A stretch of DNA of 32,766 bases, taken from contig JACPDT010000317.1 in the NCBI GenBank assembly GCA_016183865.1, positions 1 to 32,766 of the forward strand. The letters are read 5' to 3'. The translations under genes were made by a program, and so were the position numbers. This DNA comes from Armatimonadota bacterium. Lineage in GTDB: Bacteria > Vulcanimicrobiota > JACPDT01. Below the pieces are notes generated by a model, which searched no databases, was not told the DNA's origin, and saw nothing but the letters and a program-made list of their open reading frames with translations. How positions within the stretch are numbered: the stretch's first letter is position 1; every line of letters starts with the position of its first letter. Below are positions 1 to 32,766 of this stretch, piece by piece.

Positions 1-319
1 AATCCATTCTCTCCCTTGGAAGCCGCTGGTTCAGTACTCTCGCCATTTCCGCTTCGGTCGCCCCCCGGGCCCCTGTGAGGGACATGGACATGGCGATTCC
101 GATGCTTAAGGGTGAAATAACCAGGTTCCCCGAGTCCTTCTTGAGCTCCCCAAAGAGTTTCAGCGCTGTCTTGTTGTAAGATTCGGCAACTTTCCTCTCA
201 TCGGAAGCGGGGCTTTCCTCAGCACGGCAGGGCGTGCCGAAGAAAAGCCCAATCATGATTGCAGCCAGCGCGATGAGCGATTTCAGATTGCGCATGGTGG
301 GGACGGTCTGTTCAATCAT
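1..319 (-). CDS. Serpin-family protease inhibitor, secreted (5' part; runs off left edge)
   Basis: This frame is open from 319 down to the left edge and is missing from the ORF track because it is truncated. I translated it by hand. It starts with a signal peptide (MRNLKSLIALAAIMIGLFFG, from the second possible ATG at 295) and continues with NLVISPLSIGIAMSMSL and GARGATEAEMARVL. That is the characteristic N-terminal serpin pattern (N-x-x-x-SPLSI ... GA-G-T--E). Serpins trap serine or cysteine proteases as suicide substrates; the reactive-centre loop lies near the C-terminus, outside this window, so inhibitory activity cannot be judged. ATG 319 and ATG 295 both lack a good SD. The gene lies 53 bp downstream of the prepilin gene on the same strand and may be its operon partner. 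Family assignment is fairly secure; target and function are unknown. Confidence 0.82.
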   Translation of the reverse strand, partial: MIEQTVPTMRNLKSLIALAAIMIGLFFGTPCRAEESPASDERKVAESYNKTALKLFGELKKDSGNLVISPLSIGIAMSMSLTGARGATEAEMARVLNQRLPRERMD

Positions 320-372
320 TTAGACGCATCTTATCACGAGGATTGAGAAATGTCAAGGAGGTGTTAATCCGT

Positions 373-846
373 TTAGGGAAGCGGGGGCGAGGGAGCAGGG
401 ATCGGGGGGACCTGGTCCTTACTCTTATACAGCATGCCATCCTGACACCATGGTCCCGATTCTCCCCTGCCCGTCATATTTTCGTGGTTTATTCCCGAAC
501 ATCCAAAGGAGTAGCTGTCTCTGGGATGCATCGTGGAACGGTATTCCAGGAGATATGTGGAGCTCCCTGCCGTCGGGCATTTGGGCATGGTCTTCAAGTA
601 GATTGGAGTGACCAGGACCAGTCGGCCTGTTGGAGGATAGTGTCCATCATTGTCCATGGAATATATTTCCAGGGCGGTGGATAAGTTCTTGACATTGATC
701 TGGCAAGCCGTAAACTGGCCGCTGGGGCGACGTGACTGGTGAAAAATGTTCAGGCGATCCATCACAAAGAGGGCCGCTCCAGCCGCAAGTATCAGGAGAA
801 CCAAGAGTTCCCAGAAAGTCAGCCCTTTTTCGCAGCTTGTCATCAT
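373..846 (-). CDS. Prepilin-like protein (type IV pilin/pseudopilin N-terminus)
   Basis: The protein has 157 aa. The N-terminus MMTSCEKG|LTFWELLVLLILAAG is a class III prepilin leader: a short basic leader ending in Gly, then a hydrophobic helix with Glu at position +5 of the predicted mature protein, as needed for prepilin peptidase cleavage and N-methylation. The next part (residues about 45-75, ending MDNDGHYPP) resembles the alpha-beta linker of GspG/PilA-like minor pilins. The C-terminal half contains four cysteines and ends in a Pro-rich tail. GAGAGGGGG upstream of ATG 846 is a good SD. No other pilus or type II secretion gene is visible, so this is an orphan pseudopilin or minor pilin. 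It lies 45 bp after the zinc-motif membrane gene and 53 bp before the serpin, all on the minus strand, which suggests one transcript. Confidence 0.75.
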   Translation of the reverse strand: MMTSCEKGLTFWELLVLLILAAGAALFVMDRLNIFHQSRRPSGQFTACQINVKNLSTALEIYSMDNDGHYPPTGRLVLVTPIYLKTMPKCPTAGSSTYLLEYRSTMHPRDSYSFGCSGINHENMTGRGESGPWCQDGMLYKSKDQVPPIPAPSPPLP

Positions 847-891
847 CGGCCCCCTCTCAGGTACTCTACTCCATTGGGTTTGGTTTGACCT

Positions 892-1545
892 TCATCTGTT
901 CATGCGGATACGCAACTCGAGTCCGAAAGTGGTCAATTCTTCGCCCATGGATTCCGGCTCACGAACGATTCTGGCTTCTTCGAGCCAGATCGGCTCCGTG
1001 AGCGGTGGGACGGAGAAAGCTTCTTCATAAGGTTGAAAGCCTCCCGCTGTTGCTGTGACTTTATACGTTCCAGGGGGGACCAGCGCCTTGAAGCGGCCGG
1101 TGGCATTGCTTGTGACCTCCAGGAGCTTCCTTCCCTGACTGATGAAGGCGATTTTGGCCTGCCCGATCGCCCCGGGGACGGGTTTCCTTGGATCCCGCTC
1201 AAGCATGAGCTGAGCGCCAGGAGCATCTTCTTGCGGATAGGCGCCCTTGTCGAAGACCACGCCTTTTACGGCAACAGGGTGCTTTGGTCCCGGGATGATC
1301 ACCTGCACTTTTCCCTTTCCCTTGCACGCCGGGCAAGGCCCCCCGGGTCGCAAGCGCGGGTCGCCTTCATAGGCATCGCCCCTGATCTTGCCGCCCCCTC
1401 CGCATTCACGACAGGTCCTTGTTTCAAGACGATCTCCAGGGGAGAGACTCGGTTTCTTCATAAAGTGAATGGTCAGCGGAGTCACAATGAAAAGCAGGAG
1501 GAAAGCCATGACAGCCAGAGCAATGAGCGATTTCGGGTTATTCAT
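892..1545 (-). CDS. Membrane-anchored protein with DnaJ-type zinc motifs and a carboxypeptidase-regulatory-like domain
   Basis: The protein has 217 aa from ATG 1545, chosen over the track's TTG 1578 because AGGGGGTG lies 5 nt upstream of it. A single N-terminal transmembrane helix (SLIALAVMAFLLLFIVTPL) is followed by two CxxCxGxG-type motifs, CRECGGGG and CPACKGKG. These are the hallmark of the DnaJ central zinc finger, here reduced to two motifs forming one zinc site. The rest resembles a carboxypeptidase-D regulatory or transthyretin-like beta domain (GVVFDKGAYPQ ... TGRFKALVPPGTYKVTATAGGF). No J-domain is present, so it is not a DnaJ co-chaperone. The topology suggests an extracytoplasmic scaffold or binding protein. 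The function is unknown. It is the first gene of a likely three-gene minus-strand unit with the prepilin and serpin genes. Confidence 0.68.
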   Translation of the reverse strand: MNNPKSLIALAVMAFLLLFIVTPLTIHFMKKPSLSPGDRLETRTCRECGGGGKIRGDAYEGDPRLRPGGPCPACKGKGKVQVIIPGPKHPVAVKGVVFDKGAYPQEDAPGAQLMLERDPRKPVPGAIGQAKIAFISQGRKLLEVTSNATGRFKALVPPGTYKVTATAGGFQPYEEAFSVPPLTEPIWLEEARIVREPESMGEELTTFGLELRIRMNR

Positions 1546-1644
1546 TCCGCACCCCCTGTGCCTGTTCTTGGATGTCAAAGGCTTTGTTTCCTTGGGAACG
1601 GCGAAAATTTAACAACAAAACGCGAAATGGATCCACTTTGGAAC

Positions 1645-1673
1645 TTGAAAGGATCCTGCGCTCATGGAATAAT
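1645..1673 (+). promoter_or_regulatory. Sigma70-like promoter for the 1710 gene
   Basis: TTGAAA (1645-1650), a 17-nt spacer, then AATAAT (1668-1673). Each hexamer differs from consensus at one position. The predicted start of transcription is near 1680, about 30 nt upstream of the chosen ATG. Confidence 0.55.
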
Positions 1674-1709
1674 GTTTATGGCAAACATGGAAGTCAGGAG
1701 GCAGAAATC

Positions 1710-2180
1710 ATGATCACCAGCACAGCAAACTATGCGGCAAACATCCGAAAACCTGCGGGCACGCCAAAGGCCGGCCCTGAAATGGGAACCGGGATGAGTA
1801 TCAAGTCCTTGAAAGAGGCACTAAGGGAATTGAAAGGGGATGAGCTCAAGGCTACTTCGGTAGTGGAGATGGGTTTCGGACCCGGCGGACCCGACTATCG
1901 AGGGCTCATCATCGTCAGTAACAACCAGCAGATGCCGAAATGTCCGAATGAGAAGCTTCCCGTGAACAATCAGGCCCTGAAGACAATGGTCGAGGCATTG
2001 TCCGACTATTATGGCTCAAAGGCAGATAATGCGGAAGTGGCCTTCCTGAAGGGCGGGTTCAATCCTCCGGGGTATTGCCAGATCACTCTGCTCAAATCGG
2101 ACGGGTCCCCGACAGGGCTTGGACTTTACTTCAGCAAAGAGACCGGAGAACCCATGGGAAAACTGACAGGGAAACTTTGA
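1710..2180 (+). CDS. Uncharacterised protein, 156 aa
   Basis: I do not recognise this family. The ORF track begins at 1572, but CAGGAGG 7-8 nt before ATG 1710 and the promoter at 1645-1673 place the start at MITSTANYAANIRKP. The first 30 residues are Pro/Gly-rich and look disordered. The rest (LKEALRELKGDELKATSV ... GLIIVSNN ... GLGLYFSKETGEPMG) reads as a compact soluble alpha/beta domain with no transmembrane helix or signal peptide. It is convergent with the next gene, with a perfect 11-bp hairpin between their stop codons. The N-terminus resembles in style those of several other orphan proteins in this window (see findings). Confidence 0.55.
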   Translation: MITSTANYAANIRKPAGTPKAGPEMGTGMSIKSLKEALRELKGDELKATSVVEMGFGPGGPDYRGLIIVSNNQQMPKCPNEKLPVNNQALKTMVEALSDYYGSKADNAEVAFLKGGFNPPGYCQITLLKSDGSPTGLGLYFSKETGEPMGKLTGKL

Positions 2181-2195
2181 GGCGAAAGCAGGTGT

Positions 2196-2224
2196 GGCAA
2201 TGGGGTCACAAGAACCCCATTGCC
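2196..2224. terminator. Bidirectional terminator-like hairpin
   Basis: A perfect 11-bp inverted repeat, GGCAATGGGGT / ACCCCATTGCC, with a 7-nt loop. It sits exactly between two convergent stop codons (2180 and 2226). There is no U-tract on either side, so it may act as an mRNA 3'-end stabiliser or a weak terminator. Confidence 0.55.
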
Positions 2225-2225
2225 C

Positions 2226-2756
2226 TCACTCCAGCACGGTGGCTGCCTTGAGTTTCGCGCCACAGGAAGGGCAGCTCGGCAGGGGCTCCTCTTCTCTTAT
2301 TTCATAGGTTCCGCCGCAATACTCGCAGATCTTTACGGGCTTCCTTTTCTTGAAGCCCGGGAAGATGTAGACAATTTGCCCGTTTCTGTCCTGGACGGAG
2401 CAGAGGCTCTTTTTGCGGATTCCCTCAAGGGTTCTGACTGCCACGTCCTGCCTGACATCAAGACCCGACATGACTTGAGACACCGTCAACTCTCCTGCCT
2501 TCTCCTCGGCGAGCTTCATGGTCTCCGTTGCCAAACGGTTGGGGTCGTTTTTTGCAATCTCATCGCCGATGGCTCTTTCGATATTCTGTACGCCCTTCAC
2601 CAACTCTCTTTCCCCCACATTCAGCACTCTCTCCATTGCCCGATTGGCCACATTTCTCAGGGAGCTTTGAACTGCCTTGATCACCGCGAAAATCACCACA
2701 AGCCCTGCGATGGCGATGAAAAGAAATGCCAACAACCCGATGCCGACGACCTCCAT
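2226..2756 (-). CDS. Membrane-anchored protein with C-terminal zinc ribbon
   Basis: The protein has 176 aa. An N-terminal transmembrane helix (residues about 5-28, IGLLAFLFIAIAGLVVIFAVI) is followed by a charged helical segment and a domain at about 90-125 (LTVSQVMSGLDVRQDVAVRTLEGI) that could be a winged helix. A C-terminal rubredoxin/zinc-ribbon-like pair, CEYCGG and CPSCG (about 143-166), closes the protein. The combination suggests a membrane-tethered cytosolic adaptor or sensor, but I recognise no named family. Its own promoter is readable upstream, and AGAGGT lies about 9 nt before the ATG. It is divergent from the qng1-like gene, with a 155-bp shared upstream region. Confidence 0.6.
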   Translation of the reverse strand: MEVVGIGLLAFLFIAIAGLVVIFAVIKAVQSSLRNVANRAMERVLNVGERELVKGVQNIERAIGDEIAKNDPNRLATETMKLAEEKAGELTVSQVMSGLDVRQDVAVRTLEGIRKKSLCSVQDRNGQIVYIFPGFKKRKPVKICEYCGGTYEIREEEPLPSCPSCGAKLKAATVLE

Positions 2757-2788
2757 AACAAGGGACCTCTCATGAAGTATTTTATTGC

Positions 2789-2817
2789 ATTATACCATTG
2801 ACTCTATCTGCGCGCAA
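2789..2817 (-). promoter_or_regulatory. Sigma70-like promoter for the zinc-ribbon membrane gene
   Basis: On the minus strand: TTGCGC (2817-2812), 17 nt, TATAAT (2794-2789) preceded by TGG. The -10 is perfect and the -35 moderate. It faces away from the qng1 promoter at 2852-2880. Confidence 0.6.
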
Positions 2818-2830
2818 GATCACGCAAATT

Positions 2831-2862
2831 AACTTGGAACCCATTTGAGACTTGATTGTCAC
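2831..2862 (+). repeat. Diverged partial copy of the 65-bp dispersed repeat
   Basis: About 25 of 32 bases match, without gaps, the reverse complement of the repeat copies at 22398 and 25076. This includes an uninterrupted 13-mer, ACTTGATTGTCAC. The match supplies the -35 element of the qng1 promoter. I aligned it by eye; homology is likely but not certain. Confidence 0.45.
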
Positions 2863-2880
2863 GGGCGAAAGGGTTATAAT
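2852..2880 (+). promoter_or_regulatory. Sigma70-like promoter for the Qng1 gene
   Basis: TTGATT (2852-2857), 17 nt, TATAAT (2875-2880; perfect -10). The predicted transcription start is near 2887, giving a leader of about 25 nt that contains the GGGAGG SD of the GTG start at 2912. Confidence 0.65.
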
Positions 2881-2911
2881 GTGAACAAGAGCATCCAGGG
2901 AGGACGAGACG

Positions 2912-4222
2912 GTGATACCTGAACTTAATCCCAGCGGTCTGATCGGGGTTGGCGAGACTCCGCAGCAGCTTCAGGAAAAAGCGCCAAAAAAGGACGAGAC
3001 AGATCAGGGGGAGCACTTCTCCTGGCAGAACAGGGCAGATCTCAAGGTTTATGGCCCTTATTGCCCGCGAGCTGGAACGGAGTCGGATCAGGCCGTTGAG
3101 ACAGGAATGGAGGACACTCCTGTCCGAAGGCTCGAAGATAATGGGCAAGCCCGTGCGCCCATCCATCTGTTGATGGAGGAGCCTCAGGAGACCGAAGCCC
3201 CATCGGCTCTGGACAGGGTGATGGAAGAGGCCCGGACTTCTTCCAATCCTGTTTTGAAAAGTCTGGAGCCCATACTGAGAGATTCCAGATTCGTCAAAAT
3301 CAACCATGACCGGATCAGGGAGATCGCCAAAGGCCTCACAGAAAAAGAGCTGACCCCGGCCAACTGGAAATTCCCCGTTTTCATTGACGAAGACTCCGAT
3401 CGAACCATTGATTTCTTCATGCTCGGAAATGCCATTAACTTCAAATTTTGGGAAAATCAGGACCCGAATCAGAAATTTGCGACAGAGTACAATGGATCAA
3501 ATTGGGACGGCGCCTTCGGCATGTGGGCATGCCTGAAACGGGCTCTGGATAGGGGCATCCCTGTCCTGGATGCCGATTATCTCGGGAACCTCACCATGGA
3601 GCAGGGGAGAGAGATTTTTTCAGGCAATATGGAGATTCCCATGCTGAAGGAAAGGGTGGAGATCTTCAGGCAAGTGGGGCAGGTCCTCAAAGAAAAATAC
3701 AATGGCCATTTTTCAAATCTGGTCAAAGACGCGGGCTACAAGTGTTTTGACGATGGAAATGGCATTGTGGAGAGGCTGGCCAGGGATTTCTCCTCATACA
3801 ATGATGTGAGCAGGCTAGATGAAACAGGGGAAGATCTGAAATTCCACAAGAGAGCGCAACTGGCTGTAGGCATGCTTTATAATCGCCTGAAGGGAACCGG
3901 CCTTTTTGATATCAAGGACATAAACGAGCTTACCGTTTTTGCCGATTATGAGCTCCCAAAGGGTCTGCGAAAGCTGGGGATCATGGAATACACCGATTTC
4001 CTCGCGGAGAAGGTGGATTCTCGAGAATTGATCCTCGGGGATTCCCGAGAGGAGCAGGAAATCAGGGCAAATACGATCTATGCCGCGAAACTCCTGGAAG
4101 ATGAAGTAAACCGGCTGGGCAAGCACAAGGTCAATGCCCTGAACATAGACTTCTTCCTCTGGTGGAACGGATCCCACAGCTCAGACAGTTATCACCACCT
4201 GACGGAGACGACAGCTTACTGA
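2912..4222 (+). CDS. qng1: Queuosine salvage hydrolase, Qng1/DUF2419 family, with N-terminal extension
   Basis: The protein has 436 aa. From about residue 100 it matches the DUF2419/Qng1 family, which releases the queuine base from queuosine nucleoside or nucleotide for salvage into tRNA. Visible family blocks are a helix with VRE/ILRDSRFVKI, FKFWENQDP, GAFGMWACLKRALDRGIPVLD, FHKRAQLAVGMLY, FADYELPKGLRKLGIMEY and the closing NALNIDFFLWW. Residues 1 to about 100 are a Glu/Gln/Pro-rich, probably disordered extension that the usual family length of about 330-350 aa does not need. I chose GTG 2912 because GGGAGG lies 7-8 nt upstream and a strong promoter lies just before it; a shorter form from an internal Met (MEDTPV, MEEP, MEEA) cannot be excluded. 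Its 3' end overlaps the convergent membrane gene by 7 nt. No queuine transporter or tgt lies nearby. Confidence 0.85.
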   Translation: MIPELNPSGLIGVGETPQQLQEKAPKKDETDQGEHFSWQNRADLKVYGPYCPRAGTESDQAVETGMEDTPVRRLEDNGQARAPIHLLMEEPQETEAPSALDRVMEEARTSSNPVLKSLEPILRDSRFVKINHDRIREIAKGLTEKELTPANWKFPVFIDEDSDRTIDFFMLGNAINFKFWENQDPNQKFATEYNGSNWDGAFGMWACLKRALDRGIPVLDADYLGNLTMEQGREIFSGNMEIPMLKERVEIFRQVGQVLKEKYNGHFSNLVKDAGYKCFDDGNGIVERLARDFSSYNDVSRLDETGEDLKFHKRAQLAVGMLYNRLKGTGLFDIKDINELTVFADYELPKGLRKLGIMEYTDFLAEKVDSRELILGDSREEQEIRANTIYAAKLLEDEVNRLGKHKVNALNIDFFLWWNGSHSSDSYHHLTETTAY

Positions 4223-4776
4223 GCCTCTTCTTCCGCGTTCCTCCAAATGTCAACAACCGCGCCCAGGCAGAGGGCGTTTGTGAGCTTTGCCGCAACCGGG
4301 CCGACCACGGGGAGGTGCCACAACAGCCATATCAGGAGGAATCCAGCCACACTTTGGATGGCGGGCTGTACTGGCCCCAACTGGGGGAGGTATTTCCAGA
4401 TTTCCTTTCCAAGCCGGAAGGACAACCCTGAGATCCCTACGAGAAAAGCGCAGAATGACAGGATAAGCAAGCCAACGATCAGTGTGACCAGAAGCGGGGC
4501 AATGGGATTGTGAATACTCACGCCCCTCGGTATGGGCACGATCTTTCGAAGCAGCCACACCAGGACATACATGGTTCCCATCCACACGGCGCCGTAAATC
4601 AGGCAGTTTGCCGGTCTTTTTTCAAGATGGATTCCGATGGATTCCACGGAGCGGGAGAGAAAGCCGGTGATGGCGTAGATCAAGAGCCCCATGATCAGCA
4701 GACCTTGAAGCTCCCCCCCGGCGCCCTGAAGTATTTTTCCGCCTGCCCAAAGCCCGAATTCCGTGATCTGACCCAT
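4216..4776 (-). CDS. Polytopic membrane protein, 186 aa, unknown function
   Basis: The start is set at ATG 4776 (MGQITEFGLWAGG) because GGAGG lies about 8 nt upstream; the track's 4926 start has no such support and overlaps the neighbouring CDS. Four hydrophobic segments are visible: LQGLLIMGLLIYAITGFL, LIYGAVWMGTMYVLVWLL, LLVTLIVGLLILSFCAFLVG, and a C-terminal pair around AGFLLIWLLWHLPVVGPVAAKL. I do not recognise the family. It lies 64 bp downstream of the acyltransferase gene on the same strand, so the two are probably co-transcribed and may serve the same envelope process. Confidence 0.6.
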   Translation of the reverse strand: MGQITEFGLWAGGKILQGAGGELQGLLIMGLLIYAITGFLSRSVESIGIHLEKRPANCLIYGAVWMGTMYVLVWLLRKIVPIPRGVSIHNPIAPLLVTLIVGLLILSFCAFLVGISGLSFRLGKEIWKYLPQLGPVQPAIQSVAGFLLIWLLWHLPVVGPVAAKLTNALCLGAVVDIWRNAEEEAQ

Positions 4777-4840
4777 GTATGCACCCTCCAAGTGAGTCAT
4801 AATTGCCGCGCACTGCGGAAGATTCTTTGAACTTTCGTAT

Positions 4841-5572
4841 TTACCTTTGACCGTCAGGATTCCTCTTATGCCTTTTCTTGGCCGATTCTGCCGGGACGCC
4901 GCAATAGACTTCGTTGGCCCCGACATGGGTGTCCTTGCTCAAAACCGCTCCCGCTGCGATCAGCGCCCCATCGCCGATTTCGCACCCCGGCAGAACCACC
5001 GAATTGAGGCCCACAATGGCTTTCTTGCCTATTTTCACCCTTTTCAGGATGAGTCTGTGCCGTTCAAAGGAATGGCATATTACCGTGGCATGGCCCCCTA
5101 TCACCGCTTCATCACCGATTTCAAGCAAGGACATGTCACCACAGAATTTTGAATTGATCTGCGCATTTCTGCCCACTTTCGCCCCCATGAGACGGTAGAA
5201 GATGTTTGCAAACGGCGTCAGGAGAATGAAATCCATGAATGTCGCCGCGACGACCAGATACAACGAATTGGCAAAAAGCCACTTGAAGAGCCCCAGGGAA
5301 GGGATGCGATATTCCCCTTCCTGCAAATCCAGCCTGAAAATAATCCTCAGGATGCCTGCGAGCAGCATCAGAGTGATGCCATACAGGAAGAATGCGGCTG
5401 CGATGCCAAGAGAGAGCACGAAAAGGCGAAGTTGCAGCGACTGATGCCAGTTCCACAGATAATAGCACAGGGTCACCCCCGGCAACACAGCCAGCCCCAG
5501 GACCACCGTCCCTAATGAATACAAGAAAAGAGTGAATAGATATTGAGAAAGCCCCACAATATGTTGTCTCAT
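4841..5572 (-). CDS. Membrane-anchored left-handed beta-helix (hexapeptide) acyltransferase
   Basis: The protein has 243 aa from ATG 5572. AAGGA lies 5 nt upstream of that ATG and nothing comparable precedes the track's 5605. The N-terminal half has three to four transmembrane helices (LFTLFLYSLGTVVLGLAVLPG; LFVLSLGIAAAFFLYGITLMLLAGI; SLYLVVAATFMDFILL). The C-terminal half (about 130-230) has hexapeptide repeats of the LbH fold: MGAKVGRNAQI, LEIGDEAVIGGHATVI, VKIGKKAIVGLNSVVLPGCEIGDGALIAAGAVLSK. This arrangement resembles the C-terminal module of the Pls/NRPS-terminal acyltransferases (TIGR02353-like) standing alone. It probably acylates an envelope or secreted substrate at the membrane; donor and acceptor are unknown. 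Confidence 0.78.
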   Translation of the reverse strand: MRQHIVGLSQYLFTLFLYSLGTVVLGLAVLPGVTLCYYLWNWHQSLQLRLFVLSLGIAAAFFLYGITLMLLAGILRIIFRLDLQEGEYRIPSLGLFKWLFANSLYLVVAATFMDFILLTPFANIFYRLMGAKVGRNAQINSKFCGDMSLLEIGDEAVIGGHATVICHSFERHRLILKRVKIGKKAIVGLNSVVLPGCEIGDGALIAAGAVLSKDTHVGANEVYCGVPAESAKKRHKRNPDGQR

Positions 5573-5988
5573 GGTCCTTCTTCCCAAGGATTCGAAATCC
5601 CCCATGGCGCGTCAAGCTCGTAATTCTGTATGAGCCGGGTCAGGGCCTTTTTCAAACCACTTTTTTTGCTTTCCTCGGAAGGAAACTCCGCCTTCCTGAC
5701 TAAGAAAAAAAATGGAAAATGGAAAGAAGACAATCTTTACAAGGCGTTCAACAAAGTGATACGAAAAAGATGTGGGAATGAGTTTTTTTTGAGAAGGAGA
5801 TTGTATTATAAGTGTAGAAAGTGAAACTGAACGGCGGCTAACGAGGCGAAAAGGTTCTTAATCCTCTCCCTCCCCAAGAATCCTCGCAACCTCGGGAACC
5901 GCCGTTCATATTTTTTATTGCAGGGATTCGGCGGCCGGCAGGAAAAGGAGAAATCGGCACTCTCAACCAGGCAATGGAGGAAACAATA
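5573..5988. other. Gene-free AT-rich divergent intergenic region
   Basis: About 416 bp lie between the divergent acyltransferase and HD-hydrolase genes. Positions 5640-5830 are clearly AT-richer than their surroundings, with several homopolymer runs. The 64-aa ORF there (5630-5824) is Lys/Arg/Phe-rich, lacks an SD and looks spurious. A perfect minus-strand TATAAT is present at 5810-5805 but its -35 is weak. The long inverted repeat at 5828-5908 is listed separately. Confidence 0.6.
5828..5918 (+). ncRNA. Candidate structured small RNA or long terminator hairpin
   Basis: TGAACGGCGG (5828-5837) and CCGCCGTTCA (5899-5908) are perfect 10-bp complements. They enclose two further complementary pairs, CGAGG/CCTCG and GGTTCTT/AAGAATCC (the latter with one bulge), and are followed by TATTTTTTATT. 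An 81-nt closed, branched fold ending in a U-run fits a small RNA with an intrinsic terminator on the plus strand. A -10-like TATTAT/TATAAG lies 15-20 nt upstream but has no good -35. It does not fit a tRNA. It lies 81 nt upstream of the HD-hydrolase start and could instead be a leader element. Confidence 0.4.
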
Positions 5989-6537
5989 GTGATTGATCTA
6001 GCCATCGAGGTCGCCGCAAAGGCCCATCGCACCCAGATTCGCAAAGGAACCGATATCCCCTACATCTCCCACCCTTTTGCTGTCGGACTTCTTCTGGCAA
6101 GGGAAGGATGCTCCGATGAGGTCGTTGCTGCAGCCATTCTTCACGACACCGTTGAAGATACCCCCATCACACTTGACTACGTCAGGCAGATTTTCGGTGA
6201 AAAGGTTGCCTCCATTGTGGATGGATGCTCAGAGCCGAACCGCCACCTTCCCTGGGAGGATCGCAAGAAACATACCCTGGAGTATCTGCGAACGGCCCCT
6301 GCCGAGGTTCGCATGGTGGCCTGTGCGGACAAGCTTCATAACATGCGGGCTATCGCCTCCGATTGGCGCAGAATCGGCGACGAAGTCTGGAAACGGTTCA
6401 AGAGGGGGAAAAAGGAACAGGAGTGGTATTACAGGGGGCTTGTGGACAGCCTGTGCAATCACTCCGCGCCGGAGGAAGGGCTCGCCCTTTTTCAGGAATT
6501 CAAGGAAGAAGTCGAGAACTTGTTCGGAAAACAATGA
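5989..6537 (+). CDS. HD-domain small alarmone hydrolase-like protein (SpoT/MESH1 type)
   Basis: The protein has 182 aa from GTG 5989. The track's ATG 5974 lies inside the SD: ATGGAGGAAACAATAGTG places GGAGG 8 nt before this GTG. The HD-domain motifs are ISHPFAV (metal His), ILHDTVEDT (the HD pair plus ED) and ADKLHNM, the pattern of the (p)ppGpp hydrolase domain of SpoT and the stand-alone MESH1-like hydrolases. No synthetase or TGS/ACT domain is present, so the predicted role is hydrolysis of ppGpp or another nucleotide. The stop overlaps the start of the next gene (ATGA), so it is translationally coupled to the AtoE-like transporter. Substrate specificity is inferred, not shown. Confidence 0.8.
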   Translation: MIDLAIEVAAKAHRTQIRKGTDIPYISHPFAVGLLLAREGCSDEVVAAAILHDTVEDTPITLDYVRQIFGEKVASIVDGCSEPNRHLPWEDRKKHTLEYLRTAPAEVRMVACADKLHNMRAIASDWRRIGDEVWKRFKRGKKEQEWYYRGLVDSLCNHSAPEEGLALFQEFKEEVENLFGKQ

Positions 6538-7874
6538 TTCTCCAGAGAATCGCCCTTCGTTTGACTCGCTGGTCGGAGAGATTTGTGCCGAGCGCTTTTT
6601 CCATCGCCTGTCTTCTGACCCTGGCCACATTCCTTTTCGGGGTATTCCTCGCCAGGAAGAGCTTCTTCCAATGTGTGGGATACTGGGGGGACGGATTCTG
6701 GACCCTCCTCGATTTCGGGATGCAGATGTGTCTCGTTATGATGACAGGCGCCATTCTGGCGGGGGCGCCCCTTTTCAAGCGAATCCTTGATGCTTTCACT
6801 TCCCTGGCGAAGACTCCGAAATCGGCCGTTCTCTGGATGGCCTTTGCTTCACTGGCATTGGCCTGGCTCCATTGGGGGCTGGGTCTGGTGGCCAGCGCCA
6901 TCCTGGTTCGCGGTTTCGCCAGGAGACATCCTGGGGTGGATTTCCGGGTTCTCACGGCTGCGGCTTATTTCGGGATGGGCGCCATCTGGCATGCAGGGCT
7001 GTCCGGCTCCGCTCCCCTTCTTGTGGCAACCCCGAATCATTTCATGGAAGCCCAGATAGGGCTCATCCCATTGACGCAGACACTTTTCACCCCCTTCAAT
7101 CTTGGCCTTTCCGCCGTCACCGTACTGGCTCTGCTTCTCCTGGCCCGTTGGTACTACCCGTCAAATCCGAAAGACGTTTGGACCGTATCTCCTGAAGTTC
7201 TGAAAAACTTTGAAGAGAGCGATGCCGTCCATCAGAAGCCCCAGGCCCGAACCTGGGCAGAGAAGGTTGAGCACACCTATGTTCTGAATTTTCTACTCGG
7301 CGCCCTTGGCCTGCTCTGGGCTTTCCAGACTCTTCGGTCAGGCAACTTTCACTTGACCCTGAATACCTTGAATTTTCTGTTTCTCTCACTTGCTTTTCTG
7401 GCCCATCCATCTCCCGCGGCTTTCGTGAAGGCAGGGGAGGAGGCGGTCACCTTCGTTCATGGGGTGATCCTTCAATTTCCGCTGTATGCGGGAATGTACG
7501 GAATCATCAAGGGAAGCGGGTTGGACCAGATTATTGCAGAGGGGTTCATCGGGCTGGCGGATTCCAGGAACTTCCCTTTCATCATTTACTGGTATTCCGG
7601 GATCCTCAACTACTTCGTGCCATCAGGGGGATCGAAATGGGCCATTGAGGCGCCATACATTCTGGAAGCGGCGAAAGTCCTGCATGTCCCGTATTCAAAA
7701 GTGGTTCTGGCCTATGCCTGGGGGGACATGGTGACAGACATGATCCAGCCATTTTGGTGCATTCCGATCCTCACTGTTGCCAGGATCGAGTTCAAGGAGA
7801 TCCTCGGATATTGCGCCATCGCTTTTCTGGTTTGCTCTCTAATCGGGTCTCTGGCCTTCCTGCTCATTTTGTGA
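6534..7874 (+). CDS. Short-chain fatty acid transporter, AtoE family
   Basis: The protein has 446 aa from ATG 6534; the track's 6363 start would run through the upstream gene. ATG 6534 overlaps the TGA of the HD gene by four bases. The protein is polytopic (roughly 11-12 helices) and carries AtoE/TIGR00366 family features: LTRWSERFVPSAFSIACLLT at the N-terminus, DFGMQMCLVMMTGAILAGAPL, LAWLHWGLGLVASAILVRG, GMGAIWHAGLSGSAPLLVATP, and near the C-terminus FVPSGGSKWAIEAPY and WGDMVTDMIQPFW. Members take up acetoacetate, butyrate and similar acids. No ato catabolic genes are adjacent. The 3' end lies 9 bp from the convergent pntB. Confidence 0.87.
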   Translation: MILQRIALRLTRWSERFVPSAFSIACLLTLATFLFGVFLARKSFFQCVGYWGDGFWTLLDFGMQMCLVMMTGAILAGAPLFKRILDAFTSLAKTPKSAVLWMAFASLALAWLHWGLGLVASAILVRGFARRHPGVDFRVLTAAAYFGMGAIWHAGLSGSAPLLVATPNHFMEAQIGLIPLTQTLFTPFNLGLSAVTVLALLLLARWYYPSNPKDVWTVSPEVLKNFEESDAVHQKPQARTWAEKVEHTYVLNFLLGALGLLWAFQTLRSGNFHLTLNTLNFLFLSLAFLAHPSPAAFVKAGEEAVTFVHGVILQFPLYAGMYGIIKGSGLDQIIAEGFIGLADSRNFPFIIYWYSGILNYFVPSGGSKWAIEAPYILEAAKVLHVPYSKVVLAYAWGDMVTDMIQPFWCIPILTVARIEFKEILGYCAIAFLVCSLIGSLAFLLIL

Positions 7875-7883
7875 GGCTGCCCC

Positions 7884-9305
7884 TCACTCTTCCTTAAGCG
7901 CTGTCACCAGTTTTTGTGCCGATGCCTTGGCATCCCCGAAAAGCATCCTGCATTTTGGATCATAATACAGCTCATTGTCAATTCCCGCGAAGCCGGGCTT
8001 CATGCTGCGCTTCATGATGATGATGTTCTTGGCGTGATCCACATTCAGAATCGGCATACCATAGATGGGACTTTGAGGGTTGCTTCGGGCGGCAGGGTTC
8101 GTGACATCATTGGCGCCGATGACCAGGGCCACATCGGTGCGCTCAAAGTCGTCATTGATCTGGTCCATTTCCAGAAGCTTGTCATAGGGGACATCGGCTT
8201 CCGCAAGAAGTACATTCATATGACCCGGCATGCGCCCCGCCACAGGATGGATTGCATATCGCACCTCAACCCCTTTTGCCTCCAGGAGATCCCCTAATTC
8301 CCTTACGGAGTGCTGCGCCTGGGCCACAGCCATTCCATAGCCTGGGACAATAATTACACTGCGGGAATAGGCCATGAGGGTGGACGCATCGTCGGCAGAG
8401 ATCTCCTTGATGACAACCCCTGCCGGACCCGCTACAACGCCTGCTTTGCCGTCGGTTCCGAAACCGCTGAAAAGGACATTGCCGATGGAGCGGTTCATGG
8501 CTTTGCTCATCAGGTGCGTCAGAAGTGCGCCCGATGCTCCCACAAGGGTGCCGCTTATGATCAGAATGTTGTTGTGAAGTTGAAATCCTGTAGCGGCAGC
8601 GGCAAGACCTGTGCAGGAGTTGAGAAGAGAGATTACCACAGGCATATCGGCGCCGCCGATGGGGATGACCCCAAGGACGCCTATGAGGAGGGCGCAGCCA
8701 CCCAGGACCAGAAAAAGGGTCTGATTGTGCGGACCGGCCACCTGCGAGGCGGCCAGGCCCAGAATGCCCAGGAACACAAGGCCATTCACGGCGTTCTGCC
8801 CCGGAAAGAGCAAGGGTCGGCCAGGGAGGATCTCCTGGAGCTTTCCAAAGGCGATGAGGCTTCCTGTAAAGGAGATGGACCCGATGATCGTCCCAAACAT
8901 TATGGAAAGAGCGTTCACGAGAGGCAGATGCTCACCTGTTGCCGCCGCGTGCAGGAATTCCGCCGCCGAGACAACCGCCGCTGCGCCGCCTCCGACGCCA
9001 TTGTAAAGAGCCACCATTTGCGGCATGGCGGTCATTTTCACTTTATAGGCGGTGACGGCGCCTGCGATTCCGCCTATGGCGATACCCAGCGCGATCAGGC
9101 CGATGTTGAGGGTCTGGTGGGTTTTCACGATATTCAGAACCGCGGGACTGGACAGGGTCGCTGCAAGGGCGATGAGCATGCCGATGGTTGCGACCCGGTT
9201 GCCCAGGCGCGCCGTGGCGGGCGAGCTGAGCTGGCGCAGGCCCAAGATAAAAAGAATCCCTGCCACGAGATAAGCCAGTGCGATGGCAATATGAAGCAAG
9301 TCCAC
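7884..9305 (-). CDS. pntB: NAD(P)+ transhydrogenase subunit beta
   Basis: The protein has 473 aa, full length for PntB. The N-terminal half is hydrophobic (nine or so helices, with AVTAYKVKMTAMPQMVALYNGVGGGAA). The C-terminal domain III binds NADP(H): VIIVPGYGMAVAQAQHSVREL, the VEVRYAIHPVAGRMPGHMNVLLAEA loop, DVALVIGANDVTNPAA, and the end-piece NELYYDPKCRMLFGDAK. With PntAA and PntAB it forms the membrane proton-translocating transhydrogenase, which uses the proton-motive force to make NADPH from NADH. It starts with GTG, whose G is the last base of the pntAB stop (TAGTG), so translation is coupled. It is the last gene of the operon. Confidence 0.96.
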   Translation of the reverse strand: MDLLHIAIALAYLVAGILFILGLRQLSSPATARLGNRVATIGMLIALAATLSSPAVLNIVKTHQTLNIGLIALGIAIGGIAGAVTAYKVKMTAMPQMVALYNGVGGGAAAVVSAAEFLHAAATGEHLPLVNALSIMFGTIIGSISFTGSLIAFGKLQEILPGRPLLFPGQNAVNGLVFLGILGLAASQVAGPHNQTLFLVLGGCALLIGVLGVIPIGGADMPVVISLLNSCTGLAAAATGFQLHNNILIISGTLVGASGALLTHLMSKAMNRSIGNVLFSGFGTDGKAGVVAGPAGVVIKEISADDASTLMAYSRSVIIVPGYGMAVAQAQHSVRELGDLLEAKGVEVRYAIHPVAGRMPGHMNVLLAEADVPYDKLLEMDQINDDFERTDVALVIGANDVTNPAARSNPQSPIYGMPILNVDHAKNIIIMKRSMKPGFAGIDNELYYDPKCRMLFGDAKASAQKLVTALKEE

Positions 9306-9601
9306 TAGCGGGCACCCCCTGGTTTCTTTTTGAACATCTGGAGCATCCTGTCGGTAACGAGAAAGCCCCCCGCCACGTTCATCGCACCGAACATCACGGC
9401 TATGAAGCCCAAAGCGAGCTGAAGATTGGTCTGGGCCGTTGCGGTGACCAGAATTCCGCCCACCAGAACGATGCCGTGAATGGCATTGCTTCCCGACATA
9501 AGCGGAGTGTGAAGAATCGTCGGAACTTTGGAGATGACCTCAAACCCCACAAAGACAGCAAGACAGAATACGTAGAGCTCAGCCAGGAGTTGCTCGTTCA
9601 T
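9305..9601 (-). CDS. pntAB: NAD(P)+ transhydrogenase subunit alpha, part 2 (membrane)
   Basis: The protein has 98 aa with three transmembrane helices: LYVFCLAVFVGFEVI, the conserved KVPTILHTPLMSGSNAIHGI block, and ALGFIAVMFGAMNVAGGFLVTDRMLQMF. This is the membrane part of the alpha subunit, encoded separately as in Rhodospirillum-type split transhydrogenases. GGGGGC precedes the ATG. The start overlaps the pntAA stop (ATGA) and the stop overlaps the pntB start by one base. Confidence 0.95.
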   Translation of the reverse strand: MNEQLLAELYVFCLAVFVGFEVISKVPTILHTPLMSGSNAIHGIVLVGGILVTATAQTNLQLALGFIAVMFGAMNVAGGFLVTDRMLQMFKKKPGGAR

Positions 9602-10770
9602 GATGCCCCCTTCACGGAAGCGCCTTCGAGTTTTGCCCTCGTCTGCTCGTGCAGGATCTTTCCTTCATGTGTCAGGCAGGTGTCGCGAATGATCTCATCC
9701 TCAAAATTGAGATTCAGTTCCCCTTCTTTCACCATGTTCAGGAGAAATGCGGCCATATTGCGTGAATACATCTGACTGGCATGGTAGGGGAGGGAGGCGG
9801 GAAGATTCAGAGGTCCCATTATCAGGACACCGTGGCGGACCACGTCCTCTCCTGCTTTTGAAAGAGGGCAGTTTCCTCCTGCCTCGGAAGCCAGGTCCAC
9901 AATCACAGACCCCGGTTTCATGTCCTTCACCATTTCTTCGGTCACAAGGACCGGAGCAGGCTTCCCGGGAATCAATGCCGTTGTGATGACCACATCCGCA
10001 TCTTTCACGTGTTTGTGGATCAGCTCTCTTTCCAGACGGACATGCTCCGGAGAAAGCTCCTTGGCATAGCCCCCGGCATCCTGAGTGTCCTCATGACCAA
10101 GATCCACTTCCAGGAATCGCGCTCCAAGGCTCTGAACCTGCTCCCTGACAACAGGGCGAACATCAAAAGCCTCGACAACGGCCCCAAGACGCTTTGCTGT
10201 GGCAATGGCCTGGAGCCCCGCCACCCCTGCGCCAAGTACCATCGCCTTGGCGGGGCGCACCGTGCCGGCTGCCGTCATGAACATGGGAAAGAATCTAGGC
10301 AAAGCGTTCGCTGCCGTGAGCACCGCCTTGTACCCAGCCACTGTGCTCATGGATGAAAGGGCATCCATGCTCTGGGCCCTGGTGATGCGTGGGATCGCAT
10401 CCATGCTGAAAGCCGTGACCCCTCTCTCGGCCAGTTGTTTCACAAGATCAGGATTGGTGAGAGGCTGAAGAAAAGCGACCAGGGCGGATCCCTTGGGAAG
10501 GAGGTCCATCTCATGCTTCCCCAGAGCTTGATTCGGCAAGGGTTTTTGGATTTTCAGGACAAGCTCCGCCTGTTGATACAGTTTTGCAGTATCGGCCACA
10601 ATTGCGGCCCCGGCTTCCTGATAAGCAGTATCAGGGAAGCCTGCCTGCTCTCCGGCCCCGGCCTCTACCAGGACCTCCAGCTTGGCCGAAACGAATTTGG
10701 CAACCGTTTCAGGCACAAGCGAAACCCGCCTCTCCCCTGATGCGATTTCCTTGGGGACAGCCACCTTCAT
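9598..10770 (-). CDS. pntAA: NAD(P)+ transhydrogenase subunit alpha, part 1 (NAD-binding)
   Basis: The protein has 390 aa starting at ATG 10770 (MKVAVPKEIASGERRVSLVPET). AAAGGAGG lies 7 nt upstream, and the family normally begins here; the track's 33-residue extension to 10869 is probably untranslated leader. Landmarks are the AlaDh/PNT N-terminal domain, RITRAQSMDALSSMSTVAGYKAV, the Rossmann motif VLGAGVAGLQAIATAKRLGAVVEAFD, and VIVDLASEAGGNCPLS. Cytosolic domain I binds NAD(H). It is the first gene of the pntAA-pntAB-pntB operon. The upstream region is shared with the divergent VKOR gene; I found no convincing promoter there. Confidence 0.95.
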   Translation of the reverse strand: MKVAVPKEIASGERRVSLVPETVAKFVSAKLEVLVEAGAGEQAGFPDTAYQEAGAAIVADTAKLYQQAELVLKIQKPLPNQALGKHEMDLLPKGSALVAFLQPLTNPDLVKQLAERGVTAFSMDAIPRITRAQSMDALSSMSTVAGYKAVLTAANALPRFFPMFMTAAGTVRPAKAMVLGAGVAGLQAIATAKRLGAVVEAFDVRPVVREQVQSLGARFLEVDLGHEDTQDAGGYAKELSPEHVRLERELIHKHVKDADVVITTALIPGKPAPVLVTEEMVKDMKPGSVIVDLASEAGGNCPLSKAGEDVVRHGVLIMGPLNLPASLPYHASQMYSRNMAAFLLNMVKEGELNLNFEDEIIRDTCLTHEGKILHEQTRAKLEGASVKGAS

Positions 10771-10957
10771 CTTTGCGCCTCCTTTAGTGGCTCCTGACAC
10801 GAATCCCATCACGCCTTGGCGAGTCGCATCCATTGCCAAATCACTGACGCTATTCATGTCGTGGGCCACTTAGCCTTGCAGCCCTCTTCCCTCAGTGAGT
10901 CAATGGGGTTATTCTTACATCAATCTTGGCATTCCTGCAACCGGAAGAGCCGTAATT

Positions 10958-10996
10958 CACCACCTCCCCCTCGAAGGGGGAGGGCAGGTTGTGGTG
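10958..10996. repeat. GC-rich nested palindrome
   Basis: CCTCCCCCT-CGA-AGGGGGAGG (10963-10983, 9-bp stem with 3-nt loop) is nested inside CACCAC / GTGGTG. It lies in the pntAA-VKOR divergent spacer. The form is typical of short intergenic palindromic repeats; no second copy was seen in this window. Confidence 0.5.
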
Positions 10997-11040
10997 GATT
11001 CTGGAGGACGAGAAGAGGGGAGGGGGAAAAGAGAAATGAT

Positions 11041-11460
11041 ATGAGTTATTTCATTTTTGTTCTCGCATTTCTTGGCTTCTATATAGCGGCTTATTTCTGG
11101 CTTGTCGGCCGTGGGCTGCTGAAACAAGACAACCGGATTGTTCCTTCGTTTTGCAGGCTCCATGAGGGTACGTGCAGGAAAGTGCTTGAAACGGGCTATG
11201 CCAGTATTTTCGGGGTTCAGAACTCCTTCCTGGGGATCATTTACTATAGCGCCGTATTGATCGCCCTTGGAACGGGACAATGGCTCACACACTGGGTGTC
11301 GGCCGCCCTTGCAGCGGTAAGCTGGTTCACGACGGCCGTCAGCCTGTACCTGATCCATGCCCTTTTCTACAGGATCAAAGTCCCATGCCCCTTGTGTCTT
11401 GTGAGCCACGGGATCAATCTGGCTCTTGCAATAGCCTTGACCTTTGCCGCCACTCATTGA
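11041..11460 (+). CDS. VKOR-family (vitamin K epoxide reductase-like) disulfide-forming protein
   Basis: The protein has 139 aa from ATG 11041, preceded by purine-rich GGGGAGGGGGAAAAGAG; the track's 10816 start reads through the palindrome. It has four hydrophobic helices. VKOR signatures are the loop cysteine pair C38/C45 (FCRLHEGTCRKVL), the quinone-site-like GVQNSFLGIIYYSAVL, and the active-site CPLC (C116-C119) near the C-terminus. Bacterial VKORs reoxidise a thioredoxin-like/DsbA partner and pass electrons to quinone, in place of DsbB. No DsbA-like partner is fused or adjacent; the convergent thioredoxin-fold gene has no cysteines at its active site. Confidence 0.85.
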   Translation: MSYFIFVLAFLGFYIAAYFWLVGRGLLKQDNRIVPSFCRLHEGTCRKVLETGYASIFGVQNSFLGIIYYSAVLIALGTGQWLTHWVSAALAAVSWFTTAVSLYLIHALFYRIKVPCPLCLVSHGINLALAIALTFAATH

Positions 11461-11476
11461 CTCAAGCTACAAGCAG

Positions 11477-11496
11477 GACAGGCGTCCCGCCCTGTC
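11477..11496. terminator. Hairpin between convergent VKOR and NHL genes
   Basis: GACAGG (11477-11482) pairs with CCTGTC (11491-11496) across an 8-nt GC-rich loop, between the two convergent stop codons. There is no clear U-tract, so terminator function is only suggested. Confidence 0.35.
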
Positions 11497-13007
11497 TACC
11501 GTGGCGATCCGGCCCTGCCTGCGGTCTCCAGAACCTTCGGTTCCAGAGTCTTGACTGTCCCTGTTTTGAGGTCGGCGATCCTCACGGCATGATTGCCTGT
11601 GTCTGCTATATACAGGCATCCGCAAGCCGCACTCAGACCCTCGGGCGAGTCGAGCAACGGACTTTCTCCGTCGCGAAATCCCCTTTCCCCTGTTCCCAGA
11701 TACGTGACCGACTCCCCTGTAAAGTCGGAGAGTTTCTTGATCTTGTTGTTATAAGTGTCCGCCACGTATATGATACCATCATGCCAGGAAACTCCGGATG
11801 GATGCTGCAGGCGCACTTCCGCTCCTGCCCCGTCCCTGTCACCGAATTCCAGGAAACCGTTCCCCACAAGGGTCTCCACTCTCCCGCCGGGATTGGGGTC
11901 GGCCCTTCGAAGGGAGCTGGTTTCGCTGTCGGCAAAGTACAGCCTTGCTCCATCTGTTGTAATGCCGCTCGGTTGCGCCAGGGCACAGGCGCCGAGGGGC
12001 CCGTCTATCCTGGCTTCAAGGCCGGCGCCTATCAGAGGGGATGCGATGCCTGTTTCCAGATCCAGAAGCCAGATCTGGTTGGTTCCTGCCATGGCGATAT
12101 AGAGCATTCCCCCGCACAAAGTAAGATCCCAGGGAGAGCTGAGCCTGATCTGTGTTCCCGGACCGGTCTGATGTCCTCCAAGCGCTCGCTTGCCTGTTCC
12201 TGCAATCGTTCCGACCCTTCGGGTCCGGAGATCCAGCATCCGGATGGCGTGGTTTTCCGTGTCCGCCACATACAGGGTATCGCCGGCCAGGGCAAGACCC
12301 TGGGGCCGGTTGAATCGTGCTTCCTCGAAGCTTCCGTCTTTGAAGTCTGCCGTTGCGGTTCCGGCCGTGTCCTGCACGACCCCATCGGGAAGAGAAAGAA
12401 TCACGATTCGGTTGTGGTTGGAGTCGGACACGAACAGCCTCCCGCCGTCAGGCTCGGCGAGAACTTTGCCTGGAAAAGAGAAGATGGAATCATGGATGTC
12501 GTTCCTCTCCTGGATTGCGTCCAGCCGCTTGCGGGAAAGTTGTCCTCTTCGCTCGAAGCTGCGTGCCGTTTCGGCGATCATCTCGTCGAGGACGCCGTGG
12601 GATCTCTCTCCAGAGATGCGCTCCACAATGTTCCCTGCGAGATCAATCAGAATCAGGGTTGGTCGGACCTGAACCTCATACCGGTTCCAGAGGATTCGTT
12701 CAGGATCGCTGACAACGGGATGGGCGATTTCGTATCGCAGGACAGCCTTTCGGACATTCTCGGTGAGCCTCTCGGCGGGGAATTTGGCCGAATGAACTCC
12801 AATTGCAAGCAGCTCTTCCCTGTACCTGCTCTCCAGTTTCCGCAGATCGGTCAGGATGTGCAAAGAGGCAACGGAACCGTAAGTCCAGAAATGAAGGAGA
12901 ACGACCTTACCTCGCAGATCCCTCAGTGTCAGAGGCTGACTTACATTCAGCCACTCAAGCCCCTCAGGGAACTCGATGGCCGGTACTTTCCATACTTCCT
13001 GCAACAT
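11496..13007 (-). CDS. NHL-repeat beta-propeller with degenerate thioredoxin-like domain (NHLRC2-like)
   Basis: The protein has 503 aa. Residues about 1-160 form a thioredoxin-like fold (LRGKVVLLHFWTYGSVASLHIL, with the cis-Pro region VQVRPTLILID kept). Residues about 175-490 hold six NHL repeats (LFVSDSNHNRIVIL; LYVADTENHAIRML; LYIAMAGTNQIWLL; LYFADSETSSLRRA; IYVADTYNNKIKKL; LYIADTGNHAVRIA). This is the NHLRC2 architecture, but the usual CCINC-type active site after FWTY is replaced here by GSVAS, so no redox cysteine remains. There is no signal peptide, so it is probably cytosolic. It follows the VOC gene by 36 bp and shares its promoter. The likely role is protein or ligand binding rather than disulfide chemistry. 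Confidence 0.85.
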   Translation of the reverse strand: MLQEVWKVPAIEFPEGLEWLNVSQPLTLRDLRGKVVLLHFWTYGSVASLHILTDLRKLESRYREELLAIGVHSAKFPAERLTENVRKAVLRYEIAHPVVSDPERILWNRYEVQVRPTLILIDLAGNIVERISGERSHGVLDEMIAETARSFERRGQLSRKRLDAIQERNDIHDSIFSFPGKVLAEPDGGRLFVSDSNHNRIVILSLPDGVVQDTAGTATADFKDGSFEEARFNRPQGLALAGDTLYVADTENHAIRMLDLRTRRVGTIAGTGKRALGGHQTGPGTQIRLSSPWDLTLCGGMLYIAMAGTNQIWLLDLETGIASPLIGAGLEARIDGPLGACALAQPSGITTDGARLYFADSETSSLRRADPNPGGRVETLVGNGFLEFGDRDGAGAEVRLQHPSGVSWHDGIIYVADTYNNKIKKLSDFTGESVTYLGTGERGFRDGESPLLDSPEGLSAACGCLYIADTGNHAVRIADLKTGTVKTLEPKVLETAGRAGSPR

Positions 13008-13043
13008 CGGTCAACACCACCCCGGAAATTCCTTTGGCGGGCA

Positions 13044-13475
13044 TCAGGGATAGGCGGCCCTGTCTCTTTCCCCGTAATTCACAAGCTCAAGCAGATTTCC
13101 GCTGGGATCCAGGAAGTAGCAGCATTGATGGTCTCCCCACTCTATCGGCCCATGGGTGGGGACTTTGTTTTCATTGAAAAGAAAGCGAAAACGTTCAAAA
13201 TCATCATTCTCCACCAGGAAAGCGTGATGAGGCTTTCCCAGGGGGTTCAGGATGAGATCGGCATTGATCTTGTCCATGTAAGGGGCGTGAAAGATGCCCA
13301 TGTTCTGATGTCCGCACCGCAGCAGAATCTGGTCTGGAAGTCTGAGCTCAATGGTCATTCCCAGGAGTCCGCAGTAAAATCGTTCCGATTCCGCCAGATC
13401 CCTCACGGGCATTCCCCAGTGATCCAGCCCCAGGACTCTGACCCTTGCTTCCGTTCGCTCCCGCAAAAGACTCAT
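13044..13475 (-). CDS. VOC (glyoxalase/bleomycin-resistance/dioxygenase) superfamily protein
   Basis: The protein has 143 aa: two beta-alpha-beta-beta-beta modules of the vicinal oxygen chelate fold. The putative metal ligands are in place: LDHWGMPVRDL (His19), GKPHHAFLVEND (His83/84) and DPSGNLLELVNYG (Glu near 130). FYCGLLGMTIEL is the usual FY-xxLG block. Substrate cannot be deduced; extradiol dioxygenase-like and glyoxalase-like members share this pattern. It is the first gene of a two-gene unit with the NHL protein, behind the promoter at 13530-13558. Confidence 0.82.
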   Translation of the reverse strand: MSLLRERTEARVRVLGLDHWGMPVRDLAESERFYCGLLGMTIELRLPDQILLRCGHQNMGIFHAPYMDKINADLILNPLGKPHHAFLVENDDFERFRFLFNENKVPTHGPIEWGDHQCCYFLDPSGNLLELVNYGERDRAAYP

Positions 13476-13529
13476 GGCCCATCACCCGACCTTCCGCTGA
13501 AATAGGGTAAAAAGGATGTCCTTAGTATG

Positions 13530-13558
13530 ATTTTACCAGAAAAGGGAAAAGAAGTCAA
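13530..13558 (-). promoter_or_regulatory. Sigma70-like promoter for the VOC-NHL unit
   Basis: On the minus strand: TTGACT (13558-13553), 17 nt, TAAAAT (13535-13530) with an upstream TGG. The TGA inside the -35 is also the stop codon of cstA (13557-13555). Transcription should start near 13523. Confidence 0.65.
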
Positions 13559-15360
13559 GAATCTGTTTTCAATTTTCTGCGCCAGTGGAGGAAGGAATCC
13601 AGCAGAATGGTCACAGTCAAGGCCATCATTACGGCGGTCAGAATCGAATTCAGGGCGCCTATCAGTGCGGTTTCGGGCTTCCATGTCTGGGGTAGGAAGA
13701 TCTCAATAATACTGCGGTAGCCGGCGGTTAGTGTCGTTGTCGCCACGAAGGACATGGGCAGCAAAGTTACCCAGACATAGCGGGTCTTGCCCTCATTGAC
13801 CAGTACGGTCGTTCCCACACATAGGGCCACAACGGCGAGCAACTGGTTCGCGGTTCCGAACATGGGCCAGATTGTCGAAATGGTTCCTGTCAGGATGAAA
13901 TAGGACCACAAGACTACTATGACCGCGCTGGACAGGACGGTTCCAGGCAGCCAGTCCGTGCGCTCAAAAGGCTTCCATTTCCTCCCTACGAACTCCTGAA
14001 GAATAAAGCGCGCCACCCGGGTTCCCGTATCTATTGTGGTGAGAATGAACAGGGCCTCAAACATGATGGCGAAATGGTACCAGAGATCCATCACTCTTGG
14101 GAGGAATGGAACCTTGCTGAAGATTTGGGCCATCCCCACAGCCAGGGAGACTGCGCCTCCGGTGCGTCCCGCCAGCTCCTCCCCGACCTGTTTGGAGAGA
14201 AGGGCGAGGTTTTCCGGGTGCATCCCCAGTGTCTCGAAGGCGGCCTTCGGGACATTTATGGCAAAATAGTCTCCTGGGAAGAGGGAACATGCGGCGATCA
14301 GGGACATGATGCCCACAAATCCCTCGCAGAGCATGGCGCCATAACCGATGATCCTGGCATCCGATTCCCGATTGATCATCTTGGGAGTGGTCCCGGAGCC
14401 CACAAGGGCATGGAAGCCGGAAATCGCCCCACAGGCGATGGTGATGAATACAAAGGGAAAGACCTTTCCGGGGATGATCGGTCCTCCTCCTGCCGTGAAT
14501 TCGGTCAGAGGGGGCATTCGAAGCTCCGGCGCCACGATGACGACTCCGAGAGCGAGAAGGCCGATGGTTCCGATCTTCATGAAGGCAGAGAGATAATCCC
14601 GAGGACACAGGAGCATCCAGACGGGGAGGATGGATGCGGTGAAGCCATACACTCCCATTGCTATCGTAAGCTGAGTGTCGTTCATGGTGAGAAAATGACC
14701 CATCCGGGTGCCAGGGATGTATTTGCCTGCCACAACGGCAATGACCAGAAGGATCACGCCGATCACGGTTCCTTCCGTGATTTTCCCTTTCCGGAACCGG
14801 TACATGTAAAGGCCCATAAAAAGGGCGATCGGTATGGTGAGCCCCACTGTGAATACACCCCAGGGGCTTTTCATCAAAGCCATCACAACCACTTTGCCAA
14901 GGCCCGCAAGGGCGATGACTACGATAAACAGGATCGCAATGGATGCTATCGTTCCTGAAAGGGGACTGATTTCCGATCTGGCGATCTCTGCGAGAGACTT
15001 TCCCTTGCGTCGCATGGACGAGGCCAGGATGATGAAGTCGTGGACCGCGCCGCCGAGACACACCCCGATCAAGATCCACAGGAATCCCGGAAGAAAGCCG
15101 AACTGGGCAGCCAGCACCGGACCGATGAGGGGACCGGCCCCTGTGATGGCCGCAAAATGATGCCCGAAAAGGACCCAGCGGTGGGTGGGATAGTAGTTGT
15201 GTCCATCGTAAAGCGTGTGGGAAGGGGTCTCCCGGGCATCGTCCAGAACCAGGAGCCTTGTCGCGATAAAGGCAGAGTAGTACCTGTAGGCGACAGCCAT
15301 GACGCACAAAGTGCCTAAAACGATGGGAAGCGCGTTCGTAGTCTCACCCCTGTTCCACAC
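13555..15360 (-). CDS. cstA: Carbon starvation protein CstA (peptide/pyruvate-type transporter)
   Basis: A polytopic membrane protein of 594-601 aa. CstA landmarks are [101 protein letters not shown], and [18 protein letters not shown] with [12 protein letters not shown]. coli CstA (about 700 aa) imports peptides and, in some reports, pyruvate during carbon limitation; this version is shorter at the C-terminus. The listed start is GTG 15360, but it has no SD. Family members usually begin Met-Asn-Ala-Leu-Pro; here that Met position is ACG (15339-15337), with AGGGG 7 nt upstream. Start selection is therefore uncertain. The gene follows the peroxiredoxin terminator and has a structured leader. 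Confidence 0.92.
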
Positions 15361-15386
15361 AGGGGTTTCGAGGAAACAGGGAACAG
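15340..15386 (-). promoter_or_regulatory. Structured cstA leader with SD-sequestering hairpin and GGA-loop (CsrA-like site?)
   Basis: On the minus strand CCCCTGT-GTGGA-ACAGGGG (15365-15347) forms a perfect 7-bp hairpin whose 3' arm contains the AGGGG SD. Its loop carries a GGA. An alternative pairing, CTGTTCC (15386-15380) with GGAACAG (15356-15350), would hold a small inner hairpin GTTTC/GAAAC and is incompatible with the first. E. coli cstA is known to be repressed by CsrA binding over its SD; GGA in a hairpin loop is the usual CsrA target. Regulation here is an inference. Confidence 0.45.
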
Positions 15387-15392
15387 TCCTCT

Positions 15393-15431
15393 GAAAAAGA
15401 TTTGCGGGACCGTCAGAGGACGGTCCCGCAA
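15393..15431 (-). terminator. Rho-independent terminator after the peroxiredoxin gene
   Basis: On the minus strand TTGCGGGACCGTC-CTCT-GACGGTCCCGCAA is a perfect 13-bp stem with a 4-nt loop, followed by ATCTTTTTC. It ends the long minus-strand unit about 24 bp after the SnoaL-peroxiredoxin stop. Confidence 0.9.
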
Positions 15432-15454
15432 GTCGTGGAAGTGCTGCCGGATGT

Positions 15455-16591
15455 TCAGACTCCTGTGAGAACCTTCTCCTTTTCCAGGTTCTTGTAGCAC
15501 AAGTAGAAGTCTTTCATCTCGTATTCCTTGTGCCCAAAACGATCCTGCACATCCTTCATCTGTTTCGGTGCGGGAACAACAACCTTGTCGCCAGGTTTCC
15601 AGTTCACAGGCAGCGCAACTGCATGCCTGTCTGCAGTCTGCAGAGCGGTCACGAGCCGGAGGACCTCGTCCACGTTCCTTCCCGCGTTCATGGGGTAGTA
15701 AATGATCGCTCTGATCGTTTTCTTCGGGTCAATCACGAAAAGGGCGCGCACTGTGGCTGTGCTGCTCGCCCCCGGGTGAATCATCCCATACAACCTTGAC
15801 ACTCTCATGTCGCTGTCTGCAATCAGGGGGAAGGGAATCTCAATTCCCAGCTTTTCCTTCAAGTTCTGGACCCAGGCCAGGTGGGCGTGGATGCTGTCAA
15901 CACTTATGCCTATGATCCTGGTTTGAATCTTCTCGAAATCATTGACCCGGCGGGCGAATTCGGTGAGCTCTGTGGCACATATGGGCGTGAAGTCCGCGGG
16001 ATGTGAGAAAAGGACCACCCAGTTATTCCCTTGCCATTCGTGAAATTTCATCTCAAGGGAAAGGGTGGTGGCTGCCGTAAAATCGGTGGCATAGTCGCCG
16101 ATCTTGGGAAGTGAGGCGCTCATCGGTGCGTAAGCCAGTGCGCCCATTTTTGCGCCGTTTCCGGCCATCTTCTCGACAAGGGGGGCAACGCCGAGTTGCT
16201 GCATGAGACCCTGTTCATCAATGTTCGACCAGTGCTCCACTATTTTGCCTCCGGAGCAGCGGGCAAGATGGGTTTCGGTCCAGGAGACCGGTTTCCCTGT
16301 GGGCGGAATGCCCATGAATGTTCCGAAATGGGTACCATGACACAGAATACGAAGAACTACTTTATCCTCTTCGGCCAATGCGTGCTCCACGACGTAATGC
16401 AAGTCGGGAAAAGCACTTCGCAGTATGGTCACGATCTGCTGGACTCCTTCCCTGCCTGGTGCAAGGCCGGGCATTCGCCAGTGGTCAACGAAATCGGGGG
16501 CAAAAAGCTCGTCAATAAGCTGCAAATTCCCCTTGTTGAAGACTTCCTCGGGGACGCGACGGGCCAGGGTTTTGTTTTGCTCTGCTGACAT
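15455..16591 (-). CDS. SnoaL-like/ester cyclase domain fused to 1-Cys peroxiredoxin (Prx6 type)
   Basis: The protein has 378 aa; AGGAGG lies 8 nt before ATG 16591. Residues 1-140 are a SnoaL-like ester-cyclase domain ([60 protein letters not shown]). Residues about 160-378 are a Prx6-type peroxiredoxin with [16 protein letters not shown] (peroxidatic Cys205), the catalytic Arg in VRALFVIDP, and a long C-terminal dimerisation tail. An extra cysteine (C365, FYLCYK) near the C-terminus could act in resolution. The peroxiredoxin half reduces H2O2 or organic peroxides. No frameshift or start signal separates the halves, so it is one polypeptide. The SnoaL part may bind the hydrophobic or peroxidised substrate. 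Confidence 0.87.
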
Positions 16592-16654
16592 AGTATTACC
16601 TCCTGAAAAACTAGAATTTGGGTGGAACTTTCAACGAGATGCACAACAACCGGG

Positions 16655-17932
16655 TCAGGGGAAAAGTTCCCTTCCCATTGGTTGTCTTGAGGGGAGGGTT
16701 TCCCTCATCCTGATCGCCACAACCAGGCCGGAGAGAAGGGTGATGGCTGCGATGACATGGATGGCAGTCGCCATACCCAGGAGATCTGCTATGAGACCGG
16801 AGAGGAGGGCGCCTACGGCATATCCCAGGTCCCGCCACAGACGGTAGACACCCATGGATGTGGCGCGCCAACCTGGATGGGCCACATCTCCGATGCTGGC
16901 GAGGAGGACAGGATATACCATGGCGGTACCCAGACCCTGGAGCCCCGCGCCGATGATCCACCATCCATACTGAGGCATAAGGACAGTGAGCCAGATTCCC
17001 AAAGCCTGGACTCCCATGCCCGCTGCAATCAGCCATTTCCGTCCCAGCCAGTCGCTCAAGGGGCCTGTGATGAGCTGGAGAATCCCCCATGTTGCCGGAT
17101 AGACCGCTTTTATGACACCTATGGGGACAATGCCAAGGCCCAATGAGGCGAAGAAGAGGGGATAAATTCCCCAGGACATGCCGTCATTCAGGTTGTTCAC
17201 AAGCCCCGACTGGCTGCAGGCAGAGAGAGACGGCTCCTTCCATGTCGTCAATTTGAAGATTTCACCGAAAGAAAGGTCTCGTCCGTGTGCATTGTGAGCG
17301 ATCTCCCGCGCCTCCAGTCTGGCATGTCCCAATGTGTCACGGGAAAAGAAAGAGGACAGCAAGCCCGCGAGGACGATCCCGATTCCAAGATAAAAGGGGT
17401 GGGGTCGCAGTGACCAGGTGGCGCCGATGTAGCCCGTGAGCAGGGCCGTCAGTCCCACGGAAAGATATCCCGCAAATTCGTTCAGCCCCAGGGCAAGGCC
17501 TCTTTGTTTCGGTCCTACAAGGTCCACCTTCATGATGACCGTCATGGACCATGCAAGGGCCTGATTCACGCCGAGGAGGACATTGGCGACATCAAACCAG
17601 ATCCAGTTGTTTGCCCAGATAAGGATAAAGGGAACAGGGAGGCCGAAAAGCCAGCCAAGAACCAGAACTCTCTTCCTGCCCCAGGTTTCGGAAATTCTTG
17701 CCGCAAAAAGATTGCAGAGCGCTTTTACGATTCCAAAGCTTACGATGAAGGAGACGATTGCCGTCCTGGAGGTCAAGCCGAATTCCCGTTCTCCTATGAG
17801 GGGAACCACAGTGCGCTCCAGGCCCACCATGGCCCCCACAAAAGCATTGATCAGCACCAATAAAACGAACTGGTCCAGGTTTTCCTTGAGGCCCAGTCGG
17901 ATCGGCTCGGAATGGGGCGGGGAGGGTGGCAT
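16655..17932 (-). CDS. Major facilitator superfamily transporter
   Basis: The protein has 425 aa from ATG 17932, one base after the TAA of the upstream MBL gene; the track's TTG 17983 would overlap that gene by 50 bp. It has twelve predicted helices in two halves, with the MFS loop 2-3 motif in SETWGRKRVLVLGW and its second-half counterpart GPLSDWLGRKWLIAAGM. FVGAMVGLERTVVPLIGEREFG at helix 1 resembles the poorly characterised bacterial MFS members of the YfkF/YnfM region of the superfamily. Substrate is unknown. Its tight link to the MBL-fold hydrolase suggests export or uptake of a related compound, for example a sulfur species, but this is a guess. Confidence 0.85.
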   Translation of the reverse strand: MPPSPPHSEPIRLGLKENLDQFVLLVLINAFVGAMVGLERTVVPLIGEREFGLTSRTAIVSFIVSFGIVKALCNLFAARISETWGRKRVLVLGWLFGLPVPFILIWANNWIWFDVANVLLGVNQALAWSMTVIMKVDLVGPKQRGLALGLNEFAGYLSVGLTALLTGYIGATWSLRPHPFYLGIGIVLAGLLSSFFSRDTLGHARLEAREIAHNAHGRDLSFGEIFKLTTWKEPSLSACSQSGLVNNLNDGMSWGIYPLFFASLGLGIVPIGVIKAVYPATWGILQLITGPLSDWLGRKWLIAAGMGVQALGIWLTVLMPQYGWWIIGAGLQGLGTAMVYPVLLASIGDVAHPGWRATSMGVYRLWRDLGYAVGALLSGLIADLLGMATAIHVIAAITLLSGLVVAIRMRETLPSRQPMGRELFP

Positions 17933-17933
17933 T

Positions 17934-18683
17934 TTATATGGGTACAGGAACCAGCCCCAGATTTTTCTGACGGTTTGTTTCAAATTCGGGGGGCTGGGCG
18001 GGCAGATCGGAAAGCATGAAACTGATGAATTCTTCCCTGGAACGAGGTTTCAGCGCCACGTTGTACCGCCGCTCGAATCCGATGGTGGAATGGGGCTTTC
18101 CGCTCAGGGACCTGCCGCAGGCAGAGCCGCCGAAGTGGGAAGGATAGACCTCAATATCATCCGGAAGGCGCATCAGCTTGTGGAAAAGGCTGTCATAGAG
18201 CTCTCCAGCCAGTTTCCTGGCCGTTTCTCTCCCATGAAGGTCCGGTCTTCCCGCATCCCCCACGAAAAGGGTGTCCCCTGTCAAAACAAACCATGCTTCG
18301 GGCCCCCGACTCTTGTCGGTGACCAGAAAACAGACGCTGTCCGGAGAATGCCCCGGGGTGTGGATGACCTTGACGTGGACATTGCCCATTTCCAAGCTGT
18401 CCCCGTCTGCCAGGAGTTGAGCAGGGAAGACCACGGGCGCTGATTCGTGGATGCCGATGACGGCGCCGGTCACGCTGCCCAGGTCACGGCAACCGGAAAG
18501 GTGGTCTGCATGTACATGGGTTTCCAGCACGTAGAGAATGCCCATCCCCGTTTCCCGGGCCGTTTCCAGATAAGGATCAATGGCTATCTGTGGATCCACC
18601 ACAGCGGCAACGCCCCTACCGGCTCACCCGAAGAAATAGGAGATGCACCCTGTTTCCGGACGAAGAAACTGCCTGAAAATCAC
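17934..18683 (-). CDS. MBL-fold hydrolase (persulfide dioxygenase/GloB-like) with in-frame TGA at codon 20
   Basis: The ORF track starts at GTG 18602 (222 aa), but the same frame upstream encodes a good family N-terminus: GTG 18683, with GGGGAGG 7 nt before it, gives VIFRQFLRPETGCISYFFG, then TGA (18626-18624), then AGRGVAAVVDPQ, which continues into the track ORF. So the N-terminal strand is present but cut by a stop codon. The rest is intact: THVHADHLSG (HxHxDH), HTPGHSPDSV, LTGDTLFVGDAGRPDL and PSHFGGSACGRSLS, the pattern of ETHE1/POD-like MBL hydrolases that oxidise glutathione persulfide or related thiols. The gene is either a pseudogene, a sequencing error, restarted internally, or recoded (see findings). 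It lies 84 bp after the protease and 1 bp before the MFS gene. Confidence 0.8.
18588..18604 (-). other. Hairpin downstream of the in-frame TGA (possible bacterial SECIS-like element)
   Basis: CTGTGG-TGGAT-CCACAG is a perfect 6-bp stem with a 5-nt loop starting 19 nt after the TGA. The loop Gs fall about 26-27 nt downstream, inside the spacing commonly accepted for bacterial SECIS elements. It also buries the GTG GTG codons that the ORF track uses as start. It may be coincidental. Confidence 0.3.
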
Positions 18684-18767
18684 GGCGGCGCCTCCCCTGC
18701 CTGTTTTTTCTGCATGGCAAATGCAGCCAATGAATAAAACAGCCGACTTCGCCCGGGAATTCCCGAC

Positions 18768-21437
18768 CTATCTCGATGTCCTTGCCGGTGCTGGCTCCAA
18801 CTGGCGCAGCAATTGCGCTTTGAGGGCCTCATCTGCGAGGGAGAGTGCATTTCGATAGTGGGCGTCTCCGTACTGCCCTTCTGCGTCCTTCTTCCCGTTT
18901 GCCGGATGTCTGGACAGGGAGGAGGCGAGACTATGGCGCAACCGCACAAGCTCCGACCGGGCAAGGGCCCTGGCATCTTCCGGAGTGCCGGGGGCAGGGG
19001 CTACCAGGAGCTTGATCAGTCGTTTCAGGTATTCCTGTTGGACGGCCCTTCGGAAGCTTCCCCTTGCCGGCTTGCCTGCCAGCGATTCGCTCCAGATTCG
19101 GTTTGTGAGAAACTCGAAGTATTCGGGCAATGACAGGGTGTCTTTCGGGCTCTGACGCCGCTCGTTATCCGCCATGCGGGCAAGTGTCCTGGGATGGAGA
19201 AGGTGATCCAGAGTACTTCGCTGTATGCTTGCCACCCATTCCTGGAGAGGAAAATCCACACGAAGAGAGAGCTGCTCCGTTGTGCTGAACTGGTCGTAAA
19301 GGCGGTCAGGGGCGAGTTTGTTCAGAAGGTCCGGAGAAAATCGGAAGGGACCTTCCCTGAAAACGGCCTGATCGAGAAGATCGAGGGCCTCCAATTGCTT
19401 CTTTCGGGAGACGGGGACGAAAGGGGGCGTCCTGGCCGAATCTCCGGCATGCATTCTCTTGTAGACCACACCCCCCACATACTTGACAGGGACTTCCAGG
19501 GTGGAGGCATACATGCTGAAAGCGGCATTCATGGCGTTTCTCAGGATGTAATAGCTCTCTCCCCGGCGGGGGAGTTTCGCCGGAACACGCTTCCACAGCT
19601 CCCGAGCCAGCTCCAGCCTCTGCCGGGCAAAGCCCAGGGGGTCGTCGCTCAGATCATAGAGATTCGCCATGGGGTCAAGGGCGGAGGGATCGGCGCCCCG
19701 CGCGTCTTCATCCGTAGCATAAGCAAGCTCAGGTCTCGTTCCCGCCTGGCGTGCCATGGCATCGAGCTCATCCCGCTCACCTTCAGGTGTGGAAGCGGAG
19801 ATGGGGAGGTAGCCGTACTCGATTGCCCAGTAGTCATAGGGCCCGATGGAGGCAGGGAAGTACTGCCCCTGTTTGACGCCCCTGGGGGAGATGTTTGTGG
19901 GGAGATATTCCATGATGGAAGCTGCAAGGCCCAGTTTCCCCGTTATGGCCCTGTTGTGAAGGTCTCGGAGCGGGAGCATTGTGCTCGCCCTGAAATTGTG
20001 TCTCAATCCGAGGATATGGCCCACTTCGTGAGTAATCGTCTTGCGGAGGTAGGCACAGACATATTCCAATGGGGCTTCATCCCCGATGAGATCTCCCCGA
20101 GCCGCCATGGTGAGCGCGCCGATGGCGGCGTCCTGGACTCCATCCCTGGCGATCGTGCATATCGCAGGATCGGAAGCCGAGGATGGAGGCTCTGATGCAG
20201 TCTCAAGTGGGGCGATCTGATACTTGTAGCCCCGTCGAACATTTCTCAGGGTCTCCGCCTCGATCAAGATATCCGCATCCAGAATCTGACCTGTAAGGGG
20301 ATTGACCCTGCTTGGCCCCATCCCGCCAAAGGCGGGCCTTGAGGAGGTAATCCAACGAATCGTGTTGTATCGGATGTCCGCCGGATCCCATTTGGCGTCA
20401 TCAGGCTGTATCTTCACATGGATTGCTTCCTTGATGCCTATTTTCTCATAGGCCTTGTTCCATTCGAGAATTCCATCCCTTACGGTGTCCCTGTATTCCA
20501 TGGGGGTTGTATTCTCGATCCAGAAGACAATCGGCGCCTTGGGCGGGGAAAGGGGGAGCTGGGGATCGGCTTTCTCGATATGCCATCTGTGAATATAACG
20601 AACTATGGGAGTCTCGCCAGTGTCCCTGGAGAAATCTTTCCTCGCGGTCATGAAGTACCCGACTCGATCATCCACAAGACGGGGGCGATAGCCGTCCTCC
20701 GGAAGGGCCGAGAAGCTGTAGTGAACGCGCAGGGGAATGCTTCGGGGATCGGCCAGAGTGGGCAGCCGCAAATCAGGCGGCTTTGCTGTGGAGTAGTGAA
20801 GCTCCACATCCATCTCGATATTGAGAGGGAACGCCTTGAAGGCGCCCGCATGACTCTTCTCCTTGTCCAGAGAGTAAGGGGCTTGCAAGGTTGCGGTAAG
20901 GCGCTGGGCCAGACCCGGAATGTCCGTTAAGAGGAGTCCTCCAAGATTGATGAGAAGGGATTTCCGCTCAGGGTGGATCGCCTCCAATTTTGCCGCACCC
21001 ATGATTGCGTCAGGAAAGGACTTCTCCACAGCCCGGCGGATCGGGCGGTCAGGGTCCGCGGTGAAGGAGGTGTTTTTCTTGAAGAGAAAGAGCTGATTGT
21101 TTACCTTGTGCCAGAAATAAAGATCTCCCCGATTTAGAGGGATTCCCGCTTGTAGAAAGAGATCCCCCAGACCGGTTTCCATCGTAATATTGGCCAAAAA
21201 GGGTTGATCCAACTGCCTGGGGTTGATCTCCGCGAAAAGGTCCCCTTTTCTTGTTTTGTACAGAGTGAAAAGACCCGGGGAACGGGCGGCGTCTTTTACG
21301 ATTTCATCGAAGGGATTTTTCTCCTTAGGGGCTTCAGGCGCCCTGGCCTGGTCTCCGGGGGCCTCCTGGGGAAAACCGGGTCCGCAAAGAGCGAACAGGA
21401 AAAGAATGCACACAACTGCCCTGATCCAAGGGTACAT
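18768..21437 (-). CDS. Secreted zinc-dependent metalloprotease (DUF5117/DUF4953-type metzincin)
   Basis: The protein has 889 aa from ATG 21437 (MYPWIRAVVCILFLFALCG, a signal peptide). GGAGGT lies about 10 nt upstream of this ATG, and the track's 21485 overlaps the thioesterase. The N-terminal region (about 60-330) resembles the DUF5117 module seen in this family (YKTRKGDLFAEINPRQLDQPFL). The catalytic motif HEVGHILGLRH (H470, E471, H474, H480) is a full HExxHxxGxxH metzincin zinc site, with a plausible Met-turn at SIMEYLP (M509). The C-terminal about 380 residues are helical. It is predicted to be exported and to cleave proteins outside the cytoplasm; substrates are unknown. It lies 7 bp after the thioesterase gene. 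Confidence 0.88.
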   Translation of the reverse strand: MYPWIRAVVCILFLFALCGPGFPQEAPGDQARAPEAPKEKNPFDEIVKDAARSPGLFTLYKTRKGDLFAEINPRQLDQPFLANITMETGLGDLFLQAGIPLNRGDLYFWHKVNNQLFLFKKNTSFTADPDRPIRRAVEKSFPDAIMGAAKLEAIHPERKSLLINLGGLLLTDIPGLAQRLTATLQAPYSLDKEKSHAGAFKAFPLNIEMDVELHYSTAKPPDLRLPTLADPRSIPLRVHYSFSALPEDGYRPRLVDDRVGYFMTARKDFSRDTGETPIVRYIHRWHIEKADPQLPLSPPKAPIVFWIENTTPMEYRDTVRDGILEWNKAYEKIGIKEAIHVKIQPDDAKWDPADIRYNTIRWITSSRPAFGGMGPSRVNPLTGQILDADILIEAETLRNVRRGYKYQIAPLETASEPPSSASDPAICTIARDGVQDAAIGALTMAARGDLIGDEAPLEYVCAYLRKTITHEVGHILGLRHNFRASTMLPLRDLHNRAITGKLGLAASIMEYLPTNISPRGVKQGQYFPASIGPYDYWAIEYGYLPISASTPEGERDELDAMARQAGTRPELAYATDEDARGADPSALDPMANLYDLSDDPLGFARQRLELARELWKRVPAKLPRRGESYYILRNAMNAAFSMYASTLEVPVKYVGGVVYKRMHAGDSARTPPFVPVSRKKQLEALDLLDQAVFREGPFRFSPDLLNKLAPDRLYDQFSTTEQLSLRVDFPLQEWVASIQRSTLDHLLHPRTLARMADNERRQSPKDTLSLPEYFEFLTNRIWSESLAGKPARGSFRRAVQQEYLKRLIKLLVAPAPGTPEDARALARSELVRLRHSLASSLSRHPANGKKDAEGQYGDAHYRNALSLADEALKAQLLRQLEPAPARTSR

Positions 21438-21444
21438 GAATGTC

Positions 21445-21861
21445 TTACCTCCCATCAAAATAAGGGGCCAGTATTCCTGTGACAAATGCCGGGGCTCGGA
21501 CCGGCCTCATCGTTTCAGCATTCACGAATACGAGGGTTGTTGATCCTGTAGCGACCGTTTCCCGCCCTGAGTCGTGGCTGATGGTGTACTCGAAATGGAT
21601 CGAAGCCTTCGGAAGTTTCGGAATGACGGTGGTCACAAGCAGAAGATCGTCATACTTTGCAGTTCGCTTGTACTGAACGGTTGCCTCCGAGACAGGCAGA
21701 AGGACACCCTGGGACTCCACCTGGCGATAAGGCAAGCCCAGTGAGCGGAGCAGCTCCGTGCGGGCCACCTCAAAATATTCCAGATATTTGCCATAGTAAA
21801 CGATTCCCATCTTGTCCGTATCCGCATAACGGACCCGGAGCTGTGTGGTATGCTCGATCAT
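21445..21861 (-). CDS. Acyl-CoA thioesterase, YbgC-like hot-dog fold
   Basis: The protein has 138 aa. The 4HBT/YbgC signature is clear: LRVRYADTDKMGIVYYGKYLEYFEVAR, containing the catalytic Asp in YADTD, then TELLRSLGLPY, SEATVQYKRTAKYDDLLLV and STTLVFVNAETMRPVRAP. It hydrolyses acyl-CoA (short-chain or hydroxybenzoyl-CoA type; specificity not readable). ATG 21861 lacks a close SD; an AGGAGG lies about 30 nt further upstream. It is the first gene of the minus-strand run thioesterase-protease-MBL-MFS-peroxiredoxin. Confidence 0.88.
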   Translation of the reverse strand: MIEHTTQLRVRYADTDKMGIVYYGKYLEYFEVARTELLRSLGLPYRQVESQGVLLPVSEATVQYKRTAKYDDLLLVTTVIPKLPKASIHFEYTISHDSGRETVATGSTTLVFVNAETMRPVRAPAFVTGILAPYFDGR

Positions 21862-21978
21862 GAGAAAAGCATTCCACAGCGAGGAATCGGGAACCTCCTG
21901 TCAGAATGCCCCTCTCTCGCCTGAATTCACCACCTGAATTTTGCCACTCTAACCTTTTCCCCCGGGAGGGATGATCAG

Positions 21979-22416
21979 ATGGCTCTGGTTAGGGAAACCC
22001 CAAGAATCGGCAAGGAACCCACCACTCATCCGCCGAAAACATCGGGCAAACCCTTCAAATTTCGGAGCTGGAGAACATTTGGGGAGGCATCGAGTGGTGT
22101 GAGACGGCTTTGGGTGTGGACGATTGCATTACTGATAGGGCTTCTGGGCTTCGTTCCCTCTGTCTATGGCCAGCAGGCTTCCTTCGGAGGGGGACAGGGA
22201 CAGCAGACCGTGAGACTCGAATGGGCGCAGGGCTCCAACCCGGGCGGCACCGGGCACCGCAATGGGACGCTCTCCACTGAACGGCCCGCGGGAGTGACAG
22301 GGCCTCCTGCAAGAGAAGGCTTGCTTTGGGGGGAATTGTCGCTCGGCCCTTCCGGGCGGTACACTTTCGCCGCCAAGGCGCCTGGCGGTGCAGGCGCTGA
22401 TGCAGTCACAGCATAG
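21979..22416 (+). CDS. Small membrane-anchored or exported protein, unknown
   Basis: The protein has 145 aa; GGGAGG lies about 9 nt before ATG 21979. A long basic N-terminal region (residues 1-43) precedes one hydrophobic segment (VWTIALLIGLLGFVPSVYGQQ), which may be a signal anchor or a late-starting signal peptide. The remainder is Gly/Pro-rich and low in complexity (ASFGGGQGQQ; AAKAPGGAGAD). I do not recognise a family. The last six codons and the stop lie within copy 1 of the 65-bp repeat, so the reading frame may have been truncated or capped by that element. It is convergent with the paralogous membrane genes. Confidence 0.5.
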   Translation: MALVRETPRIGKEPTTHPPKTSGKPFKFRSWRTFGEASSGVRRLWVWTIALLIGLLGFVPSVYGQQASFGGGQGQQTVRLEWAQGSNPGGTGHRNGTLSTERPAGVTGPPAREGLLWGELSLGPSGRYTFAAKAPGGAGADAVTA

Positions 22417-22462
22417 CGGAAGGGATAAGTGGCAATCAAGTTCCAGCGGGGATCCAACTGTG
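22398..22462 (-). repeat. 65-bp dispersed repeat, copy 1
   Basis: It matches copy 2 (25076-25140) at 59 of 65 positions; all six differences are A/G transitions on the plus strand. On the minus strand it contains TTGATT-18 nt-TATGCT, a promoter-like pair. It overlaps the 3' end of the 145-aa gene and abuts a strong hairpin. Confidence 0.8.
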
Positions 22463-22464
22463 GA

Positions 22465-22495
22465 AGAAGGGGACAGATTCGATCTGCCCCCTTCT
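22465..22495. repeat. Long hairpin next to repeat copy 1
   Basis: AGAAGGGG-a-CAGAT-TCG-ATCTG-c-CCCCTTCT: 13 bp of pairing with a single A/C mismatch and a 3-nt loop. There is no U-tract. It sits between convergent genes and may belong to the same mobile or REP-like element as the 65-bp repeat. Confidence 0.6.
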
Positions 22496-22556
22496 CAAGA
22501 CCCCGGCAGGGCTGCTTCTCGCAAAACAACCCCGCATTCATTTCGTCAAAGCCCGG

Positions 22557-23075
22557 TCATTTAACTTCGTTGCTGAGCCGCAGCGGAGCCATTAACTTAC
22601 CTGCCATAAGGGCGGCTGCCACTGTGGAGAATCCTACCATGATGCCCGGAGCCCCTCCCAGCGCAGAGATGACTCCTCCTGCTGTCAGGCAAAGCCCTGC
22701 CGCGATCCCCATGGCGGAACTTGCTGCTCTCGCATCGCTATTCGATTTGCTGGCCTCGATGATCTGGTCCACTGTGTATACTATTCCAAGACCGATATTC
22801 GCAAAAGCCAGGGCGGACGACGAAGCGGTGGAAAACCCCGCGCTGGCTCCACTTTTTGCAATAGTCAACGCAGTGAGTCCCACAAGACCGGCGCTGACTC
22901 CCAAGTCCACGGCAGTTCTGGCCAGGTTGTTTTTCGACTCGGAAGAAGCTGGAACAGGTTGCGCCGTCTCAGGTTGAGGCGCCGTGCTCCCTTTGGCGGC
23001 ATTCAGTCCAGGGCGAACGAACACCGCAGTGGAAGAAACATTTTGACGAAGAGCTCCTAATTGTGGCTGTATCAT
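22557..23075 (-). CDS. Small glycine-rich four-helix membrane protein, paralogue B
   Basis: The protein has 172 aa; AAGGAGG lies 9 nt before the ATG. Residues 1-48 are a Ser/Pro/Ala-rich, probably disordered tail. Four Gly/Ala-rich hydrophobic segments follow (TAVDLGVSAGLVGLTALTI; ALAFANIGLGIVYTVDQII; MGIAAGLCLTAGGVISALGG; GIMVGFSTVAAALMAGKLM). It aligns along its length with the neighbouring 23095-23589 product, so the pair arose by tandem duplication. There is no signal peptide. The helix composition is compatible with holin-like or pore-forming proteins, but no known family is recognised. It is the third gene of a PLD-paralogue A-paralogue B series. Confidence 0.6.
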   Translation of the reverse strand: MIQPQLGALRQNVSSTAVFVRPGLNAAKGSTAPQPETAQPVPASSESKNNLARTAVDLGVSAGLVGLTALTIAKSGASAGFSTASSSALAFANIGLGIVYTVDQIIEASKSNSDARAASSAMGIAAGLCLTAGGVISALGGAPGIMVGFSTVAAALMAGKLMAPLRLSNEVK

Positions 23076-23094
23076 TCTCTTTATCCTCCTTGAT

Positions 23095-23589
23095 TCAAAG
23101 CTTCATTTGAGCTATCGCTTTGCTGGCCATGAGGGCTGCAGAGATTGTGGAAAGCGCCACCACAAATCCGCCCGGCCATCCGACCGCCTGCGAAAAGCCT
23201 GACGCGGCCAGGGAAATTCCGGCTCCGAGACCGAGCAAACCCCCGGCAAATTTTCCCAAGTCTTCCGGAGCGTCGTGATATCTGCCACTATTCGTAGGGA
23301 CGGAAGCGACCTGCATCAACTGGTCTACTACATAAAAGATCCCGGCGCCCATATTCGCAAAAGCGATTGCCGGAGCCCCTGTTTTGGGGACTTCCAAAGC
23401 GGCTCCGCTGTTGAGAACAGTAAGCCCTGTGAGCCCGATCATCCCTGCGCCGATGCCCACATCGGCCGCTGTCTTGAGAATTTCCCTTGGCTCCTGCTTT
23501 CCTGGCTTATCGGTTTTCTGCTTGAGGCTGCCGCCATTGAGGGGAAGATGAGATGTGGATAGTGTTGGAAAAGGCGAAATAATAGTCAT
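23095..23589 (-). CDS. Small glycine-rich four-helix membrane protein, paralogue A
   Basis: The protein has 164 aa; AAGGAGGT lies 9 nt before the ATG. The layout is the same as in paralogue B: a disordered N-tail of about 35 residues (MTIISPFPTLSTSHLPLNGG), then TAADVGIGAGMIGLTGLTVL, AIAFANMGAGIFYVVDQLM, LGKFAGGLLGLGAGISLAAS and VVALSTISAALMASKAI. Shared positions include AG-(L/M)-(V/I)-GLT-LT, AFAN-G-GI-Y-VDQ and ST-(I/V)-AALMA-K. The 127-bp AT-rich stretch upstream (23590-23716) separates it from the PLD gene and probably carries its own promoter, although I could not pick one out securely. The function is unknown; holin-like permeabilisation or envelope scaffolding are options. Confidence 0.6.
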   Translation of the reverse strand: MTIISPFPTLSTSHLPLNGGSLKQKTDKPGKQEPREILKTAADVGIGAGMIGLTGLTVLNSGAALEVPKTGAPAIAFANMGAGIFYVVDQLMQVASVPTNSGRYHDAPEDLGKFAGGLLGLGAGISLAASGFSQAVGWPGGFVVALSTISAALMASKAIAQMKL

Positions 23590-23716
23590 GTACCCCTACC
23601 TCCTTGATATAGTTTTTCTTATCGCCTGTACTACTCTAACAGAAAACAATGTGAAAAGATACAAGCAAAATGTAACAAATTTGAGAACTATTTGAAGGTT
23701 CCGTGGAAACCAGAAA

Positions 23717-25045
23717 TTAGTAACCCCTGAGCTCGTCCATTCTGCGAAGCTCATCTGCTTCTTCTCTTAGTGCAGCGATCTCCACATCAAACTCGGAATC
23801 CTCTGATGTCGTGAACATGGCTTTGGGCGCAATCTGGTTCAGGTCGTGTTCGGAACCGGTGATCGTCATGGGCGCTGCGCCGTGAAGGGCCTCTTTTCGC
23901 TTGGAATCGTGGCGAGGTCCAAGATAAATCGGATCCACGGATATCCTGGAGCTCCAATCTTCCTGGAAAATGGTCTCGAATTCGCTGTTTACTTCCTTTG
24001 AGATGATATCTGCCCCAGCTTCTCTGTGGACGTGGAAGCCCGCGTGTGTCCAATTGGCGCTTCCCACGATGACGCGATCGCCGTCAAATGCGGCGGCTTT
24101 TGCGTGGAGCTTTTCCGCAGTTTCAGGATTACAGGTGTACCACATCGCCTGGATTCCCGACTGTCTCAGCTCCTGCACAGCTCTTTCGTTTACAGGAAAA
24201 CCGTTTATTCTCAAAGGATGTACAATAACTTTTACATCTACACCGCGCTCATGGGCATCTTTAAGAGCCTGGATCACCGGTTTTGATGTAAGAGCGAAAA
24301 GTTCTGCATGAACTGAGCGCTTTGCTCCAGAGACTGCTTCCAGGACAGCTTCCTCATAAGGGGCGCCGGATTTGGGTCCTGATGTCACGACCCGCACAAG
24401 GGCATTCGCTTCCGGATGCGCGGGGGTCTTATTCATTGCAGGGAGGTCCTCTTTATCGCCTCCAGACTTGATCCAGTCTTGCCGGAAGTTCCGCTTCGCG
24501 TCATCTACGGCAGGACCGACGATTTCCACATCATAATCGTGATTCAGAGGAGAATGTTTGCCCCAGTTCATCCCTCCCAGAATGGCCTGATGCCCGTCTA
24601 TGATCAGCATCTTTACATGACACAACTGGCCTTTTCGTGCAGGATAGAAAAGAACCTCAACGCCGCTCTTCTCAAGCTTCTCTTTGATCTCATCCCGAGG
24701 CGCCTCGAATTTATCATTAGGAGGGTCCATAATGACCTGGACCTTGATTCCTTTCCTGGCTTCCTGGATCAGGAGATCAACCATTTCCGGCTTCTGGAGA
24801 TCATACATCTCGAGCCGTATGGAGGATTCGGCCCCCCGGATCGCTTCTTGTATATGAGCAAAGATCTCGTCCGAAGAGTCGGCAGGAGTGACGCTCTTGC
24901 CGGAAAGAAGGGCAACCTTGTTGCCGCTCAGATAAGAGGAGTCACCTTTGTCTCCTGGGGATCCCGGTTGATCGGACGCCTTCTTGTGTTTCTCCTTTTT
25001 TGGCGCCAGATCGCTGGGAAACGCGGCGCCGATGTTCTGAATCAT
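23717..25045 (-). CDS. Phospholipase D-like protein with two HKD motifs
   Basis: The protein has 442 aa. A disordered N-tail (1 to about 55) precedes two PLDc domains with complete catalytic motifs: HVKMLIID...GGMNW (H143, K145, D150) and HAKAAAFD...GSANW (H314, K316, D321). A charged C-terminal tail of about 70 residues ends in EIAALREEADELRRMDEL. Such proteins hydrolyse or transfer phosphodiester bonds of phospholipids (cardiolipin synthase/PLD type) or, in some families, nucleic acids. There is no transmembrane helix or signal peptide. GAGGG lies about 8 nt before ATG 25045. Copy 2 of the 65-bp repeat lies 31-95 bp upstream of the start and supplies a promoter-like pair pointing at it. The architecture parallels the C-terminal half of the YidD fusion protein. 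Confidence 0.85.
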   Translation of the reverse strand: MIQNIGAAFPSDLAPKKEKHKKASDQPGSPGDKGDSSYLSGNKVALLSGKSVTPADSSDEIFAHIQEAIRGAESSIRLEMYDLQKPEMVDLLIQEARKGIKVQVIMDPPNDKFEAPRDEIKEKLEKSGVEVLFYPARKGQLCHVKMLIIDGHQAILGGMNWGKHSPLNHDYDVEIVGPAVDDAKRNFRQDWIKSGGDKEDLPAMNKTPAHPEANALVRVVTSGPKSGAPYEEAVLEAVSGAKRSVHAELFALTSKPVIQALKDAHERGVDVKVIVHPLRINGFPVNERAVQELRQSGIQAMWYTCNPETAEKLHAKAAAFDGDRVIVGSANWTHAGFHVHREAGADIISKEVNSEFETIFQEDWSSRISVDPIYLGPRHDSKRKEALHGAAPMTITGSEHDLNQIAPKAMFTTSEDSEFDVEIAALREEADELRRMDELRGY

Positions 25046-25075
25046 GTGACAGCCCTCATTCTTGCGAACGGATTA

Positions 25076-25140
25076 TGATGCGATCACAGCATAGCAGAAA
25101 GGATAAGTGACAATCAAGTTCCAGCAGGGATCCAACTGTG
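25076..25140 (-). repeat. 65-bp dispersed repeat, copy 2
   Basis: 59 of 65 bases are identical to copy 1 at 22398. Read on the minus strand, TTGATT (-35-like), 18 nt, TATGCT (-10-like, preceded by TGC) point into the PLD gene, which starts 31 bp downstream of the element's edge. The repeat may therefore have donated the PLD promoter. Confidence 0.8.
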
Positions 25141-25221
25141 TGCCTGTCCCCGCGGTCCCCCAAGGCTATGGTATATGAGTTTCCATTGCCGGTGTCGCCA
25201 TTCTGATAGACCGCGAGTCTC

Positions 25222-25250
25222 TTGCAATTGGAATTCGTCTGTACTATAAT
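25222..25250 (+). promoter_or_regulatory. Strong sigma70-like promoter for the Tyr-X-(D/N/S) peptide gene
   Basis: TTGCAA (25222-25227), 17 nt, TATAAT (25245-25250). The start of transcription is expected near 25257, leaving a leader of about 50 nt. The -10 matches consensus fully and is among the best in the window. Confidence 0.7.
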
Positions 25251-25307
25251 AGTAAAAAAGATCCAGGCCGACATTCGGGTCCCTGGTGACCCTGAGAGGG
25301 TGAGCAT

Positions 25308-25619
25308 GTGAAAAAAAAGGATGAAAACAAGGAGCAAGGACACGAGGTTTTGACCCGACGGGCGGCCATGAAACGAATCGCCGCCGCGATGGGCGGGGCA
25401 GCGTTGGGAGTCGGAATGTTCGGGCAGGCCCCGGAGGCCTGGGGCCAGTACTCAAGCTCCAGGCAGATCGCCCGATACATAAGCATTGAGGGCTCATACG
25501 TAGACACCGTCTATGTAGACAACAAGTACGTCAACCGCGGCCCGAGCTATAAAGACTACGTGTCTTTCTATAAGAGCTACTCAAGCCACAGGCCGCCGCC
25601 GCCTCCGGGCAAGAAGTAG
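25308..25619 (+). CDS. Tat-like small peptide with nine Tyr-X-(Asp/Asn/Ser) units; candidate radical-SAM RiPP precursor
   Basis: The protein has 103 aa from GTG 25308, preceded by GAGAGGGTGA. Residues 17-37 (TRRAAMKRIAAAMGGAALGVG) resemble a Tat signal: a twin Arg followed by Lys and an Ala/Gly hydrophobic stretch. From residue 46 (QYSSS) the sequence is tyrosine-rich: YSS, YIS, YVD, YVD, YVN, YKD, YVS, YKS and YSS, ending in HRPPPPPGKK. All nine tyrosines are followed at +2 by Asp, Asn or Ser. This is the spacing of three-residue cyclophane (triceptide-type) RiPP cores, where a radical SAM/SPASM enzyme links an aromatic side chain to the residue two positions on. Three radical-SAM-related genes lie directly downstream on the opposite strand. 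The precursor role is inferred from the pattern and context. Confidence 0.65.
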   Translation: MKKKDENKEQGHEVLTRRAAMKRIAAAMGGAALGVGMFGQAPEAWGQYSSSRQIARYISIEGSYVDTVYVDNKYVNRGPSYKDYVSFYKSYSSHRPPPPPGKK

Positions 25620-25729
25620 CGCTCTCTTCGGAAGGATACCGGCTGTGCTCGGCGGTGGGAAAGGAGGGACGAGCTTCGTCGCGTCCGGCGTCTCTTCTCT
25701 CGATGGGGAGGAATAAGGCCCGTGGCTGT

Positions 25730-27751
25730 CTATAAGAGCCCTCTAATGGCTTTGTAAATGATTTTCAGGCTCAGTCCATTCATACAGTGTCCGTCCCCTT
25801 CCGGGCAGTCCGTCTGGTAGCTGTCCGCACTGCCCTTCCCGATGCACCCTTTCGCATACTCACAATTCACGTCCGCCTGCAGATGGACTTGTCCCGAGTA
25901 GCCGTAGACTCGATGATCGGTCGGTCCCCAGAGGACGACCGCCGGAATTCCGCACAAATGGGCGGCATGCATGATGAAATTGTCTGATGTGACAACAGCA
26001 TTGAAGCGCCCGACAAGAGAGATCAATTGTCTGGGCGTTGTCAATCCCAGCAGACTGTGGGCTCCCCGGATATAGCGATCCCTCATTCTCCCGGCCTGGA
26101 CGATCCCGATCCCGTCTCGATTCAGAACCTCCACAAGGGATTCCCATCTATCGAGGGCCATCTGTTTTCTGGGAGAATCGGAGCTCTGGCAAACCAGAAC
26201 ATTGCGCTTTTTCCACGGTATGAGGCCAGGGAGAACGGGATCATCCTCCGGCGTCCAGGGGATGTAGAGGAGCTCCGGAACAGGAGTCGCGATGCCGAAC
26301 ATGCGGGCCAGAACCTGATAAGCCCTCTTCCCGTGAAGCTTGTAGTCTTCCTGGTCCCAGTAATTTGTGCCGATGAATCCGGCCCCTGGAGGGGGATGGC
26401 CGATGTGAGCGATTGCCGGGTGGCCCTTAAGAAGAGGAGGATATTTTGTTCGGGAAACCAGGTTGAATTGTCGAGAGGGATCCTGTTCCACAACCTGTTT
26501 CAGGACTCCCGAAATCATCAGGGTATCTCCCAATCCCCCGACGGGGTTGATCCACAAGAGATCTCCGTTTCCCATCGCGGGTTCAAGCTGCCTTTTTCCC
26601 GCAACCTTTGTCCCTTGAAGGTGAAGGGCATTTTCCGCCTGAGCCGGCTCGGCAACCGCCGATTCGCCTCTTACTGTGGGCTCGAAATATTGCTCAATAA
26701 GATCCCTCTTTGCCGCACACCATTCCGTTTTGTGAAGAAATGACCCTGAATGGGACCACGAGTCGAGGGGGCAGCCCCCGTGGCAGATGTTCCAGAACCG
26801 GCAGCCTTTGCATTCCCCCTTGGGTAGAACCTTGTTGCGCTCAAGAAGGGCAGCCCTCTGGGGATCTGCAAAAACCTGGGAAAAGGACTTGTCGAAAACG
26901 GAGCCATAGGGGAGCAGGCCCCAGTCCCCCGAACGGCCGCAATGCGACAGGCTTCCATCGGGCAGCAGGTTCAAGTGCGTATGGGCGCAGGCCCCTGAGT
27001 CGCAGCACATCAATGATGGGCTTCCCTCAAGAAGATTGCGAGTCAGGGAAAAGAAGGGCTCCACCTGGCCATACTGTTCACGGCGCTTCCACCATACGGG
27101 AAAGATCGCCCCGAGAAAATGGGCGTATTCCTCGGGGGTGATTTTCAATTGCCAGGGGTCCCCGCCATAGAGAAGGACAGGGTTGAACATGAATGATCCC
27201 TTCGGGGAGAGGTTGGAAAGAAACTGAAACACCTCGAGGGGTTTCGCCAGAGATCGCCTTGTCACCACATAGATGACTCCCCAACTGAATCCTTCTTCTT
27301 CCACGAGACGGAGAGCCTCCATGAACCTCTTGTTATAGGTCTTTGAGTCGCGTTTGGGCCCCAGACCTCTGATATCTCCTATGGGATCGTAGCTTGTGCC
27401 TATGCTTCGAATTCCCAGCTTTCCAAGAATCTCCGCGAACTTCCGGGAAAAGAGAGTAAGGTTGCTCTGCATATCATGCCTGATGCGGTCGCATGTTTTG
27501 GGGCAATGCTTCTCCTGAAAAGAAAGAGCCTGTGAGAAAAAGTCAGGACCCAGCAAAAGGGGTTCTCCACCGTGCCAGATGATTTCCATGTGCTCTTGGG
27601 GTCGTTCCAGCAGGAACTCATTGATCCGACAAAAGAAGATCTCCAGGGTCTCGGCGGACATGGTGGGTGTACGGGGTTTCTTGCGCACAACGTCGCAATA
27701 GGCGCATCTCCCGTTACATGCCTCCGTGGGCTTGAAAATTACGGTTGCCAT
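25730..27751 (-). CDS. Radical SAM/SPASM maturase fused to GT9 (heptosyltransferase-like) domain
   Basis: The protein has 673 aa; GAGGAG lies 8 nt before ATG 27751. Residues 1 to about 355 are a radical SAM enzyme: CNGRCAYC (C12, C16, C19) for the SAM-binding [4Fe-4S] cluster, WHGGEPLL, and a complete SPASM domain following the CX9-15GX4C ... CX2CX5CX3C ... C rule (C255, C271, C314, C317, C323, C327, C345). Residues about 395-673 form a GT9 domain: INPVGGLGDTLMISGVL, a middle sugar-nucleotide domain, AVVTSDNFIMHAAHLCGIPAVVLWGP and a Cys-rich end. SPASM enzymes of this type modify peptides; GT9 enzymes transfer heptose in LPS or onto proteins. One continuous frame joins the two. It overlaps the upstream gene by 13 nt. 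The predicted substrate is the convergent Tyr-rich peptide. Confidence 0.85.
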   Translation of the reverse strand: MATVIFKPTEACNGRCAYCDVVRKKPRTPTMSAETLEIFFCRINEFLLERPQEHMEIIWHGGEPLLLGPDFFSQALSFQEKHCPKTCDRIRHDMQSNLTLFSRKFAEILGKLGIRSIGTSYDPIGDIRGLGPKRDSKTYNKRFMEALRLVEEEGFSWGVIYVVTRRSLAKPLEVFQFLSNLSPKGSFMFNPVLLYGGDPWQLKITPEEYAHFLGAIFPVWWKRREQYGQVEPFFSLTRNLLEGSPSLMCCDSGACAHTHLNLLPDGSLSHCGRSGDWGLLPYGSVFDKSFSQVFADPQRAALLERNKVLPKGECKGCRFWNICHGGCPLDSWSHSGSFLHKTEWCAAKRDLIEQYFEPTVRGESAVAEPAQAENALHLQGTKVAGKRQLEPAMGNGDLLWINPVGGLGDTLMISGVLKQVVEQDPSRQFNLVSRTKYPPLLKGHPAIAHIGHPPPGAGFIGTNYWDQEDYKLHGKRAYQVLARMFGIATPVPELLYIPWTPEDDPVLPGLIPWKKRNVLVCQSSDSPRKQMALDRWESLVEVLNRDGIGIVQAGRMRDRYIRGAHSLLGLTTPRQLISLVGRFNAVVTSDNFIMHAAHLCGIPAVVLWGPTDHRVYGYSGQVHLQADVNCEYAKGCIGKGSADSYQTDCPEGDGHCMNGLSLKIIYKAIRGLL

Positions 27752-28608
27752 ACCCGCGACTCCTCATTCTGCAGTTTTCGGGCTCTGTTCTGACAGGCTG
27801 TTTCCAACATTTCACGGAAAAAAGCGGAGCACCCATTGTTTCCGGGCTTATTTGGAGCGAATCTTCCAAGGCAAGCTTTCCATCCGACGCAAGAGGCGCA
27901 GTGGTGGTTCTCGGCCAGGAGTCGTCTCCACCTGTTTGTCCTTTCCCTGATCGCTGGAAATTCGGCATCTTCTTCGATTTTTGAGAGATCATGGGCGATG
28001 AACTTCCTTGCCTTGAGATCCCCTCGATACAGCGCCACTCGCCCTGTTGCATCAAGATGCAGAAAATGCCTCGGGTCATCGAACCATATGGACCCCCATT
28101 CCAGGTATGCGGAGGGGTCATAGTTGGAAGCAATGAAGGCAAAAGGCTCGATTGAGGCGTGGGGAACGCGCTCAAGCACGGCATAGGTCATCAAGTCTGT
28201 GAGGGCATCCCAGTCCGTCCCGCCGTCGCCGAAAACCGCGCAAGAGTGAATCCCCACAGAAGACAGGATCCGAAGGGCAACGATATTGTCGGGATGGTTG
28301 CAGGGCAGGTAAACTCGCAGATCAAGATCCCGCAGCAAGTTGAGACCTTTTGCAAGATTGCGGAATTTCCCCAGAGATGGCGCCATGATTGCCAGGGGAG
28401 TTCCTTTCAGGTTTTCCCAGAGGTCGAGGTCGGACAGCGGAGAATCGGATTCCACCATCACGCAAAGGAGGTTGTTCCCGCTTTCTCGCACATGCCTCGC
28501 AGCCTTCTGAGCGTGATGGAGGCCGGTCACCTTCACGGCCACCGTGTATCCCTGAAGGCTTCTCAGCAGGGTCTTGTTATGGGGACAGACGATTTTTGGC
28601 AAGCTCAT
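27739..28608 (-). CDS. Radical-SAM/SPASM-related protein lacking the CxxxCxxC motif
   Basis: The protein has 289 aa. The middle reads like a partial TIM barrel (LNLLRDLDLRVYLPCNHPDNIVALRILSSVGIHSCAVFG, then GGTDWDALTDLM). The C-terminus carries a SPASM-type auxiliary-cluster motif, CASCVGWKAC (CX2CX5C), with a later GCSAFF cysteine. No CxxxCxxC is present near the N-terminus, so it should not bind a SAM-cleaving cluster. It overlaps the neighbouring radical SAM gene by 32 nt and the SPASM-GT9 gene by 13 nt, which indicates tight co-expression and probably complex formation. It may be a non-catalytic partner or peptide-recognition subunit. The annotation rests on the C-terminal motif and context; overall fold is inferred. 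Confidence 0.55.
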   Translation of the reverse strand: MSLPKIVCPHNKTLLRSLQGYTVAVKVTGLHHAQKAARHVRESGNNLLCVMVESDSPLSDLDLWENLKGTPLAIMAPSLGKFRNLAKGLNLLRDLDLRVYLPCNHPDNIVALRILSSVGIHSCAVFGDGGTDWDALTDLMTYAVLERVPHASIEPFAFIASNYDPSAYLEWGSIWFDDPRHFLHLDATGRVALYRGDLKARKFIAHDLSKIEEDAEFPAIRERTNRWRRLLAENHHCASCVGWKACLGRFAPNKPGNNGCSAFFREMLETACQNRARKLQNEESRVWQP

Positions 28609-29605
28609 CCTCGATTTCCGGAAGCCTCACAGGCGCCTCAGGGATAAGGCGGTTCAGGACCTGGCACAGCCCACCCCCGGCGCAAACACAGTCTTCCTGG
28701 TATCTGCAGCCATCGCATTCATCATAAATTCCAGGAATCTCCGCCTTGATCTCATCCCTGAGTTTCCAGAAATGATCCTCGATCTGTTTCATCGAGTTGA
28801 ATTCAAAGAGCGATTTTCTCCGGTAATTGGAAAGGGGAAAGCAGAAATAGACACCCATATCGGGCGATATGTCGCAGGCCGGGCCGCAACCAAACTCGAC
28901 AGCGCCTCTGAAGCGGTGAAGCCATCCCAGCTCCTCATCATTGAACCGACAGATGGGAAATCCGCAGTCCAGTCCGGGCCTGACCCGGAGCGTATCGAAA
29001 AGGGACCGATAGGAGTATAGCCGCTCCACGACATGTCTGATTTCCTTCGGGTGGATGAAACGGCTCCCTGCACCCGGGATGGGGTGGGCGATGCCGATGC
29101 GCAAATGTCGCTTCAAGCCGAAACGGTTGATGAGGTCAAAGAGAAAATCGAGCTTGAAATCGGGGCGATAGATATTGAAGCCCGGACTGACCCAGGGCCC
29201 CATGAGGGAGAGAAAACGTTGGATGCTCCCTGTTTCCTTTTCTGAAGCGGGTGTCTGCGCAGGATCATTCAGGTTGCACACAAGGGAAAATCGGTCTGTG
29301 TTGACATCGCAGAGGTGATGCTTGAGCTCTTCGAGCCTGGAGGGGCTCAGGATTCCATTCGTGAAGACTGTAACATCAAAGCCTCGTTCCAGCAGATAGA
29401 GGACAAAATCAACAAATTCGGGGTGTACCGTCGGCTCCCCGCCCAGAAGGGACAAATGCCTCTCCCCTGATGCCTTGAGGAAATCCGCGATGTAGATGAG
29501 GTTCTCCCAGGACATGCGAATCCCGGTGTCCCCCGACATTTCTTCCTTTGCGAAACAATAGGGACAGGAGCGGTTGCACCGTGTGGTAAGAAGTATATTC
29601 GCCAT
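28577..29605 (-). CDS. Radical SAM protein with SPASM/twitch-like C-terminus
   Basis: The protein has 342 aa. TTRCNRSCPYC gives the CxxxCxxC cluster ligands (C10, C14, C17), followed by the core motifs LSLLGGEPTVHPEF and VTVFTNGIL. The C-terminal part has CGPACDISPDMGVYFC and CDGCRYQEDCVCAGGGLC, enough cysteines for at least one auxiliary cluster. This pattern is common in peptide- and protein-modifying radical SAM enzymes. The ATG has no convincing SD and is preceded by a 13-bp hairpin directly after the PKD gene's stop. It is the second gene of the PKD-rSAM-SPASM-like-rSAM/GT9 series; its role may be a second modification of the Tyr-rich peptide or of another substrate. Confidence 0.82.
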   Translation of the reverse strand: MANILLTTRCNRSCPYCFAKEEMSGDTGIRMSWENLIYIADFLKASGERHLSLLGGEPTVHPEFVDFVLYLLERGFDVTVFTNGILSPSRLEELKHHLCDVNTDRFSLVCNLNDPAQTPASEKETGSIQRFLSLMGPWVSPGFNIYRPDFKLDFLFDLINRFGLKRHLRIGIAHPIPGAGSRFIHPKEIRHVVERLYSYRSLFDTLRVRPGLDCGFPICRFNDEELGWLHRFRGAVEFGCGPACDISPDMGVYFCFPLSNYRRKSLFEFNSMKQIEDHFWKLRDEIKAEIPGIYDECDGCRYQEDCVCAGGGLCQVLNRLIPEAPVRLPEIEDELAKNRLSP

Positions 29606-29612
29606 GCCTGGG

Positions 29613-29653
29613 GGTAAGCAGTCAGCAATCGGTCACCCATCTGACAGCTTACC
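29613..29653. other. Hairpin between the PKD and radical SAM genes
   Basis: GGTAAGCAGTCAG (29613-29625) pairs with CTGACAGCTTACC (29641-29653): 13 bp with one mismatch and a 15-nt loop. It fills the 50-bp gap and lies just before the radical SAM ATG, which lacks an SD. It has no U-run; it may modulate translation or stability, or be a short intergenic repeat. Confidence 0.5.
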
Positions 29654-29655
29654 GC

Positions 29656-30312
29656 TTATCTGGCCTCCTCGATCGTGACCGTCACGCTTCCTCCCCTGTT
29701 CGAGCCGTCAAAGACGGTAAGGACGTATTTACCTGTATCCGGCAATTTGCCTTCCCAACTGTTGACCCCATCCCTGGCACCCTCGTTGGGGGGATGGTAG
29801 TTGCCGCCTGACGCAGATTCGAGATGGCCATAAGGCTCCATCCCCGCGGCCTGGGCCTGCATATGGATGCGTACCTTCTGCCCGCGTGTGGCCTGGAACC
29901 GGATCTCCGATGCTCCGCCTTCTCCCGCCACTGTAACGGTCTTTTTCACGGCGACATGGATCGGCTGGTTCCAGGAGGCGCTTTGGGTGCCGGAACGGAC
30001 GAGGACCCCTGCGGTGAAGTCTCCGATACGCTCATAAGTGTGGGCAGGGTTTTGCTCACCGGATGTAGAGCCTTCCCCGAAGGTCCATCGGTAAGAGTAT
30101 TTGCCTTTTCCGCCGACGGCTTTGCACTGGAACTTCACTGTCAGTGGGGGCGCTCCATCGGTGGGCGTTGCGGCGCAGGAGATCGTGAGGGGCAGCTTCT
30201 CCGCGGACAGGGTCCATCCCGCCAGAAAGCCGATCAGGACCAGGAAGGCCGTGCAGCAATACACGAAGGCACGGCCACCGGGTTGTGGTTTCCAGGTAAG
30301 CCGAATGTTCAT
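29656..30312 (-). CDS. Membrane-anchored PKD-domain protein with C-terminal PPC-like beta domain
   Basis: The protein has 218 aa; GGGGGGA lies 7 nt before ATG 30312. There is an N-terminal signal anchor (residues about 17-35, VYCCTAFLVLIGFLAGWTL). A PKD domain follows at about 40-120 (ATPTDGAPPLTVKFQCKAVGGKGKYSYRWTFGEGSTSGEQNPAHTY split over the usual strands, with the WTFGEG motif). A second beta domain at about 125-218 resembles bacterial pre-peptidase C-terminal domains (SGGNY; LPDTGKYVLTVFDGSNRGGSVTVTI). It is extracytoplasmic and probably binds protein or carbohydrate. It is the first gene of the radical-SAM series and could be a surface partner or a modification target. Confidence 0.78.
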   Translation of the reverse strand: MNIRLTWKPQPGGRAFVYCCTAFLVLIGFLAGWTLSAEKLPLTISCAATPTDGAPPLTVKFQCKAVGGKGKYSYRWTFGEGSTSGEQNPAHTYERIGDFTAGVLVRSGTQSASWNQPIHVAVKKTVTVAGEGGASEIRFQATRGQKVRIHMQAQAAGMEPYGHLESASGGNYHPPNEGARDGVNSWEGKLPDTGKYVLTVFDGSNRGGSVTVTIEEAR

Positions 30313-30534
30313 TCAAGATCCCCCCATTCATTTCACGTTGTCCCACCGATTTGATCCGGACCAATTCCCTCATTCTTCCACAATTTTCAGGCAGTTCCTT
30401 CGGCCCTTGTACCGCCCCTGCCCAATTGGCCGAAAAAGCATCTTCCAAATCCCTCGACGAACCGGTACGCAGTTTTGCGAACAAGCAATCACGTCCCCTG
30501 TGTGGCTGAATGCCGACCGCTGGATGCTGAACGT
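30313..30534. other. Gap upstream of the PKD/radical-SAM operon
   Basis: 222 bp hold no supported gene. The minus-strand ORF that crosses it (30056-30688) is an out-of-frame shadow of the flanking genes. The sequence looks like non-coding intergenic filler; no convincing promoter could be chosen. Confidence 0.5.
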
Positions 30535-32559
30535 TTACAGGCTGGCGCTCGGCCGTCGGGGCCTGTCGTTCACCAGGCGTGTTCCCTGACCGACAAGCTT
30601 CATCACATTCTGCTGGAGAAATGCGGGGGCACTGTTCGCGGCGATTTGAAGGAGGGTGTTCCATCTGAAAGGTGGCGGCACGTCCCACTCAACCTTGAAT
30701 TCGGCTCCGGAGGCCGCGTCATGTTCAAATTCAGATTCAAAAACCGTCTTTAGATGCCGGGCAAGGTCAGGGTCCGATATCCGCAAATTCAGCTCCTTGT
30801 TCAAGTAGAAAGCCTGCGGCGTCCAGTCGCACGAACCTGCAAGAACTATCTCATCGTCGAAAAGGGCCATTTTTGTGTGAAAGTGGCGCCGGCAGTCGTC
30901 GGGTGAGCGCTTTTCATCCTTGAAGATTCGCGTCTCCACGCCCGATTCCGTCAGTCTCTCCCATGCTTCCCTGTTGACCGGAGCATTCGAAAGAAGAACC
31001 CGTATCTTCACACCCCCCTGGTGTGCTTCGATCAGCTCATTCACTACATTTTTGTCCGTGAGCCAGTACATTCCCACATCTATGGATTTCTTTGCCTCCC
31101 TGATGCTCCGGTTCACGTGTTCCGCGATTCTATCGTTTCCCGGCTTGCTTCCCACGATCTCGACGGCGGGGCTTTGATCGTAGTGAATCACGTAGCGGGG
31201 TGTGCCGCCCGATTCTCTCCAATCTTCCTCAAAGAGCCTGCGGGTTTCATTTACAGTATCGCCTGTGACAAGAAAGGAGAGATCAAAGTTCTCATTTTTT
31301 CCGAACATCTCGCCCCAGTTCTTGCTGCCCACGATGGCCGCTTTGTCGTCAATAATGGCCAGTTTCGTGTGATTGAACTGCCAGAGGGACTTCGTGATCG
31401 GATATTCCAGAACGGCAGCCCCTGCGGCCCGAAGATCATCCATGGTTTTGCGGTGTATTTCTTCATCCTTTTCAGACCAGCCGAGAGGATTGTTCATGAT
31501 CCGGACTTTCACTCCCTCTGCCAGCTTCTCTTTCAACAGGTCAGCCATGATTGTGCTCTTGAAGGAGAACATCTCCACGTCAATGGAACGGACGGCTGAG
31601 CGGACCAGACTCAGTGCCGCGGGGTCAATCGCCTCATTCGAGAGGGGAACCAGGGTCGTAGCTCCGACTTTGAAGGCAGGCTTGTCCCCCAGCCCGATGG
31701 AGCCGGGGTCGAAGGGTTCAGGGGGCTCGGCCTGGCCTTTCTCCGTGGTGTTCCTTTCCTTCTCCCCATGAAAAACGGAATCCCCGAACAAACGGCCATA
31801 TTGGCTGCCGATCTCAAACCCTTTTCGTCCGCCGCGATAAAGGCCGACAACGAGGCCAAGGGGGGTGCCGATCACCATTCCCGCCGCGTTTGCAATCGCG
31901 TTGCTCCCCGTCGTTTCCTCCAGGAATTCGTGAATTCTGTAAGTCGGTTTTGCAAGAGTATTTTCGATCTTGCCGAATCCGTACACCGATTCAGGTGAGT
32001 ATTTGCACGCAATCTCTGCATTCACATCGTCAATCTTGTCTCTGGCCGCCCTGTCCGAGAGATAGGCGCCAAGGCCGGCGCCGACAGTTCCCATCAATGC
32101 CGCCCCTGCCAGGCCGCCTGCCAGGGTGACCGCCGCTCGGCCCAGACGCTCCAGATATCCCTTTTCGGTGGTCCCTGTTGACTCTTGCGGCTTCCTGTTT
32201 TCGGAAGTATTCCTCAGATAATGGGTCTCATAAGAGAAAATCTTTTCACCAGGTTCATACCGGTAATTCATGTGGGCAGGCACGAAGTCGTGCCCATGAC
32301 CTGACTCCTGGTGGGAGACGACGGGGTCTTCGCCGCCGGAAGCGGTCTTGTGGCAGCGCATCATACGCATGAAGCCCATGGTGCCGCCCTTGAAGAGTCC
32401 GTATTCCTTCACCGCTTCCAGGGTGTATTGGGAGCATGATGGAGTATACTTACAGCCATAATTTCGGTCATCCCGCAGGCCTGCCGAAACATGCTTCTGG
32501 TACTTCCTGATGGCCCAGACGCCGAATTTGCCGAGCACTGGAGAGACAGGATCTCGCAT
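30535..32559 (-). CDS. YidD-glycine-zipper-phospholipase D fusion protein
   Basis: The protein has 674 aa. Residues 1 to about 82 match YidD, the membrane-protein insertion efficiency factor: AIRKYQKHVSAGL, CKYTPSCSQYTLEAVKEYG, FKGG and MMRCH, with the three conserved cysteines C36, C42 and C69. Residues about 138-265 hold two Gly/Ala-rich hydrophobic stretches of glycine-zipper type (TLAGGLAGAALMGTVGAGLGAYL; AGMVIGTPLGLVVGLYRGGRKG). Residues about 295-620 hold two PLDc domains with full HKD motifs: NHTKLAIID (H397, K399, D404) and HTKMALFD (H561, K563, D568). No SD precedes ATG 32559; a promoter 6 nt upstream implies a leaderless mRNA. YidD is normally a separate protein of about 70-90 aa near yidC, so this fusion is unusual. 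It probably recruits PLD activity to the inner membrane. Confidence 0.88.
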   Translation of the reverse strand: MRDPVSPVLGKFGVWAIRKYQKHVSAGLRDDRNYGCKYTPSCSQYTLEAVKEYGLFKGGTMGFMRMMRCHKTASGGEDPVVSHQESGHGHDFVPAHMNYRYEPGEKIFSYETHYLRNTSENRKPQESTGTTEKGYLERLGRAAVTLAGGLAGAALMGTVGAGLGAYLSDRAARDKIDDVNAEIACKYSPESVYGFGKIENTLAKPTYRIHEFLEETTGSNAIANAAGMVIGTPLGLVVGLYRGGRKGFEIGSQYGRLFGDSVFHGEKERNTTEKGQAEPPEPFDPGSIGLGDKPAFKVGATTLVPLSNEAIDPAALSLVRSAVRSIDVEMFSFKSTIMADLLKEKLAEGVKVRIMNNPLGWSEKDEEIHRKTMDDLRAAGAAVLEYPITKSLWQFNHTKLAIIDDKAAIVGSKNWGEMFGKNENFDLSFLVTGDTVNETRRLFEEDWRESGGTPRYVIHYDQSPAVEIVGSKPGNDRIAEHVNRSIREAKKSIDVGMYWLTDKNVVNELIEAHQGGVKIRVLLSNAPVNREAWERLTESGVETRIFKDEKRSPDDCRRHFHTKMALFDDEIVLAGSCDWTPQAFYLNKELNLRISDPDLARHLKTVFESEFEHDAASGAEFKVEWDVPPPFRWNTLLQIAANSAPAFLQQNVMKLVGQGTRLVNDRPRRPSASL

Positions 32560-32564
32560 ATCTT

Positions 32565-32593
32565 ATTCTAGCACTATCCATAGGGCTTGTGAA
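32565..32593 (-). promoter_or_regulatory. Extended -10 sigma70-like promoter giving a leaderless YidD-PLD mRNA
   Basis: On the minus strand: TTCACA (32593-32588), 17 nt, TAGAAT (32570-32565) preceded by TGC. The expected transcription start, about 7 nt downstream, falls on or next to the A of ATG 32559. Confidence 0.65.
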
Positions 32594-32766
32594 TAAAGGA
32601 AATGTGAACAGTCAGAGGGTTGCAGCCATAATCCCCCATCAAAAAAATGTTGAACTTGGTGGCGCCTGTATGGTCAAAGGAATCAGGGTTTGTTCAGTGA
32701 TTTTTCGATCACCAACGAGGTGCACTCTTGTTACGTTTCTAAGGAAAAAGCGAGGGTGAGCTTGCG

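Follow-up and report, generated by a model that had tools for sequence, protein, structure and literature searches.

A radical SAM/SPASM enzyme fused to a GT9 heptosyltransferase-fold domain in a conserved gene cassette with tyrosine-repeat precursor peptides

A 32,766-nucleotide contig assigned to an Armatimonadota bacterium (JACPDT010000317.1; the whole stretch is hereafter called the window) encodes a single protein in which a radical SAM/SPASM enzyme (rSAM2) is fused to a GT9 heptosyltransferase-fold domain. To the fusion, the cassette in which it lies adds a second radical SAM enzyme (rSAM1) and a dead radical SAM protein (pseudo-rSAM). Taking the analysis as a whole, we consider it probable that the radical SAM enzymes form Tyr-X-X three-residue cyclophanes and that GT9 glycosylates Ser on a Tat-exported RiPP, which would make the product a crosslinked glycopeptide. 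We know of no characterised enzyme that joins C-H activation crosslinking with O-glycosylation.

An intact fusion gene that recurs in other genomes

The uninterrupted 673-codon frame reported in the preliminary description of this DNA at 25730-27751 was recovered on the minus strand, where it runs from an ATG at 27751 to a stop codon at 25730-25732 with no internal stop. The gene is divided as follows:

25730..27751, minus strand: rSAM2-GT9 fusion gene, 673 aa, with full-length homologues in loci L038 and L041
26681..27751, minus strand: radical SAM and SPASM half, residues 1-357; CxxxCxxC at 27718-27695, SPASM cysteines at residues 255-345
26567..26680, minus strand: low-complexity linker, residues 358-395, delimited by alignment and unconserved between fused homologues
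25733..26566, minus strand: GT9 (heptosyltransferase-fold) half, residues 396-673

As the window comes from a 353-contig genome, and as neither the fusion nor a convincing pseudo-rSAM relative was found in 149 genomes of the host's phylum, the fusion might be an assembly or binning artefact of this MAG, or a decayed gene. This is extremely improbable: the L038 protein is also a full-length fusion, with 67% identity over residues 1-673 of the window protein, the L041 protein is another (49% identity over residues 1-669), and in a Geobacter-labelled MAG (L039/G150) the rSAM2 and GT9 halves lie on two contig ends that share an exact 55-bp overlap and join into one open frame. A chance or assembly-join fusion was therefore rejected. 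The third-position GC content is uniform across the two halves (0.641 and 0.629), their motifs are conserved, and misbinning of the contig would affect the host assignment and not the gene. A 984-aa open frame in G158 was discarded, its DNA having stops between the two genes. The absence of the cassette from the 149 same-phylum genomes suggests horizontal transfer or a misbinned contig; the cassette enzymes (window 25308-29605) are about 60-72% identical to the versions found in Nitrospiraceae- and Geobacter-labelled MAGs.

The rSAM2 half is a radical SAM/SPASM enzyme

The CxxxCxxC motif (C12/C16/C19) and the full SPASM cysteine set described earlier are both present, the latter as C255-x10-G-x4-C271, C314-x2-C317-x5-C323-x3-C327 and C345, which follows the radical SAM/SPASM pattern of CxxxCxxC, C-x9-15-G-x4-C, C-x2-C-x5-C-x3-C and a final Cys. 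The domain searches that had been suggested for both halves gave scores above cut-off for Radical_SAM, SPASM (as TIGR04085) and Glyco_transf_9. For rSAM2, Pfam Radical_SAM scored 43.0 bits (cut-off 29.5) and NCBIfam TIGR04085 scored 36.0 (cut-off 27), with the Pfam SPASM model below its cut-off (14.9 vs 21.5). Among solved structures, anSMEcpe (4k36/4k37; E 1e-19, the best PDB sequence match) and ChlB (9gm3) are closest. The best NCBIfam neighbours, all far below cut-off, are DynA, the anaerobic sulfatase maturase, DarW/DarE, YhhB, AmcB and FxsB, most of them maturases that form crosslinks; DynA scores best, at 144 bits, and DarE reaches 108 bits, against cut-offs of 450 and 650 bits. rSAM2 falls outside the known 3-CyFE families as represented by the curated cyclophane models compared (GrrM/OscB, FxsB, XyeB, YhhB and AmcB), all of which score far below cut-off. 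An assignment as anti-phage viperin was rejected, since the PADLOC pVip matches are weak or cover the generic radical SAM core only and the cassette and its precursors fit peptide maturation.

The C-terminal half has a predicted GT9 fold

The motifs GLGDTLM and TSDNFIMHAAHLCGIPAVVLWGP, on which the GT9 assignment was originally based, do lie in the C-terminal half:

26536-26525 (GLGD), 26176-26165 (SPRK) and 25987-25967 (SDNFIMH), minus strand: GT9 motifs
25864-25784, minus strand: C-terminal four-Cys region

This half matches Glyco_transf_9 (PF01075) with 26.0 bits (cut-off 22), and five split GT9 homologues score 26.7-46.9 bits. Sixteen homologous GT9 domains were aligned on their own, a combined alignment of fused and split forms having misplaced the starts of the split GT9 rows, and served to build an AF2 model (pLDDT 87). 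Foldseek placed Veillonella GT9 3tov, E. coli heptosyltransferase II 1psw, TibC 4rap and WaaC at the top of the matches. VIA-align superposed the model on heptosyltransferase II 1psw (Z 21.2, rmsd 3.9, 254 residues aligned), on the protein O-heptosyltransferase TibC 4rap (Z 19.4, rmsd 4.0, 265 aligned) and on WaaC in complex with ADP-2-fluoro-heptose, an ADP-heptose analogue (Z 18.2, rmsd 4.3, 243 aligned). In profile searches GLGD aligned with the SMGD and SDNFIMH with the VDTGLSH of WaaC. The GxGD, SPRK and SDN..H motifs are intact in the window and kept in nearly all GT9 homologues; the domain is degenerate in L041 (CMDD, TPRT, SNN) and L055, and the His is lost in L053. Four C-terminal Cys are kept in most homologues and may correspond to the four-Cys iron finger of TibC, with a different spacing (C-x5-C-x12-C-x6-C here, Cys339/342/358/370 in TibC). 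A TibC-type N-terminal beta-barrel was not found: the region before the window GT9 consists of rSAM/SPASM and linker, and the split homologues begin directly at the GT9 fold. In the model, the C-terminal half is a GT9 fold (GT-B) with the GxGD and D..H donor-site motifs. It had been foreseen that this half might not score as GT9 or might lack a nucleotide-sugar site; as the cut-off is passed and the fold and donor-site motifs are present in the AF2 model and its structural comparison, that objection falls.

The fusion is part of a conserved cassette

Directly upstream of the fusion gene, with overlapping ends, lie the genes of the pseudo-rSAM and of rSAM1:

27739..28608, minus strand: pseudo-radical-SAM protein, 289 aa, overlapping both neighbours
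28577..29605, minus strand: rSAM1, second radical SAM enzyme, with CNRSCPYC and a SPASM/twitch-like C terminus
29656..30312, minus strand: PKD-domain secreted protein, upstream of rSAM1

The 289-aa protein lacks CxxxCxxC, keeps SPASM-type cysteines (C237, C240, C246, C260) and matches no Pfam or NCBIfam family; among its homologues, that of L046 has no NCBIfam match and that of L038 a sub-threshold SPASM match only. Its AF2 model (pLDDT 89.5) aligns with ChlB and anSMEcpe over ~260 residues (Z 13.4; rmsd 4.1 and 3.7, respectively), and by this predicted structure the protein is a dead (cluster-less) radical SAM protein with an rSAM/SPASM fold. The PKD protein is probably not part of the cassette, as it is not conserved in related loci. 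Further out, the window encodes a 674-aa protein in which a YidD domain is fused to a two-domain phospholipase D-like protein (30535-32559, minus strand), a second PLD-like protein (23717-25045) and two adjoining small hydrophobic proteins (22557-23075 and 23095-23589, minus strand) that look by eye like distant paralogues and match no family above cut-off.

Single-sequence scans of genome and viral contig collections with the fusion protein gave no matches. An alignment search with rSAM1 returned 57 loci, 24 of which (the window not counted) have pseudo-rSAM and rSAM2 directly after rSAM1. The order rSAM1, pseudo-rSAM, rSAM2 and, usually, GT9 last is conserved. By MAG label (nearly all cassette loci come from MAGs) the cassette occurs in six phyla, Nitrospirota, Desulfobacterota, Bacteroidota, Elusimicrobiota, Spirochaetota and Nitrospinota, the labels being Nitrospiraceae/Nitrospirae, Geobacter, Deltaproteobacteria, Syntrophaceae, Nitrospinales, Bacteroidetes/Bacteroidales/Bacteroides/Muribaculaceae, Elusimicrobia and Spirochaetaceae. 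The proposed survey of fused and split versions showed rSAM2 and GT9 fused in the window and three other MAGs (L038, L039/G150, L041) and encoded by separate genes in 13 (L042-L050, L052, where GT9 is on another contig, L053, L056 and L060); L055 has a separate, degenerate GT9. In seven cases (L051, L054, L057, L058, L059, L061, L073) GT9 is absent from the locus and from the whole MAG (E 1e-22). GT9 is optional: seven genomes lack it and two others have a degenerate form. On a tree built from rSAM1 and rSAM2, all fused forms fall in one supported group of five (100/99), inside which the GT9 of L041 is decayed and its sister L073 has none; the tree implies one fused/split change and five changes of GT9 state. 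The four-gene cassette, with rSAM2 and GT9 mostly encoded apart, seems to be the form from which the fusion is derived.

Annotation pipelines probably overlook the system, since neither the two maturases nor the pseudo-rSAM nor the precursor falls within any of the curated families searched. The cassettes have no dedicated peptidase or transporter in common, which fits export by the housekeeping Tat machinery and signal peptidases.

Several variants were noted alongside. In L043 (11876-14918) a tandem pair of rSAM2-type genes, with 50% and 30% identity to that of the window, stands ahead of a separate GT9, and the second may perform an extra step. In several gut MAGs, mostly Clostridia-type, rSAM1-family enzymes that have no pseudo-rSAM, rSAM2 or GT9 with them are encoded close to Tyr-rich repeat peptides, for example with YYNSYYNTTYSPGGGTA repeats (L072 6049-6300; L075 8445-8717; L079 2373-2723; L083 9513-9695; L086 9281-9562 and 9654-9935); it may be that rSAM1 matures Tyr repeats in general. 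At L035 (5671-11392, on a contig shared with L085) an rSAM1 relative is found with two small proteins, one U32-peptidase-like by eye, and with a 728-aa protein whose C terminus is SYYSTSYYSSSYYSYYSSYSGW; GTPase-like genes adjoin, and the Tyr/Ser tail of a large protein is possibly modified here. At L034 (6314-10634) an rSAM1 relative is extended at its C terminus by a TPR-like region and is encoded close to a protein with a HHYYYYETVSHTDYNSDGTSYTYYTTEERCYTYYTYEH stretch.

A family of Tyr-repeat precursors

The Tyr/Ser-rich peptide to which the preliminary description referred is encoded on the plus strand:

25222..25250, plus strand: sigma-70-like promoter, TTGCAA-17-TATAAT, upstream of the precursor
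25308..25619, plus strand: precursor peptide, 103 aa, GTG start, with a Tat-like leader LTRRAAMKRIAA and a Tyr core

One promoter site of this form was found against 2.4 expected in shuffles, with its position as the one argument for it. The precursor gene converges on the enzyme genes from the opposite strand, as in L038 and L039. All nine Tyr of the core lie in Y-x-[S/D/N], which was reached in 0 of 200,000 shuffles. The peptide is 49% identical to the L038 precursor, shares the C-terminal end PPPGK(K) with that of L039 and scores 17.9 against the TIGR01409 Tat-signal model (cut-off 16.7); other precursors carry RRxA[LIM]KR, and the tested ones are below the TIGR01409 cut-off. All cassettes but L044, whose contig stops just after GT9, hold a small ORF in which an [RK]xA[LIMF][KR]R-type leader motif, mostly RRxA[LIM]KR, precedes a core that contains Tyr and is usually rich in it. 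By its sequence, the window peptide is a member of this family of Tat-leader Tyr-repeat precursors.

The precursors reach about 220 aa and are dominated by Tyr (up to 77). No ORF in control loci totalling 100 kb exceeds 9 Tyr per 40 residues, against 11-30 for most precursors; those of the window, L056 and L060 are less Tyr-dense and were assigned by leader and position. Across 24 precursors the enrichment of Ser, Asn and Asp peaks at Tyr+2 (1.64x, with other offsets at 0.6-1.32), the YY-rich precursors of L048-L050 and L053 being a poorer fit to Y-x-[S/N/D]. The leader ends with a lipobox-like Cys in L051, L054 and L059 and with AxA-like sites in others. The precursors tested match no Pfam or NCBIfam family, and no further copies were found in the host genome, which encodes TatC.

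Intact GT9 goes with Ser-rich cores

The median Ser/(Ser+Asn+Asp) share is 0.70 in the 15 precursors with an intact GT9 and 0.29 in the nine without, a comparison conceived after the cores had been seen (post hoc; Mann-Whitney p = 0.0005). As independent-pairs tests offer only 3-4 tree-independent contrasts and reached no significance, PGLS on the tree was used, which gave a slope of 0.38 (p = 0.0025, lambda 0.98). Exceptions are L053, L056 and L060, which have GT9 yet Asn/Asp-rich or Tyr-poor cores. Ser-rich cores accompany an intact GT9, and loss or decay of GT9 is accompanied by cores rich in Asn and Asp.

These data bear on two other explanations. One is that the peptide is not the substrate of the GT9 half, which would instead glycosylate a lipid or LPS, or would be a binding module without catalytic function that became fused by chance. 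LPS core assembly is indeed the best-known role of GT9 enzymes, five further GT9 genes occur in the host, two of them on the contig of its HldE/RfaE heptose kinase gene, and the fused GT9 of L041 lacks its motifs. We nevertheless hold this to be unlikely, as GT9 lies in the same cassette at most loci, is about as conserved as rSAM2 (69% and 71% identity between L038 and the window), tracks Ser-rich precursors, has no genome-wide match where the cassette lacks it and has intact catalytic motifs in the window. The other is that rSAM2 oxidises Ser in the repeats, in the formylglycine or aminomalonate manner of anaerobic sulfatase maturases, with rSAM1 performing the Tyr chemistry and GT9 decorating the remainder. 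rSAM2 is about as near to sulfatase maturases as to cyclophane enzymes, with anSMEcpe as its best PDB sequence match and TIGR03942 as second-best NCBIfam model, and the cores of GT9-bearing cassettes are Ser-rich; Ser oxidation therefore deserves consideration. It appears improbable, however, because rSAM2 is kept in L041 and L073, whose cores contain 1% Ser, and because the constant feature of the cores is Tyr-x-[S/N/D] and not Ser.

Relation to known systems and proposed mechanism

The closest parallels to Tyr-X-X crosslinking are the triceptide systems (OscB/GrrM, MscB/FxsB, XncB/XyeB, YxdB, YhhB), in which a SPASM rSAM maturase likewise stands beside a small precursor with aromatic-x-[N/D/S] repeats and i to i+2 spacing; the present precursors show the same repeated aromatic-X-X motifs, i to i+2. 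What sets the present loci apart is the pairing of two radical SAM enzymes with a dead third, the GT9 partner, the Tat-like leader and the great length of the Tyr repeats. DarE/DynA (darobactin/dynobactin), among the nearest relatives of rSAM2 by NCBIfam score, have no GT9, and their substrates are short peptides and not Tat-leader Tyr repeats. Pseudo-rSAM partners exist in other RiPP systems, such as the GG-Bacteroidales system, where they are likewise rSAM/SPASM-like, lack CxxxCxxC and lie beside an active maturase, with a different precursor type. TibC and AAH share the GT9-like GT-B fold and perhaps the four-Cys region near the C terminus, and put heptose on protein Ser; they differ in having the N-terminal beta-barrel and another Cys spacing, whereas here a radical SAM enzyme is fused or alongside and a peptide acceptor is predicted. 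WaaC/WaaF (GT9) have the same fold (Z 18-21) and the GxGD, D..H and GPT motifs, but differ in genomic setting, the probable acceptor here being a peptide and not LPS.

Triceptide enzymes join residues i and i+2: YxdB links Tyr C3 to Asp C-beta, MscB links Phe C4 to Ser C-beta and OscB joins Trp to Asn/Asp (PMC11002830), while TibC heptosylates Ser and not Thr (PMC4358343). Together with the Y-x-[S/N/D] repeats and the TatC and heptose kinase of the host, these properties lead us to propose cytoplasmic crosslinking and Ser glycosylation followed by Tat export. The conserved RRxA[LIM]KR leader would be recognised by the cytoplasmic maturases, and the pseudo-rSAM would serve as scaffold or recognition subunit. 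At each Tyr, rSAM1 and/or rSAM2 would abstract a hydrogen from the C-beta of the residue at position +2 (Ser, Asn or Asp) and bond this carbon to the Tyr ring, so that a series of three-residue Tyr-X-X cyclophanes of the triceptide kind results. A sugar, most likely heptose from ADP-heptose (a donor that is suggested by the GT9 fold), would then be attached to Ser side chains by the GT9 half, in the way that TibC modifies autotransporters, and the rSAM2-GT9 fusion would hold both steps on one protein. The stiff glycopeptide would be exported folded via Tat and then released or lipid-anchored. The long, variable repeats point to a surface material rather than a small antibiotic.

Novelty and implications

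Peptide crosslinking by radical SAM enzymes and protein glycosylation by GT9 enzymes are each already known; no paper on the present system was found in a search of an open-access library. We tentatively suggest that the cassettes may represent an undescribed RiPP class of at least six phyla. In it, Tat-exported Tyr-repeat proteins would be rigidified as Tyr-X-X cyclophanes by a pair of radical SAM enzymes with their dead partner, and the same repeats would be glycosylated by a dedicated, sometimes fused heptosyltransferase, yielding ribosomal crosslinked glycopolymers that are probably surface material and not antibiotics. Such a system would unite C-H activation crosslinking with O-glycosylation, both post-translational, with natural split and fused versions available for testing. 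The presence of GT9 with Ser-rich repeats and its loss with Asn/Asp-rich repeats form a natural experiment, which makes the question of the acceptor directly testable, and the Tyr-dominated precursors suggest a new kind of bacterial exported material.

What the first reader, a model, noticed from the sequence alone, without database searches (positions are those of the whole stretch)
30535..32559. YidD fused to a glycine-zipper membrane segment and a two-HKD phospholipase D
Seen: all three YidD cysteines and its core motifs, then Gly-zipper stretches, then two complete HKD motifs, in one 674-codon frame. YidD is normally a short protein that helps YidC-dependent insertion. Tethering it to a PLD suggests lipid remodelling (for example cardiolipin synthesis) at insertion sites, or a membrane-disrupting effector that uses YidD as a targeting domain.
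Basis: partly seen in the sequence, partly recalled or inferred. Interest (0 to 1): 0.78.

Follow-up and report, generated by a model that had tools for sequence, protein, structure and literature searches.

The report
YidD-zipper module fused to phospholipase D
In a group of uncultured Eremiobacterota bacteria, a diverged copy of the small membrane-insertion helper YidD plus two glycine-rich helices has become a reusable module that is joined to enzymes, here a phospholipase D and elsewhere a clostripain-type protease, apparently to place those enzymes on membranes.

Summary
It reads YidD (Pfam E 3e-20), then two glycine-rich helices, then a PLD with two intact HKD motifs. It is not an artefact: the same full-length protein occurs in two other Eremiobacterota families (44-49% identity), and the genome has a normal yidD beside rnpA, yidC and jag.

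The fusion is one member of a wider family. In 149 Eremiobacterota genomes, 17 copies of the YidD + two-helix module occur in 10 genomes. Eleven carry an N-terminal clostripain-fold (C11) domain, three a C-terminal PLD, and three stand alone. The fused YidD domains form one clade (98/89). All lack the C-x-P-W-type motif kept by 46 of 47 ordinary YidDs of the phylum.

Most likely the module is a self-inserting membrane anchor that holds enzymes at the membrane (0.45). Rivals are an exported glycine-zipper effector (0.30) and a membrane-bound nuclease (0.13). The cardiolipin-synthase reading is not supported: scores lie far below the curated cut-off, and another Cls-like PLD exists in the genome. 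Function is inferred; no enzyme, lipid or localisation was tested.

The parts
30535..32559 (-). Gene for the 674-aa YidD / paired Gly-rich helix / phospholipase D fusion
   Evidence: one open frame; full-length relatives in G008 (668 aa) and G017 (first 690 aa of an 1851-aa protein), 44-49% identical
32320..32520 (-). YidD domain, residues 14-80, all three cysteines kept, C-x-P-W-type motif lost
   Evidence: Pfam PF01809 E 3e-20; motif count; fused YidDs form one clade 98/89
32044..32163 (-). Gly-rich helix 1 (residues 133-172)
   Evidence: AF2 helix 133-172, block pLDDT 64 to 93; aligned in all module copies
31903..32043 (-). Conserved linker between the two Gly-rich helices (residues 173-219), mostly helical
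   Evidence: YSPESVYGF-x-KIEN identical in the three PLD-type proteins; helix 189-217
31771..31902 (-). Gly-zipper helix 2 (residues 220-263)
   Evidence: 8 GxxxG pairs, shuffled mean 1.9, P 5e-5; AF2 helix 220-263
30721..31674 (-). Two-lobed phospholipase D domain (residues 296-613)
   Evidence: PLDc_2 x2; fold match to 7e0m, Z 32.2 over 317 residues
31348..31371 (-). HKD motif 1, residues 397-404 (HTKLAIID)
   Evidence: H, K and D identical in all three PLD-type proteins
30856..30879 (-). HKD motif 2, residues 561-568 (HTKMALFD)
   Evidence: H, K and D identical in all three PLD-type proteins

Best explanation
The protein is one member of an Eremiobacterota family built on a portable membrane module: a diverged YidD domain followed by two long Gly-rich helices joined by a conserved linker. 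The module most likely inserts into or clamps onto the inner membrane. YidD would act in cis on the zipper helices, perhaps through the YidC route without a signal peptide, and the helices would form a two-span hairpin with both ends on the cytoplasmic side. That would let an enzyme be attached at either end: clostripain-fold protease before it, phospholipase D after it. In this protein the PLD would then work on a phosphodiester at the membrane surface, most simply phospholipid head groups. Shown: domain order, module unity, recurrence, single clade of the YidD parts, intact HKDs, predicted fold. Inferred: membrane insertion, topology, role of YidC, substrate.
For: The order YidD, helix 1, linker, helix 2 is the same in the module copies, whichever enzyme is attached and whichever end it is on. 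Two AF2 models from different alignments give the same helix pattern for the module: 40, 11, 29 and 44 residues in the PLD type and 46, 11, 29 and 47 in the C11 type; the two alignments share module sequences, so they are not fully independent. Hydropathy peaks of TM length occur in at least one and usually both Gly-rich segments. Flanks are mostly positively charged while the linker is near neutral in most copies (weak). The N-termini of the PLD and C11 forms do not look like Sec signals by eye. Three stand-alone modules exist, one of them divergent from a separate C11 gene (L039), a split form of the fusion. The fused YidDs are a single clade.
Against: No localisation or topology data. The charge pattern is only weakly consistent and the linker is positive in some copies. 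The fused YidD has lost the C-x-P-W-type motif, so cooperation with YidC may also be lost. One C11-type copy has lost its catalytic Cys and His (L044) and stand-alone modules exist, so the module may do more than anchor an enzyme. Zipper helices also occur in pore-forming toxins and effectors.
Confidence: 0.45

Rival explanations
1. The YidD-zipper module is a translocation or membrane-permeabilising part of an exported antibacterial or predatory effector; the swapped enzymes (PLD, C11) are its payloads, and the zipper helices help it enter a target membrane.
For: Enzyme swapping on one delivery-like module. A Gly zipper is needed for target-cell entry of the T6SS effector Tde1 (PMC10240207), and Gly-zipper proteins kill on contact in Caulobacter (PMC5380434). 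C11 and PLD families are expanded in these genomes, 13-32 C11 matches in most and about ten PLD proteins, several with polar non-Sec leaders. Flagellar-type export gates are multi-copy. An Eremiobacterota family with large genomes is suspected of predation (PMC9259500).
Against: No T6SS sheath protein VipB in 12 genomes and a phage-type sheath in only one. Both full export gates of the own genome lie in flagellar-type clusters as read by eye. No gene recognisable as immunity lies beside the window gene. The YidD-PLD itself lacks the polar leader seen on other PLDs.
Confidence: 0.3
2. The PLD part is a nuclease held at the membrane, used on incoming DNA or RNA (uptake or phage defence).
For: The best family scores are mixed: NucT 85.1 bits and DrmC 58.1 bits beside cardiolipin synthase 73.6; PADLOC DrmC model E 4.3e-23. 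Fold neighbours include PLD3/PLD4 exonucleases.
Against: All are below curated cut-offs (NucT 211, DrmC 133). No defence genes were recognised around the PLD-type loci among the few neighbours examined; no dedicated search was made.
Confidence: 0.13
3. It is a cardiolipin synthase or similar lipid-making enzyme with an unusual anchor, working at membrane-insertion sites.
For: Two HKDs in one chain; distant similarity to cardiolipin synthases.
Against: Cardiolipin-synthase model score far below its cut-off (73.6 against 290). HKD2 context GSCDWTPQAF instead of GSHNLDPRSF, which is present in another PLD (L097) of the same genome.
Confidence: 0.08
4. Assembly or gene-prediction artefact joining yidD to a PLD gene.
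For: The window is a whole contig of 32,766 bases of a 353-contig assembly and the gene starts 207 bases from its end.
Against: The same full-length protein occurs in two other genomes and a separate normal yidD is present.
Confidence: 0.01

Closest known systems
YidD, membrane protein insertion efficiency factor (PF01809, TIGR00278)
   Same: Profile match above curated cut-off, three cysteines, N-terminal helix
   Different: Fused to other domains, not in the rnpA-yidC locus, separate clade, C-x-P-W-type motif lost
Two-HKD phospholipase D enzymes (for example the one of PDB entry 7e0m)
   Same: Fold (Z 32.2, rmsd 2.9 over 317 residues) and both HKD motifs
   Different: 18% identity; carries the YidD-zipper module; substrate unknown
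Peptidase C11 (clostripain) proteins fused to the same module in related genomes
   Same: Same YidD-zipper module, same clade of bacteria; one such protein is in this very genome (L051)
   Different: Protease instead of PLD and at the other end; beside a second C11 gene and often a Cys-repeat peptide gene
Gly-zipper effectors such as Tde1 and Gly-zipper bacteriocins CdzC/CdzD
   Same: GxxxG-rich stretches suited to membrane insertion
   Different: No YidD domain reported; other enzymes or none; delivered by T6SS or T1SS, the T6SS sheath not being found here

Membership tests
YidD (PF01809 / TIGR00278) | Score above curated cut-off | tested here: met
   72.2 bits against 27 and 61.6 against 40
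YidD (PF01809 / TIGR00278) | Three conserved cysteines | tested here: met
   Invariant columns in A1
YidD (PF01809 / TIGR00278) | C-x-P-[WYLFG] motif after third cysteine | tested here: not met
   46 of 47 stand-alone YidDs in the phylum have it, 0 of 18 fused
YidD (PF01809 / TIGR00278) | Small stand-alone protein beside rnpA and yidC | tested here: not met
   That place is taken by another gene, L001; here a domain of a 674-aa protein
YidD (PF01809 / TIGR00278) | Helps YidC-dependent membrane insertion | not testable with these tools
   Needs expression work
Phospholipase D superfamily | Two HxKx4D motifs in a two-lobed fold | tested here: met
   Residues 397 and 561; fold match
Cardiolipin synthase (TIGR04265) | Score above equivalog cut-off | tested here: not met
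   73.6 bits against 290
Nuclease NucT | Score above equivalog cut-off | tested here: not met
   85.1 bits against 211
DISARM DrmC | Score above equivalog cut-off | tested here: not met
   58.1 bits against 133
Glycine-zipper secreted effector (Tde1-like) | Run of GxxxG motifs | tested here: met
   Zipper 2: 8 GxxxG, P 5e-5; membrane activity itself not tested
Glycine-zipper secreted effector (Tde1-like) | Type VI secretion system present | tested here: not met
   No VipB in 12 genomes
Glycine-zipper secreted effector (Tde1-like) | Cognate immunity gene alongside | tested here: inconclusive
   No recognisable immunity gene; a 339-aa Gly-rich protein overlaps the end of the G008 gene, function unknown

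The most novel reading that the evidence does not exclude
The YidD-zipper unit is a portable self-inserting delivery module that carries enzymes into or through membranes, including those of other cells. In the C11 branch it acts with a second C11 protease on a co-encoded Cys-repeat peptide, making a previously undescribed peptide-processing or attack system of uncultured Eremiobacterota.
Probability: 0.2. Interest if true: 0.85.

Novelty: new variant of a known kind. Interest (0 to 1): 0.58.

Why it matters
YidD is very widespread but its molecular role is poorly understood and it is known as a lone small protein. Here evolution has reused it as one half of a membrane module that works with different enzymes. 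Fusions of this kind give a direct way to ask what YidD does: the zipper helices next to it are candidate substrates in cis, and the enzyme is a built-in reporter. It also marks a family of possibly membrane-placed proteases and phospholipases in a phylum that includes suspected predators rich in peptide natural products.

Tried and rejected
Artefact: rejected by two independent full-length relatives. Phage or plasmid origin: no relative covering 80% of the protein in phage or plasmid records; the best places listed matched only the PLD half; no confirmed relative of A3 or A4 in viral contigs. Search of 84,980 species genomes with short peptide patterns found nothing for the single protein and one relative for the PLD-type alignment, on a contig of the same length as that of G008, which names the phylum; these pattern scans reach close relatives only, so absence elsewhere is not shown. 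A search of another phylum through a plasmid locus was not accepted by the tool. Functional link to the radical SAM genes downstream in the window: not supported, they have no relatives beside the other two PLD-type genes; the rSAM-like stretch in the G017 fusion protein may be coincidence. A FlgM-like N-terminal motif as a general export leader: enriched but thin evidence (5 of 220 N-terminal stretches against 2 of 573 internal ones), noted only. PHROGs gave no useful name. No solved structure resembles the module by sequence; VIA-align was run on the whole model, where the PLD fills the list, so nothing can be said on the fold of the module. Papers: nothing seen on YidD fusions among the listed results in the held library; the main YidD paper (Yu et al. 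2011, cited in PMC8082313) is not held.

Full report
What is there. The gene lies on the minus strand, ATG at 32559 and stop at 30535, 674 codons; the plus strand of this stretch has several stops. Residues 14-80 match YidD (Pfam E 3e-20; TIGR00278 61.6 bits, cut-off 40), residues from about 296 to 613 are a two-lobed PLD with HKD motifs at 397 and 561. In between lie two long Gly-rich helices with a conserved linker. An AlphaFold2 model (mean pLDDT 76.7) gives helices 133-172, 189-217 and 220-263, and the PLD part matches solved PLDs (7e0m, Z 32.2, rmsd 2.9 over 317 residues). The stretch 87-132 has pLDDT under 50. The second Gly helix is a clear zipper (8 GxxxG against 1.9 shuffled, P 5e-5); the first is Gly-rich only, in this protein.

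It is not an artefact. The window is a whole contig (C108) of a 4.4 Mb genome in 353 contigs. The same architecture, collinear over the full length, is found in G008 (668 aa) and as the first 690 residues of an 1851-aa protein in G017, 44 and 49% identical. The own genome also has an ordinary 78-aa YidD in the usual place between rnpA and yidC, with jag (rnpA, yidC and jag recognised by eye). A contig of the same length as that of G008 and holding the relative is titled Candidatus Eremiobacterota, which names the phylum.

It is part of a family. The own genome holds a second YidD fusion, 709 aa: clostripain-fold protease (Peptidase C11, E 5.7e-21), YidD, two Gly-rich helices. A search of the phylum found many more long YidD proteins, and these were read. 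A profile of the YidD + two-helix module over 149 Eremiobacterota genomes gives 17 copies at 200 bits or more in 10 genomes of seven families; the next match is 90 bits and covers only the YidD part. Fifteen of the 17 were used to build the profile, so their scores are by construction; the point is the gap below them. Of the 17, eleven have C11 in front, three (window, G008, G017) have PLD behind, three stand alone. An eighteenth protein (L047) has YidD in front and a weak C11-like stretch behind, without a clear module.

The fused YidDs are a distinct subfamily. In a tree of 65 YidD domains of the phylum they form one group (98/89; 99% of bootstrap trees), though with only 80 columns. The motif C-x-P-[WYLFG] after the third cysteine is kept in 46 of 47 stand-alone YidDs and absent in all 18 fused ones.

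Context. The PLD-type genes have no shared neighbours. In the window the gene is followed by a PKD-domain protein, radical SAM genes and, 5.5 kb on, a second two-HKD PLD without YidD (23717-25045). The C11-type genes do have a recurring setting: a second C11 gene near 8 of 11 and, directly upstream of 7 of 11, a small protein of tandem Cys-containing repeats whose core varies from genome to genome. Relatives of that peptide turned up almost only in genomes with such loci (one weak match elsewhere). In G028 the module is a separate gene divergent from a separate C11 gene (L039), which supports functional coupling of module and enzyme.

Wider setting. C11 matches number 13-32 in 11 of the 12 genomes searched (2 in one), and PLD proteins about ten per genome in five searched. 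Several have polar, non-Sec N-termini. FlhA-type export gates are multi-copy, with many stand-alone C-domain copies; the two full copies of the own genome are in flagellar-type clusters as read by eye. T6SS VipB is absent from the 12 genomes. A related Eremiobacterota family with 8 Mb genomes, Ca. Eudoremicrobiaceae, is rich in natural-product clusters and suspected of predation (PMC9259500); whether f11 here is that family was not tested.

How it most likely works. The invariant order YidD, helix, linker, helix with an enzyme at either end is what one expects of a two-span hairpin with both ends on one side of the membrane. Glycine-rich hairpins such as the ATP synthase c subunit are classic YidC clients (own knowledge), and E. 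coli YidD has a reported role in membrane protein insertion (Yu et al. 2011, known here only through PMC8082313). So the simplest reading is a self-inserting anchor, with YidD acting in cis, that puts a protease or a phospholipase on the inner face of the membrane. Hydropathy fits, charge distribution fits weakly. The loss of the C-x-P-W-type motif, the inactive C11 of L044 and the stand-alone copies speak for a role of the module itself and keep the effector or pore reading alive. The cardiolipin idea is disfavoured by family scores and by a separate Cls-like PLD with the usual motif. The PLD substrate cannot be told from sequence: lipid and nuclease families score alike and all lie below cut-off.

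Verdict. Observation confirmed with corrections; interpretation partly supported; a new variant built of known domains, not found described in the papers searched, and seen in one phylum only as far as could be searched.

Noticed in passing
L051:2722-3087 (+), L043:1-294, L040:4659-5570, L041:8602-9024, L042:8604-9200, L035:8555-8923, L048:5400-5744: Small proteins of tandem repeats, each with cysteine (for example SSKDFPPDCLFGSETAK, GNPSHHTCTTADTALA), directly upstream of C11-YidD genes; the core differs between genomes. Possible multi-core peptide substrate of the C11 proteases.
   Followed up: partly
window 23717-25045 (-): A second two-HKD PLD, 442 aa, without YidD and without an evident Sec signal, about 30% identical to the PLD of the G017 fusion.
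   Followed up: partly
L038:8996-14551: In G017 the YidD-PLD protein continues for about 1150 residues with a weak radical SAM match and a weak nucleoside phosphorylase match, all in one frame.
   Followed up: no
G000, G002, G008, G012, G016, G017, G026, G028, G032, G038, G044, G048: FlhA/SctV export-gate family is strikingly expanded: often 2-3 full-length copies plus many stand-alone cytosolic C-domains (up to 19 matches in one genome).
   Followed up: partly
L036:4271-5290, L036:7914-8402, L039:7288-8583, L125, L130, L112, L123: Several C11, PLD and Gly-zipper proteins share a polar N-terminus ending in a D-x-V-x-[IL]-[SG]-like motif that resembles FlgM; it may be an export leader.
   Followed up: partly
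L097, L100, L112: A separate Cls-like PLD family with an N-terminal Gly-rich segment but no YidD occurs in the same three genomes as the YidD-PLD.
   Followed up: partly
window 25730-29605 (-): Cluster of radical SAM genes, one coding for a SPASM-type radical SAM protein fused to a glycosyltransferase family 9 domain, downstream of the fusion gene.
   Followed up: no
L035:6466-8550; L044:5938-7788: One C11-YidD gene (G032) is interrupted by a stop between YidD and the zipper helices; another (L044) has lost the C11 catalytic Cys and His.
   Followed up: no
L039:4636-6219 and L045:7373-8929: Two of the stand-alone YidD-zipper genes have weakly related proteins nearby (22.6% identity), one of them with a WD40-type propeller match.
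   Followed up: no
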